Below are positions 1 through 64,000 of a DNA stretch of 64,000 nt, in pieces. Under the pieces are notes generated by a model. It was not told where the DNA came from and did no database searches. It saw only the letters and a program-made list of their open reading frames with translations. Position 1 is the first letter of the stretch; each line of letters starts with the position of its first letter. Both the position numbers and the translations under genes were made by a program. Source of the DNA: Candidatus Norongarragalina meridionalis. Its GTDB lineage: Archaea > Micrarchaeota > Micrarchaeia > Norongarragalinales > Norongarragalinaceae. Location of the stretch: NCBI GenBank assembly GCA_902384935.1, contig CABMDO010000020.1, positions 1 to 64,000 on the forward strand, in the 5' to 3' direction.

Positions 1-2
1 CG

Positions 3-3000
3 GGTTACTCTCCCGCCGCTCAGACCGACGGGACGTGGGAAAACTCCATCAACGTCAAGTGCGGCGCGGACGGAACCGCAAGCGGCTCGTTCGTGATGGA
101 AGCGAGGAGGCTCGCCGCCGACGCGGAACTGGATTTGGACGTGCTTGGCCAGAAGGCGACGGAGCCTTCGTTCGCAAAGCAGCTGTTCCTGCGCGTGGTG
201 AGCGAAACCGCGCCCTCGTTGACGGTTACGTTCGTTCCGAAATCAATAGTCGCTCTCGCGTCAACGCAGATGAAATTCACAGTCAAGGACCAGTTCGGCG
301 CCGGCGTATCGGCGGCGCACATAACAGTGGGAAACGAGAACGCGGATTTGATCGCAGGCAACGCGCTCGAGGCGACCGAGACGGAAGTTCCCGGCGAATA
401 CGTCGTGGACGGCGTCCAGCCGCAGGGAATCGGAACCATCGATTACCTCGTGGAAGCCGAAGGGTTCAAGAAGGCGAAGGGGACGTTCGCAGTTCTTCCG
501 CCTGCGAAGATTCTCGAAGTGACTCCCGCGAAACTGCAGGCAAGCGTCGATTCCGAAAGCATTGCGGCTATTTCATTCACTGTTGCGAACAAGGTTTCCA
601 ACGCGGTGACTGTGCGCGTTACAGCGCTTGCGCGCGGAAGCCCGCCGCAATTCACCGACATGTATCCTTCGCCCGCCACGTTTACGATCGGTGGCGAAGA
701 GACGCGCGACGCCGAACTCGTCGCAGGGCTTAACAACCTCGTGCTCCGCGTCTCGAACAAGCCCCAGACGCTCAACGAGAACGTCGAGGGCGTGCTGCGC
801 GTAACCGCGCGCATCGGACGCGTTTCGCAGAACATAGACGTGCCGCTCTCCGTCAAGACGTCGTTCAAGCAGCAGTCTCTCGACGATGTTTGGGACGCGA
901 GCGCCACGGAACTTTCTTTTGACTTGAACACCGAAACCGGCAATTCACAGGTGCAGACGCTCACCGTCTCGAACAACGGGCCGTATCCGCTGCTCATCAA
1001 TCAGGAGAACACGATGAAGGGCGCGTTCGCGATGCCCCTGTCCGCGATTATAGCTTCCGGCGAGAGCGCGGACTTCGCGGTCATATCTTCGATTGCGCAG
1101 GACGTTTCGCGCTCCTGCTTCATAGAGGACGGCACGAACGAAGGAGTCCTCTCCCTATACGCCTCGTTCCAGGGAATCACTTCCAAGAAAACAGTCGGGC
1201 TTTCATCCAAGATAACGAGCACGGCGACGTGCGCACCCGACGGCGGTTTCTCGCTCGGATTGCCCGCGGACGTGCGCCTTACGCTGCCTTCGGGCGCGAA
1301 ACAGAAACAGAACGCCGACGGCTCGACAACGGTGAAGCTGCCTGCCGACGATTCCCTCATGCTTTTCGCCGCAGGCGCGTCTTTAACCGCCGCGGAAGCG
1401 CAGGTTCCGATGAACATACCGATGGTCGTTCCGCCGCAGTGGGTTTCGTCGCTCGGCAACGGCGCGTGGCGCCTTGTTTTGCCAGTGCAGGCGCAGATTG
1501 CGATTCCCGCGGACACGACGCCGCAGTCGCAGCCCGACAGCACCGTGCTCCTGATACTCGGCGGCGCGCAGCTCGTGCTTCCCGCAGGCACGCCGATTTC
1601 GCTGAATCCGTCCGGCGAACGCGTTGCAATGGTGGCGCCGGGAATGCCGATTATTTTCCAAACACTTCCGTTCACGTCTTTGCTTGAAATGCTTGCGCCG
1701 AACAGCGTCGAGGTTTCGCTTCCGATTGAAACAACGCTAATCATGCCGCCCGGAACCATCGAGGTTAAACAGCCGGACAGCGTTTCGCCGATTGCGGTGC
1801 CTCAGGGCTCGAACGCTTTCTACGGCACGAACCAGCAACTCTCCTCGTTCGGCTACAACCCGAAAGTCGTTAAGCTGCCCGACGGAAACGTGCTCGCGTT
1901 CACGCAGGAGGCGACTTCGAAAACCGACGCTTCGGGATTGCTGCAGGTTACGATTCCAGCTGATGCACAGTTCCTAGTGCCCGGAGGATTCGTCGCTTTC
2001 AGCCAGGCTCCGACAACGGTTCTGGATGCGGCAACTACTCTCGATTTCGCCGACAAGGAGGGAGCTTTTGTTCTTCTGCTTCCGATGCCCGCGGTGTTTT
2101 CATACGGCGCGGACGAGGCGACGCTGACGCGCGATTCCGTGAACAGAAAATACACAATAATGGTGGGCAGGAACGCGGCGATGCAGTTCATCGTCGAGCC
2201 CACGCCCACTACGCAAACGGGTTCGAGCAGGAAGGCGCTTGGAATACCCGCGATGTCGCCGATTACCGTGCTTTACGGAGGAGCGGCTGCCGAGCTTGAA
2301 AACCCGACGGATGTTTCCGCCTGCCCCGAGACTTTCAAAAGCGAACAGGCGACGCTCATGGACTTCCCAACCGGAACGCATGCGTCTACCGACGGTGCCA
2401 ACCTCGTTCTTACGCCCGCCGAGTGCAACGACGCGGCGAAGATAACCGTAGTGACTAAGGACGGACAGGAACTCTACACCTCGCCCGCTGCGTTCAAGGT
2501 AATAGTCGCGGGAGGGAAGATTTCCAAGGGAGCTCCTGAAGATGAATCCGCGAAAACCGTGAACGTTCCCGCGAAGGCGCTTATTACTTTTAAAATATGC
2601 TCGAAGGGCGACGATGAACTGAAAAAGGCGACGCTCTCCGTGCCCGGACAGGCGGACATAACCCTTCCCGCAACCGCGACGTGGAAAGGAGATACGGACG
2701 TGTCGCTCGGCGGAGTGAAGAAGGTTTCAATCAGCGTGGGCACGCGCCAGCTCGACATATCCAAGACCGATAAACTTTCCTTCGAAACGTCCCTGCCCGG
2801 CACGCCGCTGCTGAAGGACCCGAAACGCACGGACAAAGTCGTGCTTCCGCCGTGGTCCAAGATTTCCTACGTGCCGTACTGCGACAAGGCGAGCACGGGC
2901 AAGCTGTCCGTTAAAGTCGAACGCAACGTGCTCGATGCGTCGGACACGAGCACGGAGCACCAGCCGCTCGCGTACGATTGGGCCGAGGTTTCCGCCAACG

Positions 3001-6000
3001 GAAAACAGCCGATAGACATCGAAATTTACGACGACAAGGCTACTGTAAAAGTAAACGGCAAAGCCGAGGACTACGCCATTTCGTCCGAGATGCAGGCGCG
3101 CGACGTCGCCGCGCTCGCGCAGATATGCGTCGAGAACAAGGGCGTCACCACCATCAGCTTCCTGCAGCCTACGCTGGAGGGCACGAAGGGAAACGGAGAT
3201 TTGCTTAGGGAGGCGCTTCCGAACGACGTCGACCACATGCACTTCCTGCAGCAGGAGGAGGCGGGCAAGCAGCTGCTAAGCATCGCGCCGAAACCCGGAT
3301 TCCCGTGCCACACCTTCCAGCTCGAGATGGTGATTCCAGACGCGGCGAAGGACGCGGACCTGTGCATAAAGGAGGACTACAAATCCGAGGGATACCTCGT
3401 GCTGAAGGGCACTGGAGAAAAAGGAGTCGCGCTTGAGCGCAAGATTCCGATAAGGCTGACGCTGAAGGCGGGCAACTGCGGCAACAAGAACAAGGACAAG
3501 GCAATCAAGGACTTCGACGGAGTTGTCGCGTCCTACTCCAAGGACGAGCTCAGCATAGACGACGAGGCGTACAAGCAGATGTCCTTCAAGCAAGCGGGGC
3601 ACTGGCGCTATCTCTCGTTATTGAACAACCGCGACGAGGCGGTTACGCTCACTGTGCGCGGACAGGGAACAACAATGGATTGCACGTGGAAGCGCTCGAA
3701 ACCCGATGAGGCGCTCGAACCCCTCCAAACAGGAGTGAAGATGGAAGCCGGAGAAGCGCGCGTCTACAAGTGCGTAGGAAAGGCGAGCGGCGACTACGTG
3801 ATAACCTTCACGGGAGACCAGAGCGGAAAAACAGTCGACAAGAACGGGAAGCAGGTTGTTTTCGTGAAGAACATCATCGTGAAGGTGTGGGACGCTTCCG
3901 CCTACGCGAGCATATACACGGACACGCCGCTGGGCAGCGTTTTCGTGAGCGAGAAATACATGGTTGCGGAGTATCCCGACGCAACTAAGGGCGAAACCGC
4001 TCCTGCGGAAACGAAGCCCGTTACGCCTGCGGCGCCTGCGAAGAGCTCGCATTCTGGCGAAGCAACCGTGTCGCTCGCCGACGCCGCCAAGGACGCGCCG
4101 AAGGAACTCGGGCAGGTGGACGGCTACGACAGGGCGATGTACGACATATGCCGCAATTACTTCTGCACTTATTCGGAAACCGAAGCCGCGTTCCGTTCCT
4201 TCCTGCAGCTGTCGCTGATGTCGCTCGACGACAAGACAAAGGACGAGGCGTCGCTCAACCGCCTGTGCTCGCATCTTCCCGAAGGAAAACAGGCGTTCCA
4301 GCGCTCCGCGGTTATACAGATGACTAACACGCTCACCGAGTTCGGCGGAACCAAGCGCGACTTCATGAAAATCGTGAACGACGGAATCGGGAAAGCCGGG
4401 ACGGTCGCAACCGGAGCGGGATTCGACGGCGTAAAGCTCGACACGCAGACAAGCGGGAACGAACTGCGCGGTTGCGGCGTATACGTCGTAACCTCGACAG
4501 CCGACTTGAAATGCGCCAGCAAGGGCAGCACCGTCGCATCGTGGAGAAACAAGATTGCGTTGCAGGTTTCCGTGCGCAAAATCGCGGACTGCCCCGTCAA
4601 CGTCGCGAACGCGGCGTTGCTTACGGCGGAAGAACCCGAACAGTTCGTCGGAAAGCAGAGGATAGGGCTCGGCTCCGTCGACTTCAGCGCGCTCGGAAGC
4701 ATCACCAACCCCGGCAAGCTCGTAACCGATTTGCTGAGCAAAGGATTGGTGCAGTTCAGCCCGTACTCGGACGACAACGACGCCAACGACGCGCTCACCG
4801 CCGACGCGCTGCGCGGCGCGCTGTTCGGAAAGGACTTCAAGAAGGAATGGGTGCGCGACGGAACCGTCGTGCGCTACAACGACGCGCCGTTCTGCCTGAA
4901 GGAAGCTGGGCTGCGCGGCGTGGAGCTCGGCGCGGTTTCAGGCACTATCATAGGCACGTCGCTCGCGATACACGCTGCCGAAGCCGGCGCAACAATGGGC
5001 GTCAGTTCGCTCTCGACAGGCAAGGCGCTGATAGAGGCGGGCTCCAAGATAGCGCTCACGTGCGGCATCGGCGCGGTTACCATCGAAGGCATATCGTCCT
5101 CGCTGCAGAAGACGAAATTCAGGGAATGCAACGCGCTCAACGACTGCGGCTACGGAGTGATGGCGGCGAGCTTCGATGTCGCGTTCAACAGCATACCGAT
5201 GGGCACCGTCACCGCGGATGTGCTCGCCAACCGCATACTCACCGACGCCGCGTTCATCACGCTCGGCTCGGTCGGAGCGGGCGTTCTCGAAGGCACGACG
5301 GGCACGGAAGTTTCGATGCCCGTCGCCTATGCGGGAGGGCGCGTTGCCCGCAATTTGGTGATGATGCCGATTGCCCCGACCAGCAGGCTCTACAACTGGA
5401 AGATGGGAGCGATGTACGGCATGACGTCGACTGAAGCGGCGATGGCGGCAACCGCGGCGGCATATTTCGGCGGTCCTGCAAGAATGGGCACGCTGCAACA
5501 GTTCATACTGAGCAAGGAAACGGCGAACTTGGATAAGCTGGGATTAAGCGCCGAGACGAAAATCGACCCCACTAACTTCAAGCCCTACTTGTACAAAAAC
5601 CTCGGCTACGACCCCGCCAAATTCTCGGCGCTTGCAACCACGGGATTGCAAAGCAACGACGAGATGTTCAACTTCCTGAACTCACTTACCGATAAGGAAC
5701 GCGCCGCGTTGGCGGACAAGGCAGCGGAGATAAAGAAATTCGCAGAAGTGGAAAAAATCGACGACTTTACGTCGCGCCTGAGCAAGGTCGGCGGCGTAGA
5801 CGCCGAATTCGTCAACTCATACAGAGGCTCCCTTAACTCGCTGTTGAAGCAGCCTGGAAACTACGAGCAATTCGTCGAGCGCGGCCTGCTTTCCTCGACC
5901 ATGGTTGGCGAGATGGGCACCGCCTTCGGCAGGGCGCCGACGTTCGGCGAGTTCACGTCGCTCAGGGGCAAGATAGCCGCGGGAAGGATTACATCCGCAC

Positions 6001-6536
6001 GCGGACTCGGTTCGCTCGATGAAGCGCTTACATTAGGCGCCGACACCGCCAAGAAGCCCGGCGTAATAAGCAGGGCGGGAAGCTTCCTGAAGAAAGTCGG
6101 AATGGGCGCGATACCGATACTCGCGGCGGCGCTGTTCCACGTGGAATTCCGCCCGTACAGGGCGGAGCTCAACGACCAGGTGATAAGCCACTACGTCGTC
6201 ACGACGACTCGCGGCTCCGCGTTCGCGGATTTGCCGACGATTTACTCCTACTGCCAGAAGGGCACGAGCGACCAGAAATGCCTCGACGCTCCCAGCGCGG
6301 AGATTTCACAGGTGTGCGCCGCGGACGACGCGGGATGCGTCAAGATAGCCGAGGCGAACAACCTCGCCGGAGTCAAGGGCTATACTCTCTTCGTCACGAT
6401 AAACGACGACAAGCTGAAGCCGAAGCGCAAGGAACTGCTGAGTTCGCTGTTCGAACCGAACGAGCCGCCGCTGAACCCCGAGGGCGACGCGGCGAAGGCA
6501 TTCAGCGGATTCAAGGTGGAAGTGGTGAACAAATGA
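3..6536 (+). CDS. Giant exported/surface-type protein, 5' truncated by the window edge (>2170 aa); function unknown
   Basis: The frame of the 93..6536 ORF stays open back to base 3 (GYSPAAQTDGTWENSINVKCGADG...), so the GTG at 93 is unlikely to be the start. Ig-like/beta-rich repeats ('LTVSNNGPYPLLI'), LPAG/IPAD-rich section, hydrophobic Gly/Ala-rich C-terminal part. Confidence 0.85.
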   Translation, partial: GYSPAAQTDGTWENSINVKCGADGTASGSFVMEARRLAADAELDLDVLGQKATEPSFAKQLFLRVVSETAPSLTVTFVPKSIVALASTQMKFTVKDQFGAGVSAAHITVGNENADLIAGNALEATETEVPGEYVVDGVQPQGIGTIDYLVEAEGFKKAKGTFAVLPPAKILEVTPAKLQASVDSESIAAISFTVANKVSNAVTVRVTALARGSPPQFTDMYPSPATFTIGGEETRDAELVAGLNNLVLRVSNKPQTLNENVEGVLRVTARIGRVSQNIDVPLSVKTSFKQQSLDDVWDASATELSFDLNTETGNSQVQTLTVSNNGPYPLLINQENTMKGAFAMPLSAIIASGESADFAVISSIAQDVSRSCFIEDGTNEGVLSLYASFQGITSKKTVGLSSKITSTATCAPDGGFSLGLPADVRLTLPSGAKQKQNADGSTTVKLPADDSLMLFAAGASLTAAEAQVPMNIPMVVPPQWVSSLGNGAWRLVLPVQAQIAIPADTTPQSQPDSTVLLILGGAQLVLPAGTPISLNPSGERVAMVAPGMPIIFQTLPFTSLLEMLAPNSVEVSLPIETTLIMPPGTIEVKQPDSVSPIAVPQGSNAFYGTNQQLSSFGYNPKVVKLPDGNVLAFTQEATSKTDASGLLQVTIPADAQFLVPGGFVAFSQAPTTVLDAATTLDFADKEGAFVLLLPMPAVFSYGADEATLTRDSVNRKYTIMVGRNAAMQFIVEPTPTTQTGSSRKALGIPAMSPITVLYGGAAAELENPTDVSACPETFKSEQATLMDFPTGTHASTDGANLVLTPAECNDAAKITVVTKDGQELYTSPAAFKVIVAGGKISKGAPEDESAKTVNVPAKALITFKICSKGDDELKKATLSVPGQADITLPATATWKGDTDVSLGGVKKVSISVGTRQLDISKTDKLSFETSLPGTPLLKDPKRTDKVVLPPWSKISYVPYCDKASTGKLSVKVERNVLDASDTSTEHQPLAYDWAEVSANGKQPIDIEIYDDKATVKVNGKAEDYAISSEMQARDVAALAQICVENKGVTTISFLQPTLEGTKGNGDLLREALPNDVDHMHFLQQEEAGKQLLSIAPKPGFPCHTFQLEMVIPDAAKDADLCIKEDYKSEGYLVLKGTGEKGVALERKIPIRLTLKAGNCGNKNKDKAIKDFDGVVASYSKDELSIDDEAYKQMSFKQAGHWRYLSLLNNRDEAVTLTVRGQGTTMDCTWKRSKPDEALEPLQTGVKMEAGEARVYKCVGKASGDYVITFTGDQSGKTVDKNGKQVVFVKNIIVKVWDASAYASIYTDTPLGSVFVSEKYMVAEYPDATKGETAPAETKPVTPAAPAKSSHSGEATVSLADAAKDAPKELGQVDGYDRAMYDICRNYFCTYSETEAAFRSFLQLSLMSLDDKTKDEASLNRLCSHLPEGKQAFQRSAVIQMTNTLTEFGGTKRDFMKIVNDGIGKAGTVATGAGFDGVKLDTQTSGNELRGCGVYVVTSTADLKCASKGSTVASWRNKIALQVSVRKIADCPVNVANAALLTAEEPEQFVGKQRIGLGSVDFSALGSITNPGKLVTDLLSKGLVQFSPYSDDNDANDALTADALRGALFGKDFKKEWVRDGTVVRYNDAPFCLKEAGLRGVELGAVSGTIIGTSLAIHAAEAGATMGVSSLSTGKALIEAGSKIALTCGIGAVTIEGISSSLQKTKFRECNALNDCGYGVMAASFDVAFNSIPMGTVTADVLANRILTDAAFITLGSVGAGVLEGTTGTEVSMPVAYAGGRVARNLVMMPIAPTSRLYNWKMGAMYGMTSTEAAMAATAAAYFGGPARMGTLQQFILSKETANLDKLGLSAETKIDPTNFKPYLYKNLGYDPAKFSALATTGLQSNDEMFNFLNSLTDKERAALADKAAEIKKFAEVEKIDDFTSRLSKVGGVDAEFVNSYRGSLNSLLKQPGNYEQFVERGLLSSTMVGEMGTAFGRAPTFGEFTSLRGKIAAGRITSARGLGSLDEALTLGADTAKKPGVISRAGSFLKKVGMGAIPILAAALFHVEFRPYRAELNDQVISHYVVTTTRGSAFADLPTIYSYCQKGTSDQKCLDAPSAEISQVCAADDAGCVKIAEANNLAGVKGYTLFVTINDDKLKPKRKELLSSLFEPNEPPLNPEGDAAKAFSGFKVEVVNK

Positions 6537-7114
6537 AGGCGTTCTGGTGGTTCCTCATAGCAGCGCTCCTGCTCGGCGGATGGTATTACTGGTACGGCGG
6601 CGCTTCGCAACTCGACAAGTACGCCGCCGAGAGCGACGAGATGAAGCAGACGGCGATGGTGGCGGCTTACGAAGCCCAGAAGCCCGTTGATTTCGTCTCG
6701 TTCACGGACCCGTATTACGGGTTCACGGTCAAATATCCCGTCGGGTTCGTGGCGGACTTCGGATACGTCGGCAACCCGCGATTCAGCGCGAAAGCCGCCA
6801 TGGGCGAGAACGCCGAGGTGATACAGGCGGACGCGGTGGAGCTTCCGCTCAGCTCGTTCTCGTTGAACCCGGATTTGGGGATTACCATCTCGAACAAGCA
6901 AACTACGAAGATAGCGGGAAAAACCGCGACTGTTTACGACGCCATGATTGACGACAGCCTGTTCGGAAGGACGCTTTACGGCAGGTGGGCGGCTATTGAC
7001 TGCGCCCTGGCGAACGGCACGAAATACACGCTCGTGATAACCGGCGCCGTTTCCCCGTCGCTGACAAGCGATTTAAGGATGCTCGACTACGTGATATATT
7101 CGGCAACGTGCTAA
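6533..7114 (+). CDS. N-terminally membrane-anchored small protein (MKAFWWFLIAALLLGGWYYWYGG...), unknown function
   Basis: ATG at 6533 overlaps the TGA of the giant gene (ATGA); same frame as ORF 6278..7114; N-terminal TM helix. Confidence 0.75.
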   Translation: MKAFWWFLIAALLLGGWYYWYGGASQLDKYAAESDEMKQTAMVAAYEAQKPVDFVSFTDPYYGFTVKYPVGFVADFGYVGNPRFSAKAAMGENAEVIQADAVELPLSSFSLNPDLGITISNKQTTKIAGKTATVYDAMIDDSLFGRTLYGRWAAIDCALANGTKYTLVITGAVSPSLTSDLRMLDYVIYSATC

Positions 7115-7116
7115 AC

Positions 7117-8883
7117 ATGGCAAAACGCGGATACCTGGCGCGCTCTCATTCGCTTACCGGATACGAGGGCAGGATGATAGAGACGCCTGTTTTCGCGCCG
7201 CTCGACAACCTTCTCGGAAAGAACGCCAAAAAGCTCACGTGGCGCTCGATTTTCAGGCGCAAGGCGCTGAAAGAGCGGATTGCGGAGGACGGCGAAAAGC
7301 TTTCGCGCCTAAGAATCGAGGAGAAGCGCGAACTGCTGGAGCACATGCTTAGGACATCCGGAAAAGTCATGAGCGAGGCGGACGTGAAGCGCATCGCCAA
7401 CGAAATCGCGGGCAGCCCGCAGAGGTTCAGGGACGTTTTCACGAGCAAGGAATTCGTTGATGCGATTTACAAAAAGGCGGCTTTCGGGCCGCTCAAGCTC
7501 CGCGGCGGGTACGTCCCGACTACGGAGCGCATACTCAAGATAGACCCGCACGACGTCGTCGGCGCGCTCTGGGCGCGCATGATGCCGGCGTCGAGAATCA
7601 GGACGACTCAGCAGGACGAGCCTCGGCTGTTTCCTGAGGAAGGCGGCGGGCAGGCTGAAGGCGCGGAAGGAAAACCTACTGCGATGGGCGGTGGCGGAGG
7701 GTTCGCTGGCGGGAACGTCACAACCAAGGGAAGATACAACTTCGTCGGCGCGAACATAGAAGGCGGCGTAAGGATATTCGAAGGGATAAAGCCTTCGGAC
7801 CTCCAGACGATTTTTGCCGCATTCGCGCACTCGCAACAGGTTGCCGCAGGCGCGGCGACGGTGCAGCAGACGCAGACGGAAGCATCACGCTTGATCAGAA
7901 AGGGAAAAGCGCCGAAAACGAAACTCCCGCCCGGCTATCTCGAGTACAGGGCGAGCGTCATTCGGCAGCAACGGAAGGCGCAGCCAACCGTGGCAGGCAC
8001 CAGCCTCGTGCCGGTTGCGCAGGCGCCCAAGCCTAAATATCCGGATTTGCTGCGTTTCCTCGGCATGAAGGCGCCGACGTCGGCGGTATACCCCGAATAC
8101 GCTCAGATGGTTTCGGAACTGCGCGAATTGTACGGATACAAACCGGGAGACATCGTCCCGCTTCCGGATGCCGTCAGGGCGTCGATGGGCTTGCCGCCGC
8201 TCGGAACCGGAACAAAGGGAATTCCGATGACTACGGCGGATGAAATCAGGCGCGCGATGCGCTTCGACGACGTCAGGCGCAAGAAGGCGATGAACCGCGA
8301 CACGATTTTCGGAATGCTGCCGATGTTTGGAAGGGCGCCCGGCGGCTCGTTCATGAGCGGCGCCGTTCGAGAGGATCGCGGCAGGCCGACAACTGCTGAA
8401 AACGCCGAGGCTGCGGAATACGCCGAAAAGCTGGCCGCGAGGCTGGGCAAGAAGCCGCCGGTTGAAGGCGGAGTGCTTGAACTCGACAGGGCGCGGAAAG
8501 CGTCGGGCCGCGGTTTGCAGATGGAGGACCTCGTCACGCTCGGCAGCGCGACGGGCGACCCGAGAAAGCTCAGGGCGATAATCGGCTCGGAAACGTCGAC
8601 GCCCGAAATGAAGGGCGCGGCGGAAAGGGCGCTAGCCTCCCTGGAAAAACAGAGAATAAGGGAGGAAACGACTAGGCGGATAACCGACGACATTGCGATC
8701 AGGGAAATCGACGCTATTCTCGGCTCGGAACGGCCGATTACGGATGCCGACATAAAGAGGATCAGCGAAATGGGCAACAATCCTGCGCTGACTGATAGGA
8801 TGAGGGCGCACGCGCTAGAAATCGCCATGAAACTCGCCCGCAGGCGGGTCATTAACGCCAGGATGAAGGAAACCTACGGCTAA
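7117..8883 (+). CDS. Hypothetical protein with Gly-rich linker and helical C-terminal region
   Basis: ORF 7108..8883; ATG at 7117 just after the previous gene; same operon as the giant protein. Confidence 0.75.
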   Translation: MAKRGYLARSHSLTGYEGRMIETPVFAPLDNLLGKNAKKLTWRSIFRRKALKERIAEDGEKLSRLRIEEKRELLEHMLRTSGKVMSEADVKRIANEIAGSPQRFRDVFTSKEFVDAIYKKAAFGPLKLRGGYVPTTERILKIDPHDVVGALWARMMPASRIRTTQQDEPRLFPEEGGGQAEGAEGKPTAMGGGGGFAGGNVTTKGRYNFVGANIEGGVRIFEGIKPSDLQTIFAAFAHSQQVAAGAATVQQTQTEASRLIRKGKAPKTKLPPGYLEYRASVIRQQRKAQPTVAGTSLVPVAQAPKPKYPDLLRFLGMKAPTSAVYPEYAQMVSELRELYGYKPGDIVPLPDAVRASMGLPPLGTGTKGIPMTTADEIRRAMRFDDVRRKKAMNRDTIFGMLPMFGRAPGGSFMSGAVREDRGRPTTAENAEAAEYAEKLAARLGKKPPVEGGVLELDRARKASGRGLQMEDLVTLGSATGDPRKLRAIIGSETSTPEMKGAAERALASLEKQRIREETTRRITDDIAIREIDAILGSERPITDADIKRISEMGNNPALTDRMRAHALEIAMKLARRRVINARMKETYG

Positions 8884-8926
8884 GCGGAACTTAAAATAAA
8901 AGAAAAAGAAAGGCACGCTTCTGCAC

Positions 8927-8970
8927 GCCGCATCCCGCGGATGCGGCAAACAGGGCGCGCCTTCTGTTTG
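8927..8970. terminator. Two adjacent hairpins between convergent genes (possible bidirectional terminator)
   Basis: GCCGCATCC-CGC-GGATGCGGC (8927-8947) then CAAACAG...CTGTTTG (8947-8970), between CDS ends at 8883(+) and 8977(-). Confidence 0.5.
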
Positions 8971-8976
8971 CTTAAC

Positions 8977-9372
8977 TTAAGATGCTTTCACGAAACCGGT
9001 CTCGTTGTGATCGGTTCCGCCCGTGACCGAGTACGTCAGGTATACGTCAACCTGCGTACCGGCTGTTCCTCCGACCGGCCACGTACACGTGAACGAGTCG
9101 GTTACGCCGATGCTCGTAGCGGTGCACGTCGTCGGATACGATATCGTAAGCGGGCGTCCCGCGGAGTTGCCCAGCGTTATCGACGTCGTAGTGGCCGTCG
9201 TGTTGTAGTCAATGCACTGGAAGTTCGCGAAACCTCCGCACTGTTTGCTGGACGACCACTTGTTCGGGTTGAATATCCCGAAATACCACAATACCGCTGC
9301 GATGATGACTATGGCAAGGATTGCCCAGCCGTACGTCACCAGATACTCCAACGCACTTTGTCCTCTCTTCAT
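8977..9372 (-). CDS. Class III signal peptide pilin (major pilin candidate)
   Basis: Internal start MKRGQSALEYLVTYGWAILAIVIIAAVLWYFG: KRG|QSALEYL prepilin cleavage motif plus hydrophobic helix. Confidence 0.9.
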   Translation of the reverse strand: MKRGQSALEYLVTYGWAILAIVIIAAVLWYFGIFNPNKWSSSKQCGGFANFQCIDYNTTATTTSITLGNSAGRPLTISYPTTCTATSIGVTDSFTCTWPVGGTAGTQVDVYLTYSVTGGTDHNETGFVKAS

Positions 9373-9466
9373 CCGATCGACCTCTTTTGGTTTTTGCAAA
9401 AACCTTTGTTTTACCTCTTTAGCGATAATCCTCGGCGCCTTTAAAAACATGCTGTTTAAAGGGGCG

Positions 9467-10504
9467 CTAGCCCATCATGCCGCCGAGCGCGGCTTTCAGT
9501 ACCGAGAACGCGGCGAAAAACATGGCTAACGCTCCCAAAACGAACAGCGGTGCGTACTTCAGCCCCATCGTCGCCTTTCCGAAGCGGATTACGCCGAGAA
9601 TCAGGGCGGCGAAGAACGTCGTGACGACTATGCACGACACCGAGAACCAGTAGACGTCGCGCGCGCTGATGCCCGACGCCTGCGCGCCCGCCGCGGACAT
9701 CCCCGGAAGCCCGGAAACCCCGGCGCGCTGGGTGGCGGCGCTGGTAAGCCCGCCGGACGACGTGTCGGATATGCGCTTGTTGAGCACGTTCTCGTTCATT
9801 TCCGCATAATACGACGAAACGCTGAAAAGCAGCGGCGCGGCGAACACCGCGGCGAATACTATGAATATCGTATACATGAGCGTGGAAGTCCCGATTTCCT
9901 TGTGCAGCGTGTACTGCGCGCGGATGTCTTCGGCGACTTCGTCGAGCAGGCGGGACATCTCGCCTCCGAGGGATATGCCCTCCACTATCAGCTTGACCGC
10001 GCGCTCGAGAATGACGGAGCGCACGCGCCGCGACATGCGCAGGAGGGTGTCCTGGATCGGCGTGCCGCCGAACGTGTCGGCGGAAACGCGCTTGATTTCG
10101 TCCTGCAGCGGCCCGAACTCGGGGCGCGCCGCGCTCCATATCGCGTTTTCTATGGTCATGCCCGCGCGTATGTTCGCGGAGATGATCTGCAGCGCGTCGG
10201 GGAGAATCTGCTCGATTTTCCGCGCGCGCGAATCCGCGGTCATGAGCAGGAACAGGTAGAACGCCACGCCCGACGCGCAAAACGCGAAGAACGGCACGAA
10301 CAGGTGCAGGAACTGGCTATCCGTCAGGAACGGCGTGAGGAAGAAGAACAGGAGGAAGACGCAGAACGAGAAGAACATCGCGAACCCTATGTAAACGCGG
10401 GGCGACAGCTCCTCGAACCCTCCCTGAATCATTATCTGGCTGACTTCGTGCGCCACCCGCGCGGGGAAGACGGAGGAAATCTGCTGGTAGAAGCGCTTGA
10501 ACAT
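9467..10504 (-). CDS. tadC: TadC/GspF-type pilus assembly membrane protein
   Basis: Multi-TM protein with 'LPDALQIISANIRAGMTIENAIWSAARPEFGPLQDEI' T2SSF domain; next to TadA ATPase. Confidence 0.88.
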   Translation of the reverse strand: MFKRFYQQISSVFPARVAHEVSQIMIQGGFEELSPRVYIGFAMFFSFCVFLLFFFLTPFLTDSQFLHLFVPFFAFCASGVAFYLFLLMTADSRARKIEQILPDALQIISANIRAGMTIENAIWSAARPEFGPLQDEIKRVSADTFGGTPIQDTLLRMSRRVRSVILERAVKLIVEGISLGGEMSRLLDEVAEDIRAQYTLHKEIGTSTLMYTIFIVFAAVFAAPLLFSVSSYYAEMNENVLNKRISDTSSGGLTSAATQRAGVSGLPGMSAAGAQASGISARDVYWFSVSCIVVTTFFAALILGVIRFGKATMGLKYAPLFVLGALAMFFAAFSVLKAALGGMMG

Positions 10505-11374
10505 CTAGACCATCGGCCTCCTGCTGGCTACGAAGTTCATGAAGAACAGCTGGAATCCCACCAGGAACACCACGATGACGGGCAGTACGATGGACGGAAT
10601 CGCGACGCTCATGAAGGACGCGATGACGATGAGCATGGTGACGCCGAGGCTCGGAAGGATGACCGCCGCCATCATGTAAATCATGGTCCACGGCGAAAGC
10701 TCCTGCCCGTACTTGCGTATCTGGTCTATGCGTTCGCGCGTGAGGTCCGCGAGCATCTGTTCGATGACGCTTGCCACGTCCGAGCCCACTTTCAGCGCGT
10801 TGGAAATCTGCCAGAGGATTTTGCGGAACTGCGGCGAGGGATTCGCCACCGTGGCTTCGGAAAGCGCGTCGAGTTCGGGCACTCCGCTGTTCATCTTTTT
10901 GACGATTTTTCGGAACTCTTTCGATACTTCGCCGTAATCAACGGAAACGCTCGCCATCGCCTGGAACAGGGAGACTCCCGACTTGAGTTCGATGAGCAGC
11001 TGCCGCGTGGCGGGGATCATCTGGTTCTCGAGCGCGCGCATGCGCCGCGTGACGATGATTTGCGGATAGTAGATGATGGTCACGAACGACGCAACGGCGA
11101 CGAGCAGGCCGGACAGCACCGCGGCGACGACCAGGTTGATGTCGAACATGAACCCGAGCAGGAGCATGAAGAACGCCGCGCCGAGCATGTTGAACGCCGC
11201 GACTACGAACGCGATGGCGGCGTACTCGCGGGGCTGCAGGGTTATCTCCGCCTGGAGCAGCGTCTCGCGCATGCCCGGGAAGAAAGTGGAAAGGAAGTCG
11301 CCGATGTTCTTCAGGGTTTTCGAGAACGTCACGACGACTTTCGGCGGAAGGATGCTGAAAGGTATTACTAGCAT
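10505..11374 (-). CDS. tadC: Second TadC/GspF-type pilus assembly membrane protein
   Basis: 'RALENQMIPATRQLLIELKSGVSLFQAMASVSVDYGEVSKEF' T2SSF motif; adjacent to the first TadC. Confidence 0.88.
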   Translation of the reverse strand: MLVIPFSILPPKVVVTFSKTLKNIGDFLSTFFPGMRETLLQAEITLQPREYAAIAFVVAAFNMLGAAFFMLLLGFMFDINLVVAAVLSGLLVAVASFVTIIYYPQIIVTRRMRALENQMIPATRQLLIELKSGVSLFQAMASVSVDYGEVSKEFRKIVKKMNSGVPELDALSEATVANPSPQFRKILWQISNALKVGSDVASVIEQMLADLTRERIDQIRKYGQELSPWTMIYMMAAVILPSLGVTMLIVIASFMSVAIPSIVLPVIVVFLVGFQLFFMNFVASRRPMV

Positions 11375-11381
11375 CTGGTCG

Positions 11382-12875
11382 TCACTCCAGCATCTCGTCC
11401 AGGGGCTTCTTCTTGCGAACCGTAGTGAGAACGCGCTCCGGGTCGCGGTAGTACCAGCCTATAATCTTCCCCACCTCGTTGACGTTGTTGAGCCCCTTGG
11501 CGCGCACGTATTCGAGCACGGCACGCTTGTCCGCCATGTCGTCGGTGATTTCCTTTGACGTCATGCCGGTGTGCAGCGACAAATCCTCGATGAGGCGGTG
11601 CGGCTTTTCCACGGGGTGTATCTTGTCCGAGCGCGGATCCCACTTGTATATGACGTTCATGGAAACCGCCGCTTCCTTAGGCACTACTTCCGCGACCTCG
11701 TAGGTGCGGCGCATTCCCGTGCGGCGCTGGCGGTATTGCACCACTATCATGTGGAGCGCGCCGAGCATGCTTTCGGGAAGCTCTATCGGGGGGCTGATGA
11801 GGCGCTGGCGCACCTGCGCCGCGGTGTCCGCGTGCAGCGTCGCGTATACGGCGTGCCCCGTGTGCATGGCTTCGAACAGTACCTCGGCTTCCCGCTGCCT
11901 GCGCACCTCTCCCATGACTATCCTGTCGGGGCGCATACGCAGGGAGTTGACGATTAAGTCGAGCATCGTCACTTCGCCCTTTCCTTCGGGGTTCGCCTGG
12001 CGCGTCACCATGGGCGTCCAGTGCAGGAAGTCGGGCAGCTGCAACTCGCGCGTATCCTCGATGCTGATGAGGCGCTGGTTCGGCGGCGTGAAAGCGAGAA
12101 TCGAATTCAGGAACGACGTCTTTCCGGAAGCGGTTCCTCCCGCGACGAGAATGTTCATCTCATACTGCACGCCGAGCCACACCATGGCCGCCAGCTCGGA
12201 GTTTATCGTGTTGTTCTCCATGAGGCGTATGATGGTCCACGGGTCCTTCGCGAACTTCCTGATGGTGATGTTGTTCCCCTTGGTGGAAATCGGGAACAGT
12301 ATCGAATTCACCCGGTGCCCGGAAAGCAGGTGCGCGTCCATCAGCGGGTTCAGGTTCGTCACCTGCTTGCCGATGCGCCTGCCGATTATCGACGCGTAAT
12401 TGTGAATCTGCTCTTCCGTCGGTATCACTATGTTCGTCTTCAGCCATCCGTATTTCTTGTGGTACACCCAGACGGGCTCCCTCGAACAGTTTATGACTAT
12501 TTCCTCGAGATTCTCGTCGGAAAGCAGGAATTCTATTTCGCCGAGCCCGACCATGTCCTGCACGAGCCTTCCCACGATGACGTTCTCCTCCTCCTTGCTC
12601 AACCCGCTGAGCTCCTGCTGCACGAGCGCGTGGGCGCGCGCTATCAGCCGCTGTTTGATGTTCTCGGCTTCGCGGGGGTCGAGGATTTCCGAAATCTTGA
12701 TCTGGATGCTCTCGATGATTTTTTCCTTGAGATAATTCAGCGCGACGCTCGTCGCGTCCTTGATTTTAGTGTGGCGCAGTTCGTAATGGTTGACGTAATC
12801 CTTGTCCTCCTCGATGATGGCTATCTCTGCGGGTACGCTTTCGTTCACGACCGTGTAGGATTCGAGCGTCTTCAT
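11382..12875 (-). CDS. tadA: Type II/IV secretion ATPase (TadA/VirB11/GspE-like)
   Basis: Walker A 'GGTASGKTSFLNSIL', 'ISIEDTRELQLP', Walker B-like 'RPDRIVMGEVRRQREAEVLFEAMHTGH'. Confidence 0.96.
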   Translation of the reverse strand: MKTLESYTVVNESVPAEIAIIEEDKDYVNHYELRHTKIKDATSVALNYLKEKIIESIQIKISEILDPREAENIKQRLIARAHALVQQELSGLSKEEENVIVGRLVQDMVGLGEIEFLLSDENLEEIVINCSREPVWVYHKKYGWLKTNIVIPTEEQIHNYASIIGRRIGKQVTNLNPLMDAHLLSGHRVNSILFPISTKGNNITIRKFAKDPWTIIRLMENNTINSELAAMVWLGVQYEMNILVAGGTASGKTSFLNSILAFTPPNQRLISIEDTRELQLPDFLHWTPMVTRQANPEGKGEVTMLDLIVNSLRMRPDRIVMGEVRRQREAEVLFEAMHTGHAVYATLHADTAAQVRQRLISPPIELPESMLGALHMIVVQYRQRRTGMRRTYEVAEVVPKEAAVSMNVIYKWDPRSDKIHPVEKPHRLIEDLSLHTGMTSKEITDDMADKRAVLEYVRAKGLNNVNEVGKIIGWYYRDPERVLTTVRKKKPLDEMLE

Positions 12876-12879
12876 GATT

Positions 12880-13914
12880 TCATCTGCGCTTCTTCTTCGG
12901 CGCCGCGTGCCTGTGTTCCTGCTGCTTCGGTTCGGGCTTCACCGCCTTTTTCAGCACGAGCACCTGCTCCTTCGTCGCCTGTTCCTTCGTTCCGAACAGC
13001 GCGTCGAAGAACGACGGCTTCTTCTGCTCCATGATTATGAATCCCTTTTTCTCGGGCTTCGTCATCGCCATGTCGGGCACCTCCTTCTTTCCACGTGAAA
13101 GCAAAAGCGGCTGCGCCGCGGCGGGCTGCTGTTTCGCCGCGCCCAGGGAAAGCGTGAACGTTTGCGGCTTCGGCGACTGCTGTTTTTGGGATTGCGCCGC
13201 GGGCTGCTTCGCCTGCGGCATCGGCTGCTCGGCGGGCGACTCCGGCTTGCCGGAGATTATGTCCATCGCCTGCGGCGAGAAAAGGCGGTTCAGGAACGAG
13301 ATCGCGCGCTTGAACGCGTCGGCGCGTCCCGCCGACGGCGCCACCACTTCCTCGGCGCGGGTCGCGTGCAGCTTCTCGAGCCTGCGCCTGAACTCGTCCA
13401 CCTGCGTTCGCAACCCCGTCTCCCTGCTTTCGAGCCGCTGTATTTCCGCGCCGAAAGCGTCCAGCTGGCGGATAACCAGGTCGATTTCGTTGCGGACGAA
13501 ATTCAGCTCGCTCGCGGAATACGAATCGGTTTTCTCTATGTCCTGGAGCATCATCTCCGCCGCCTTCATGCGGCGCATGATGTCCTTCTCTATGAATTCG
13601 AGCAGGTTCTCGGACGTCATCACCTCGCGCTCCATCGCGCGGGTTTCCTCGAAAATCTTGTTCGCGCGCTGCTTGACGCCGGTCATCTTCTCCTTCGCTT
13701 CCTTCTCGGTAAGGAACGCCTTTTCGACGAGCGTGACGCCCGACAGCGTGTAGCGGACCTCCATCAGGTTGCTGTCCTCGAGAAGAAGCGCCAGCTTTTC
13801 CACCTGCAGGGGATTGAGCGCGAGCGCCTTCGCCGTCTCGTTCAAGCCGACGGAGCCCTTGGTGCGAACGTAGTCGTAAAGCCTGTCGATGACTGTTTCC
13901 AAGTCTTCCTTCAA
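12880..13914 (-). CDS. Winged-helix-like N-terminus plus coiled-coil protein encoded immediately upstream of tadA
   Basis: ORF 344 aa; N-terminal HTH-like 'GLNETAKALALNPLQVEKLALLLED', long coiled coil, Pro/Gln linker, basic tail; 4 bp from tadA start. Confidence 0.7.
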   Translation of the reverse strand: MKEDLETVIDRLYDYVRTKGSVGLNETAKALALNPLQVEKLALLLEDSNLMEVRYTLSGVTLVEKAFLTEKEAKEKMTGVKQRANKIFEETRAMEREVMTSENLLEFIEKDIMRRMKAAEMMLQDIEKTDSYSASELNFVRNEIDLVIRQLDAFGAEIQRLESRETGLRTQVDEFRRRLEKLHATRAEEVVAPSAGRADAFKRAISFLNRLFSPQAMDIISGKPESPAEQPMPQAKQPAAQSQKQQSPKPQTFTLSLGAAKQQPAAAQPLLLSRGKKEVPDMAMTKPEKKGFIIMEQKKPSFFDALFGTKEQATKEQVLVLKKAVKPEPKQQEHRHAAPKKKRR

Positions 13915-13978
13915 GTAGTATCCCCCGCGAAACTAGAACTGCACGCTCTTTAAAAAGATTGATTATTTACAGAGTATT

Positions 13979-14653
13979 GTGAAAACAAAGGTCGCGCTGC
14001 TGATGCTGGCGGTTATCTGCGCCTATTGCTTCGCCGCGATGGACAATTGCCCGGGCGTTTACAATCCCGACCAGAGGGATTCGGACGGCGACGGACTCGG
14101 CGATGCGTGCGACAACTGCCCGTACGTCGCGAACGCGGATCAGCTTGATTTGAATCACAACGGCATAGGCGACGTGTGCGAGCTCGCGGGACCGACGCCG
14201 AATCCGAGCGGCACGCCCACACCGAGCGGAACTCCTTCGGAAAATCCGTCGGCGTCGCCGGGCGCTCCGAACCCAAGCGAAAACCCTTCCGCGAATCCTT
14301 CTGAAAATCCGAACGCGAATCCGTCATTGGGCGCTTCTCCCGCGGCTTCGGGAAATCCCGCAGCCTCGGCAACCGCGGAGCCGGACAACCTCGTCGGGGG
14401 CAAGGGTCCCGGGAATGACGATGGAAATGGAACCGCGGGGAACGGAACCGCCGCCGCGGACGCCACTTCCAACAGCAAAGGAAAGGAATATTGGGGCGGC
14501 GACACGAACGTGGCGGGCGCGCACGTGCAACTCCCTCGGCTCAGCAAGGATTCGTGGCTCGCGCTTATCGCCCTGTTAATCGCCGCGGCGGCAATCCTGT
14601 TTTTCCTGCGCCGCGTTCAGAAATCAACCGACGAGTCCGACTCCGAACTCTGA
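13979..14653 (+). CDS. Secreted thrombospondin type-3 repeat (Ca-binding) protein with Pro/Ser/Asn stalk and C-terminal TM anchor
   Basis: Signal peptide; '[47 protein letters not shown]'; [19 protein letters not shown] low-complexity stalk; terminal TM followed by '[14 protein letters not shown]'. Confidence 0.85.
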
Positions 14654-15580
14654 CGCGCTCACGTTGTCCAGAATCAGCAGCGGATAGGCCGAGCCCTCCA
14701 CGCGCCAACCCGCCGGCGTAGTCGCGTTGAAATACAGGTAATCCACGACGGTTGAATTTTCCTCTATGTCCACGCCCTGCGCGAGCAATTGCGACAAATC
14801 GACGAGCGATTCCATGCCCGCGACGCGCGCAGTCATCGACGCGTAGCGCGTTGAAAGCAGGGGGTTGCCCTCGAGCCTGTCGAGGAACGACGCGCCTTGG
14901 GAGGACGGAAGGTATTCGCGCTGGTTGAAGAAGTCGTCCAGCGCGTCCACGCCGTACACGCCGGTGGAATTCTCGGCGATGACGCGGTCGACGAGCCCGT
15001 TGGTGTTGAGCGGATAGAGCGGATCCTCTATTCCGTCGAAACCCACGAGCGCCTCGGCGGAAAGCGAGCGCGTGAGGTTCATCTGGTACGCGTCGGAGCG
15101 CGCCTTGAGCGACATGTTCGCCGAAAACAGCAGGTGGAAGGAATCGTACGGGAATACGGTGACGTTCGTGACGGTCGCCGTGACGTTCAACCCGTAGGCG
15201 CCGCCCTTGGACTCCAGGCGCGACGTCCATTCGGACAGGGAATTGTTGGACATGAGCGCCGACGGGATTTCGTAATACGTCCCGTTCCACGCGAGTTCGC
15301 GCACGCGCAGTTGCGCGTCATCCGCCGCGATTCCCGAGGAAACTATGTGATTCACCGCCGCGGTGAGCGACGTCCTTCCCGCTATGGAAAGCGCGCGGGG
15401 GAAATCGAGCTCGATGGATTCCGCGAAGTTGGACGTCTCGCGTCCCACCACCTCCGTCACGGCGCTTGCGCCCGATTCCTGCGCGTGCATAGCGGAATAA
15501 AGCGCGAACGCGGATATCGGAAGAAGGAGCGCGAGCGCCATCAGCGAATAAAAAATGCCGCGTCTGCGCATTACGTCCAT
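14624..15580 (-). CDS. Pilin-like/exported protein with N-terminal TM helix
   Basis: [35 protein letters not shown]-terminus; overlaps the upstream vWA gene (15571). Confidence 0.75.
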
Positions 15581-18500
15581 ACCATTACCTCAACCTCGCT
15601 CGGCCCCCACAAGAAGGGGATGCCCTGTCCCGTGACCGCGCTGGAACCCACCTCGGAATCGAGCTGCACGTCGACGGGATTGTCTATTGAACCCGCCGGA
15701 CCGTGGTCCGTAGGCTCCGTATAGATGTTCAGCTGCGTGAGCAGCCGCTGGAGCGCGTCGTCAACCGCGTTGTTCGACGTGTCGAGCTGGTCAACGGTTA
15801 CGTAGTCCGCGCCTGCGGAAGGCAAATCCGCGCCTATTGTCACGTTCACGTACCCGTCCGGCGCGCTGTCGTAATCCAGGTCGTAGTAAATGGTGGCGTT
15901 CCGCGCCCTGCATTCGATGAAAACTCCGGAATAATTCACCGCCGCCCTTATCCTGCCCTCATATATGGCACGGTTCTTCTGCGAACACGTCGCGCTCTGG
16001 TTTCCCGGCGAACTCTGCAGCCGCACGTCGAGATAGTTGTGCTCGCCGCTGCGCAGGAGCGAATGATTAAGTGAAACGAAGAACGGGTCGCCGGTGTCGA
16101 TGAACGTGGAACCGTTGTAAACCGAGAGATTGAACACGTTCAGCCAGTCGTACGCGGAATTCTTCAGCGTCACGTTCGCCGTCCATTCCGCGGATGAGAA
16201 CGACGTCACCCTCGCCGAATCTATCCGCATCTGCAAAGGCACGTAGAGATCGCCCTGGCACGAGGCGAAGTAGGGCGTCTCGCGCTGTATCTCGAGTTCC
16301 TGGTATTCGTATTCGGGCACCGACGGCACGTAATGGAATTCCAGATAGGAGTCGGGGAAAAGCGTGCTGTTTATCGAGCCGCTGAGCGTCATTATCTGCG
16401 ACGCGTTGCTCGCCTGGACTATTGTCCGCGCGAGGCTGCGGTAGAAGTCGGCGAGTTCGCTCGCGTTCGAGGACGCGAAATACAAGCCCTGCCCGCATTG
16501 GGCGACGGCGTAGAGCGTGTTGTTGGCGAAATTGCAGGAAGCGACGGGCCCGAACCCGACGGCGTGCGCAGTGGCGTTCAAATCGTTCTTCGCCCTGCAC
16601 GAACTGTAGTTGGAATTGCGCGACGGGCAGGACGTCGCCGTAGCGCAGGAGTCGCTGTCCGAGCACGACGAACCCGCCGAATAGTTGCCGTTGTCGCACT
16701 GGTACTGCCATTCCTCCGTCCAGGAAACTCCGTTCCACGAAAGAATCTCACCGCCGCTCGTCACCGCCTTTGCGAAGGAACCGTTGACGAACGAGACGCC
16801 GCGTATCGCCGACGTCGTCGGGCTCGCCTGCGCCACCCACGCGCCGCCGAGCCACCTGTAAATCCCGCCGGACGAGCCAACCGCGAAAGCGAGCGAGCCG
16901 TTCCAAACATCCACCGCATAGAAGGTGTTGCTTCCCGTGTCTGTTTGCTCGCTCCAGGAACCGCCGAGCCATCTGTAAATCTTTCCGCTGTCGCCGACTG
17001 CGAAGGCGAGCGTGCCGTTGTATGCCTTCACGGCGTAGAAGGTGTTGCTTCCCGTGTCTGTTTGCTCGCTCCAGGAACCGCCGAGCCAGCGCTCGATTTT
17101 TCCGGAATCGCCCACGGCGAAGGCGAGCGTGCCGTTGTAAACCGAAGTGCCGTACCACGTCGTGCTGCCGGTATCCGTCTGTTCGCTCCATGAGCCGCCG
17201 AGCCACCTGTTTATCTTGCCCGACGCGCCGACGGAGAATGCGAGAGTGCTGTTGTAAGTCGAAACCGCGTATATGGAGCTGCTGCCCATGTCGATATCCT
17301 GCAGCCACGAAGCGCCGAGCCACTCGTAAATCTTCCCGCTTTCGCCTACGGAAAACGCGTTTAACGGAAGACGTGCGGAAACGCCGTACAAATCGTAGGA
17401 GGTGGAGGGCGGCGCCATGTAGTTCCACGTGCCGTTCCATCCGTATATCATGCCGTTCACGCCAGTAGCGAAACCTAGCGTCTCGTTATACATCGAAACC
17501 GCGCGGAAATCCGCGCTGCACGTCGGCGTGCAGCGCACGTTCGGCACTCCGTCGCTCATGACGACGATGAAGCGCGTCCTGTTCGCGCCGCTCTGCGCCG
17601 CGAGTATGTCGTAAGCCTTGTTGATGGCGCAGCATATGCAGGTGGAGTCGGTGGGCTCATAGTCGTCTATGACGGATTTGAGGTAGTTGGAATTGTTGGT
17701 CAGTTCCGTGTAGTTGGTTATTCCAGTTGAGAAGGAAACGAGCGCGACTTTGTTGCCCACGCCCTCCATGACGGCGTCGACGAAGTCCCTGTCAACGCAT
17801 CTCGCAACGCTCATGCGCTGGCTGTTGCCGCTCGTGTAAAGGGCGGTGTCGTTGCACGTGCGCGTCCGGTTTACTCCGAACGTGCTGTCCGAATCCATGC
17901 GCCAGTCCATGCTTCCGGAAACGTCGGTGATGAGCACCACGTCCGCGTTCCCGTATCCGCCGGTGACGTTTGCCACCACCTTCAGCCGCACGGGAACGTT
18001 TTTCTGGCTGAGTTCCGCGTAGTTCGGGAAAGCGGCGGAGAAGTTCGCGTTCGGTATGTCGACGGTTTGCGTCTCGTTCGTGCCGTTCCACGACATAAGC
18101 GTCTTGTTTCCCACGAACAGCAGCGTCGTGTAGTTGTTGAGGAAGCGCAGGTGCGCGGACGCGAGCGTGACAGTGCCCGGAACGTAGAACGACGAGTACG
18201 TGTTTATCAGCCCGTCGATTCCCGGAAGGTATTCCGTGAGAACGGTCTGCGGCGGGGGGGTCATTATGCTGGTGTTGTACGTCACCGCGACGAATCCGCC
18301 GCCCGCGTATTTCTGCCCGAGCACGCTGCCCGTGAAGTTGATGGAGAAGTTGTTGTCGCTGCCGTTCGCGATTGCCGCGAGGCAGACGGCGTCGTAAACG
18401 GTCCACGAATCTACCGAATAGTTTCCGGGAGTTTTCGTGAACGTGCCGCAAGGAGCGCCGTTGGCGTACAGCGAAAGGTTGTCGCCGGCGTTGATTTCGA

Positions 18501-19125
18501 GCACGACGTTTTCTACCTGCGCGTCCGCCGGCACGCCCCTCACAACTGCAGTAATGTTGCCCTCTCCAGTGAATCCGCCGAAGAACGCGTACGCCTTTTC
18601 GTGTTTGCCGCGTATGCGCTCGACGAACGCGCGCGCGACGCATCCCGTGCTCGGCAGTTCCGCTGCCACGCCCGAAACGAGCCGCCTGCTCACCGCGAGC
18701 GAGTGATTCACCGACGGTTCCGTCGTGTTGTAGATGATGTCATCCTCGATGCGCACCGCCCACTGCACGCCCTCGGGCATTATCGGCGACAGAACTGCGC
18801 GCGAAAGATTGCCCGCTGCGGAGAAGTTTCCGGAATTGTTCGCTGCCCAGAAGCCCCCGAGAACCTCGAGCACGCTCTTGTTCAAATCATCGGAAGAAAG
18901 CGCGCCATCCATGAACAGCGCGTCGACGCCGGGCTCGTGCCTCACGTCGTACACGCGCATCTTCGCGAGAACGCTCACCGCGTCCTGCGCAACCGCGTGC
19001 ACGCCGACGTTCTCCACCATCGGCGAGACGAACGAGCCGCGCATCAGCGCGAACGCGCCGAGCGCTATCGTCAGTATAAGGAACGCCGCAAGCGCGTCGA
19101 CGCTGAAGACAATTGCCCTACGCAT
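15571..19125 (-). CDS. Exported vWA-domain protein with an internal ~7 x 39-aa repeat (predicted beta-propeller)
   Basis: N-terminal pilin-like helix 'VFSVDALAAFLILTIALGAFALMRG'; MIDAS 'VVLITDVSGSMD'; repeats 'YNGTLAFAVGDSGKIYRWLGGSWSEQTDTGS'. Confidence 0.9.
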   Translation of the reverse strand: MRRAIVFSVDALAAFLILTIALGAFALMRGSFVSPMVENVGVHAVAQDAVSVLAKMRVYDVRHEPGVDALFMDGALSSDDLNKSVLEVLGGFWAANNSGNFSAAGNLSRAVLSPIMPEGVQWAVRIEDDIIYNTTEPSVNHSLAVSRRLVSGVAAELPSTGCVARAFVERIRGKHEKAYAFFGGFTGEGNITAVVRGVPADAQVENVVLEINAGDNLSLYANGAPCGTFTKTPGNYSVDSWTVYDAVCLAAIANGSDNNFSINFTGSVLGQKYAGGGFVAVTYNTSIMTPPPQTVLTEYLPGIDGLINTYSSFYVPGTVTLASAHLRFLNNYTTLLFVGNKTLMSWNGTNETQTVDIPNANFSAAFPNYAELSQKNVPVRLKVVANVTGGYGNADVVLITDVSGSMDWRMDSDSTFGVNRTRTCNDTALYTSGNSQRMSVARCVDRDFVDAVMEGVGNKVALVSFSTGITNYTELTNNSNYLKSVIDDYEPTDSTCICCAINKAYDILAAQSGANRTRFIVVMSDGVPNVRCTPTCSADFRAVSMYNETLGFATGVNGMIYGWNGTWNYMAPPSTSYDLYGVSARLPLNAFSVGESGKIYEWLGASWLQDIDMGSSSIYAVSTYNSTLAFSVGASGKINRWLGGSWSEQTDTGSTTWYGTSVYNGTLAFAVGDSGKIERWLGGSWSEQTDTGSNTFYAVKAYNGTLAFAVGDSGKIYRWLGGSWSEQTDTGSNTFYAVDVWNGSLAFAVGSSGGIYRWLGGAWVAQASPTTSAIRGVSFVNGSFAKAVTSGGEILSWNGVSWTEEWQYQCDNGNYSAGSSCSDSDSCATATSCPSRNSNYSSCRAKNDLNATAHAVGFGPVASCNFANNTLYAVAQCGQGLYFASSNASELADFYRSLARTIVQASNASQIMTLSGSINSTLFPDSYLEFHYVPSVPEYEYQELEIQRETPYFASCQGDLYVPLQMRIDSARVTSFSSAEWTANVTLKNSAYDWLNVFNLSVYNGSTFIDTGDPFFVSLNHSLLRSGEHNYLDVRLQSSPGNQSATCSQKNRAIYEGRIRAAVNYSGVFIECRARNATIYYDLDYDSAPDGYVNVTIGADLPSAGADYVTVDQLDTSNNAVDDALQRLLTQLNIYTEPTDHGPAGSIDNPVDVQLDSEVGSSAVTGQGIPFLWGPSEVEVMVWT
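16715..17510 (-). repeat. Coding tandem repeat, about 7 units of ~117 bp (39 aa), within the vWA gene
   Basis: Units start FRAVSMYNETLGF / GVSARLPLNAF / AVSTYNSTLAF / GTSVYNGTLAF / AVKAYNGTLAF / AVDVWNGSLAF / GVSFVNGSFAK; central units almost identical at nucleotide level. Confidence 0.85.
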
Positions 19126-20266
19126 TCGATCCCCACACCAGAATCTCGAAAAGCGCGGGCTGCCTGAAATCCCCTTCTATGAGGCACGGCCTGCGCGTGA
19201 CGAAAACATTCGCGTCCCCTGACGGCTGGTTGCCGAACGCCAGCGGGAACCCTCTGAGATTCAGCGACTGCGAAGCCGGCACCCCTCCGAACGAGGCGTC
19301 CGCATCCGCCACGTAGTATATTACGCCGTTGCCGTACTCCCACGCGCCGATTAGCGCCACCGACGCGTTAACCGAATCCGACACGTGCACGCGCATCGGA
19401 GCCTCGCCCCGGCTTTCGTTGGAATAGAACCCCTCCCTGGCGGACGCGAATAAAACAGGAGCGCCCGTCGACGCGCCGTATATCAGAAAGCCGTTTTCCG
19501 CGAGCACGCCGATTCTATCAACTCCGTACGTTTGGTAACTCACGGAGAAGTTGTCGCCCAGCAAACCCGCGCATCGCCCCTCGCAAAGCAGCAGTCCGCC
19601 GTCGGAAACGAAGTCCTGAAGCGCGGAAATATTCACCGCGTCGTTCGAAAGCGCGGCGTCCTCCACTATTATCGAATAATACGCGTCCCTGTTTTCGAGA
19701 ACTTCGTCGAACGACGCGCCGTCGTAATGCTGGCGCGAATCCAGCCATTCGGGAGGCACGGCGCCGTTCCAATAATAATCCCACGCCATGCCCTGCAAAT
19801 ACGGCGGGATGTCGACGTCGCCCGTTGAAAAGTACGCAATCGGTTCGCGCAGGATTCCCGAACGCAGCGTGGTGCCGTTGCGCGTTATGTTCAGCGACGC
19901 GTTGAGCCTGCCCACTCCCGCCAGCCAACTAACATCCTGCGATTGCACGTCGCGAAGCCTGATGAGTTTCGTAAGGTTCAGCACGAACGGCTCGTCCGCG
20001 AGCCCGAGCGATTCAACCGAAGCGTTAGTCCAGTCAACCGGCGTTCCGGGGGAGCGCAGAAGCGAATCCGCCGCAGCGGAGGATATCGCCGCCAGCGACG
20101 TGCGCATCGACGAGCCCTGCGCGTCGCGCTGCATGTCCGAAAGCATCGACGACGACAGCACGAACACGGAAAAGAAAACCGCCGCGCTTACGATGAGGTC
20201 CGCCGCGAACGCCTGTCCTCTGCTCGATGCACGCAGCGGCGTGCATCGTACAAACCGCTTACTCAA
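19118..20266 (-). CDS. Exported pilin-like protein of the pilus-associated set
   Basis: 'SSRGQAFAADLIVSAAVFFSVFVLSSSML' hydrophobic N-terminal helix; overlaps flanking genes. Confidence 0.75.
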   Translation of the reverse strand: MSKRFVRCTPLRASSRGQAFAADLIVSAAVFFSVFVLSSSMLSDMQRDAQGSSMRTSLAAISSAAADSLLRSPGTPVDWTNASVESLGLADEPFVLNLTKLIRLRDVQSQDVSWLAGVGRLNASLNITRNGTTLRSGILREPIAYFSTGDVDIPPYLQGMAWDYYWNGAVPPEWLDSRQHYDGASFDEVLENRDAYYSIIVEDAALSNDAVNISALQDFVSDGGLLLCEGRCAGLLGDNFSVSYQTYGVDRIGVLAENGFLIYGASTGAPVLFASAREGFYSNESRGEAPMRVHVSDSVNASVALIGAWEYGNGVIYYVADADASFGGVPASQSLNLRGFPLAFGNQPSGDANVFVTRRPCLIEGDFRQPALFEILVWGSNA

Positions 20267-20681
20267 ACGTGATGACGCCTCCCACGTTTTTTACGATGAC
20301 GTCCGCGCCCGGCACGAGCGCGGATTCGCCTGCAAAGGACGACGGCAGCAGCACCGCGGAGCAGGCGCCGCCGTTCCACCGCACCACCAGGCTGCGCTCC
20401 TGCGAAAGATACGACTTGTCTATTTCGTAGACGAACGAGCCGAGGAGCATCTGGGGGAGCGAGAATCTGCGGGCGTAACCGTCGCCTATCGCGTTCGCCG
20501 CGTTTATCTCGCTGCGCAGCTGGTAGCACACGGATTCGCCCGAGTAACCGAGCTGCTCCCGCTCGACGTCGTTGCGCCGCTGCCACGACGCCATCGTAAC
20601 GAGCAGCAGGAACAGCGCGAGCATTCCCGCGAGCGCGAAGAACTCCAGCGCCACCTGCGCTTTTTTGCCTATACTCCCCAC
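20259..20681 (-). CDS. Class III-signal-like small pilin/pseudopilin
   Basis: 'MGSIGKKAQVALEFFALAGMLALFLLLVTMAS' prepilin-like N-terminus. Confidence 0.75.
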   Translation of the reverse strand: MGSIGKKAQVALEFFALAGMLALFLLLVTMASWQRRNDVEREQLGYSGESVCYQLRSEINAANAIGDGYARRFSLPQMLLGSFVYEIDKSYLSQERSLVVRWNGGACSAVLLPSSFAGESALVPGADVIVKNVGGVITFE

Positions 20682-20692
20682 CTCTGCCTCAG

Positions 20693-21121
20693 TCAGTCCG
20701 TGACGTTTACGAGCGTGCTTCCCGAAGCGCCCCGCTGCGCCTTGACGCGCACGAGATGCAGCCCGGGCGAATATACCATGCGTGATATGTCGCCCGTGAG
20801 ATTCGCTATTGAAACCGAGAAAACGTCGGTCGTGCCGCGCGAACCCATCGAGATTTGCAGCACTATCTCGTTCGCGTAAAGCGACGCCGACGATATGCCG
20901 TCCGGCACGTTCACCTCGACTAGGAATTCAGCCGGCACGCCCTGGGCGTACGCCAAGTCGGCGGCGTCCCGAAGCTTGAAAACCGCCTGCCTCGCGCTGC
21001 CGACGCGCAGGTCCTGCTTCACCGAATCCGTGCTGGTGGAAACGAAGTACCAGAGCGGAAGCAGCGCCGCGAGGCTGATGGCGACTATGGAAAGGTACTC
21101 CACGGCGGCTTGGGCGCGCAT
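20693..21121 (-). CDS. Class III-signal-like small pilin/pseudopilin
   Basis: 'MRAQAAVEYLSIVAISLAALLPLWYFV' prepilin-like N-terminus; first gene of the minus-strand set. Confidence 0.75.
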   Translation of the reverse strand: MRAQAAVEYLSIVAISLAALLPLWYFVSTSTDSVKQDLRVGSARQAVFKLRDAADLAYAQGVPAEFLVEVNVPDGISSASLYANEIVLQISMGSRGTTDVFSVSIANLTGDISRMVYSPGLHLVRVKAQRGASGSTLVNVTD

Positions 21122-21164
21122 GATTGGGTAACGCCGCCGCTATTAAAAAGCGTTAAGCAGGCAG

Positions 21165-21260
21165 GAGGGGAATCAGGAAAACCGTAAAACTGAAGGGGAC
21201 GCGCCCTGCATGACGCATCCCGCGGGATGCGTCCAGCAAACGTTTCCCCTGCGGGTTCGA
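21165..21260. repeat. Intergenic dispersed element with a perfect 22-nt palindrome
   Basis: 'GGGGAATCAGGAAAACCGTAAAACTGAAGGGG...CCCCTGCGGGTTCG' matches 63545-63600; GACGCATCCCGCGGGATGCGTC palindrome at 21212-21233. Confidence 0.6.
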
Positions 21261-21298
21261 AAGCGTTATTTATATAACCCGCGCGCCGAAATATCCTC

Positions 21299-22264
21299 AT
21301 GGATAGGCAGGCGGTTGTTTTCGTAATCGTACTCGCGGCGGTCGCATCCATAGTCTACGGCGTGTTCTTCATCGCGAAGCTTTCGCTGCCGCAGGCGCTC
21401 GTTCTTCTCGCGATAGCGCTCGCGTTCGTCGCGTTCATGCCCTACTACGAGGTGTTCCCCGAGTACGAGCGCGGAGTTGTTTTCAGGCTCGGGAAATTCT
21501 ACAAGATAGTCGGCCCCGGCTGGATTATGCTTTTCTCGAACATCGACCGCGTCGTCCGCGCGGACCTCCGCACGCAGGTCGTCGACACGAAGCCGCAGGA
21601 GGTAATCACGCAGGACAACATCAAAATCAAGATAGACGCGGTTTCGTACATACGCGTCGTGGACCCCAAGAAAACGGTCATAGAAATCAGGGACTACCAC
21701 GATGCGATCACGCACATGCTGCTCGCGCAGATACGCAGCGTCGTCGGGCGCCTTACGCTGGAGGAGGTTCTCGAACGCACCGAGGAAATCAACCGCGATT
21801 TGCACGACACGCTGAAGGAAGTCGAAGATGCGTGGGGCATTTCCACGCTCAAAGTCGAGATACAGAGCATCGAGCTTCCTCCCGACCTGCTCGACGCGAT
21901 GCGCAAGCGCAAGGAAGCTGACGAGTACAAGGCTAAGGTGGAAACCGAGGCGCAGGCGCGCCGCGTTTCCCTCGAAATACTCGACCAGGCCGCCAGCAAG
22001 ATGAGCGATACGACGATGACATACCTTTATCTGGACGCGCTCAAGAAGCTCGCCGAGGGCAAGAGCAACAAGATCATTTTCCCGCTGGAATTGTCGCACC
22101 TCGCGTCGAAGCTTTCGGGCACGATGAAGGGCGGGAACAAAACGGACTACGGCTCCGTCGTGGAAGGGCTCATCGACTCCTACCGCGAGAAGCAGAAGGA
22201 GGAGCTGGACGCAGAAGAAGAAGTCGACAAGGAGAAGAAGCCCGAGAAGAAAAAGAAAAAGTAA
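21299..22264 (+). CDS. SPFH/stomatin-like membrane protein
   Basis: N-terminal TM, 'VFPEYERGVVFRLGKFYKIVGPGWIMLFSNIDRVVRADLRTQVVDTKPQEVITQDNIKIKIDAVSYIRV'. Confidence 0.93.
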   Translation: MDRQAVVFVIVLAAVASIVYGVFFIAKLSLPQALVLLAIALAFVAFMPYYEVFPEYERGVVFRLGKFYKIVGPGWIMLFSNIDRVVRADLRTQVVDTKPQEVITQDNIKIKIDAVSYIRVVDPKKTVIEIRDYHDAITHMLLAQIRSVVGRLTLEEVLERTEEINRDLHDTLKEVEDAWGISTLKVEIQSIELPPDLLDAMRKRKEADEYKAKVETEAQARRVSLEILDQAASKMSDTTMTYLYLDALKKLAEGKSNKIIFPLELSHLASKLSGTMKGGNKTDYGSVVEGLIDSYREKQKEELDAEEEVDKEKKPEKKKKK

Positions 22265-22294
22265 GCCGAACAGCGCATAGGAGGCATAAGTTTA

Positions 22295-23503
22295 ATGGGC
22301 GAAGTCGAGATTAACGGTTTCGACGAAGCAGGAACTATTGGAAATCGGCTACATTTTATTAGAGTCGGAATCTGCGAACCGGAACAACTCCGCCCACTGA
22401 TATATAACATTCTTCATTTCGGATCCTTTTCTCTTTCTAAAAACACACTAAGAAGTTTCGACTCTAGGGCTCAACGAGAATACCTCAAAACGATACTACG
22501 CGATAAAGAAATTAAAGTCAACTACTATTCGTTTTCTCCAGAAAACGAGGTAAGACTTCTTAAAAAATTTATAAAAGCAGAAGAGGCTATGCATTTCAAT
22601 CAAAGAGGAAAACTGCTAGATGCTTTTTTGAGTGATGATAACGAGAAACTACGCGAAAGTGTTGATAAAACGCTCCAACATCTCAAACAATACGGAACTC
22701 CCGATCTAAGATCGGAATTTTTTATTAAATCGCATGCGTACCGCATAATAATAGAAGACTTGGCTAATACTTCCAGACTATTGTCTAGAAACGATGGAAA
22801 CAGACACCGCGTTTATTCCTATATAGACGGCGGTAATCCGTTCACTTTTTGGAGAAAGCGTTTTATAGAAAATGATCAAACAGGCTATTTTAGCAGTGAT
22901 ACGCCGATATACGGCGTTACAAAAGGCGATGAATACTACCCCACAATAAACATGGCAGGAAACATTGCAACAATAACTTCACAGAATCCTAGTCTACTAT
23001 ATCCGCAAAACGTGAGGGATATCAAATTAATGGAAAATACGGAATTCGATGAATTCTATAGCGATTTTTATGATTGTATGCAAAAAACAGTGTTCATGAA
23101 CAGAATACTATTCTTCGGAAATATCAATACAGACTTACAGTATCTGATTCCGTTTTCTCTTCATCTCCAAAACAACCACCAGGTATTTGAACCATTCAGG
23201 ATTGGCTACGACGGCAGATCTGCCGAGAGCTCACTTGATAAATTCTATAGACGATTTTACAATCGAGCGAGCGCGGATACCGCCGTAATGGGTCCGATAA
23301 GAACACAAATAGATAGAGATATGAAAGCGGCTTTTGAACGCAGGGGGGTAACAGTAAAAGACTGCAGCCAGTATGTTACCCAGGTAACAAATTTAATAAA
23401 CGACGTATGCGAAGAGGCAGAACGATCTGCGTTAGGCGCTAATGAATTAAATCGGATAAAAACCAAAGCTCAGAATACAATAACCAGAATAAGCACAAGA
23501 TAA
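22295..23503 (+). CDS. AT-rich orphan; possible divergent DUF3800-type RNase H-fold protein
   Basis: 402 aa; SD-like 'aggagg' upstream; N-terminal 'INGFDEAGTIGNRLHFIRVGIC', 'RVYSYIDGGNP', 'GDEYYPTINMAGNIATI' resemble DUF3800 landmarks. CDS confident, family call tentative. Confidence 0.6.
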   Translation: MGEVEINGFDEAGTIGNRLHFIRVGICEPEQLRPLIYNILHFGSFSLSKNTLRSFDSRAQREYLKTILRDKEIKVNYYSFSPENEVRLLKKFIKAEEAMHFNQRGKLLDAFLSDDNEKLRESVDKTLQHLKQYGTPDLRSEFFIKSHAYRIIIEDLANTSRLLSRNDGNRHRVYSYIDGGNPFTFWRKRFIENDQTGYFSSDTPIYGVTKGDEYYPTINMAGNIATITSQNPSLLYPQNVRDIKLMENTEFDEFYSDFYDCMQKTVFMNRILFFGNINTDLQYLIPFSLHLQNNHQVFEPFRIGYDGRSAESSLDKFYRRFYNRASADTAVMGPIRTQIDRDMKAAFERRGVTVKDCSQYVTQVTNLINDVCEEAERSALGANELNRIKTKAQNTITRISTR

Positions 23504-23515
23504 GTAGGAAGAGTG

Positions 23516-23563
23516 ACGGAGACCGAAAAACGCTTCCGCGCTTTTCAGCCTTACCGTCTCTGT
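23516..23563. terminator. Compound hairpin downstream of the AT-rich orphan (terminator or small structured RNA)
   Basis: ACGGAGAC/GTCTCTGT outer stem and GAAAA-CGC/GCG-TTTTC inner stem with TTCC loop. Confidence 0.4.
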
Positions 23564-23632
23564 ATAACCTTCTCGTATAATGGTTTATAAGCCTTCCCGA
23601 AGAGGTCGGAACCGCCTAGATAAATCCTATCA

Positions 23633-25765
23633 GTGGAAGTGCGGGGTCGGGCAAGCCTTTTATTCATCGAAACCGACGGTTGGCTCGGTGGGTTTGGGTT
23701 GGAAGAAGGTGTATCCGCATTCGAGGACTATTTCAGCGAGCAGATGCGCGACGAGCTGATGCAGCTCGCTCATTCTTATCCGAAACAGAAGAGCATAGAG
23801 GTTGATTGGGAGAAGTTCTCGCACTCGAACGAGGAGCAGGCAATCGCGCTGCTGGAAACGCCCGACGATGCGACGCGCTCCGCGGAGGAGGCGGTGAAGC
23901 GCATCTGCCAGAGCCTGCGCCCTTCGGAGGGGAAGTTCGAGCCTCACGTGCGCTTCTACAATCTCCCGCTTTCAAGCGAAGTCAGCGTGCAGTTCCTCGG
24001 CGCCGAGCACTTGAACAAGCTCTCGAAAGTCGACGGAGTGATTCGCTGGATAAACCAGATAAGCCCCCTCATGAAAACCGCGACGTGGGAATGCGTGCAC
24101 TGTTCCACCACGATGAAGACGGAGAGCGACAAGGCGAACATCAAGCCGCCGACGCTCTGCAAGTGCGGGCACCGGGACTTCAAGCTTCTCGAAGAAAGCA
24201 GCGATTTCATAAACGTCCAGAAGGCGCAGTTGCAGGAATCGGTTGAAAAGCTGCGCGGAAACGCGCCCGCTGCCGACATCGAGCTCTGGATGGAGGACGA
24301 CTTGGCGAACACGATCGTTCCCGGGGAAAAAGTCGTGGTATCGGGAATCCTGCGCCTCCGCCAGATGCGCGACAAAGCCGGGAAGCGTTCCGGAGTATAC
24401 GCGAAGTTCCTCGACGTGGAGCACATACTCAAGCAGGAGCAGGAGTTCGAGGAGCTGCACATAACGAAGGACGAGGAGAAGGAAATCCTGCGGCTGTCGA
24501 AGGACCCGCGGCTTTTCGAGAAAATCGTCCAGAGCATCGCGCCCAACATTTCCGGCTACACGGAGATGAAGCAGGCTATCGCGCTCCAGCTTTTCGGCGG
24601 CACTCCCGGAAAAGTTCTTCCCGACGGACGCAAGCTGAGAAGCGACATCCATCTTTTGTTAATCGGTGATCCTGGAACGGCCAAAAGTGCGACGCTGGAA
24701 TACGTCAGCGGCTTGGCGCCGAAAAGCGTCTACGTGAGCGGAGCGAGCTCGAGCGGAGTCGGCTTGACCGCGTCGGCGGAGAAGGAGAAGGACGGCGAGG
24801 GATGGATTCTGAAGGCGGGCGCCATGGTGCTGGCGAACGGAGGATTGGCGCTTATCGACGAATTCGACAAGATGGGCGACGAAGACCGCGGCGCATTGCA
24901 CGAGGCGATGGAACAGCAGCGCATCAGCATCGCGAAAGCCGGAATCGTGACTCAGTTCCAGTCCAAGACGTCCGTTCTCGCTGCTGCGAACCCCAAGGCG
25001 GGATTCTTCGACCCCACGACGCCCATACCGATGCAGTTCAACATCCAGCCAGCTTTGCTTTCACGTTTCGATTTGATATTCGCAATCCGCGACGAGCTCG
25101 ACGAGATAAAGGACAGGAGGATTGCAGGGCATATCCTCGCCGGGCACAAGCTCGCCGGAGAGAAAGCCGAACCGCCCAAGGACAGCCCGCTGAAACCGTC
25201 CATCGAAACCGACGTCCTGCGCAAATACATCGCGTACGCGCGCCGCAACCATTTCCCCGTGCTTTCCAACGACGCCATCGCCAAAATCGAGAACTTCTAC
25301 GTGGAGATGAGGCGCACCGGAAAAGGGCAGGGAACGGTCGCCGTAACGCCGAGGCACGTCGAGGGATGCGTTCGCTTGTCGGAAGCGAGCGCGCGCATGC
25401 GGCTCGCAAACGTCGTGGAGTCCGAGGACGCGGACCGCGCAATCGGGCTGATGGACTTCTTCATACGCGCGGTTTACACCGACAAGGAAACCGGCGGGCT
25501 CGACTCGTACATGGTGAGCGTCGGCGACACGAAGAAGCACCAGACGCAGAAGATGGACCGCATCAAGACCGTGCTCAACCTCGTCTACGAACTCGAGCGC
25601 GACACCGACCTCGTAGAGAAGGCGGCTCTCGAAGCGCGCGCGAGAGAGCTGGGAATCGACTCCATCACCGCGGGTAAGATAATCGACGACTTGAAGCGCG
25701 GCGGGGACTTGTACGAGCCGAAGGCGGGATTCGTGAAGAGCGCGAGGCGCAAGGAACAGCTCTGA
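23633..25765 (+). CDS. mcm: Replicative helicase MCM
   Basis: Walker A 'GDPGTAKSATLEYVSG', 'ALIDEFDKMGDEDRGALHEAMEQQRISIAKAGI', zinc ribbon 'CVHCSTTM...CKCGH'. Start uncertain (TTG 23699 also possible). Confidence 0.97.
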   Translation: MEVRGRASLLFIETDGWLGGFGLEEGVSAFEDYFSEQMRDELMQLAHSYPKQKSIEVDWEKFSHSNEEQAIALLETPDDATRSAEEAVKRICQSLRPSEGKFEPHVRFYNLPLSSEVSVQFLGAEHLNKLSKVDGVIRWINQISPLMKTATWECVHCSTTMKTESDKANIKPPTLCKCGHRDFKLLEESSDFINVQKAQLQESVEKLRGNAPAADIELWMEDDLANTIVPGEKVVVSGILRLRQMRDKAGKRSGVYAKFLDVEHILKQEQEFEELHITKDEEKEILRLSKDPRLFEKIVQSIAPNISGYTEMKQAIALQLFGGTPGKVLPDGRKLRSDIHLLLIGDPGTAKSATLEYVSGLAPKSVYVSGASSSGVGLTASAEKEKDGEGWILKAGAMVLANGGLALIDEFDKMGDEDRGALHEAMEQQRISIAKAGIVTQFQSKTSVLAAANPKAGFFDPTTPIPMQFNIQPALLSRFDLIFAIRDELDEIKDRRIAGHILAGHKLAGEKAEPPKDSPLKPSIETDVLRKYIAYARRNHFPVLSNDAIAKIENFYVEMRRTGKGQGTVAVTPRHVEGCVRLSEASARMRLANVVESEDADRAIGLMDFFIRAVYTDKETGGLDSYMVSVGDTKKHQTQKMDRIKTVLNLVYELERDTDLVEKAALEARARELGIDSITAGKIIDDLKRGGDLYEPKAGFVKSARRKEQL

Positions 25766-25782
25766 TTCCGAATAAGGGAGGA

Positions 25783-25854
25783 TGGGCCCGCGGAGAGTCG
25801 GACTCCGGATCTCCAGTGTGTGAGACTGGCGTCTTACCGTTCGACTACGAGCCC
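25783..25854 (-). tRNA. tRNA-Val (anticodon CAC)
   Basis: Reverse strand folds: acceptor GGGCTCG/CGGGCCC, U8, D-arm with GG, anticodon stem CCAGT-CTCACAC-ACTGG, T-arm CGGAG-TCCGACT-CTCCG, discriminator A, no encoded CCA. Confidence 0.92.
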
Positions 25855-25917
25855 CTGCGCAATAAAATGAACGAGAGGATTAAAAAACATCGCCGCCTAA
25901 GGATTTTCGATAGGCAA

Positions 25918-27690
25918 ATGGTAAAAACGTCGTTGTTCCTGCTTTTGGTCGCGTTCGCGTACGCAGCATTCGCCGCCGACGCCAAGGTCGTATTCTCGAA
26001 GGACGTGTCGCCGAACGGCGGCGCGGGATTCGATTCCGTTTACAGCACCGTAACCCTCTCGCTCGCCTCCGAAATCACCGCGGGCATGAAGAACGCAAAC
26101 GTCGGACAGGCGAGCATACTCGTCAAGGGCGGGAAGTTCGACGACGGCTGCTTCGTCGTGCCGCCGCTCGAGGAGGTTAAGGACGCGTCGGGCAAGGTGA
26201 TAGACAAGAAACTCGGCATAAAGTACCGCCTATGGTGCCAGAGGTGCGACTCGGACAACCGCATACAGGTGGCGCTCACCACGCAACTGGACAAGGTAAT
26301 TGAGTTCGGGTTCAAAATCAACTGCGCAGCGGATACCGTTTTCGTCAGCAACGGCGAGCTTCCGACCAACGTGAAGCAGAGCATCGTGAACTACGGCGCC
26401 AAGATGAAGCCCGAGCGCATCAAGTACGTGAACGTGCAGAACGCGGGCGCGCTAGCGGACGGGGAAACCAAGCCGTTCGCCACCGCGATCGATTACTACT
26501 CCGGCGAGGCGATACGCGATTCGCGCATTTCCTACATCAAGCAGAAAATCATGGCGGATTCCAAGGGCAAGACGCTGATAATAATAGGCAACCCGACGCC
26601 GGGCAAGGCGCGCTTCGACAGGATGACGGCCACGGAGAAGGAGGGATACTTCCCGCAGATAAGGAAAAAGATTGCAACGTCACCGTCCGGCGACGTATCC
26701 GCATGGGAACTCGACGTGCCGATCGACAGGCTATACGACGCCGATTTCGGGGGTGCGCTTGATACCGGTTCGTTCGCAAGCGGCGACTACCTCGTCGTCT
26801 CACGCATACCCGGATACCCGAACGACGCCGCGCTTTCGAGCGCGGTAATTGAAAACTTCCTGAAGAACGTGAAGAACGGCGCCCCGACGGTTTCCGGAGA
26901 GCCGCTCGTGGTGGCGGATTCCTCCGGAGGGAATGGCGATTTCATAAGGGATGTGGCGGAAGCCGAGGCGCCGAGGATACTGCCGAACGGCGGCGTCTCC
27001 TCTTCGAAATTCATGTTCGCGCCCACCGCGTGCAAGACGGCGGAAAAAGACGGCTCGGTATGCAATTACGCTACGTTTAAAACGGCGTTCGAGTCCGCCG
27101 ACAACTTCATGGCGATAACGCACGGCAACGGCAGGGAACTCATCGCGCAGAAGGGCGACGTCAGCTACACCGTACTCTCCGTCAGCATCAAAACCGACGC
27201 TTCCGCGTCGCCGACGCTTGTTTCCGGCTTGAACTGCTTCGGAAGCGCGATCGACTGCGCCATAGGAGCCAGCAGCGGATGCCTGGATTTGACGCCGTCG
27301 GCAACTTCGGATTACAGCCTCGTGCGCGCGCTAATGAGCAAGGGCACGGCGCTGATTTTGGGATATTCGCGGACATCACTCTACGACAGTCTCTGGACGG
27401 GTTTGAATGGAAAGACGATAGTCGCCATGCCTAATCCGGTCCTGGAGACGCTGCTGTACGCCCGCGACCACGGCGTTACCGTCGGCGAGGCGTTCAACAA
27501 GGTGGACCTCGATTATCTCAAGGCGAAACTGGGCGGGTGCAAGACCAAGCTGATGGGCACTGGCAATTTCGCGGAAAAGTCCGTGAAGGACATCGACAAC
27601 TTCTGCGACCCGTCGAAGCAGGAATCGCACATGAAATGGAATCTTTACGGCGTGAATTTGATGGGAATTCCCAAGGTGAAAGTGGCTTGA
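25918..27690 (+). CDS. Secreted caspase-fold (clan CD, C25/gingipain-like) peptidase candidate
   Basis: Signal peptide MVKTSLFLLLVAFAYAAFA; 'TLIIIGNP', 'VPIDRLYDADFGG...GDYLVVSRIPGYPNDAALSSAVIENFLKN', 'AITHGNG' (His) and 'LVSGLNCFGSAIDC' (Cys). Confidence 0.6.
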   Translation: MVKTSLFLLLVAFAYAAFAADAKVVFSKDVSPNGGAGFDSVYSTVTLSLASEITAGMKNANVGQASILVKGGKFDDGCFVVPPLEEVKDASGKVIDKKLGIKYRLWCQRCDSDNRIQVALTTQLDKVIEFGFKINCAADTVFVSNGELPTNVKQSIVNYGAKMKPERIKYVNVQNAGALADGETKPFATAIDYYSGEAIRDSRISYIKQKIMADSKGKTLIIIGNPTPGKARFDRMTATEKEGYFPQIRKKIATSPSGDVSAWELDVPIDRLYDADFGGALDTGSFASGDYLVVSRIPGYPNDAALSSAVIENFLKNVKNGAPTVSGEPLVVADSSGGNGDFIRDVAEAEAPRILPNGGVSSSKFMFAPTACKTAEKDGSVCNYATFKTAFESADNFMAITHGNGRELIAQKGDVSYTVLSVSIKTDASASPTLVSGLNCFGSAIDCAIGASSGCLDLTPSATSDYSLVRALMSKGTALILGYSRTSLYDSLWTGLNGKTIVAMPNPVLETLLYARDHGVTVGEAFNKVDLDYLKAKLGGCKTKLMGTGNFAEKSVKDIDNFCDPSKQESHMKWNLYGVNLMGIPKVKVA

Positions 27691-28541
27691 AAAGAGGAAG
27701 CGCGTCCGCATGGTTCGTGGCGATACTGCTCGTCGCGCTCGCCGTGTTCCTGCTCACGTACAAGGCGCCTGCGAAGACGCGCTACGTCGGGGATTGCGGC
27801 AGCCTCGAGAACACCACGTTCAACACGCGCTGCGACGGCGGCGCGCTTGTTTTCGAAACGTGCTTCAACGGAACTATTACCGAGGAAAGGACGGACTGCA
27901 GGGCGGCCAACCAGACGTGCCTGACGGAGACAGTCGGCAATACGACAACCGCAAAATGCGGCGTACAACCTTCCGCCACGCCGATTCCTTCCGCATCCGT
28001 CGGTCCCTCGGTTCCTCCGGAATACCGCGGCTTCGAAAATCTGATGGTGGACATGGGCGCGGGACTTGTGCGCGCGATTGACTTGCCAAACTTCGTTCCG
28101 AATTCGTGCGGAGACGGGAAGTGCAGCGTTTCCGAAACGTGCCTGTCATGCGCGAAGGATTGCGCCTGCAAAGCAGGCGAGAAATGCCGCTCAAACGGGC
28201 TATGCTCGGCGCCGAGCTGCGGGGACGGGCTGTGCGAAGCAGGCGAGTTCGGCGCGTGCTGCACGGATTGCGGATGCACCACGGGGATATGCAACAACGC
28301 CACGAGGAAGTGCGCGCTTCCGCTCGGCATGCAGAACACGCAGGCGTCTTCCTATGCGTTAACATCGCTCGGCAACGAAAGCGCGGGCTACGAAACCGAA
28401 ACGGTTTACGACGACTTCGCAGGCAACGAGCCCGTGAAAGTCGTGGTATTGAGATGCAAGGAGCAGACGCAGTACGCGTGCCTGCGCGTCATAACAATAG
28501 GAGCAAACGGCGAGATTTACAGCGACGCTCAGAGCGGCTGA
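27687..28541 (+). CDS. Membrane-anchored Cys-rich secreted protein
   Basis: TTG start overlapping the previous stop; TM 'WFVAILLVALAVFLLTY'; repeated 'CGDGKCSVSETCLSCAKDCAC...CGDGLCEAGEFGACCTDCGC'. Confidence 0.75.
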   Translation: MKRGSASAWFVAILLVALAVFLLTYKAPAKTRYVGDCGSLENTTFNTRCDGGALVFETCFNGTITEERTDCRAANQTCLTETVGNTTTAKCGVQPSATPIPSASVGPSVPPEYRGFENLMVDMGAGLVRAIDLPNFVPNSCGDGKCSVSETCLSCAKDCACKAGEKCRSNGLCSAPSCGDGLCEAGEFGACCTDCGCTTGICNNATRKCALPLGMQNTQASSYALTSLGNESAGYETETVYDDFAGNEPVKVVVLRCKEQTQYACLRVITIGANGEIYSDAQSG

Positions 28542-28544
28542 TTT

Positions 28545-29558
28545 TCAGATTCCCAGGAAATACGAAGCCACCGCGAGGCATCCGCACACGGCGAACAGCG
28601 CGAGAACGGTTTTAACGAGAGACTCCTCGCCCATCGGCTTCCACGCGAGAATGCGGTAGAAGATCGTGTAGTTTTCCGCGCCCTTAGGCGGCGAGAGCCG
28701 CCCGTCCTTCGCTATTACCGGGGAATGGCACGCCTTGCGGCGGTCCACGTTCCTGAAAAGGTAGTAAACGGTGGCGCCGAGCTCGTAGAACGCGGGGATG
28801 AAGCATATGACTCCGAATTTCTCGATGTTGCCCACGATTACCGCGCAAGCTATGGCCGCGCCGATGGAAAGCGTCCCGATGTCCGCGGGAAAGATGCGCG
28901 ACGGATACCAGTTAAAGTAGAGAAACGCAAGGCACGCGCCCAGGCACGCGGCGAGGATTATCTGCGCCGCGAGCACGCCGCTGAAGAACGCGATTATCAG
29001 CAAGAAGAAGGACATCACCGCGCCGATGCCCGCCTCGACGCCGTTGTATCCGGCGGTCATGTTCAGCGCGTTCGCCGCGCCGGTTATGCCGAGGGGAATG
29101 AGCACGAAAGTGTATATCCAGCCAAGAGTCACCTGCCCGACGAACGGCATGCTCATCGTCGTGTCACCCGCCATTATAGCGACGAGCGGGAACGCGCCTA
29201 TGATGGGCAGGAGGATTTTGCGCCTCCAGCTCAGGTTGAACAGGTCGTCGAAAGCTCCGATGAGCGCCAGCAGCGTTATCGACGCGAGCGACGCTAGCAG
29301 GAACACGGAAATGCGTTCGTTCGCGTCGAGGAACGTCATGAAGAGTATGCCCAGCAGTATCGCCGACGCCATTCCCGCGTATATGGCGAACCCGCCCATG
29401 TTGGCGACGAGCGGGCGCTTCGGTTTATTGTCGTCGTGAGCCACGATTTTCTTCCACTGCGCGCTGCGCATGAGCATCGTGGCGGAAAAGAAAGCGACGA
29501 GCGCGGCTACGCCGACTATGCCGAGTACGAAAGGCAGTCCCATCTCACTTACCAGCAC
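28545..29558 (-). CDS. aglH: MraY/WecA/AglH-family polyprenyl-phosphate GlcNAc-1-P transferase
   Basis: Polytopic; 'DDLFNLSWRRKILLP', 'NALNMTAGYNGVEAGIGAV', 'FPADIGTLSIGAA'. Confidence 0.88.
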   Translation of the reverse strand: MLVSEMGLPFVLGIVGVAALVAFFSATMLMRSAQWKKIVAHDDNKPKRPLVANMGGFAIYAGMASAILLGILFMTFLDANERISVFLLASLASITLLALIGAFDDLFNLSWRRKILLPIIGAFPLVAIMAGDTTMSMPFVGQVTLGWIYTFVLIPLGITGAANALNMTAGYNGVEAGIGAVMSFFLLIIAFFSGVLAAQIILAACLGACLAFLYFNWYPSRIFPADIGTLSIGAAIACAVIVGNIEKFGVICFIPAFYELGATVYYLFRNVDRRKACHSPVIAKDGRLSPPKGAENYTIFYRILAWKPMGEESLVKTVLALFAVCGCLAVASYFLGI

Positions 29559-32310
29559 CGGCGTATTTGTATATCTTCACGAGGTTGTTCGGCGACGAGT
29601 AAACCTTCTCGAAACCGGGAAGGGACTCCAGGAAGAACAGCCGCACGAACGCCGCGTCCGCGATTCCGCTCTTCATGCCGTACGGCGACAAGTCGGGGTT
29701 GATGTTGACGAACTGCGTTTCCGAGTACGGGAACAGGTAGCTCACGTTCGCGTCGAGCTGGGAGAGCCCGATGAAGTTCTCGTTGCCCTGTATCTTGAAC
29801 TTCCGCGAATAGTTCGCGTCGAGCCCGGTGCGCGTGAGCAGGATCATCTCGTCCTTGCCCGCGCAGTACGTCGCGCCGAACGAGCTCTGCAGCGCCGCCA
29901 TCTGCACCGGCGACACGCTCGACGGGCACTGCCCGACTATGGTGAGGTACTCGAACGAATGCTCGGTTTCGTACGCGCTCCTGCCGGGTCCCGCCTTCCA
30001 ATCCGCTATGTCCGCGGTTTTCGGGCACACCGGCGACATGGAAGAATCGCACGAACCCGAAAGGAACACGAGCGCGCCCCACTTCTGTATCAGTTCCCAA
30101 TCCACCATCACGTAATCAGACGCGTGGTAGCTCATGCGATCGTATAGGTTGTTGGCGCCGCCGTTGACGAACGAGCGCGCGACTCCCTGGTCGAAATTGG
30201 AGAACGCGTTGTTCGGGTCGAGCACCGTGTTGCGCTCGCCGAGGAACGTGGTCCAGTGCCCGTAGTCCCACCACGACGTCACGCGGGCATCCTTCGGAAG
30301 ATTCGTGCGCATCCAGACGAACGTGGAGGTCCAGTCGTCGGGTATGCGCGTTCCGCCGAGCTGGTCCATCGTCGGCTTTACGTACTGGAACTGCTGGAAC
30401 ACCATTATCGCGCCGATGCACATCAGCAGCACGAGCGCGGACTTGGAAACGAACGCCTCGTCCTGCGATATCTTGAACACGCGGTTGCCCTCCTCGAACG
30501 CGCGCAGCAACTCGCCGAGTATGAAGCCCGCGAGGAAGCAGAGCGCGATTCCGAGGTGGAAGACGTACTTCACCTTGTTGAAGCCCACGTACGCAACGGG
30601 GAAGAATGCGATGACGAAGAACAGGAGCATGCGGTTCTTCTTTTCCGCGAAAAGGTACGTTATCGCGACGGAGAATATCGCGATCACCATGTACAGGAAG
30701 ACGTCGTTGCCCGAGAAGAACTGCACCGCCGAGACGACGTCCGCGTTTCCGGTTGCCGAGGCGAGGGACGAAAGAATGCCGTCTATCTGCGCATTGAGGA
30801 ACACAAATGCGCCCGCGAACACCGCCAACGCCGCGGCGTATTTGCCGTGCCCGCGCTTCAGAAGGGTGAGAATCGCAAGCAGCGCCGCGAGGAACGCGAC
30901 AGCGGCGAGAATCTGGATTGCGAAATTGCCGAGCACGCCGAAATAGGAGCCGAAGGTGCTGATGTCCGGCGACGCGCCTTCCTCCTGGATGGTCATGCCG
31001 AGCGGCGCCCATGATTTGGCGAACTTGGTTGTTGCGGCGACGTAGCCTAGCGTCACGGAGCCGAGAGGGCTGAGAAGAACCGCGACAAGCGCGACGAGCG
31101 TAACCCCGCCTGCCCAGAGCGCGCGCTCCCTTCCCGAAGCGAAGCGGACGAACTTCTGGAGCCCGACAAGCGCCAGCGAGAACGCGTAGCACGACAGGAG
31201 CACGAGCAGCTGACTCGAAAGGTACGGTGTGAGCGTTCCGGCCTGGTACGCCGAAAGCACGAAGCTGGACACCGCGGTTGCGACGACGAACGCTCCGTTG
31301 AGCAGGGCGTCCTTCTCGTCGGACTGCCCCGCGATGAAGTCGAGGAGAGATTGCAGCGCGATGTAAAGGGCGACGACGAGCACGGGCCAGATGTACTGCT
31401 GGCTTCCGAGCACCGATGCCGCAGCAGCTATGCCGGCGAGCACCGCGAGGCGATTGCTCTTGCGTCCCATCGCGAGAAGATACGCCGCGAAAACTAAAAT
31501 CGCCGCGAACATTCCCCACGGCTGCTGCTCGCTCACTCCCGCCGCGGTTTTGACTATGATTTGCGGGGTGAACGCCAGAAACGCCGCGGGAATCAGCGCG
31601 AGATACTTATTGTATTCCTCCCGCATTATCAGGAAAGCTAGGAAGCACGACAGTGCGGCGACGAGCGGCGGGTAGAATCCCGCGGTGAGGATGAGCGCAT
31701 CCTTCGAATACGCGGAACTGGAAACCAGCTGGAACAGGGAATACCACGACGCGACTAGGTTGTACGAGATGGGCGCGAAGTGCTGGAACGCCTGCTCTGG
31801 GTAGTACGATTCCTGCGTGTACATCGGCAGGTTGCCGTTCACGACGAGCTTCTCCGCGAGCTTGTTGTAGTAGTACGGGTCGAACTCGAAGAAGTTCGTA
31901 GCTTCGGCCGTAGCGAAGCGCACGTAGAACGCCGAAACCACTATGACGACTATTGCGACGGCAACCCAGTTCTCGAACACCCACGCCTGCGCCTTTTGCG
32001 GGGTTACTTCGAGTTTCGGCATCTTCACGTGCAAATGCTGCAGCTGCTTCTGCTGGTAAAGCGCGATCAGGCCCGCGAACGTAAGAAGCAGGACGTTGAC
32101 CACGACGAGCATGCCGCTGAACTGAATCCCGAGCATGCCGGTTTCAAGGAAGGACATGATGGGCAGGAGCACCACGCCGAGCACGACGCCGAGCATCGCC
32201 TTGTCCATTCGCGAGAAAGCGACGCCCTTGAGCAGTGCGAAGGAAAGCAGTATTCCGGGAACGAAGACCATGAGCGCTACGACGAGTAGCGCGAGCAATT
32301 CGAGCATCAA
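29545..32310 (-). CDS. aglB: AglB/Stt3 oligosaccharyltransferase
   Basis: Catalytic 'VTSWWDYGHWTTFLGERNTVLDPNNA' (WWDYG), 'FEFDPYYYNKLAEKLV', multi-TM N-terminus. Confidence 0.97.
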   Translation of the reverse strand: MMLELLALLVVALMVFVPGILLSFALLKGVAFSRMDKAMLGVVLGVVLLPIMSFLETGMLGIQFSGMLVVVNVLLLTFAGLIALYQQKQLQHLHVKMPKLEVTPQKAQAWVFENWVAVAIVVIVVSAFYVRFATAEATNFFEFDPYYYNKLAEKLVVNGNLPMYTQESYYPEQAFQHFAPISYNLVASWYSLFQLVSSSAYSKDALILTAGFYPPLVAALSCFLAFLIMREEYNKYLALIPAAFLAFTPQIIVKTAAGVSEQQPWGMFAAILVFAAYLLAMGRKSNRLAVLAGIAAAASVLGSQQYIWPVLVVALYIALQSLLDFIAGQSDEKDALLNGAFVVATAVSSFVLSAYQAGTLTPYLSSQLLVLLSCYAFSLALVGLQKFVRFASGRERALWAGGVTLVALVAVLLSPLGSVTLGYVAATTKFAKSWAPLGMTIQEEGASPDISTFGSYFGVLGNFAIQILAAVAFLAALLAILTLLKRGHGKYAAALAVFAGAFVFLNAQIDGILSSLASATGNADVVSAVQFFSGNDVFLYMVIAIFSVAITYLFAEKKNRMLLFFVIAFFPVAYVGFNKVKYVFHLGIALCFLAGFILGELLRAFEEGNRVFKISQDEAFVSKSALVLLMCIGAIMVFQQFQYVKPTMDQLGGTRIPDDWTSTFVWMRTNLPKDARVTSWWDYGHWTTFLGERNTVLDPNNAFSNFDQGVARSFVNGGANNLYDRMSYHASDYVMVDWELIQKWGALVFLSGSCDSSMSPVCPKTADIADWKAGPGRSAYETEHSFEYLTIVGQCPSSVSPVQMAALQSSFGATYCAGKDEMILLTRTGLDANYSRKFKIQGNENFIGLSQLDANVSYLFPYSETQFVNINPDLSPYGMKSGIADAAFVRLFFLESLPGFEKVYSSPNNLVKIYKYAGAGK

Positions 32311-32425
32311 AAATCCCCTCTCTCTAAATGACGCTCAAGTTCTTTAAAAACGCTTTTATTTGCAGAGGATTTGATGTTTGTATGACGCGCGCTATGGAGG
32401 GCGCGCGTCGAACAGGGGGATTGAT

Positions 32426-33508
32426 GTGCTTCGCGTGCTCATGCTAGGCAGCAAGGAGTATCCTGTCGGCAGCAACAAAGGCGACGACCCGATAACGTCG
32501 GGCGGAATAGAAGCCTATGTCGAGAACCTCTCGGAGGCGCTTGCGAAAAAACGCGTGAGCGTCACCGTCGTTACGCGCAGATTCGCCGGCACCAAGGCCG
32601 AGGAATGGCACAACGGCGTGCGCATAAAGCGCGTGCCCTGGATGCGCGGAAGGATGCTGCGCAACCCCTCTTTTAACCTGCACTCGCTGATGCGCGCGTG
32701 GGACGAGGACTTCGACGTGATTCACTGCCACGGCGCGGTTGCTTCGCTGATGGGCTGGTTTCTGGCAAAGACGAAGGGGAAGCCCCTGGTTTGCACGCCG
32801 CACGGCGTCTCGAAGGGGCAGCCGCAGTACGGCGCCGCGCTCAACGCGTCCATCGGAGCTACCGAAAGGTTCGCCTACAAGCGCGCGCAATGCGTCGTTT
32901 TTCTCGGCGAGGAGGAGCGCAGGACTTTCGGGATGAAGTTCGGATTCGTTCCGAACAGCGTAATCATCCCGCCGGGAATCAGGCTCTCCAAATACAAGCC
33001 GCTGAAAAAACGCTCGCTGAAAATCGTCTTCGCCGGAAGGCTCGTCGCGGTGAAGGGCGTGCGCTATCTGCTGGACGCGATGAAGTCCGTCCACGCCGAG
33101 CTGCTCGTCGCGGGCGAAGGCCCGGAGTCCGAGGCGCTTCGCAGGCGCGCGGGCACGAACGTGAAATTCCTCGGGCATCGCACCGACGTCGCGAAACTGC
33201 TGGCGGAGAACGAGATTTTCGTTCTTCCATCCCTTTCGGAAGGATTGCCGGTTGCGCTGCTCGAGGCGATGGCGTCGGGATGCGCGTGCGTCGTAACCGA
33301 CGTGGGTTTGCCCGTGGAGAACAACAAGAACGCGCTCGTGGTCGAACCCGCGAACGCAAGCGCGCTCGCCTTCGCGCTAAACAGGCTTCTGCGCGACAAT
33401 AAACTGCGGACGAAGCTCGGAAAGAACGCGCGCGCCGCCGCGCAGGAATATTCGCTCGACAGTCTTGCGGAAAGGCACAAGGCGCTGTACGCGGGCATGC
33501 TGCTCTGA
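32426..33508 (+). CDS. GT4-family glycosyltransferase
   Basis: 'GGIEAYVENLSEAL', 'VIHCHGAVASL', 'VFAGRLVAVKGVRYLLDAM', 'EIFVLPSLSEGLPVALLEAMASG'. Confidence 0.93.
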   Translation: MLRVLMLGSKEYPVGSNKGDDPITSGGIEAYVENLSEALAKKRVSVTVVTRRFAGTKAEEWHNGVRIKRVPWMRGRMLRNPSFNLHSLMRAWDEDFDVIHCHGAVASLMGWFLAKTKGKPLVCTPHGVSKGQPQYGAALNASIGATERFAYKRAQCVVFLGEEERRTFGMKFGFVPNSVIIPPGIRLSKYKPLKKRSLKIVFAGRLVAVKGVRYLLDAMKSVHAELLVAGEGPESEALRRRAGTNVKFLGHRTDVAKLLAENEIFVLPSLSEGLPVALLEAMASGCACVVTDVGLPVENNKNALVVEPANASALAFALNRLLRDNKLRTKLGKNARAAAQEYSLDSLAERHKALYAGMLL

Positions 33509-33565
33509 CGCCGCCGCTGCCCACGTATTTTAATAGCGGCGGACAAATGTATGTCGGGTAATCTC

Positions 33566-34846
33566 ATGAAATGCTGCGTTGTCGGACTCGGCTACATCGG
33601 GCTGCCGACTGCATGCCTGCTCGCCGCCAGCGGAGCGGACGTCGTCGGCATCGACGTGGACGCGGAGCGCGTCGGGAAGATAAACGCGGCGGAAGCGCCG
33701 TTCCGCGAAAAGGGGCTCGACGAACTGCTCCGAAGGACCGTTTCCGCCGGAAAGCTGCGTGCGTCTTCGGACTTCGGGGAATGTTCGGCGGCGGACGCGA
33801 TAATAATAGCGGTTCCAACGCCGCTCCGCGAGCGCAGGTTCGATTCTTCCGCGTTGGTTTCCGCGTGCGAATCCGTCGCGAAGCACATGCGCGCAGGCGC
33901 GCTCATTATAATAGAGAGCACGGTTCCGCCGGGAACGACGAAAAAAACCGTGAGGAAAATCCTGCGGCAGAAGAAGCCGCTGCTCGCGCACTGCCCCGAG
34001 CGCGCGATTCCGGGGGACACGCTGCGTGAGATGGCGGAGAACGACCGCGTAGTCGGCGGAATCAACGAAAGGAGCGCGAAAGCCGCCGCGGCGCTTTACG
34101 GCCGCTTCGTGCGCGGAAAGATATACGAAACCGACTCGGCGACTTCGGAAATCGTGAAGCTTTCGGAAAACATCTACCGGGACGTCAATATCGCGCTCGC
34201 GAACGAGCTTGCCGGAGCGTGCGAGAAGCTCGGCGCGGACTACTTCAAGGTTGCGGAACTCGCGAACAGGCATCCGCGCGTGCGGCTGCACGACGCGGGC
34301 GCGGGAGTCGGCGGGCACTGCATACCGCTCGATTCGTGGTTCCTCAACGAGTCATACAAAAAAATCCCGCTGCTGAAGCAGGCACGGAAGGAAAACGACG
34401 CCATGCCCCGCCATGCCGCGGAAATCGCGCTCAAGGCAATCGGCGGGAAGGGACGCGTGGCGCTGCTCGGGCTCGCGTACAAGCCCGACACCGAGGATTT
34501 GCGTGAAACGCCGGCTGCGGGAATCGCCGCCGCGCTCGGGAGCGCGGGCGTGGAGGTAATCGCGTTCGACCCGTTCGTAAAGAAATGCGCGTTCGCCGAA
34601 ACCGCCGCGTCGCTCGAGGGCGCGCTTGACGGCGCGGACTGCGCGATCATAGCGACGGCGCATTCGGCGTTCCGCGGCGTAGACTGGCGGAAGGCGGGCG
34701 CGCGCATGCGGAAAAAAATCATTGTTGACTGCAGGCACGTCCTCGAAAACGCGCCCGAGGGATTCGTGCTCAGGGGAATCGGGAGGGGCGATCTGGAAAT
34801 GGCGCGCCGTCATTTGACGAGACGCGCCGAACAAGTGATCAAATGA
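33566..34846 (+). CDS. wecC: UDP-N-acetyl-D-mannosamine (UDP-sugar) 6-dehydrogenase
   Basis: 'MKCCVVGLGYIGLPTACLLA', 'ESTVPPGTTKK', 'HCPERAIPGDTLREM', 'GVGGHCIPLDSWFL'. Confidence 0.93.
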   Translation: MKCCVVGLGYIGLPTACLLAASGADVVGIDVDAERVGKINAAEAPFREKGLDELLRRTVSAGKLRASSDFGECSAADAIIIAVPTPLRERRFDSSALVSACESVAKHMRAGALIIIESTVPPGTTKKTVRKILRQKKPLLAHCPERAIPGDTLREMAENDRVVGGINERSAKAAAALYGRFVRGKIYETDSATSEIVKLSENIYRDVNIALANELAGACEKLGADYFKVAELANRHPRVRLHDAGAGVGGHCIPLDSWFLNESYKKIPLLKQARKENDAMPRHAAEIALKAIGGKGRVALLGLAYKPDTEDLRETPAAGIAAALGSAGVEVIAFDPFVKKCAFAETAASLEGALDGADCAIIATAHSAFRGVDWRKAGARMRKKIIVDCRHVLENAPEGFVLRGIGRGDLEMARRHLTRRAEQVIK

Positions 34847-36090
34847 GGATTCTCAGCGTTGTTTCGACGAGGCCCGAGCTGATCAAGATGGCGCCAGTGC
34901 TCAGGGAGCTGCAGCGCCGAAGAATCGACGGCGTGTTCGTCACAACCGGGCAGCACTACGATGCGGGGCTGTTCGGCGATTTCATTTCCGAGCTCGGACT
35001 GCCGGAACCGGACGAGAACCTTACGGTCGGCTCGGGCAGCCAGGCGTACCAAACCGGCGAGTCGCTGAAGAGGCTCGAGGCGGCGTTCCTGAAATACGAG
35101 CCCGACGCGGTTCTCGCGCAGGGCGACACGAATTCCGTTCTCGCGGCGGCGCTTGCGTCGCAGAAGCTCCTCGTGCCGTTCGGGCACGTCGAGGCGGGGC
35201 TGCGCTCGTTCGACAGGACGATGCCCGAGGAAATCAACAGGATAATGGCGGATCACTGCTCGGAAATACTGTTCGCGCCTACGGAAACGTCCGCGCTCAA
35301 CCTCCTTCTCGAAAACGTGCCGAAGCGCAAGGTGCACGTGACGGGAAACACCGTAGTGGACGCATGCATGCAATACGTGAAAGTCGCGCGCAAAAAATCG
35401 CGCATAACCGCGGGCTTGCGCGATTTCGTCGTCTTTACGTGCCACAGGAAGGAGAATACCACGCCAGAAAAACTCGCGGCGATGGTGAGGGTTCTCGCGG
35501 CGATAAGGCGGAACGTCGCATTCACGATGCATCCGAGAACCGCGGAACTGCTGAAAAAAACCGGGCTTTACGGGAAAATCGAGAGGATGGGGCACGTGAA
35601 ACTGCTCCCTCCGCTCGGATATCTGGATTTCCTGGCGCTCATGGACGCGTCGCGCGCGGTTGTCACGGATTCCGGCGGATTGCAGGAGGAGGCTGCGGTT
35701 CTTGGAAAGAAGTGCGTGGTGCTGCGCGAAAACACCGAGCGCCCCGAGGCCGGCAATGTCGTGCTCGCGGGAATGGACGCCGGCAGGGTTTCCCGCGCGC
35801 TGGAGGACGTCCGCGTGAAAAAGGCGGCATGCCCGTTCGGCGACGGCAGGGCGTCGGAACGCATCGTTTCAATACTGAAGAAGGGCGGGTTCGGCGTGGA
35901 ATCCTCCTCGTTCATCGGATCGGACTATCCCGAGTACGCGCTCGTCAAAGCCGACGGAAAAAGGAGCGTCGCGGAATTCGAGAAGCGCGGCGGCGAGGTG
36001 CGGCTGCTTTTCGAGAACGGGAAGCCGCGCTATCCGAATTCAAAGTGCGTCCCGCGCAGGGGCGACGAACTGCTAATCGAGAGACGATAG
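34843..36090 (+). CDS. wecB: UDP-N-acetylglucosamine 2-epimerase, with C-terminal extension
   Basis: 'MRILSVVSTRPELIKMAPVL', 'TGQHYDAGLFGDF', 'FGHVEAGLRSFDRTMPEEINR', 'VTDSGGLQEEAAVLGKKCVVLRENTERPE'. Confidence 0.95.
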   Translation: MRILSVVSTRPELIKMAPVLRELQRRRIDGVFVTTGQHYDAGLFGDFISELGLPEPDENLTVGSGSQAYQTGESLKRLEAAFLKYEPDAVLAQGDTNSVLAAALASQKLLVPFGHVEAGLRSFDRTMPEEINRIMADHCSEILFAPTETSALNLLLENVPKRKVHVTGNTVVDACMQYVKVARKKSRITAGLRDFVVFTCHRKENTTPEKLAAMVRVLAAIRRNVAFTMHPRTAELLKKTGLYGKIERMGHVKLLPPLGYLDFLALMDASRAVVTDSGGLQEEAAVLGKKCVVLRENTERPEAGNVVLAGMDAGRVSRALEDVRVKKAACPFGDGRASERIVSILKKGGFGVESSSFIGSDYPEYALVKADGKRSVAEFEKRGGEVRLLFENGKPRYPNSKCVPRRGDELLIERR

Positions 36091-37071
36091 GAGCCGCCTG
36101 ATTTTTCCGCCTGTTCCGCGGAGCTCCGCCCCGACGCGCAGCCTGCCGTTCCCGCCGATTGCGGGAAGTTTTTTCCTGTTGCGCAGCGCCCACGCGATGC
36201 CCGAGGCTATTCCCGCTGCTGACGCGCCGCACACGATCGCGTCGCGCCCCCGCTTCACGAACCATGTGGCTCCGCCGACGTCGGTGACGAGGCACGGAAC
36301 CCCGCACGCCATCGCCTCGACGAGCTTTATCGGCGTGGCTGTTTCGGCGGAGGGATGCCGCGGCCGCGGAAGGACAAACAGATCGAAGGACTTCATAACC
36401 GACGGCACGCTGCTGTTCGCAACCCTGCCCATTATCTTCACGCGCGGATTGTTCCCGAAATCCGCCGCTGTCGCGTCCCCATAGACGCGAACCTTGAAAT
36501 CCCCCGATGCACGGGCAAGTGCGTCGCGAAGAAGCCCGAGCCCCTGCCACTCCTGTTTTCCGCCGACGTAGCCGATTGTGAACGCCTCGCGCTTCGCCGC
36601 GGGCTTCGCCTTTTGCATGGCGGAAAAATCAACAGGCGGCAGATAGACCAGGACCTTTTTCGCGCCGCGGCTGCGGCAGTATTTTTCAAGGCCAGGGGAT
36701 ATAGTCATCACACCGTCGCTCCAGCGTATCGCGGCGTCCTCTGCGAGCTTCACGAACTGTCGCATCCATGCGGGGCTTTCGAGATGCTTCAGCGCCGCAA
36801 CGCCGAGCACGACTTTTTTTCCGCGCATCTTCAGGAGCGGGATGCTCAGGAACGCGAGCGGGGAGCGCAGGTACGCGACGTGCTCGCCGTCGGGAACCGC
36901 GAACGGCGCCCGCAACGCGAACGCCACGCCCGACGAACCGAGGGAATCGAAGGAGACGGACTCTACCGCTATTCCGGCAGCACGGCATTCCGCTGCGAGC
37001 GATTTCGAATGCACGCTCGCGCCGTCGGTTTTACGCAAATCCATGGCGAGAACGAAGCATAAATTTACCAT
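36073..37071 (-). CDS. GT4-family glycosyltransferase
   Basis: 'TIGYVGGKQEWQGLGLLRDAL', 'FDLFVLPRPRHPSAETATPIKLVEAMACGVPCLVTDVGG'. Confidence 0.88.
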   Translation of the reverse strand: MVNLCFVLAMDLRKTDGASVHSKSLAAECRAAGIAVESVSFDSLGSSGVAFALRAPFAVPDGEHVAYLRSPLAFLSIPLLKMRGKKVVLGVAALKHLESPAWMRQFVKLAEDAAIRWSDGVMTISPGLEKYCRSRGAKKVLVYLPPVDFSAMQKAKPAAKREAFTIGYVGGKQEWQGLGLLRDALARASGDFKVRVYGDATAADFGNNPRVKIMGRVANSSVPSVMKSFDLFVLPRPRHPSAETATPIKLVEAMACGVPCLVTDVGGATWFVKRGRDAIVCGASAAGIASGIAWALRNRKKLPAIGGNGRLRVGAELRGTGGKIRRLLSSLD

Positions 37072-37107
37072 AACCTAATAAATCGGCTGAAGTTTAAAAG
37101 ATGTGAT

Positions 37108-38154
37108 ATGCTCGCACGAATAGCCGAGGCAGCACTGGAAAGGCTCGAGGACGCGGACGGAGGGTTCTTCGACTCGCTCTACCTGCGGGACGGCGCAATC
37201 GCACGAAGCGATACGAAGAAGGCGAACTACAACGCGGTGTGCGCGATCGCGCTGCTGGACAGGTGGAAGGCGGGCAGGATGGGGAAGCACGTCGATTATC
37301 TCGTCGGCAGATGTGAAAGCAATGACTTCCTAGTCCCGAGCTTCGAAGGGAAATCCGAAACCACGTGGGGAGAGCAGGGGCTGCTGCTCTGGGCGCTTGC
37401 GAAGGCGGAAAAAAAGGGATTCCGAAACGCGAGGCGCGCAGCCGAGGGAATGCGGCGGAATATCGCATCCGCGGCGACTGCAAGAGGACTGCCCCACGAC
37501 GCCGGCTCGGACTGGCACGTGCCGATGGACAACGCGTTCGTTCTCGACGGCTTGGTGGAATGCGGGGACATGAAAACCGCGCGCGTTTTCGCGCAGGCGC
37601 TGCTCCGCGCGTGCAGCCCGCCGGTGTTCGCGATAGAGCGCGGGGAAAGGCGCACGGGCAGAATCTCGTTCAACAACATCGTTTACCCGATACACGCGCT
37701 TTCGCGCTACTGCCTGAAAAGCGGGGACTCGGCAACGGAAAAAAAGCTGCGCGCCGCCAGCGAGGGGCTGCTCGGGCTGCAGGGCACGCTCGGGCAGTGG
37801 TGGTGGACGTACGATTCCGCGGGCGGCGTGGCGCAGCGCTATCCCGTATACGCCGTGCATCAGGACGGCATGGCAGTCATGGCGCTGAGAATGGCGTCGC
37901 GCGTTTTTCCCGACATGAAGCCCGAGGCGGAGGCTGCGATAACGCGGGGAATCGCGTGGCTGCGCGGCGGAAACGAGCTGGGGGAGAGCCTTGTCGACGA
38001 GAAGCGCGGCGTGATATGGCGGAGCATCCGCTGCCCGCCGATCGTGCAGAAGATAAACAGGTTCCTGCCGTGGTTTCCGGAATTCGGATTGCGCATAAAG
38101 AGGGAAAGCAGGTCGTATCACTACGGCTGGCTGCTTTACGGTGATTCGCTATGA
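37108..38154 (+). CDS. Predicted (alpha/alpha) toroid protein in the polysaccharide cluster
   Basis: Repeated helical hairpins 'GGFFDSLYLRDG...NAVCAIALLDRW', 'WGEQGLLLWALAKA', 'YAVHQDGMAVMALRMA'; overlaps the next gene by 4 bp. Confidence 0.6.
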   Translation: MLARIAEAALERLEDADGGFFDSLYLRDGAIARSDTKKANYNAVCAIALLDRWKAGRMGKHVDYLVGRCESNDFLVPSFEGKSETTWGEQGLLLWALAKAEKKGFRNARRAAEGMRRNIASAATARGLPHDAGSDWHVPMDNAFVLDGLVECGDMKTARVFAQALLRACSPPVFAIERGERRTGRISFNNIVYPIHALSRYCLKSGDSATEKKLRAASEGLLGLQGTLGQWWWTYDSAGGVAQRYPVYAVHQDGMAVMALRMASRVFPDMKPEAEAAITRGIAWLRGGNELGESLVDEKRGVIWRSIRCPPIVQKINRFLPWFPEFGLRIKRESRSYHYGWLLYGDSL

Positions 38155-39536
38155 AGACGCTCCTGTTCAACCCCGGTCCGCCGCACGGCAGGCTCGCGCA
38201 TTTCGCGGCAGACTATCCGAAGAACGTGCCGCTCGGGCTCGCGTACATCGCGGCGGCGCTTGAGAAGGAGCACGAGATAACGGTGCTCGACAACAACGCG
38301 GAGCGGCTCGACGACGAGCGTATAGCCGAACGCATCCGCGCGGAGGCGCCCGACGTAGTTGCGATAAGCGCGATGAGCACGGTTTTCGGCGAGGCGGTTT
38401 CCGCCGCGAAAATCGCGAAGCAGGTGGATCCCAGGATAAAGACGGTAATCGGCGGCGCGCACGTGAACAACATGCCCGAATCCGCCTTCGAGCACGACTG
38501 CTTCGACTACGCGGTATACGGCGAAGGCGAAACAACGTCGGTGGAACTCTGGCGCAGAATGGAGCGCGGCGAGGGCGCGGAGGGCGTGAGAGGCGTAGCC
38601 TTCAGGAAGGACGGCACGGTGCACGTGAACGAGCGCCGCGAGCTCATTCACGACCTCGACACGCTGCCTTTTCCCGCGCGCAAATATTTCCCGTTCGAAA
38701 AATACGAGCGCCGCGAGCTGGGCATCGGCGCTTTTCCCGTGGACCACGTGAACACGTCGCGGGGATGCCCGTTCAGGTGCCGCTTCTGCAGCGCCAAGTC
38801 CATACTCGGGAAGGGATACCGCCTGCGCTCCGCCCCGAACATGCTCGACGAAATCGAGCTCCTGCGGAAGGAGTACGGCTCGAAGGCGATATACTTCCGC
38901 GAGGACAACTTCACCGCGAGCCCGCAGCGCGTGAACGAGTTCTGCGACGAGGTGAAAAAGCGCGGCATGGACGTTCCGTGGGCGTGCGAGTCCCGCGTCA
39001 ACACCGTAAATGAGGAACTGCTCTCGAAGATGCACGACGCGGGATGCCGCGTCATGTGGTTCGGCGTCGAGTCGGGGAAGCAGGAGACGCTCGACTGGGT
39101 GTGCAAGGACATCACGCTGGAGCAGATACGCGCGGCGTTCAAGGCGTGCAGGAAAATCGGGATAATGACGGGCGCCAGCTTCATCATAGGGCTGCCCAAC
39201 GAAACCGTCGCCGACATACGCAAGACCGTGGATTTCGCGTGCGAGCTGGATCCCGATAGCGCGTGGTTCAACATATTCTGGGCGATACCGCGCAGCGAGC
39301 TCTACGACTACTGCCGCGAAAAGGGGCTCGTCGACGAGGAAATAGGAAACGGAATCTTCACGGTGAAGACCGAGCATTTCGACCGCGCGAGGATGGAGGA
39401 GCTCCAGAACGAGGCGAACAGGCAGTTCTACTCGGATCCGCGCAGGGCGCTCCGCCTCGGCATACGGAAGCTGATGTCGGGCGAGCTCTCGGCGCGCACG
39501 GTCGTGGGCGGCATTAAAAAAGTCCTAGGCAGGTGA
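38151..39536 (+). CDS. B12-binding-domain radical SAM protein
   Basis: N-terminal cobalamin-binding-like domain; 'TSRGCPFRCRFCSAKSILGKGYRLRS' CxxxCxxC. Confidence 0.93.
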   Translation: MKTLLFNPGPPHGRLAHFAADYPKNVPLGLAYIAAALEKEHEITVLDNNAERLDDERIAERIRAEAPDVVAISAMSTVFGEAVSAAKIAKQVDPRIKTVIGGAHVNNMPESAFEHDCFDYAVYGEGETTSVELWRRMERGEGAEGVRGVAFRKDGTVHVNERRELIHDLDTLPFPARKYFPFEKYERRELGIGAFPVDHVNTSRGCPFRCRFCSAKSILGKGYRLRSAPNMLDEIELLRKEYGSKAIYFREDNFTASPQRVNEFCDEVKKRGMDVPWACESRVNTVNEELLSKMHDAGCRVMWFGVESGKQETLDWVCKDITLEQIRAAFKACRKIGIMTGASFIIGLPNETVADIRKTVDFACELDPDSAWFNIFWAIPRSELYDYCREKGLVDEEIGNGIFTVKTEHFDRARMEELQNEANRQFYSDPRRALRLGIRKLMSGELSARTVVGGIKKVLGR

Positions 39537-39543
39537 TGTTAGC

Positions 39544-40059
39544 ATGAAAATACTCGATATCGGCTGCGGCGCAAACAAGTGCGCGGGAGAAAAGGGCGAC
39601 ACCGTAGTGGGGCTGGACATAGAGAAGCGCGCGGGCGTCGACGTCGTGTTCGACCTCGAGAAGAAAAAACGCCTGCCGTTCCGCGACGCATCGTTCGACG
39701 CGGTGAACTGCCGCTTCGTGCTCGAGCACATCGACAACCTCGTGTTCGTCGTGAAGGAGATTTGCAGGGTGTGCAAGCCCGGCGGCACCGTACGGATAAC
39801 CGTCCCGCACTACGCGTCAAAGGACGCTTTCACTTCGCCGTACCACAGGCGCTTCTTCACCATAGGCACGTTCGATCCGAAATACTACGGCGGATGCTTC
39901 GAGCTGAAAACGAGGAGGTTCACGTTCAACAGGCTGTTCCTGCCGGTCTCGCTTTTCGCGAACGCCTATCCCGGAACGTACGAGAAGTTCTTCTGCTTCT
40001 GGTTCCCGCCTGGCGGGCTGTACTTCGAACTGGCGCCGAACAAAAAGCCGCGGGCCTAG
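39544..40059 (+). CDS. SAM-dependent methyltransferase (class I)
   Basis: 'MKILDIGCGANKCAGEKGDTVVGLDIEKR', 'FDAVNCRFVLEHI', 'VCKPGGTVRITVPHY'. Confidence 0.88.
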   Translation: MKILDIGCGANKCAGEKGDTVVGLDIEKRAGVDVVFDLEKKKRLPFRDASFDAVNCRFVLEHIDNLVFVVKEICRVCKPGGTVRITVPHYASKDAFTSPYHRRFFTIGTFDPKYYGGCFELKTRRFTFNRLFLPVSLFANAYPGTYEKFFCFWFPPGGLYFELAPNKKPRA

Positions 40060-41396
40060 AAGCGCAGGATTTCCTTTCCCATGTGCCTCAGCACGAGCCA
40101 GTCGTCGTTGCGGAACATCCCCGACCACGCCAGAAGCGCCAGTGCGGGGACGAGCATGAGCAGGCCGAACGGCCCGAGCAGGAACGCGGCGCCGATCAGC
40201 GCGGGCGAAACGTACACCGCCGCCTTCTGCGCCGCGGAGAGTCCGACGGGAATGAGCGAGAACGCGAGGGCGCCCGAAACCAGCGTGGCGGCGCAGATGC
40301 CGAACATCCCCCACTGCGGAATCAGCAGGAAGTCGAGCAGCACGTTCACAGCCGCGGCGAGAATCACCGTCTTCAGCGCCCGCTCGGGGGCGAGATGCGC
40401 CGCGAGCTGCGTCACGTAGAGAAGATAGATGGAATAGAAAAGCGTGCTTGCCGCGAGAATCGCCACGTAAATCTCGTCGCCCGCGTACTTGCTGAAGAAC
40501 GTCGCGATTATCGGGTGTATGAAGGAGACGAGCGCGATTGCGGCCGCGAGGTTCAGCGAGAACGCGATGCGCACGCTCCTGAGGAAGACGCCCCCGCTCC
40601 CCTCCTCGCCGAGCTCCGCGCTGCGGGTCAGCAGGAACATGGATATGGACATGGAAATTATCGTCAGCGCGCCCGCGATTGCGGAGGCGATGTTGTAGCG
40701 CGCGACGTTCTCGAACGTGGAAAGGAAGCCCATTATCACCGCGTCGCCCCTGCCGAGAACGTCGAAGGATAGCAGCAGCACCGCCACGCTCAGTCCCTTC
40801 ACCCAGAACGTCCTGACGATTTTCATGTCCAGCCGCGGGGCGACGATTATGCGGGCAAGCCCGTCGCGGGAAATCCACATGCTCGCGACGGCTGAAACGA
40901 ACGTCGCCACCGCGAGCGCATAGATTATGCCGACGTCGCCCAGCCCCCGCCAGTAAAACACGAAGAACAGGTTCGACAGCACGAATAGTATCTCGGTGAA
41001 CTGCATGTGATGGTACTTGTGCTCCGCCCGCATTATCGCGCGGGCGATTCCCGTTATCCAGGCGAAGACGAAGCAGAGCGCGAGCGGCCACACCAGCGCG
41101 TACCTCGTGCTCACCAGAAGCGTCAACGCCGCGAACGCAAACGCGCAGGCGCCCGAGAAGAAGAATAGGGACGCGACGTCGTGCTTCCTCACGTATGCGG
41201 GGACGAACACGGTGGTAAGCCCGGGAAATATGAACGCGGACGCGACGGTGTACACCATCGTGGCGAAGGTCGCCTTTCCGTAGTCAATCGGGGAGAATAA
41301 GTTGGCGAACGCCAGCAGCAAAAAGTAGGTCAGCGCCTTCGTGAACGCACTGAGCAGGAAATAGTACACCGTTTCCTTTTTTCCCGTTCCTTTCAT
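40056..41396 (-). CDS. Polysaccharide flippase (Wzx/MATE-like)
   Basis: Internal start 'MKGTGKKETVYYFLLSAFTKALTYFLLLAFANLFSPIDYGKATFATMVYTVA'; ~12-14 TM; ATGA overlap with the upstream gene shows the ORF-track start (41741) is wrong. Confidence 0.85.
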   Translation of the reverse strand: MKGTGKKETVYYFLLSAFTKALTYFLLLAFANLFSPIDYGKATFATMVYTVASAFIFPGLTTVFVPAYVRKHDVASLFFFSGACAFAFAALTLLVSTRYALVWPLALCFVFAWITGIARAIMRAEHKYHHMQFTEILFVLSNLFFVFYWRGLGDVGIIYALAVATFVSAVASMWISRDGLARIIVAPRLDMKIVRTFWVKGLSVAVLLLSFDVLGRGDAVIMGFLSTFENVARYNIASAIAGALTIISMSISMFLLTRSAELGEEGSGGVFLRSVRIAFSLNLAAAIALVSFIHPIIATFFSKYAGDEIYVAILAASTLFYSIYLLYVTQLAAHLAPERALKTVILAAAVNVLLDFLLIPQWGMFGICAATLVSGALAFSLIPVGLSAAQKAAVYVSPALIGAAFLLGPFGLLMLVPALALLAWSGMFRNDDWLVLRHMGKEILRF

Positions 41397-42793
41397 TTTA
41401 CCACAAACACGGCGTAGGCGCCGTTGTCGAATATCTTTCTGCCCGTGTCTTTCAAACGCGCCGCGTCGCCAGAACGCGCGACGATGAGCTGGATTCGGAA
41501 GCGCTTCAGCAGCAAAGGCAGCTGTTTCCAGATTTCGTCCGTGAAGACGAGGAACGGCAAGTCTTCCCAGACGGTGGGCGTGCATGCCGAGAGTATTTTT
41601 TTCCTGGTTGCGTACGCGAAGAACGTGGTTGCATCGAACGCTATGAGCAGGCGGTCCTCCTTTCGTTTTTTCACGAAGCGGGCGCACTCGTCCAGGCGCC
41701 CGTCGCTGAAAAAGCCGGCGCTTTTCGCGAGTTTCGCCCACGCGCCGTGCAGAACAAGGGCGCCCCCGAGAACGAAAACCGCCGACAACGCAAGCACGGG
41801 CAGCGACGCGGCATTAGATGTCAGGAAAAGCGCCGCGAGCGTGAATGCGGGAAGCACGGAATATTCGAGATATCGGTGGTTCTCGCCGAGAAACGCCAGC
41901 TGCTTGGGCGAGGTAAGCAGAAACAGCGCAAGCGACACCGCAAGCCAAACCCAGAGGTACTGCGTTGCTGGAGAAAGCGGCGCCACTACCACGTAAGCAA
42001 TGGCAAATGCCGCCCAGGGATTCGTGACCGCCTTCGAAAGCGAATTCGCGAGCCATTGGGCTGAACCGAACGCGCGCCTGCGGTTGGTGTACTTCTTCCA
42101 GAACGAAATAATCGCGAAATGCCCGCGCAATATTTTCAGGTAGAGCCCGCCAGACAGAATCACGGCGAGGACTAAACCCGCGATTGCGATGGCGGCGAAG
42201 ACGGGGTTGGCGAATATTACGGCAAGTGCGACGAGCGCGGCTGCCGAGAACTGCGCCGCCATCTTGTGCGCGAGCAGGACGAGGGCAAAAAGCAGCGCGG
42301 CAAGCCCGAGCTCGAGCGCGCCTCCCGCGGACGCCTTGAACGAAACGAGCATCAGCAGCGAAACGAGAAGCGCCGAGAACGGGCGCGAATTGAGCGTGAA
42401 GGACTCGTAGACGGAAATCGGCGCAATTGCGAACAGCATCCCCGCCGCAAACCCCGCCCAGAATCCGCCCAAAAGGAACGCCGCGCCCGCGACGAGCCAC
42501 GCATGGACGACGTCGATCGACGGATTTATGAAGCGGGAGCGCGACGCCGCGCCCTTTTCGGGAAGGAGAGCCACGATATAGGCGAAGAGCGGCGGATAGT
42601 CGAAATCGCCCTTTATGAGATAGGAATCCATTTTCCGCGGGATGCGGAAGCCGTTCTCCCTTATGGTCCTGCCCATGAGGAGGAACGTCGGGGCGTCGAT
42701 GCCTAGCGAAGGATACCCGCGCCTCGGCCACAGGCGCGTGAAAAGCACTGCCGCCGCGATGACAAGCGCACCGGCGGCGAACTCCAAAATCAT
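41393..42793 (-). CDS. Polytopic membrane protein, GT-C glycosyltransferase-like
   Basis: Multi-TM; 'GIDAPTFLLMGRTIRENGFRIPRKMDSYLIKGDFDYPPLFAYIVALL' luminal-loop-like N-terminus. Confidence 0.65.
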   Translation of the reverse strand: MILEFAAGALVIAAAVLFTRLWPRRGYPSLGIDAPTFLLMGRTIRENGFRIPRKMDSYLIKGDFDYPPLFAYIVALLPEKGAASRSRFINPSIDVVHAWLVAGAAFLLGGFWAGFAAGMLFAIAPISVYESFTLNSRPFSALLVSLLMLVSFKASAGGALELGLAALLFALVLLAHKMAAQFSAAALVALAVIFANPVFAAIAIAGLVLAVILSGGLYLKILRGHFAIISFWKKYTNRRRAFGSAQWLANSLSKAVTNPWAAFAIAYVVVAPLSPATQYLWVWLAVSLALFLLTSPKQLAFLGENHRYLEYSVLPAFTLAALFLTSNAASLPVLALSAVFVLGGALVLHGAWAKLAKSAGFFSDGRLDECARFVKKRKEDRLLIAFDATTFFAYATRKKILSACTPTVWEDLPFLVFTDEIWKQLPLLLKRFRIQLIVARSGDAARLKDTGRKIFDNGAYAVFVVK

Positions 42794-42855
42794 GGTATTA
42801 ATTCAAGCACTCCGTATAAAAATACCATGTGCGCTTGCGGGAATACGCGGGCGCA

Positions 42856-43368
42856 TCAGGCGGGCTGCTTCGAAACGTTTGCCGCAACGCTCTCCGAGGC
42901 GGCCAAATATCCGTAAATCAGCGGCGACGCTATTGCGGCGAACGCGACGTTTCCGAGAAGGTGCATCGCGGTGAAGGGAACCTGCCCGACGAACGTAACC
43001 CAAAGAGGCTGCCCGAACTGCCAGCCGAACAGGAAAGCGGAAACCGCGTCGTAGAAAATGGTGCCGCCGATTGCGAAAACCACGAAATTCCCGCGCGTGG
43101 CTTTTCTAGTCGCAAAAAACTTGGCTGCCAGCACGCCAATTACTCCGTAAGTCACGGCGCAATAGAGCGTCCACATGCCCAGTCTGCCGGAAACGAAGTC
43201 CCACGACGCCAGCGAGAGGAAGGCGAACACAAAGCCGGCGAAGGCGCCCATCTTTTTCGCGAAAGGCATCATCGTCGCCATTATCGGCTCCAGATTGGGC
43301 GGGTGGGGGATAAACCTTGCGGTAATGCAGAGCGCCAAACCCGCGACGAACCTCGTGATGCGGCCCAT
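42856..43368 (-). CDS. Small ~6-TM membrane protein (ECF S-component/DUF6580-like)
   Basis: 'MGRITRFVAGLALCITARFIPHPPNLEPIMATMMPFAKKMGAFAGFVFAFLS' and following TM segments. Confidence 0.6.
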   Translation of the reverse strand: MGRITRFVAGLALCITARFIPHPPNLEPIMATMMPFAKKMGAFAGFVFAFLSLASWDFVSGRLGMWTLYCAVTYGVIGVLAAKFFATRKATRGNFVVFAIGGTIFYDAVSAFLFGWQFGQPLWVTFVGQVPFTAMHLLGNVAFAAIASPLIYGYLAASESVAANVSKQPA

Positions 43369-43431
43369 ACGGAGTTCTTATTATGATGCGCTTAAAAACC
43401 GTATCGCCATAAACACTAAGGGGTGCGGTTT

Positions 43432-44280
43432 TTGGAAGTCCTCGTAACCGGTTCAGCCGGCTTCATAGGCGTTTCAGTCACGAAAGCACTGCGAGCTGAA
43501 GGCATTTCCGTCGTCGGATTCGACGCCAAGGAAGGGAAGGACATCGCGGACGCCGGGGCGCTGCGCAAAGCGTGCGAAGGAGTCGACGGAGTCGTCCACC
43601 TCGCCGCGATTACGGGAGTCGCTTACTCGGTCGCTCATCCGGCTGAAACGATGAAAGCCAACGTCGAGGGCACGAGAAACGTGCTGGAGGCTGCCCGTGC
43701 CGCGGGCGCTAAAACGTTCGTCTTCGCGTCGTCGGCGAGCGTGTACGGCGACGCTCAGGGCGCAGTATTCGAGGATACGCCAACCAACCCGAAATCGCCC
43801 TACGCGGAAAGCAAGCTCGCCGGCGAGAAACTCGTCACCGATTACTCGCACAGACACGGCATGCGCGGAGTCTCGCTGCGGCTCTTCAACGTATACGGGC
43901 CGAGGCAAAACGCGGGATACGGGGCGGTTATCCCGTCGTTCGTCAAGGCTGCCAAGGAAGGAAAGAACATCACGATAAACGGCGACGGAAAACAGACGCG
44001 CGACTTCGTTTTCGTCGAGGACGCCGCGAAGGCGTTCGCGCTCAGCCTGAAAAAGGGAAGCGGCGTTTACAACATCGGTTCCGGAAAGGCGGCGAGCATA
44101 CGCACACTCGCCGAGAAAATCATCTCGCTTACCGGTTCGCACTCCGAAATAACCTTCGAAGACGCCAGACAAGGCGACGTGAGGGACTCGCTGGCGGACA
44201 TAACGAAGGCTCGCCGCGAACTCGGCTTCGTTCCCGGTTATACGCTTGAACAAGGATTAAAAGAGACGGTGACGTTGTGA
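43432..44280 (+). CDS. NAD-dependent epimerase/dehydratase (extended SDR)
   Basis: 'EVLVTGSAGFIGVSVTKAL', 'SPYAESKLAGEKLV' YxxxK, 'FNVYGPRQNAGYGAVIPSFV'. Confidence 0.92.
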   Translation: MEVLVTGSAGFIGVSVTKALRAEGISVVGFDAKEGKDIADAGALRKACEGVDGVVHLAAITGVAYSVAHPAETMKANVEGTRNVLEAARAAGAKTFVFASSASVYGDAQGAVFEDTPTNPKSPYAESKLAGEKLVTDYSHRHGMRGVSLRLFNVYGPRQNAGYGAVIPSFVKAAKEGKNITINGDGKQTRDFVFVEDAAKAFALSLKKGSGVYNIGSGKAASIRTLAEKIISLTGSHSEITFEDARQGDVRDSLADITKARRELGFVPGYTLEQGLKETVTL

Positions 44281-44284
44281 TACC

Positions 44285-44815
44285 ATGTCGTCTACTCTTG
44301 AGGGCAAGCGCACTCGCACGTCCGCTTCCTTCCGCAAAAAATGGGACCGGGTGCTCCCGCTTGACGAGATGCTTCTCGACAGGTGGCTCAAGGCCAAGCA
44401 GCTCGGGTTCGGCGAGGGCTCCAGCGTTTACGAGCACGTTCTCGTCTATGGAAAGCCGAAAGTAGGGAAGAACGTCTGGATAGGGCCATTCACTCTTATC
44501 GACGCTACGGGAGGGTTGGAAATCGGCGACGGCTGCGACATCTCCGTAGGCGTCAAGATACTCACGCACTCCACCCACTTGCGCTGCGTTTCCGAACGCA
44601 AGCAGGACACCGTCCGCAAAGCCGTGAAAATCGGCAAATTCACGTTCATCGGCACGAATGCCGTGATTCTTCCAGGCGTTAAAGTCGGCGACCACTGCAT
44701 CATAGGCGCGGGCGCCGTCGTAACGAAGGACGTACCGCCGCGCTCGGTTGCTACGGGCGTGCCCGCCAAAATCGTCGGGAAAGTCGTTCTCGGAAAAAAA
44801 ATTTCCTACAAATAA
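44285..44815 (+). CDS. Left-handed beta-helix acyltransferase
   Basis: 'VGKNVWIGPFTLIDATGGLEIGDGCDISVGVKI', 'FIGTNAVILPGVKVGDHCIIGAGAVVTKDVPP' hexapeptide repeats. Confidence 0.9.
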   Translation: MSSTLEGKRTRTSASFRKKWDRVLPLDEMLLDRWLKAKQLGFGEGSSVYEHVLVYGKPKVGKNVWIGPFTLIDATGGLEIGDGCDISVGVKILTHSTHLRCVSERKQDTVRKAVKIGKFTFIGTNAVILPGVKVGDHCIIGAGAVVTKDVPPRSVATGVPAKIVGKVVLGKKISYK

Positions 44816-44824
44816 GGTGATTTT

Positions 44825-45775
44825 ATGTCGTTGAAGGGCAAGACCGCACTTGTTACGGGCGGCGCAGGGTTCGTCGGCTCCCACCTCGTCGAGGCACTGG
44901 TGGACAGGGGCGTGGCCGTGCGCGTGCTGGACAACTTCGACCGCGGAAGAATGGCGTACCTGGACGGCGCGAAGGAAAAAGGCAGCGTGGAAGTAATCAA
45001 GGGCGACGTGCGCAACCGCGAGACGGTACGGAAAGCGGTGAGGGGCTGCGACTACGTGTACCACGAGGCGGCAGTCTGCATCAACAAGAGCTTCAAGTTC
45101 CCCGAAGAGGCAATTGACGTGAACATCTGGGGCACGACAAACGCCGTGCTTGCAGCGAAGGATGAGAATGTGGAAAAGTTCGTGTTCGCGTCGTCGGCGA
45201 GCGTCTACGGCAACCCCAGAAGCATCCCGATGACCGAGGAGCACGGGTTCTACCCCGAGACGGCGTACTGCGTGAGCAAAATCGCGGGCGAGTATCTGCT
45301 CAAGATATACTCGCAGGATTTGCCGTACGTGGTGTTCCGCTACTTCAACGTCTACGGCCCGAGGCAGTCAACCGACGCGCACTACACGTCCGTAATCCTT
45401 AGCTTCATCCGCAAGTACGAGGCGAAGGAGACGCCGGTGATACACGGCGACGGCACGCAAACCATGGATTTCGTGCATGTGCGCGACATCGTGCAGGCGA
45501 ACATGCTCGCAATCGAGAAGGACGCGTCGCGCGAAGTATTCAACGTCTGCAGCGGCACGGAAACGTCCGTGAACGACATCATCAGCTACCTCAACGAGAT
45601 TTACGGCTGCGAAATGAAGCCGAAATACGAGCCCGGCGTGCAGGTGTTCGTGAAGCACCGCCTCGGAAGCTACTCCAAAATACAGGAGATGCTCGGCTAC
45701 TACCCGTCGATTTCGCTGAAGGACGGACTGAACGAAATAGTGAAGGACTACAGGAAGAACCCGAAGATGTATTGA
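44825..45775 (+). CDS. NAD-dependent epimerase/dehydratase (UDP-sugar 4-epimerase-like)
   Basis: 'TALVTGGAGFVGSHLVEALVDRGVAVRVLDNF', 'YCVSKIAGEYLL', 'RYFNVYGPRQSTDAHYTSVI'. Confidence 0.93.
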   Translation: MSLKGKTALVTGGAGFVGSHLVEALVDRGVAVRVLDNFDRGRMAYLDGAKEKGSVEVIKGDVRNRETVRKAVRGCDYVYHEAAVCINKSFKFPEEAIDVNIWGTTNAVLAAKDENVEKFVFASSASVYGNPRSIPMTEEHGFYPETAYCVSKIAGEYLLKIYSQDLPYVVFRYFNVYGPRQSTDAHYTSVILSFIRKYEAKETPVIHGDGTQTMDFVHVRDIVQANMLAIEKDASREVFNVCSGTETSVNDIISYLNEIYGCEMKPKYEPGVQVFVKHRLGSYSKIQEMLGYYPSISLKDGLNEIVKDYRKNPKMY

Positions 45776-45776
45776 G

Positions 45777-46859
45777 ATGATACCCCTCATCAAGCCCGAA
45801 GTGGGCGAGGAAGAAATCGAGGCGATCCGCGCCGTTTTCCAAAGCGGGCATATAGCGCAGGGTCCGACCACGAAAAAGTTCGAGGGGCTGTTCGCGCAGT
45901 ACGTGGGCGCGAAGCACGCTTCGGCGACTACTTCTTGCACCGCCGCCCTTCACCTGTCGGTATGCGCGCTGGGAATCGGAAGAGGCGACGAAGTAATCGT
46001 CCCTTCCTTTACGTTCCCCGCATCGGCGAACGCGGTTGCGCTGCAGGGAGCGACGCCCGTGTTCTGCGACATCGACGTGAAAACGTTCAACGTCGACGTG
46101 AAAAGCGCGGAGTCGGTCGTAACGGAACGCACCAAGGCGATAATGCCGATTCATCTTTTCGGGCAGTCGGCGGACATGGGCGGCGTAATGCGCTTTGCGA
46201 AGAAGCATAACCTGCGCGTAATCGAGGACGCGGCGAATTCCATGGGCACTTTTTACGAGAAAAAACACGTGGGAACAATCGGCGACTTCGGCTGCTTCTC
46301 GTTCCATCCGCGAAAGATACTCACTACGGGCGAAGGCGGAATGCTCACGGCCGAGGACGACGCGCTTGCCGCGATGGCGGCGTCGCTGAAGGACCACGGA
46401 AAGGACGAGACTGGCACGAAGTTCGTGCGTGCGGGCTTCAATTATCGGATGAGCGACATCCTCGCCGCAATAGGAATCGTGCAGCTGAACAAACTCGACG
46501 CTACTATAAAGAGGCGCAAGCAGCTCGCAGAACGCTACTCGCAGCTGCTCGAAGGCGCTTCGGGCATCACTCCGCCGCATCATCCCGCCTATACGAATCA
46601 CACGTATCAGTCCTACGTCCTGCTGCTCGACGACGGCATCGACCGCGACGCGGTTATCCGCAAGACGAAGGAGAAAGGCGTGCAAACTCAGATAGGGACG
46701 TATGCCGTTCACCTCCAGCTCGCCTATCTTAAGAAAGGCGAATCGATTCCGAACGCCGAACGCGCGGACAGGCAGGCGCTCACGCTCCCGATGTACGGCG
46801 CGATGACCGACGCGGACCAGCAGCTCGTCGTGAAGACGCTCAAGGAGGCATTGAAATGA
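45777..46859 (+). CDS. DegT/DnrJ/EryC1 (ArnB/WbpE-like) PLP sugar aminotransferase
   Basis: 'DEVIVPSFTFPASANAV', 'VIEDAANSMG', 'FSFHPRKILTTGEGGML' PLP-Lys. Confidence 0.95.
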   Translation: MIPLIKPEVGEEEIEAIRAVFQSGHIAQGPTTKKFEGLFAQYVGAKHASATTSCTAALHLSVCALGIGRGDEVIVPSFTFPASANAVALQGATPVFCDIDVKTFNVDVKSAESVVTERTKAIMPIHLFGQSADMGGVMRFAKKHNLRVIEDAANSMGTFYEKKHVGTIGDFGCFSFHPRKILTTGEGGMLTAEDDALAAMAASLKDHGKDETGTKFVRAGFNYRMSDILAAIGIVQLNKLDATIKRRKQLAERYSQLLEGASGITPPHHPAYTNHTYQSYVLLLDDGIDRDAVIRKTKEKGVQTQIGTYAVHLQLAYLKKGESIPNAERADRQALTLPMYGAMTDADQQLVVKTLKEALK

Positions 46860-47443
46860 TAAGAACTCATCCAACAGCCGACGTTTCCCCGCAGGCGAAA
46901 ATAGGCGACGGCACGAACATCTGGAACCAGGCGCAGATTCGCGAGAACGCATTTATCGGGAAAAATTGCAACATAGGAAAGGATGTCTACATAGATTTCG
47001 ATGTCCAAATCGGCAACAACGTCAAAATTCAAAATGGCGTGTCCATATATCACGGCGTCGTAATCGAAGACAACGTGTTCATGGGGCCGCACTGCATCAC
47101 CACCAACGACATGTTTCCGCGCTCGTGGATTTCGGAGTTCGCGGTGCACAAGACGCTGATAAAGAAGGGGGCTTCCGTAGGCGCGGGTGCGATACTCGTC
47201 TGCGGTATCACCGTGGGCGAATACGCGATGATAGGCGCGGGCGCCGTCGTGACGAAGGACGTGCCCGCATACTCGCTCGTCGTGGGCAACCCCGCGCGCA
47301 CAATCGGATTCGTGTGCAAGTGCGGACAGCGCGTTTCCGAAGGCGTGAAGGAAGGGAACAGCGTCCTGTTTAAATGCGCGAAATGCGGCGAGAAGACCGC
47401 GGTTCCATACGAAACATACGAAAAGGTGCAATCCAAGAAATGA
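46856..47443 (+). CDS. wbpD: WbpD/WlbB-like hexapeptide N-acetyltransferase with C-terminal zinc ribbon
   Basis: 'IGDGTNIWNQAQIRENAFIGKNCNIGKDVYIDFDVQIGNNVKIQNGVSIYHGVVIEDNVFMGPHCITTND'; C-terminal 'CKCG...CAKCG'. Confidence 0.9.
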   Translation: MIRTHPTADVSPQAKIGDGTNIWNQAQIRENAFIGKNCNIGKDVYIDFDVQIGNNVKIQNGVSIYHGVVIEDNVFMGPHCITTNDMFPRSWISEFAVHKTLIKKGASVGAGAILVCGITVGEYAMIGAGAVVTKDVPAYSLVVGNPARTIGFVCKCGQRVSEGVKEGNSVLFKCAKCGEKTAVPYETYEKVQSKK

Positions 47444-48501
47444 TTCCCATTGCTAAACCCGTCATAGGCGACGAAGAAATCGAGGAGGTAACGCGCGTCC
47501 TGCGCTCCGGCATGCTGACGCAGGGGCCTGCCGTGAAAGATTTCGAGGAATCGCTCGCGAAATACCACGGCTACAAGCACTGCATCGCGGTTTCCAGCGG
47601 TACGGCGGCATTGCACGTCGCACTGCTTTCGCTCGACATCCGTCCCGGGGACGAAGTAATCGTGCCCGACTTTACATTCATTGCTACGGCGAACGCGCCC
47701 CGCTTTATCAACGCTAAACCTGTTTTCGTAGACGTGAACCCGAAAACGTTCAACATCGACGCCCACGCCATAAAGAAGGCGATCACGCCAAAGACGAAGG
47801 CGATTATTCCAGTCTCGCTATACGGGCAGGCATACGACGTCGACGCATTGCGCGAAGTCGCTGACAAGCATTCCCTCGCAATCGTCTCGGATAACTGCCA
47901 AGCAATAGGCGCATCGTTCAACGGTTCCCGGAATTTCAAGGACGACTTCCTTACTTTTTCATTTTATCCGACGAAGAACCTTACTACCGCGGAAGGCGGA
48001 GCGCTGCTTACCGACAACGACGCTCACGCCGAGGAAGCTCGCTTGTGGCGCAATATCGGGCAGAAAAGCAAGTACGAATACGTCCATCTCGGCTACAATT
48101 TGCGCATGAGCAGCGTTCACGCAGCCATAGGGCTCGCGCAGTTGCGAAAGTTGGATAAAATGACCGAACAGCGCAGGAACAACGCGAAAATGCTGGACGA
48201 AATGCTCGCCGATTACGTGGAAATCCCGTTCGTGGATCCGCGCTGCAGGCACGTGTACCACCAGTACACGATTAAAACCAAGAAGCGCGACGCGCTTCAA
48301 AAACACCTGACGGAAAAGGGCGTCGGAAGCGGCGTCTATTATCCCATGCCGCTACACTCGCTTCCCACTTTCAACGCCCAGGCGTCGTGCCCCGAAACGG
48401 AGAAGCTGTGCGCGGAAGTCCTTTCGTTGCCGGTGCACCCGTCTCTGACTGAAGCGGACGTTCAAGCGGTAGCTGACGCAGTAAAGTCGTTCCCGCGCTG
48501 A
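47440..48501 (+). CDS. Second DegT/DnrJ/EryC1 sugar aminotransferase
   Basis: ATG 47440 overlapping the previous stop (ATGA); 'DEVIVPDFTFIATANAP', 'FSFYPTKNLTTAEGGAL'. Confidence 0.95.
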   Translation: MIPIAKPVIGDEEIEEVTRVLRSGMLTQGPAVKDFEESLAKYHGYKHCIAVSSGTAALHVALLSLDIRPGDEVIVPDFTFIATANAPRFINAKPVFVDVNPKTFNIDAHAIKKAITPKTKAIIPVSLYGQAYDVDALREVADKHSLAIVSDNCQAIGASFNGSRNFKDDFLTFSFYPTKNLTTAEGGALLTDNDAHAEEARLWRNIGQKSKYEYVHLGYNLRMSSVHAAIGLAQLRKLDKMTEQRRNNAKMLDEMLADYVEIPFVDPRCRHVYHQYTIKTKKRDALQKHLTEKGVGSGVYYPMPLHSLPTFNAQASCPETEKLCAEVLSLPVHPSLTEADVQAVADAVKSFPR

Positions 48502-50160
48502 TTACATTCTTTCGGGCGCGTTTATTCCGAGCAGCGCCAATCCCTGCTCAAGAACGAGCTGCGTCGCCTTGACTATCGCAAGCCGCTTTTCCTTCTCCGC
48601 GCCTTCCACGAAAAGCACGGGGCAATTAGCGTAAAAAGCGCTGAATTTCGACGCAACGGTAAGCAAGTAATCGCAGAGAACGTGCGGCTGCATGTTTCTC
48701 GCCGAATCCTCGCAAGTCTGGGGGAATTGCGCGAGTGCGGCGACGAGCGCCTTCTCGTGCTCTTCAAACTTCGCTTTCTCGGGCACGGCGGACTTCGTCT
48801 TCCCGGCTTTCTCCATTATTCCGTTCGTTCGCACGACGGTGTACTGCACGTACGCGCCGGTGAATCCTTCGAACGCGGTAACCGCCTTCGGGTCGAACAC
48901 GATGCTTTTCTCGGGAGTGACGCGAAGAACCGCGAACTTCAGCGAACCGAGCCCTATTTCCTCCGAGGTTTTCGCGGGATTAGTCGCATGCTCCCTTCCT
49001 TCGACTTCCTTCCGCGCAGCTGCGACGCATTCGTCGAGCACTTCGTCCAGAAGCAGCACCTTTCCTTCGCGCGTCGAGAGTTTCTCCATTCCCTGCAGGA
49101 ATATCAAGCCGAACCCAATGTGCTTCAATTCGTATTTGCGCCCCATCCTGCGCAGAGTTTCGAAAACCTGCTTGAAATGCAGATTCTGCTCGCTGGCGGT
49201 GACGTAGACGCATTCCTTGAAATGATGCTTCTTGAAGCGGTAGTCCGCGAGCGCGAGATCGCGCGTCGCGTAAAGAGTGGTGCCGTTCGAGCGCATTATC
49301 ACGTAATTCGGAAGAGTAGGCTCCAGCATCACCACGGTTTCGCCTTCGGCTTCCAAAACCGCGACGTCCTTCTTCACGGCTTCCGCCGCCGTCTTCTTGG
49401 CTTCGTCCACCAAGTCGCTGTCGTAAAGCTCTTCCTCGAACGAAACGCCCAGCCTTTTGTAAGCCGCATGAATCGGCGCGACGCTTATGCCGCGCACTTT
49501 TTTCAGCAAAACCGCAACGTCCTTCTCGCCGTTCTCCATCTTTTCGAGCGTGAGCCTCGCTTCCTCGGCGAGTTCCGGGTTTTTCTCGATGTCCTTGTGG
49601 ATGCGCACGTAGTATTCGAGCAAATCCTTCTCCGTCTTGATGTCCTTGGCGCCGAAATGCTTCAGCGCGGTCATGAGCATCGCGGTTTGCTTGCCCGCGT
49701 CGCAAAGATAGTTTGAACCGACGACTTTGGCGCCCTGGAACACGAGCAGTCGCTTTATCGCGTCGCCGAGAACGGTGGAGCGTATGTGCCCGATGTGCAG
49801 GGGTTTCCCGACGTTCGGGGAGGAGTAGTCGATGCAGACTACGTCTCCCTTGCGGGAAGAACCCTCGCCGAACCCTTTCTTGATTTCGGAAAGCGCGTCT
49901 TCGTAGAAAACGTCGGAAAACGTAAAGTTGACGAAGCCCGCCTGCGCGCCTACTTTCGAGAAAAAGCGCGGCGGTTTGACTTTTCCCGCCAATTCCTCGG
50001 CAATCGCCTGCGGGTTTTTCCCCTTTCCCTTGGCAATGGCGAAGCACGGGAACGCCAGGTCGCCGAATCCCTCGCGCGCCTTCGTTACGGAGGCGTCTTT
50101 CGCCCCTGCTTTTTCAAGAGCCGCCTCTGCCTCTTTCATCGCTTTCTGCAACGCGTTCAT
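48502..50160 (-). CDS. argS: Arginyl-tRNA synthetase
   Basis: 'CIDYSSPNVGKPLHIGHIRSTVLGDAIKRL', 'TLYATRDLALADYRF', C-terminal DALR-like domain. Confidence 0.97.
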   Translation of the reverse strand: MNALQKAMKEAEAALEKAGAKDASVTKAREGFGDLAFPCFAIAKGKGKNPQAIAEELAGKVKPPRFFSKVGAQAGFVNFTFSDVFYEDALSEIKKGFGEGSSRKGDVVCIDYSSPNVGKPLHIGHIRSTVLGDAIKRLLVFQGAKVVGSNYLCDAGKQTAMLMTALKHFGAKDIKTEKDLLEYYVRIHKDIEKNPELAEEARLTLEKMENGEKDVAVLLKKVRGISVAPIHAAYKRLGVSFEEELYDSDLVDEAKKTAAEAVKKDVAVLEAEGETVVMLEPTLPNYVIMRSNGTTLYATRDLALADYRFKKHHFKECVYVTASEQNLHFKQVFETLRRMGRKYELKHIGFGLIFLQGMEKLSTREGKVLLLDEVLDECVAAARKEVEGREHATNPAKTSEEIGLGSLKFAVLRVTPEKSIVFDPKAVTAFEGFTGAYVQYTVVRTNGIMEKAGKTKSAVPEKAKFEEHEKALVAALAQFPQTCEDSARNMQPHVLCDYLLTVASKFSAFYANCPVLFVEGAEKEKRLAIVKATQLVLEQGLALLGINAPERM

Positions 50161-50198
50161 GAAAGGGTTTATTTATGCCGCGGCTTTTAATCGTAACC

Positions 50199-50966
50199 AT
50201 GCGCCGAGTTTCGCTCATGCTGCTGGTCGCTTTCATCGCGGCGCAGGCTATCGGCTTGCTCGCGGGATGGCACTTCGTGGCGCAGGAAGTAAGCGTGGTG
50301 GACAACCCCGCCGACATCGGCAACTCCCTCTTTCTCTTCGTATACATCCTCGTCGGCACAATCGTCATCCTCCTGCTCCTGAAATTTTACCACGGCAAGA
50401 AACTGTTCCTCCTCATCGAGTTGCTGTTGGAATTCTCCGCGATGCAGCTGTTCCTGAGCATGTTCGCCTCCGAGCTCGTCGCGCTCGTCGGCGCGGCGCT
50501 TATGCTCGGCATACGCCTGGGATTCCCGCAGGCGCGCGGCGCGTTCCTGCTGTTCGCGGCGTCCGTAGTCGGCGCACTTCTCGGCTCGTCCCTCGACATC
50601 ATCCCCGCGGTGATTCTCTCGCTCATGCTCGCGGGTTACGACGCAATCGCGGTTTTCGGCACGAAGCACATGGTGACGATGGCGAAGGGTTTGGACGAGC
50701 GGGGCGCGGCTTTCGCCGTATCCCTGAAACACAAGAAGGAAAGCATACAACTGGGCACTGGGGATTTCGTGATGCCGGTGCTGCTGAGCGTGTCGGCGCT
50801 TAAACTTTCGACGCTGGACGCCGTTTTCGTGGTATGCGGCGGTTTCGCGGGACTGCTGCTCATGATTTACGTGCTGGAAAGGCACAAGGGCTATTGGCCC
50901 GCGCTTCCGCCGATAGTCGGCGGCGCCCTGCTGTTTCTCCTCGTGCGCGTCGTTGCGCTTCCTTAA
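50199..50966 (+). CDS. Presenilin/SPP-family intramembrane aspartyl protease (A22)
   Basis: 'LAGYDAIAVFG' (YD), 'QLGTGDFVMPVLL' (GxGD), C-terminal 'WPALPPIVGG' (PAL). Start may be 50175; TATA-like 'tttattta' favours 50199. Confidence 0.9.
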   Translation: MRRVSLMLLVAFIAAQAIGLLAGWHFVAQEVSVVDNPADIGNSLFLFVYILVGTIVILLLLKFYHGKKLFLLIELLLEFSAMQLFLSMFASELVALVGAALMLGIRLGFPQARGAFLLFAASVVGALLGSSLDIIPAVILSLMLAGYDAIAVFGTKHMVTMAKGLDERGAAFAVSLKHKKESIQLGTGDFVMPVLLSVSALKLSTLDAVFVVCGGFAGLLLMIYVLERHKGYWPALPPIVGGALLFLLVRVVALP

Positions 50967-50993
50967 TAAATATCCGCGACCAAATGATTGCCT

Positions 50994-51404
50994 ATGGCCG
51001 AAGAGTACGAAAAACTGCTTGAAAAGCTCTATTCAAACCTTCCCGCGAAACGGACGAGCGGGGAGCGTTTCGAGATACCAATAGCGGACTGCTTCCTTCA
51101 AGGCAGCAAAACCGTAATACGCAATTTCGGCGACATCTGCTCCCGTTTGCGAAGAACGCCCGAGGAACTCTCCAAATACCTGTTCAAGGAGCTCGCCACG
51201 CCCGGAACAATAGCGGGGCAGCAGCTCATCCTGCAGAGCAAGGTGAACCCGAGGCTCGTCAACGAAAAGCTGACGTCGTACTGCGAGATTTACGTTATTT
51301 GCCGCGAGTGCGGAAAGCCCGACACGCATCTGGACGCCGTTGACCGCAACGTGCGGATGCTCGTGTGCGAGGCGTGCGGAGCGAAGAAACCGGTGAGATT
51401 CTAA
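50994..51404 (+). CDS. eif2b: Translation initiation factor aIF2 subunit beta
   Basis: 'NFGDICSRLRRTPEELSKYLFKELATPG', zinc ribbon 'CRECGKPDTHL...CEACGAKKPV'. Confidence 0.96.
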   Translation: MAEEYEKLLEKLYSNLPAKRTSGERFEIPIADCFLQGSKTVIRNFGDICSRLRRTPEELSKYLFKELATPGTIAGQQLILQSKVNPRLVNEKLTSYCEIYVICRECGKPDTHLDAVDRNVRMLVCEACGAKKPVRF

Positions 51405-51406
51405 AT

Positions 51407-51733
51407 ATGTTCTTCTGGTACAACAGGGACGGCCCGCAGGACGGCGAGGAGATACGCCTGAGAATGCCCCGCAAGGGCGAGATATTCGGCGTCGTCGCGC
51501 AGCTGATGGGCGGCGCGCGCATGCGCGTGCAGTGCGCCGACGGGAAAGAACGCCTATGCCGCGTTCCCGGAAAAATCAAGCGCCAAATCTGGGTGAAGGA
51601 AGGGGACATCGTGCTTATCATGCCGTGGAGCGTCGAAGGCGACGCCAAGGCGGACATCGCTTACCGTTACACGCGCGTGCAAGTCGACGCGCTCAGGCGC
51701 AAGGGGCTGCTTCCGCAGATGCAACCGGTGTAA
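51407..51733 (+). CDS. eif1a: Translation initiation factor aIF1A
   Basis: 'RLRMPRKGEIFGVVAQLMGGARMRVQCADGKERLCRVPGKIKRQIWVKEGDIVLI' S1/OB fold. Confidence 0.97.
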   Translation: MFFWYNRDGPQDGEEIRLRMPRKGEIFGVVAQLMGGARMRVQCADGKERLCRVPGKIKRQIWVKEGDIVLIMPWSVEGDAKADIAYRYTRVQVDALRRKGLLPQMQPV

Positions 51734-51735
51734 GC

Positions 51736-52308
51736 GTGAAACACGCGCGCTTCTACGCAGTCGTCGGATTCGTTTTTCTCGCGGTATGCTTCCTCGGATT
51801 CGTTTTTTTCCAATCCTTGGGCAGGGAAGCGCAGCTCCGCGCGTCGCTTGAATCCGAATCGCTAACCGCGTCGCTACGCGCCTCTCTCGAAGCCGCTGCA
51901 TGGCACGGCGGCTCTTACTACGGAAAGCTGTCGGGCTTCGACCGCAACGCCGTCGCGTTCATAAAATATCCCGACGCGTCGTATTGCGACTCGCTCGGTT
52001 TCCATGCTTCGAAAGAATGCTGGGTGATCTATCCCTCGTGGTTCAACAAAACCACCCGCGACTTCTATCCGTCCGAAGCGGGAAGAAGCGTGGTGCTCGT
52101 TTCGAGCATAGAAATCGACCCGTCGTGCGGAGCGGACAGGATATGCATCGCGGGAATCGGCGGCTGCAACGCCAGCTACGTCCCGATACCCGCACGAAGG
52201 GCGATAGGGTTCCGGCTTTTCGAATACGATTTGGACAACGGCGACGGGTTGCGCATAAAGGGCGACGGCGCGGGGAATATCGTTCTTTGCCGCGTCGCTA
52301 ACCCATGA
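51736..52308 (+). CDS. Membrane-anchored/exported hypothetical protein
   Basis: GTG 51736; 'RFYAVVGFVFLAVCFLGFVFFQSLG' TM; Cys-containing ectodomain. Confidence 0.7.
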   Translation: MKHARFYAVVGFVFLAVCFLGFVFFQSLGREAQLRASLESESLTASLRASLEAAAWHGGSYYGKLSGFDRNAVAFIKYPDASYCDSLGFHASKECWVIYPSWFNKTTRDFYPSEAGRSVVLVSSIEIDPSCGADRICIAGIGGCNASYVPIPARRAIGFRLFEYDLDNGDGLRIKGDGAGNIVLCRVANP

Positions 52309-52765
52309 AAATCCAGAGCTGCTGTCCGAACCACACCACCGCGGCGGTTTTTATGATTCGGGCGATAACTATCAGGACGAGAAACTTCTTCCAGTCCATC
52401 TCCAGCGTTCCCGCGGCTACTGGAATCAAATCGCCGACGAACGGAACCCACGGCGATACGACGAGCACGATGGAACCCCAACTCTTGAACCATCCTTCGG
52501 CTTTATGCTCGCCTTGCGGGTCACGCTTGACGAGGAAGGAATGGATGCCCTTGAGTCCGACATAGTAGTTGATGTACGCAGCGATTGTGGACGCCACCGT
52601 CACTACGGCGACTATGCTCCAGAAATCGAAATACTTCGACGCCAGCACGATAATGGGCTCGCTTGGGAACGGAAGGAGTGACGCGCTGAAGAACGCGACG
52701 ACGGCGAGTCCTGCCAAGCCGTACGTCTGCAGCACCGACACGCCGATGGCGACCAAGTCCACCAC
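52298..52765 (-). CDS. DedA/VTT-family membrane protein (YqaA-like)
   Basis: 'ASLLPFPSEPIIVLASKYFDF', 'NYYVGLKG', 'SPWVPFVGDLIPVAAGTLEMDWKKF'. Confidence 0.88.
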   Translation of the reverse strand: MVDLVAIGVSVLQTYGLAGLAVVAFFSASLLPFPSEPIIVLASKYFDFWSIVAVVTVASTIAAYINYYVGLKGIHSFLVKRDPQGEHKAEGWFKSWGSIVLVVSPWVPFVGDLIPVAAGTLEMDWKKFLVLIVIARIIKTAAVVWFGQQLWIFMG

Positions 52766-52814
52766 AAGAAACCAAGCGCCACTGTTATTAAATCGCTATC
52801 GCCCTAGAAGGATT

Positions 52815-53840
52815 ATGCGGATAAGATACGCGAAACGCGCGAACCCTCCAGCGTTTGCAGCCGAGGAGCTGGCGGTGCGGCGCGCGCGGTATCCTCGCAT
52901 CAAGGCGCGGCGCGCGTTCGAGTTCGCGCCGAACGCGGACAGGCGCAGGGCGCTTTCGCTCATCGAGAAGGGAAGGGTTGCGGATGCGGAATTCGTCCTG
53001 AAGGCGCTCGACAGCGACGACTACGTCCTCCGACGGGCGGGCGCCTACTTTCTGCACCGCACGCCGCTGCTCATGCTGCATCCCGAGTACGAGCCGAAGC
53101 TTAGGAAACTTCTCTCACATCCCGACCGCTACGTAGTTTTGGCGGCGGAAGACGCCATTTCGAACCTCCGCCCGATTCCCGAAAATCGCATCCCGTTCGG
53201 CACGAACGAGAAATTGCTGGGGAGCGCCGGCGGGCATCTTGCCGCCGGAGACATGGAGGTTCTCGGGGAACGACTGGGAAAAATCCGGGAGATAACGAAA
53301 CAGCTGCAAAAGGAGTTCGGCAAAAACTTCACGGGCGTCCTAGTGTTCGGCAGCACCAGCAAGGGATACGTCCGGGACGGCAGCGACCTGGATTACCGGA
53401 TTCTAGGAAGTCCCGCCGCACGCAGGCGCTTCCTCCAACTCGCGGAAACTAAGTCGCTGCTCCCGTACAGCGAGGAAAACAAGTACGACCATTGCCGCGG
53501 CTGGAAGAAGATAGGCGGCGCCTATGCATTGTTCACTGGCCTGTTCTTCGGAGACCGCGGGAAACTCCTGCAAATGCAGCGCAACGCAGTTTCGAGGCTC
53601 GACCAGAATAAATGGGAAGGCATCGCGGAACAGGTGGGCGACAGGGAAACGAACATAGGGGACGCATTTACCAGGATAGACGTGCCTGCATTTGCGGAGG
53701 AGCGGATTCGCAACGCGATTCGGCTCAACCGCGCACCGCCGACTCTGGCCGAGGTAAAGCTGATACTGAAGAGGCAGGCTAACGCAAGGATACGGTCACG
53801 CCGCAGGTTCGCCGGCCGGGCAACTGCGACAAACGCTTAA
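52815..53840 (+). CDS. Helical (HEAT-like) N-terminus plus MNT-type nucleotidyltransferase-fold domain
   Basis: 'FTGVLVFGSTSKGYVRDGSDLDYRIL' = GS..G...SDLD NTase motif; ATG at 52815 inside ORF 52569..53840. Confidence 0.75.
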   Translation: MRIRYAKRANPPAFAAEELAVRRARYPRIKARRAFEFAPNADRRRALSLIEKGRVADAEFVLKALDSDDYVLRRAGAYFLHRTPLLMLHPEYEPKLRKLLSHPDRYVVLAAEDAISNLRPIPENRIPFGTNEKLLGSAGGHLAAGDMEVLGERLGKIREITKQLQKEFGKNFTGVLVFGSTSKGYVRDGSDLDYRILGSPAARRRFLQLAETKSLLPYSEENKYDHCRGWKKIGGAYALFTGLFFGDRGKLLQMQRNAVSRLDQNKWEGIAEQVGDRETNIGDAFTRIDVPAFAEERIRNAIRLNRAPPTLAEVKLILKRQANARIRSRRRFAGRATATNA

Positions 53841-53865
53841 ATCCCCGACGCTGCGTTAAATACTC

Positions 53866-55110
53866 GTGGCAAAACTCCCCGCAATGCGGCGCCTCGCTCC
53901 CGCCAGAAGCGAGAAGGAGCTGCTTCAGCGCAGGGCGCTGGACATTCTTGGAAAGCATCCCGAGGCGGTCAGGGAGTATTTCGTCGGAGAGCTCGAGCCT
54001 GCCGAGAAGAAAATAGTCGCGAAGGCGTACGACGATCTGCTCGAGCGGCTGCAGTGGGCGGGGCTCGTAAGCGAACCGGACGTGACGGAACTGCAATCCA
54101 GGAAAAACGAAATCCTGGGCAAAACCAGGCATTTCGTCATCCAGAGCATGAGGTACGAAAAGAACGCCATAGACAGGTACCGGATGCTGCTTTCAGTGCT
54201 GGACAAGGATGGCGGTTTCCAAGGCGCGCACATGCCCGAAGCCAACGACACGAAGGAGATACTACTCGGCCGCAACGACCCGGAGCTCGGCGCGACCGCG
54301 ATGCACGAAATCATGCATGCGCTGCAGCACGGCGGATACATAAGAATAAAGAACAACGCGGAAAACCAGGAGCCTATTGCCGTCCTGTTCGACAACCTGT
54401 ATCTCGCGGAAAAAATTTCGGGAGGAGCGGACAGGAGGATAAGCCGAAACGCGCTGGACGAGATTCTTAGGGAATATTCCTCCACCAAGAGTTTCTGGAG
54501 CGCGGAAACAAGGCCTGCCGAGATACCTTCGGAGATCTGGAACGCCGAGAAACGGAAAGCCTCTTCCAATAACAACCACGCCGAGGGAGGCGCCGACGCG
54601 ATCCAGATTCTCGGCAGGGCTCTCGCATCCGGGATGCCGATGCGCGAGGTGTGGAAGCAGGCGGGGGCGTTCCTAGGCGCGAAATACTTCAGCGAAACCG
54701 ACGCGCATCCAGAGGACCAGCCGTACATCGACGCGTATCTCGCCGAGCGCGACAAGAACTTCGCAGGTGCGGCGGAACTTTACCAGACGCTGCTCCGAAA
54801 GGCGCCAGACTGGAACAGGGAACGCCTGCGGCTCAGAATTGCGGAAAACTACCTCAGGGCGAGGCGCTATTCGGAGGCGATACGCTGGTTCGGCAAGGTG
54901 TCCGAGCCGTTCGATTCCAATCTCGGAATCGCGCGCGCCCACTACGCACTGGATGATTTCGAGAAAGCCGCCGCATTCGCCGAAAAAGCGACTAAAATCA
55001 AACCGGACGCGTCCGCCTACACGATTCTCGGCAACGCCTACATGAACCTGAAACAGGTTGAGAAAGCCCGAGCCGCGCACGACAGGGCGGGAAAACTCAT
55101 CGCCACGTAA
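53866..55110 (+). CDS. Zincin-like (HEXXH) protein with C-terminal TPR repeats
   Basis: 'LGATAMHEIMHALQHGGYI' HEXXH; C-terminal TPR-like 'NFAGAAELYQTLLRKAPDWNRERLRLRIAENYLRARRYSEAIRWFGKV'. Confidence 0.7.
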   Translation: MAKLPAMRRLAPARSEKELLQRRALDILGKHPEAVREYFVGELEPAEKKIVAKAYDDLLERLQWAGLVSEPDVTELQSRKNEILGKTRHFVIQSMRYEKNAIDRYRMLLSVLDKDGGFQGAHMPEANDTKEILLGRNDPELGATAMHEIMHALQHGGYIRIKNNAENQEPIAVLFDNLYLAEKISGGADRRISRNALDEILREYSSTKSFWSAETRPAEIPSEIWNAEKRKASSNNNHAEGGADAIQILGRALASGMPMREVWKQAGAFLGAKYFSETDAHPEDQPYIDAYLAERDKNFAGAAELYQTLLRKAPDWNRERLRLRIAENYLRARRYSEAIRWFGKVSEPFDSNLGIARAHYALDDFEKAAAFAEKATKIKPDASAYTILGNAYMNLKQVEKARAAHDRAGKLIAT

Positions 55111-56077
55111 CCGCTACGTCGTCGGTTCTCCAGTCGGGCATAATATCATGCGAGCCTAAGCGCGCCTCTTTCCGCTGCAAAACGCCCTGCCAGGCTATCA
55201 TCGCAGCGTTATCGACGAGAAACTCGTTGGGCGGTACGAACATCCGCGCATTGCGTTCCTCGCACATGATTCGTGTTTTTTCCTGCAAAATCCTTGAGCA
55301 CGCAACGCCACCACCGAGCAGCAGTTCCTTTTTGTCGCAATGCGCCATTGCTCTCTCCGAGACTTCGACCAGCATCGCATAAACGACTTCCTGCAAGGAG
55401 TATGCGAGTTGTGCCTCGGAGTATTTTCTGCTGTCCACCAACTGTTTTGCCCTTGTCAATATTCCCGAAAACGCCAAGTCCATTCCCTTGACGGTATACG
55501 GCATGGGCACAAAATCATCGCTACTGGCTTGGTAGTAAAGTTCTTGCAGTTTGGGTCCGCCTGGGAAGCCAAGTCCCAAATGGCGTGCGAATTTATCCAG
55601 CATGTTGCCGATTCCGATATCCAAAGTTTCGCCAAAAATCCGGTATCGCTTTCCCTCAAACGCAATGATTTGCGTATTGGCGCCGGAAACGTACAGCATG
55701 ACGGGGTCTTTTGCAGGCGTAAGTAATCGCCCTATCTCCAGATGTGCGAGCATGTGGTTTACGCCAACTACAGGCAAGCCAGTTTTTTCGCTCAGTTCGG
55801 TTATGGTATTGAGCCCTATCTGAAGGCAGTTTCCTATGCCAGGACCTCTAGAAAATGAAAGCACTCCCAAATCATCTAGGGAAACGTCTGCCCTCCTCAA
55901 TGCCCGATCCAACACCTGCGTTTTGTTGGCGTCAAGAAATCTGGCAACCTCGCGCGGAATGATTCCCGCGCTTTCCGAAGTAAAGGATATTTTTTCGTTT
56001 GCCAGAACCTTGCCGTTACTGGAGACTATTCCTATCCCCAAGGTATGAGCGGTCGACTCCAGACCTAAACAAAGCAA
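55097..56077 (-). CDS. kae1: Kae1/TsaD tRNA threonylcarbamoyladenosine synthase subunit
   Basis: TTG start with SD-like GGTGA; 'LGLESTAHTLGIGIV', 'NHMLAHLEIGRL', 'YVSGANTQII', 'LLLGGGVACSRILQEK'. Confidence 0.95.
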   Translation of the reverse strand: MLCLGLESTAHTLGIGIVSSNGKVLANEKISFTSESAGIIPREVARFLDANKTQVLDRALRRADVSLDDLGVLSFSRGPGIGNCLQIGLNTITELSEKTGLPVVGVNHMLAHLEIGRLLTPAKDPVMLYVSGANTQIIAFEGKRYRIFGETLDIGIGNMLDKFARHLGLGFPGGPKLQELYYQASSDDFVPMPYTVKGMDLAFSGILTRAKQLVDSRKYSEAQLAYSLQEVVYAMLVEVSERAMAHCDKKELLLGGGVACSRILQEKTRIMCEERNARMFVPPNEFLVDNAAMIAWQGVLQRKEARLGSHDIMPDWRTDDVAVTWR

Positions 56078-57309
56078 GATGGTTCACCTGCATATTCTAC
56101 GGCACGACGATTATTAGAAAGAATATGTTTCAGTAGTTTAATATTATTCTGGATGACTGACGGAGGCTCGCCAGCCAATCTTGCCATCTCAAAGGCGCAG
56201 TCAGTGGGGATGAACTTTTTCCCAGCAGCCCATGACGGCAGATAGCTGTCCCGAACTGATGAAAGGACGGCGCCGTCAAGGTTGCGACAGTTGCGCCGTA
56301 AATACTCGGCGAGAGCCCCGATGCGCCCATCCGATGACTTGTTGCCTGAAGAAGCGAACGTCTTGGCAGCGTCAAGCACCAGATTTCTTTGGAAGGCAGC
56401 ATCAAACAATAAGCTTAGTTTTGGAGCGGGCACGGGGAAGCCGCTGGAAAAGTAGTCGCGGACTTCGCTCTTTTGTTTTATCCAGTTCAAACCTGACAGC
56501 ACTTTCTCGGCGCCGACCGCGGCGCGAGAGCAATACCGATACGGAACGTTTCTTAGAAAAAATTCCATGTTTCTCTTTTCGGTAAGAATGCGAATCTCGA
56601 CCGGATAAGTAGTTACGCCATTTTTTGAGATGCGCGGACTGGTCCATTTTACTTTTGGAGAGGTAGAACGGACTCCGAGGTGTTTCAGTAAAATATGGAC
56701 GCCGAGCATGAAGTCCTTGCTGAAATGCTCTGCGACATTTCTTTCAGCACTAAGAGACAACTTTAGGCTTTCCGAAGCGGTTCCTATTCGCTTGAGGCGC
56801 GGGACCGAACCGTCGCCTGCGAAAAGTCCGCCTATGAATTCGAACTGCAAATTGTCTGGCAGGAGGAAAATCCAGCGAGGCAAGGAAAAGGACTGGCGGG
56901 TCTTCCTTCCGAACGGCGAGCCAGCGCATATCAAAAGCCTTGCGATGCTGGCGGGAAAGTAAACGTAGTATGCGCGGGATGAAAAGCAGCAGTGCAACTT
57001 GATGTTCCACGCTTCGCGGGCATCATCAATCAGACGCAGAGCATCCTTTTTATCGCCAAAACAGATGTGAAACGTGAAAGAACGGTTGCGTGTTTGCTGA
57101 TAAATACACCCGTCCGCATAGCGCAGACCGAAAATCCGGATGAACTGCAGAAACGAAGCACTGTTTGAAACCTTTAGAGGCAAGAGCCCCATGCGTTCCA
57201 GTTCAATAATGCATTTCGCGGACTTCGTTACATCTCCATCAACAGGGAAAGTGGCAAGTACCGCTTGTTTTGTCGCAATAAGTTTTCCCTTCACTAATCG
57301 CGTATTCAA
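56065..57309 (-). CDS. Free-standing LAGLIDADG homing-endonuclease-type protein
   Basis: Two LAGLIDADG-like motifs: 'LQFIRIFGLRYADGCIY' and 'FEFIGGLFAGDGSVP'; overlaps the kae1 start by 13 bp. Confidence 0.8.
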   Translation of the reverse strand: MNTRLVKGKLIATKQAVLATFPVDGDVTKSAKCIIELERMGLLPLKVSNSASFLQFIRIFGLRYADGCIYQQTRNRSFTFHICFGDKKDALRLIDDAREAWNIKLHCCFSSRAYYVYFPASIARLLICAGSPFGRKTRQSFSLPRWIFLLPDNLQFEFIGGLFAGDGSVPRLKRIGTASESLKLSLSAERNVAEHFSKDFMLGVHILLKHLGVRSTSPKVKWTSPRISKNGVTTYPVEIRILTEKRNMEFFLRNVPYRYCSRAAVGAEKVLSGLNWIKQKSEVRDYFSSGFPVPAPKLSLLFDAAFQRNLVLDAAKTFASSGNKSSDGRIGALAEYLRRNCRNLDGAVLSSVRDSYLPSWAAGKKFIPTDCAFEMARLAGEPPSVIQNNIKLLKHILSNNRRAVEYAGEPSCFV

Positions 57310-57383
57310 ACGGCGCTTATTAGCCCACGGGGACGGGTGTCTTCCAGTGAACTTATTTAACCCGCTCCGCGCTATTAAAACGC

Positions 57384-58001
57384 ATGCGCAGGATAGGCGA
57401 CGGAGCCGAGGCGGTTATCTTCCGCAATGGCAAAACCGTGCTCAAAAAGCGTCCGAGGAAGTCCTACCGCCATCCGATTCTCGACGAGCAGTTGCGGAAG
57501 GGAAGGACGAAGCGAGAAGCGAGAGTAACCGCGAAGGCAAAGGCGCTGGGCGTAAACGTACCGGAAGTAATGCGTGCTTCCGATTATGACTTGTCACTGT
57601 CTTTCGTAGCAGGAAAACGCGTCCGTGATGTTCTCGACAAAGCAACGCCGTCCCAACGCCGCCTCATCTGCGCCCAAATCGGAACGCAGGCCGCGATTCT
57701 GCACAACGCGGGCATAATTCACGGCGATTTGACTACGTCCAATTTGATTTTCTCGCGCGGCAAAGTGTTCGTCATCGACTTCGGCTTGTCCTTCCACAGC
57801 GCGCGCATCGAGGACAAAGCAGTTGACCTTCACCTCCTGAAGGAGGCGCTCGAAAGCAAGCACTGGCGCATCTGGAAGCAGTGCTTCGCTGACGTGGCGA
57901 AGGCTTACGAGAAAAAAGCGAAGGAAGGAAAGCCGGTTCTGAAAAGAATGGAAGAAGTGGAAACGCGCGGGCGATACAAGAAAAAAATAGAAAACGTCTA
58001 G
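57384..58001 (+). CDS. bud32: Bud32/PRPK KEOPS kinase
   Basis: 'IGDGAEAVIFRNGKTVLKKRPRKSYRHPILDEQLRKGRTKREARVTAKA', 'IIHGDLTTSNLIF', 'VIDFGLSF'. Confidence 0.95.
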   Translation: MRRIGDGAEAVIFRNGKTVLKKRPRKSYRHPILDEQLRKGRTKREARVTAKAKALGVNVPEVMRASDYDLSLSFVAGKRVRDVLDKATPSQRRLICAQIGTQAAILHNAGIIHGDLTTSNLIFSRGKVFVIDFGLSFHSARIEDKAVDLHLLKEALESKHWRIWKQCFADVAKAYEKKAKEGKPVLKRMEEVETRGRYKKKIENV

Positions 58002-58963
58002 ATCGTAAACCCGCCAACGTCTTGTATCACGAGTCCCAAATCAGAAGGATTAAGTCTGGTAATCAAATATGATGCAGATTTTGGAACGGTATTTTTTGCA
58101 TGTAGGGTGGCGTCTACCTGAATTACTGGGCATTCGCCTCGCGGAATAACAATTTCCACTTTACCAACCACCTGTTCGTCTCCAGGGTGAAGATCGAATC
58201 CCAGGGGTCGGCTATAGACATCATCGGAGTAACCGACTTGGAAAAAATCGGAGTCGACCTTCGCAGGTCTAGAACGAATGTATTCTTCACCGAGATAAAA
58301 ATTAAGTCTACACACTGGATTTTCAGCGGTTACAACACCTGCATTCTTTACAATCGCAGACAAATAGTAGGCCGATTCGGCGTTAGAATACGAATAGCTT
58401 TTGATTTTTAAGACAATTCTAAGATTTGGTTCAATTTTTTGACTGAATAAAGAAACCACTTGGGAGTGATCAAGTGCTTCGTTTCTTCCCTCCAACCGCC
58501 TAAAATATTTTTTCTGCTTCAAGTCCATACACGGAACTTGGCTTGAGCGACTAATTTCGACAGCATATGCCTTCATAGGTTTGTCTTCAGACTTTTCAAT
58601 CTCAAGAATTGAAAAATCGCAGGCCAGGAGTGTAGAATCGGTTATTCTGTTTCTAAGAGCGGAACTAGTTAGTTTAGAGTCTCTAGAATCAATCCAACTG
58701 GGTTTTGGCGAGTTTTGGTTTTTTTCATCTGGATCTGTAAAACCGACAAACAAAAGACCGCCATGCTGAGAATTTACAAAAGCAGAGATTACCTCGCCGA
58801 GATCGAGATTAGAAAAGGAGGTCGTAGTTTGCTCTTTGAAGTCGTAATTTATTGTTTCTTTAAAAACGGAATTTAGGAACGGGGCAATTTCTTTATCGGT
58901 AATGAGGTAGCCATTAGGCCGTATTCCCGTGATTTTTTCAAACAGGGGGAAATCGATATCCAT
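57998..58963 (-). CDS. AlbA_2/Schlafen-like nucleic-acid-binding domain protein
   Basis: 'FKETINYDFKEQTTTSFSNLDLGEVISAFVNSQHGGLLFVGFTD' AlbA_2-type core; 6 bp downstream of the TIR gene; AT-rich. Confidence 0.72.
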   Translation of the reverse strand: MDIDFPLFEKITGIRPNGYLITDKEIAPFLNSVFKETINYDFKEQTTTSFSNLDLGEVISAFVNSQHGGLLFVGFTDPDEKNQNSPKPSWIDSRDSKLTSSALRNRITDSTLLACDFSILEIEKSEDKPMKAYAVEISRSSQVPCMDLKQKKYFRRLEGRNEALDHSQVVSLFSQKIEPNLRIVLKIKSYSYSNAESAYYLSAIVKNAGVVTAENPVCRLNFYLGEEYIRSRPAKVDSDFFQVGYSDDVYSRPLGFDLHPGDEQVVGKVEIVIPRGECPVIQVDATLHAKNTVPKSASYLITRLNPSDLGLVIQDVGGFTI

Positions 58964-58969
58964 TCAGAG

Positions 58970-59749
58970 TCATCCACTTTTTTTAAGCAGTTTCTTAACT
59001 TCAGAGACTATTGCGGGTATTGAGTCTGAATTTTTTGCAAGTTTGTCTGCAAAGGCAGGCATATTTTTCAGTACATCTTCACGAGAAACGTCGTGCCATA
59101 TTGGCAGAATTACTTTTTGTCCATTTGACTCTTTAGCAAATAAGCCATCTAGCTCGTGTTCCGTCCATTTCGAGTGCTTACTGAAAAAAGCTTTGGAAAA
59201 TATAACTAGACCGAATCTACTTCGGCTCAGACCTCGGTCTATTGATGCGCGGAGGCTGTCTCCCCACCCAAGCTCAAAATCGTCATACCATGTTCGTATT
59301 CCTGCAGAGACTAGGGCATCGGCTAGTGGCTTGACAAATGAATCCTTATCTTCGTACACGTGACAGATAAAGATGTCATATTCTTCGGCGGTTTGTGTGC
59401 CAGAAGTTTTGCTAGCTTCACGATCGGTAACGCTAAAAGACAGAATTTTGTCTCTAACAGTCGTATCATACGGGTTTTGATCATAAAGCCACTCCAAATC
59501 GGTTAGTGACCCAACCGCAAGAAGTTTATTTTTAGCTTTGAAATCGTAAGGATTCTCAGCAAGCAGTGTCCTAAGACTATGCGGATTTCCTAATTGTATG
59601 AGTCGCTCCCTCACCGTCGAGTCATACGGATTTTGATGATGGAGCCATTCCAAATCGTCTACGGATCCTATCTCTAAAAGTCTTCTCTTTGCAGCAGAAT
59701 CGTAGGGATTGTATTCTAAAATTTTTCGTATATGACTAGTATCAACCAT
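58970..59749 (-). CDS. TIR-domain protein with four N-terminal 26-aa LRV-like (NPYD) repeats
   Basis: TIR: 'EYDIFICHVYEDKDSFVKPLADALVSAGIRTWYDDFELGWGDSLRASIDRGLSRSRFGLVIFSKAFFSKHSKWTEHELDGLFA'; repeats NPYD-x22. ATG 59749 preceded by GGTGAGG (ORF track begins at 59812). Confidence 0.9.
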   Translation of the reverse strand: MVDTSHIRKILEYNPYDSAAKRRLLEIGSVDDLEWLHHQNPYDSTVRERLIQLGNPHSLRTLLAENPYDFKAKNKLLAVGSLTDLEWLYDQNPYDTTVRDKILSFSVTDREASKTSGTQTAEEYDIFICHVYEDKDSFVKPLADALVSAGIRTWYDDFELGWGDSLRASIDRGLSRSRFGLVIFSKAFFSKHSKWTEHELDGLFAKESNGQKVILPIWHDVSREDVLKNMPAFADKLAKNSDSIPAIVSEVKKLLKKSG

Positions 59750-59932
59750 TGCCTCACCAGAGCGTTGCTTGTAATAGAAGCCTATCCTATGAATCATATT
59801 AAAGGTTTTCATAGAAAACTATCAAACCATGCTATTTGAGCAGAGGGTACAATGATTTCGAGTTTATGCATATGGAACCTGACGCTAATTGCGCCATAAG
59901 GGATTTAAATTCTAGGTCGCGGTTGTTGTTTT

Positions 59933-61099
59933 ATGGGTTCCGCTTCTTCTGAATTGCCAGAAGCGGTTGCTAAACGAGTTTCGGAAGAGCGAATATTTTC
60001 CGTAGGTCGCCTAACCCGAACCATAAAGGAAACGCTCGAATCCAACAGCGACCTAAGAGAAATCTGGGTAAGGGGAGAAATTTCAAATCTGACATACCAT
60101 CTATCGGGTCACGTCTATTTTACCCTAAAGGATGAAAACAGCCAGATTAAATGCACCATGTGGAAGAGCAACGCGTCCAATTTGAAATTCAAGCTGGCGA
60201 GCGGCGGAAAGACAATAGTTCGGGGGTCCGTCGAAGTATATGAGCCACGAGGGGAATATCAGTTAATCGTAAAAGAGGCGTACGAAGACGGTTTGGGAGA
60301 TCTCCACAAGCGGTTTCTTTTGCTAAAGGAAAAGCTCAGCAAGGAAGGATTGTTCGCGGAGGAGCACAAGAAAAGAATTCCGAAATTTCCCAAAACCATA
60401 GGAGTAATCACTTCGCCAACTGGCGCGGTGTTCCATGACATATGTAACGTCATAAGCCGCAGGTTTCCGCACGTGAGAATTTTGCTCGTGCCAGCCAAGG
60501 TGCAGGGCGATGATGGCGCACAGTCAATAGTAGCCGCAATTCATACTGCGAATGGAATCAAAGAAATCGATTTGATTATACTTGCCAGAGGCGGCGGCTC
60601 GTTAGAGGATTTATGGTGTTTTAACGAGGAATCCGTAGCGCGGGCCGTCTACTCTTCAGAAATACCGATAGTTTCCGGAATCGGGCACGAAACCGATTTC
60701 ACGATAGCGGACTTTGTATCCGACAAGAGGGCTCCGACACCATCTGCAGCGGCCGAAATAATAGTGCCAGATGCGATGAGAATAGAGACGGAATTGCAGC
60801 AATATGCCGACAAGCTCGTCAGAGGCCTACAGAACTTTGTCAGTCTTAGAAGCGAACGTTTGGATGGCTTGACTATTCGGCTCATACGGTCAATGAAGTA
60901 TACCGCCCAAAACAAGTCTGGGGGCGTAAAAACAATGCAGGGCAAACTAGGCTCTCTAGACCCAACCTCGGTGCTGAAGCGGGGCTTTTCAATAACGCTA
61001 TTAGGTAAGCAGTTGGTAATTGACGCAAAACAGGTCAAGAGGGGAGACAAGCTAAAGACGGTGCTGGCTAGCGGCCAGATAAGTTCGGAAGTGGAGTGA
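59933..61099 (+). CDS. xseA: Exodeoxyribonuclease VII large subunit
   Basis: OB-fold 'LREIWVRGEISNLTYHLSGHVYFTLKDENSQIKCTMW', 'IGVITSPTGAVFHDICNVISRRFPHV', 'LARGGGSLEDLWCFNEESVARAVYSSEIPIVSGIGHETDFTIADFVSDKRAPTPSAAAE'. Confidence 0.96.
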   Translation: MGSASSELPEAVAKRVSEERIFSVGRLTRTIKETLESNSDLREIWVRGEISNLTYHLSGHVYFTLKDENSQIKCTMWKSNASNLKFKLASGGKTIVRGSVEVYEPRGEYQLIVKEAYEDGLGDLHKRFLLLKEKLSKEGLFAEEHKKRIPKFPKTIGVITSPTGAVFHDICNVISRRFPHVRILLVPAKVQGDDGAQSIVAAIHTANGIKEIDLIILARGGGSLEDLWCFNEESVARAVYSSEIPIVSGIGHETDFTIADFVSDKRAPTPSAAAEIIVPDAMRIETELQQYADKLVRGLQNFVSLRSERLDGLTIRLIRSMKYTAQNKSGGVKTMQGKLGSLDPTSVLKRGFSITLLGKQLVIDAKQVKRGDKLKTVLASGQISSEVE

Positions 61100-61103
61100 T
61101 GTG

Positions 61104-61322
61104 ATGTCAAAAAAAACAAGGACTTTTGAGGAAAAACTCGAACGAATTGGAGAGATCGTTTCCCAACTGGAAAGAGGAAACATGGGCTTACAAGAAAGCA
61201 TAGCTCTGTTCAAAGAGGGCAGCGCCCTGACAAAGGAGTGCAAACGATATCTGGAAAAAACTGAACTCGAGATTCAAAAGGTTATTGACGAATCCGGTTC
61301 GACAGAGAAGTTTACTGCTTAA
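61104..61322 (+). CDS. xseB: Exodeoxyribonuclease VII small subunit
   Basis: 'TFEEKLERIGEIVSQLERGNMGLQESIALFKEGSALTKECKRYLEKTELEIQKV'; directly follows xseA. Confidence 0.93.
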   Translation: MSKKTRTFEEKLERIGEIVSQLERGNMGLQESIALFKEGSALTKECKRYLEKTELEIQKVIDESGSTEKFTA

Positions 61323-61788
61323 TCCCGGTCGCCAAAGCTTCGAAGCGGGATACATGCATGGAAAAATTAACCGAATAATAGTGGCGCCTAGTTTCGTCCA
61401 AGGTCATCAAACGATATCTTCTAAAGTTAGTAATTTGGATAAATTGGCTCTTAGAAATTGAATAGACGTAGACTAACTTTCCTTTGCTAAGCGCGGTTTT
61501 GGCTTCTTTCCACACACCTGCAGAAATTTTTTTACCTTCAAGCGGAAGAACTACAACGATATCGCAAGCCGAAGCTAGATCACAAAATTCGGGCATCGTA
61601 AGTCGCTGGTGTTTCTTTGTTTTTGGGTTTATGAGTTTGGATGGTTTGAAAACGGCACTGATGGCGCGCATTACTTTTCTCTCCAACTCAGTATCATAGG
61701 CGATCATCGGGTGCGCAAAATATACTTTTTTTCGCTTTAGAATAGCAGTCCCTTTTGATGCAGTCTTAGCATCAGTTCTCGTTCGCAT
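61312..61788 (-). CDS. Nucleoside 2-deoxyribosyltransferase/SLOG-like Rossmann protein
   Basis: 'KKVYFAHPMIAYDTELERKVMRAI', 'FCDLASACDIVVVLPLEGKKISAGVWKEAKTALSKGKLVYVY'. Start uncertain. Confidence 0.6.
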   Translation of the reverse strand: MRTRTDAKTASKGTAILKRKKVYFAHPMIAYDTELERKVMRAISAVFKPSKLINPKTKKHQRLTMPEFCDLASACDIVVVLPLEGKKISAGVWKEAKTALSKGKLVYVYSISKSQFIQITNFRRYRLMTLDETRRHYYSVNFSMHVSRFEALATGIKQ

Positions 61789-62423
61789 TGAACATCGCCC
61801 ATCGCATATTTATAGAAGTCAGTAGTTTTTTGATTTTGAGAACCTAAGAATTCTTCGTAACATTCGTATATTGCTGGACCGAAAGCAACTTTTTTTAAAC
61901 AAAAGTCTAAAGACCATCCCTTATCTGAAGATAGTTTTTGAGCGACTCCGAGAAGTTCGGCATGATGCCGAGAAGCATACGCCAAGGCGCGGTCTCTCAT
62001 TAGATTTTTGTGACTAACGGGCACGCCATGCTCAGTGGATAACTGTTCTAGTGAAACAAAGTCCTTTGCTAGTTTTTTCTTTAAATTTTCGGCAGCAGGA
62101 GACGACATGGTGTCAATCCTAAGCTCAGCAGGTATAGACACCAGGCCGGGGAGAAGCTCATCTAAAACTGGAAAATCAAAATATGAAACATTGTGACCAC
62201 CGAAAACGCAGCCCTGTGCTAACAGATCGTCTATTTTTTTAGGCAATGTTTTAAATGAGGAGGGACCAGGTGGTGCATCCGAATAGAAAAGTGATTCCGC
62301 ATCACTAGTAGCAAGCTGCACAGAAATGACTTTGGTATTGCCGTGCCGGACATCAGTAGAAAAATTTTTAGTCTCGATATCAAAGGCTACGATTTGTTCT
62401 GGTTTGATTTGCATTGTAAACAT
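61737..62423 (-). CDS. DEDDy-type RNase H-like 3'-5' exonuclease
   Basis: Exo I 'IVAFDIETKN', Exo II 'VFGGHNVSYFDFPVLDELLP', Exo III 'FYKYAMGDVQCERELMLRLH'. Confidence 0.78.
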   Translation of the reverse strand: MFTMQIKPEQIVAFDIETKNFSTDVRHGNTKVISVQLATSDAESLFYSDAPPGPSSFKTLPKKIDDLLAQGCVFGGHNVSYFDFPVLDELLPGLVSIPAELRIDTMSSPAAENLKKKLAKDFVSLEQLSTEHGVPVSHKNLMRDRALAYASRHHAELLGVAQKLSSDKGWSLDFCLKKVAFGPAIYECYEEFLGSQNQKTTDFYKYAMGDVQCERELMLRLHQKGLLF

Positions 62424-62505
62424 TAGTCCGCGAATCTAAAATAATAAGCTACCTAGACGTCCCTTCCACTGTTAAAGTCGCTGACAGTCCACAATATCGA
62501 TAAAG

Positions 62506-62922
62506 TTAACCTATCGTCAGCGTCGGCCGCATGCGCCGCGGTCCGTTCGTCCAATTTCCGGTGAAATTGCCGTTGGACCTCGCGAACCAGCACGCCATCG
62601 TGCCGTTCCTCGACGCGCACGTTCCGCTAATCGCAGTGCCGTTCGGTCCGCCCTGGACCGCGCACGCCGCGCCTTCCGCCTTGTTCAGGCACGCTTGCGT
62701 ACGCTGCGCCTCCATCTGGGCGCGTTCGGCATCGGTCATGTTTCTCGAGAAGTTTCCGCCGAAGCCGGGCTGCCCGGCAGGGGGGTTGCCCCCGCCTGCC
62801 GGGTTCCCGTCCATCGCAGGACTTCCGGTTTCGGGTTGCGCGTTGGATGAAACGCAGCCCGACAAAACCAGGGCCGCCAGGAGGATGAGCGGCAGGAGAT
62901 ATGCGCCGGAAGTTCCGCTCAT
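62506..62922 (-). CDS. Secreted lipoprotein-like small protein
   Basis: Lipobox-like 'LILLAALVLSGCVSS'; Gly/Asn/Pro-rich. Confidence 0.7.
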   Translation of the reverse strand: MSGTSGAYLLPLILLAALVLSGCVSSNAQPETGSPAMDGNPAGGGNPPAGQPGFGGNFSRNMTDAERAQMEAQRTQACLNKAEGAACAVQGGPNGTAISGTCASRNGTMACWFARSNGNFTGNWTNGPRRMRPTLTIG

Positions 62923-63446
62923 TTCTTCCCACTTTTTGCGTTGGAGAGATGAGGAGGAATGCCGCGTTCAAAACCGAAGCCGGGCATTTCAAAGCCAGGC
63001 ATGTCGCCAGGCTGGGTATCGTTCAGCCCCAGATCCTTCGTGAGTTCCGCCCGCAGCTGTTCGATGTGCGCGAACTTGTCGAACGTGGACTGGTTGAGTA
63101 TGTCGAACAGCCGTCCGCCGAATCCGTATTCGGCATTGAGCTGCTTCGCAGTGGCGTAATCGTCGTTGAGAACCGCCTGATTGAATTCCGCGAACGCTGT
63201 TTCGTTGAAGGTGCTGCGCTTGGTTGCGTTGAGGTTGGGGCGCGTGCCGTTCCAGTCCCCGCGCATCATGCGCGGCTGGTGTCCCGTCGAGTTGCCGAAA
63301 TCGGGAGGGGTTCCGTTGAAGTCCGGATGGTGCCACGTCGCGTTGTTCTCGTCCGGCCAGCGCGTGAGATTCGGCGCTGCCAGAGCGAGTCCGGTTGAAA
63401 CCAGCAGAACTACCGCGAGTCCCGCCAACCAAAACTTCGAATTCAT
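62919..63446 (-). CDS. Secreted small protein with signal peptide
   Basis: Internal start MNSKFWLAGLAVVLLVSTGLALAAP; Asn-rich N-glycosylation-type sequons; overlaps the lipoprotein start. Confidence 0.7.
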   Translation of the reverse strand: MNSKFWLAGLAVVLLVSTGLALAAPNLTRWPDENNATWHHPDFNGTPPDFGNSTGHQPRMMRGDWNGTRPNLNATKRSTFNETAFAEFNQAVLNDDYATAKQLNAEYGFGGRLFDILNQSTFDKFAHIEQLRAELTKDLGLNDTQPGDMPGFEMPGFGFERGIPPHLSNAKSGKK

Positions 63447-63491
63447 TGCAATCCACCTCTTGTTAAGTGCCCAATATTTCGGGATATAAAC

Positions 63492-63645
63492 GGATTTCCC
63501 GAAATAACCCCCAACTGATACCCAAATCTTTCGTTTTGCCAAGCGGGGGAAATCAGGAGAACCGTAGAACTGAAAGGGGGCGGAGCCCCCTTGCGGGTTC
63601 GCGGATTTCCCGAAATAACCCCCGACTAATACCCAAATTCATTCG
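63492..63645. repeat. Direct repeat (~42 bp, two copies, 63492-63533 and 63603-63645) flanking a dispersed element
   Basis: GGATTTCCCGAAATAACCCCCAACTGATACCCAAATCTTTCG vs GGATTTCCCGAAATAACCCCCGACTAATACCCAAATTCATTCG; between them GGGGGAAATCAGGAGAACCGTAGAACTGAAAGGGGGCGGAGCCCCC. Confidence 0.75.
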
Positions 63646-64000
63646 TACCTCAGCGCTTCCACGGGTTCTACGGAAGCGGCGTTGCGGGCGGGAATCGCGC
63701 CCGAAGCGACTCCGACCAGCACGGAGAATCCCATCGCGAAAGCGATGACGTCAAGCGTGATTTTAGACGGCAATCCTACCCAGGCGAACACCGCGGAAAG
63801 AGCGACCGCGAGCACTATGCCCAGCCCTCCGCCTATGAGTCCGACAAGCGCGGACTCGAACAGGAATAGCTTCTGGATTTCGGCGCGCTTCGCACCCAGC
63901 GACTTGAGAATGCCGATGAACCTCGTCTGCTCGAGCACCGACGTGAACATCACGTTCGCAACGCCTATGCCTCCTACCAGAAGCGAAATGGAGGCGATGC
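63639..64000 (-). CDS. MacB/FtsX-family ABC transporter permease, C-terminal part (cut by window edge)
   Basis: Frame open to the window end: 'IASISLLVGGIGVANVMFTSVLEQTRFIGILKSLGAKRAEIQKLFLFESALVGLIGGGLGI...PARNAASVEPVEALRYE'. Confidence 0.92.
   Translation of the reverse strand, partial: IASISLLVGGIGVANVMFTSVLEQTRFIGILKSLGAKRAEIQKLFLFESALVGLIGGGLGIVLAVALSAVFAWVGLPSKITLDVIAFAMGFSVLVGVASGAIPARNAASVEPVEALRYE

Follow-up and report, generated by a model that had tools for sequence, protein, structure and literature searches.

An open reading frame of 414 amino acids, termed LAG here, is located at the start of kae1, a conserved gene of tRNA modification, in the micrarchaeon Candidatus Norongarragalina meridionalis (G000, the source genome, a draft assembly of 23 contigs totaling 0.93 Mb). 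The window analyzed is a stretch of 64,000 nucleotides, contig CABMDO010000020.1 positions 1–64,000. By its two motifs with their acidic residues and its characteristic modeled fold LAG is a LAGLIDADG endonuclease, with cleavage itself a predicted property, and it is a free-standing gene, outside of any intron or intein. It is probably a selfish gene. The explanation we consider well ahead in probability is that LAG is a homing endonuclease gene of likely intein descent, inserted at the kae1 start and probably accompanied by a kae1 copy whose donor was related to Ca. Micrarchaeota AlinenSediments_bin-0467 (G004), a member of the same family. The features of the locus are as follows.

56065–57309, minus strand: LAG, free-standing LAGLIDADG endonuclease open reading frame, 414 aa, TTG start, TAG stop at 56067–56065 (open reading frame, profile search and model)
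56446–57207, minus strand: LAG endonuclease core, about residues 35–288 (high-confidence model, alignable to intein endonuclease domains)
57109–57120, minus strand: first LAGLIDADG motif, YADG, acid D66 (sequence and alignment)
56809–56820, minus strand: second LAGLIDADG motif, AGDG, acid D166 (sequence and alignment)
56068–56445, minus strand: C-terminal part of LAG, residues 289–414, predicted helical with low confidence, no family identified (model)
56065–56077, minus strand: 13 bp overlap of the LAG coding end with the kae1 start (sequence)
56084–56089, minus strand: Shine-Dalgarno (SD)-like AGGTGA inside the LAG coding end, 6 nt 5′ of the kae1 TTG (read from the sequence)
55097–56077, minus strand: kae1, 326 aa, TTG start at 56077–56075, xenologous copy (profile search and tree)
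57352–57362, minus strand: TATA-like GGTTAAATAAG, 5′ of LAG (read from the sequence)
57384–58001, plus strand: bud32 of native type, oriented away from LAG and kae1 (profile search and comparison with G001)

LAG matches the Pfam family LAGLIDADG_3 at 1.7e-6, which exceeds the family cut-off. A match to NCBIfam RtcB_rel_intein at 2.5e-17 covers its endonuclease part and corresponds to the nuclease of RtcB proteins that carry an intein. The AlphaFold2 model of the core (about residues 30–288) has pLDDT values mostly above 90; those of the C-terminal ~120 residues are low. With both profile matches and a confidently modeled core, LAG is not a chance open reading frame. Foldseek matches, with E-values down to 2.8e-7 overall, include the intein endonucleases TliVMA, PI-PfuI and PI-PkoII, the intron endonucleases I-Tsp061I and I-DmoI, and WhiA. 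As read in an earlier note on this DNA, both motifs keep the acidic residue (D66 in YADG, D166 in AGDG), and no loss of catalytic residues was found. D66 is invariant in 20 sequences, i.e. LAG and 19 micrarchaeal endonuclease domains from intein-type frames.

No Hint splicing domains were matched in LAG by Pfam or by alignment. An intein remnant in situ is ruled out by the lack of a Hint domain, the completeness of kae1 and the separate LAG open reading frame. A group I intron or other known RNA was rejected, with zero Rfam matches across 52–60 kb of the window. Two intron arrangements were also rejected on inspection. For a position of LAG within a kae1 intron that has an upstream exon, the 74 bp upstream show by eye no suitable start codon or bulge-helix-bulge. 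A mini-intron at the kae1 start (ATG, 16 nt, CTT) has a workable frame but no fitting bulge-helix-bulge pairing.

Both kae1 and bud32 are confidently identified by profile search. The earlier note placed the open reading frame between these genes, which is correct. No kae1-bud32 operon or fusion was split, since bud32 is on the plus strand: kae1 and bud32 are divergent, and LAG lies in their shared upstream region and not inside an operon. The TATA-like GGTTAAATAAG is also found on the plus strand 24–32 bp before bud32, and could be a promoter for either gene.

The kae1 start has no ATG and TTG is used. The overlap of the LAG stop codon with this TTG was reported in the earlier note and is confirmed (13 bp, 56065–56077), as is the SD-like AGGTGA inside the LAG coding end (56089–56084, minus strand, 6 nt from the TTG). 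The geometry of the TTG and the well-placed SD-like site fits translation of kae1 from a transcript shared with LAG, a possible coupling that the earlier note had raised. Within the 3′ end of LAG, an AT-rich stretch could serve as a kae1 promoter. Translation of kae1 may start at the TTG inside the LAG transcript, or on a separate transcript made from such a promoter.

The family comparison comprises G000 and ten other draft genomes, and the kae1/bud32 junction is readable in nine of them (G001–G009); the G010 contig stops near kae1. LAG is absent from the junction in every one of the nine, and this absence is firm at the junction and less certain elsewhere in the genomes. In G003, G004, G006 and G009 the divergent gap is near-empty, 34–79 bp. 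In the same-genus relative Candidatus Micrarchaeota CG08_land_8_20_14_0_20_59_11 (G001) the junction holds PIN and NERD genes together with a likely antitoxin (L041 10190–11641). It holds MNT and HEPN genes in G008 (L048 3428–4403) and an unknown open reading frame in G002 (L042 7119–7646). G005 and G007 have a Sua5/TsaC-type gene between the two, in the order kae1-Sua5-bud32. LAG is thus a lineage-specific insertion: it is missing at the junction in relatives, four gaps are near-empty and G001 has other genes there. This agrees with the homing-type insertion at the kae1 5′ end that the earlier note had put forward, and the sister-genome comparison it proposed shows no conservation of the open reading frame across the clade.

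The kae1 sequence itself appears to be foreign. Genes flanking the locus are mostly 75–92% identical between G001 and G000, whereas kae1 is only 63–65% identical. The G000 bud32 is 80% identical to that of G001 over the readable part (first 65 aa). In the kae1 tree G000 and G004 are joined with support of 100/99, and G001 and G006 with 99/96. A kae1 clade of G000 and G001 is rejected with p 0.0115, for a clade that was chosen after the identities were known. By these sequence comparisons kae1 of G000 is xenologous, as it groups with G004 while bud32 and the flanks match G001. The GC3 values are 0.57 for kae1 and 0.53 for LAG, and about 0.7–0.85 for most genes of the window. In a check for a kae1 mosaic, only the last 69 nt of kae1 were closer to G001 (43 vs 30 matches), a weak signal. 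These data are most simply explained by a replacement of kae1 in the G000 lineage, an exchange that LAG either accompanied or drove.

Several other properties of kae1 and its surroundings were recorded. The kae1 of most family members nests within Woesearchaeota-type sequences, apart from other Micrarchaeota; G005 and G007 retain the other type. A class-wide kae1 search gave one more kae1 with an internal stop, in G062. Directly past bud32, at 57998–59812 of the window, are a Schlafen/AlbA_2 gene and a TIR gene with GC3 of 0.36–0.38, a possible defence-related acquisition. On the other side, at 52569–55110, two plus-strand genes (nucleotidyltransferase-like and TPR) are located between a DedA-like gene and kae1. 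G001 does not have them there, and its DedA-like gene and kae1 are 35 bp apart.

The intein homologues that the earlier note proposed to look for do exist. In 301 genomes of the class the relatives of LAG are 23–30% identical and are mostly intein endonuclease domains; the hosts are RtcB, RpoB, LonB, a helicase, aconitase and thioredoxin, as named from translated frames and not from a family search. No close relatives were found in the 301 class genomes, GTDB r220, IMG/VR, phages or plasmids, and no second copy in the G000 draft genome. A tree built from 61 endonuclease domains places LAG within a 32-row clade (98/90) whose other members are intein-type frames, separate from the carB, IPS/ligase and other free-standing endonuclease groups. 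The LAG nuclease domain is therefore likely to descend from an intein lineage, and we stop short of calling the descent proved, given the great length of the LAG branch and an alignment profile rich in inteins. RtcB of G000 is intein-free (L068–L072; G000:C13, G000:C1). At G000:C1:8496-9362 the genome carries another frame of intein type, 979 aa long.

Micrarchaeal free-standing LAGLIDADG genes abut or overlap the ends of conserved genes at L193, L201, L191, L205, L159, L161, L122, L196 and L197. Free-standing endonuclease genes, whose neighbors are named here from reading of the translations, are found upstream of carB (G010, G019), a TYW1-like gene (G001), helicase-like and Nre-like genes (G035) and tRNA-His with hisS (G020). 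Others are tail to tail with thrS (G086, G107) or with inositol-phosphate synthase (G079, G090, G093). That other free-standing endonucleases of the class are also flush against conserved genes strengthens the homing interpretation of LAG.

Under that interpretation LAG would have become inserted at the kae1 start codon in the lineage of G000 after its split from G001, and it probably arrived together with the kae1 copy from a G004 relative. LAG would spread by cutting kae1-junction alleles that do not carry it, and repair of the break from a LAG-bearing copy would also convert the adjoining kae1. No LAG-bearing donor was found, and G004, which has the source-like kae1, is without LAG at this gene.

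LAG may instead have been carried along with an acquired kae1 by illegitimate joining. In that event kae1 would not be its target and decay would be likely. The xenologous kae1 is consistent with this, as are the low-GC3, acquired-looking genes on the far side of bud32. In addition, the kae1/bud32 space of relatives accepts unrelated inserts, thus an insertion requires no homing. However the LAG open reading frame is intact with both acids and a well-modeled core, and several free-standing endonucleases of the class adjoin gene ends likewise. We regard a mere passenger as unlikely, though a serious candidate.

A further alternative to homing of LAG into kae1 on its own comes from the carB genes. 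An endonuclease gene separates carA from carB in G010 and G019; in G008 the gene at this place is a remnant that has lost a large internal part. In all three carB is interrupted between the same codons, GAA|TTC, by 32 nt in G010, 29 nt in G019 and 29 nt in G008 (insert regions G010 L121 5826–5869, G019 L189 4059–4099, G008 L190 2762–2802). At the predicted cuts the inserts have bulges of 3 nt. Their central helix pairs GCCG with CGGC, CGGT or CGGA, the G019 helix having one mismatch. The inner helix has nine pairs, and seven of these covary, with changes on both sides. When folding was compared with shuffled sequences, two inserts ranked above almost every shuffle and the third was unremarkable. 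In 16 further carB genes the reading frame runs through without an insert, and a search of 1.5 kb around them found no endonuclease of this kind. The joint presence of insert and endonuclease in three carB genes and of neither in 16 gives a Fisher p of about 0.001, with kinship ignored. The carB of G009 has no insert and no endonuclease; over the query part its identity to the G010 gene is 93%. The arrangement resembles the collaborative homing of F-CphI and psbA (PMC6083498), here with predicted bulge-helix-bulge introns.

A comparable insert is found in kae1 of G004. It is 21 nt long (L044 8869–8889) and places a TGA in frame at a conserved His codon. CCGC of the exon can pair with GCGG of the intron, leaving bulges AC^T and AA^A. 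About 30 nt separate the insert from the site that corresponds to the LAG/kae1 junction of G000, and its sequence makes it a likely mini-intron. No intron was found in the G000 kae1. Apparent introns in kae1 of G003 and G008 were rejected: the gap in G003 is a stretch of N in the assembly, and that in G008 is an insertion that keeps the frame.

LAG could accordingly be the outside nuclease of a kae1 mini-intron, cutting near the His codon of STAHTFG; in that case G004 would retain only the intron and G000 only the nuclease. The G004 kae1, closest to that of G000, has the bulge-helix-bulge-like insert near the junction equivalent, the carB mini-intron and an adjacent endonuclease gene co-occur in 3 of 3 cases vs 0 of 16, and F-CphI with psbA is a precedent (PMC6083498). 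However the G000 kae1 is intronless so that its own site would be exposed, G004 does not have LAG at kae1, LAG is outside of the carB endonuclease group in the tree, and splicing of the G004 insert is a prediction. As an explanation of the locus this is decidedly improbable. Membership of LAG in a mini-intron arrangement of the carB kind is a long shot that we treat as a lead. The broader proposal, that free-standing LAGLIDADG nucleases at the 5′ ends of conserved genes mobilise bulge-helix-bulge mini-introns in Micrarchaeota that are too short to encode one, as in carB, and that LAG is the kae1 version with its partner intron surviving in G004, is speculative and has a small chance of being right. 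If true, such an arrangement would answer how archaeal mRNA introns without a nuclease move, and the carB and G004 kae1 mini-introns make their spread testable.

Domestication of LAG as a regulator of kae1 or bud32 expression, also raised in the earlier note, would suit its place in the shared upstream region and has parallels in LAGLIDADG-derived regulators such as WhiA, one of the fold matches, but no evidence for it was found: LAG is in one genome only with its catalytic acids kept and no orthologue is under visible selection, thus the homing interpretation is favored and domestication appears very remote. The LAG/kae1 case points to possible replacement of a conserved gene together with its selfish neighbor, an event that would mislead trees based on kae1.

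With archaeal intein endonucleases (RtcB, RpoB, LonB; PI-PfuI, PI-PkoII, TliVMA) the LAG core shares an alignment of ~250 residues that takes in the sub-domain ahead of the first motif; the predicted fold is the same and they form one clade. Unlike the inteins, LAG has no Hint domains, is not in a host protein and has a different C-terminal part, and the identity is only 24–30%. The intron-encoded I-DmoI and I-Tsp061I are, like LAG, single chains with two LAGLIDADG motifs and match its fold. However LAG is not intron-borne; there is no intron in the G000 kae1 and no Rfam match at 52–60 kb. Phage T4 Seg/Mob and cyanophage F-CphI are, as is LAG, stand-alone nucleases beside a conserved gene and without a splicing element of their own. 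F-CphI is of another nuclease family and its neighbor psbA bears an intron, an arrangement named collaborative homing (PMC6083498), whereas LAG is on an archaeal chromosome beside an intronless kae1.

Archaeal cbf5 pre-mRNA introns are 16–44 bp, too short to code for a nuclease, and the report on them names no partner nuclease (PMC2738675). The inserts in carB and in the kae1 of G004 fall into this size class and have bulge-helix-bulge features. The carB mini-introns differ from those of cbf5 in that they adjoin an endonuclease gene or its remnant. Among the papers that the searched library yielded, none describes a homing-type gene flush with a KEOPS gene. LAG is a known kind of gene at a new location.
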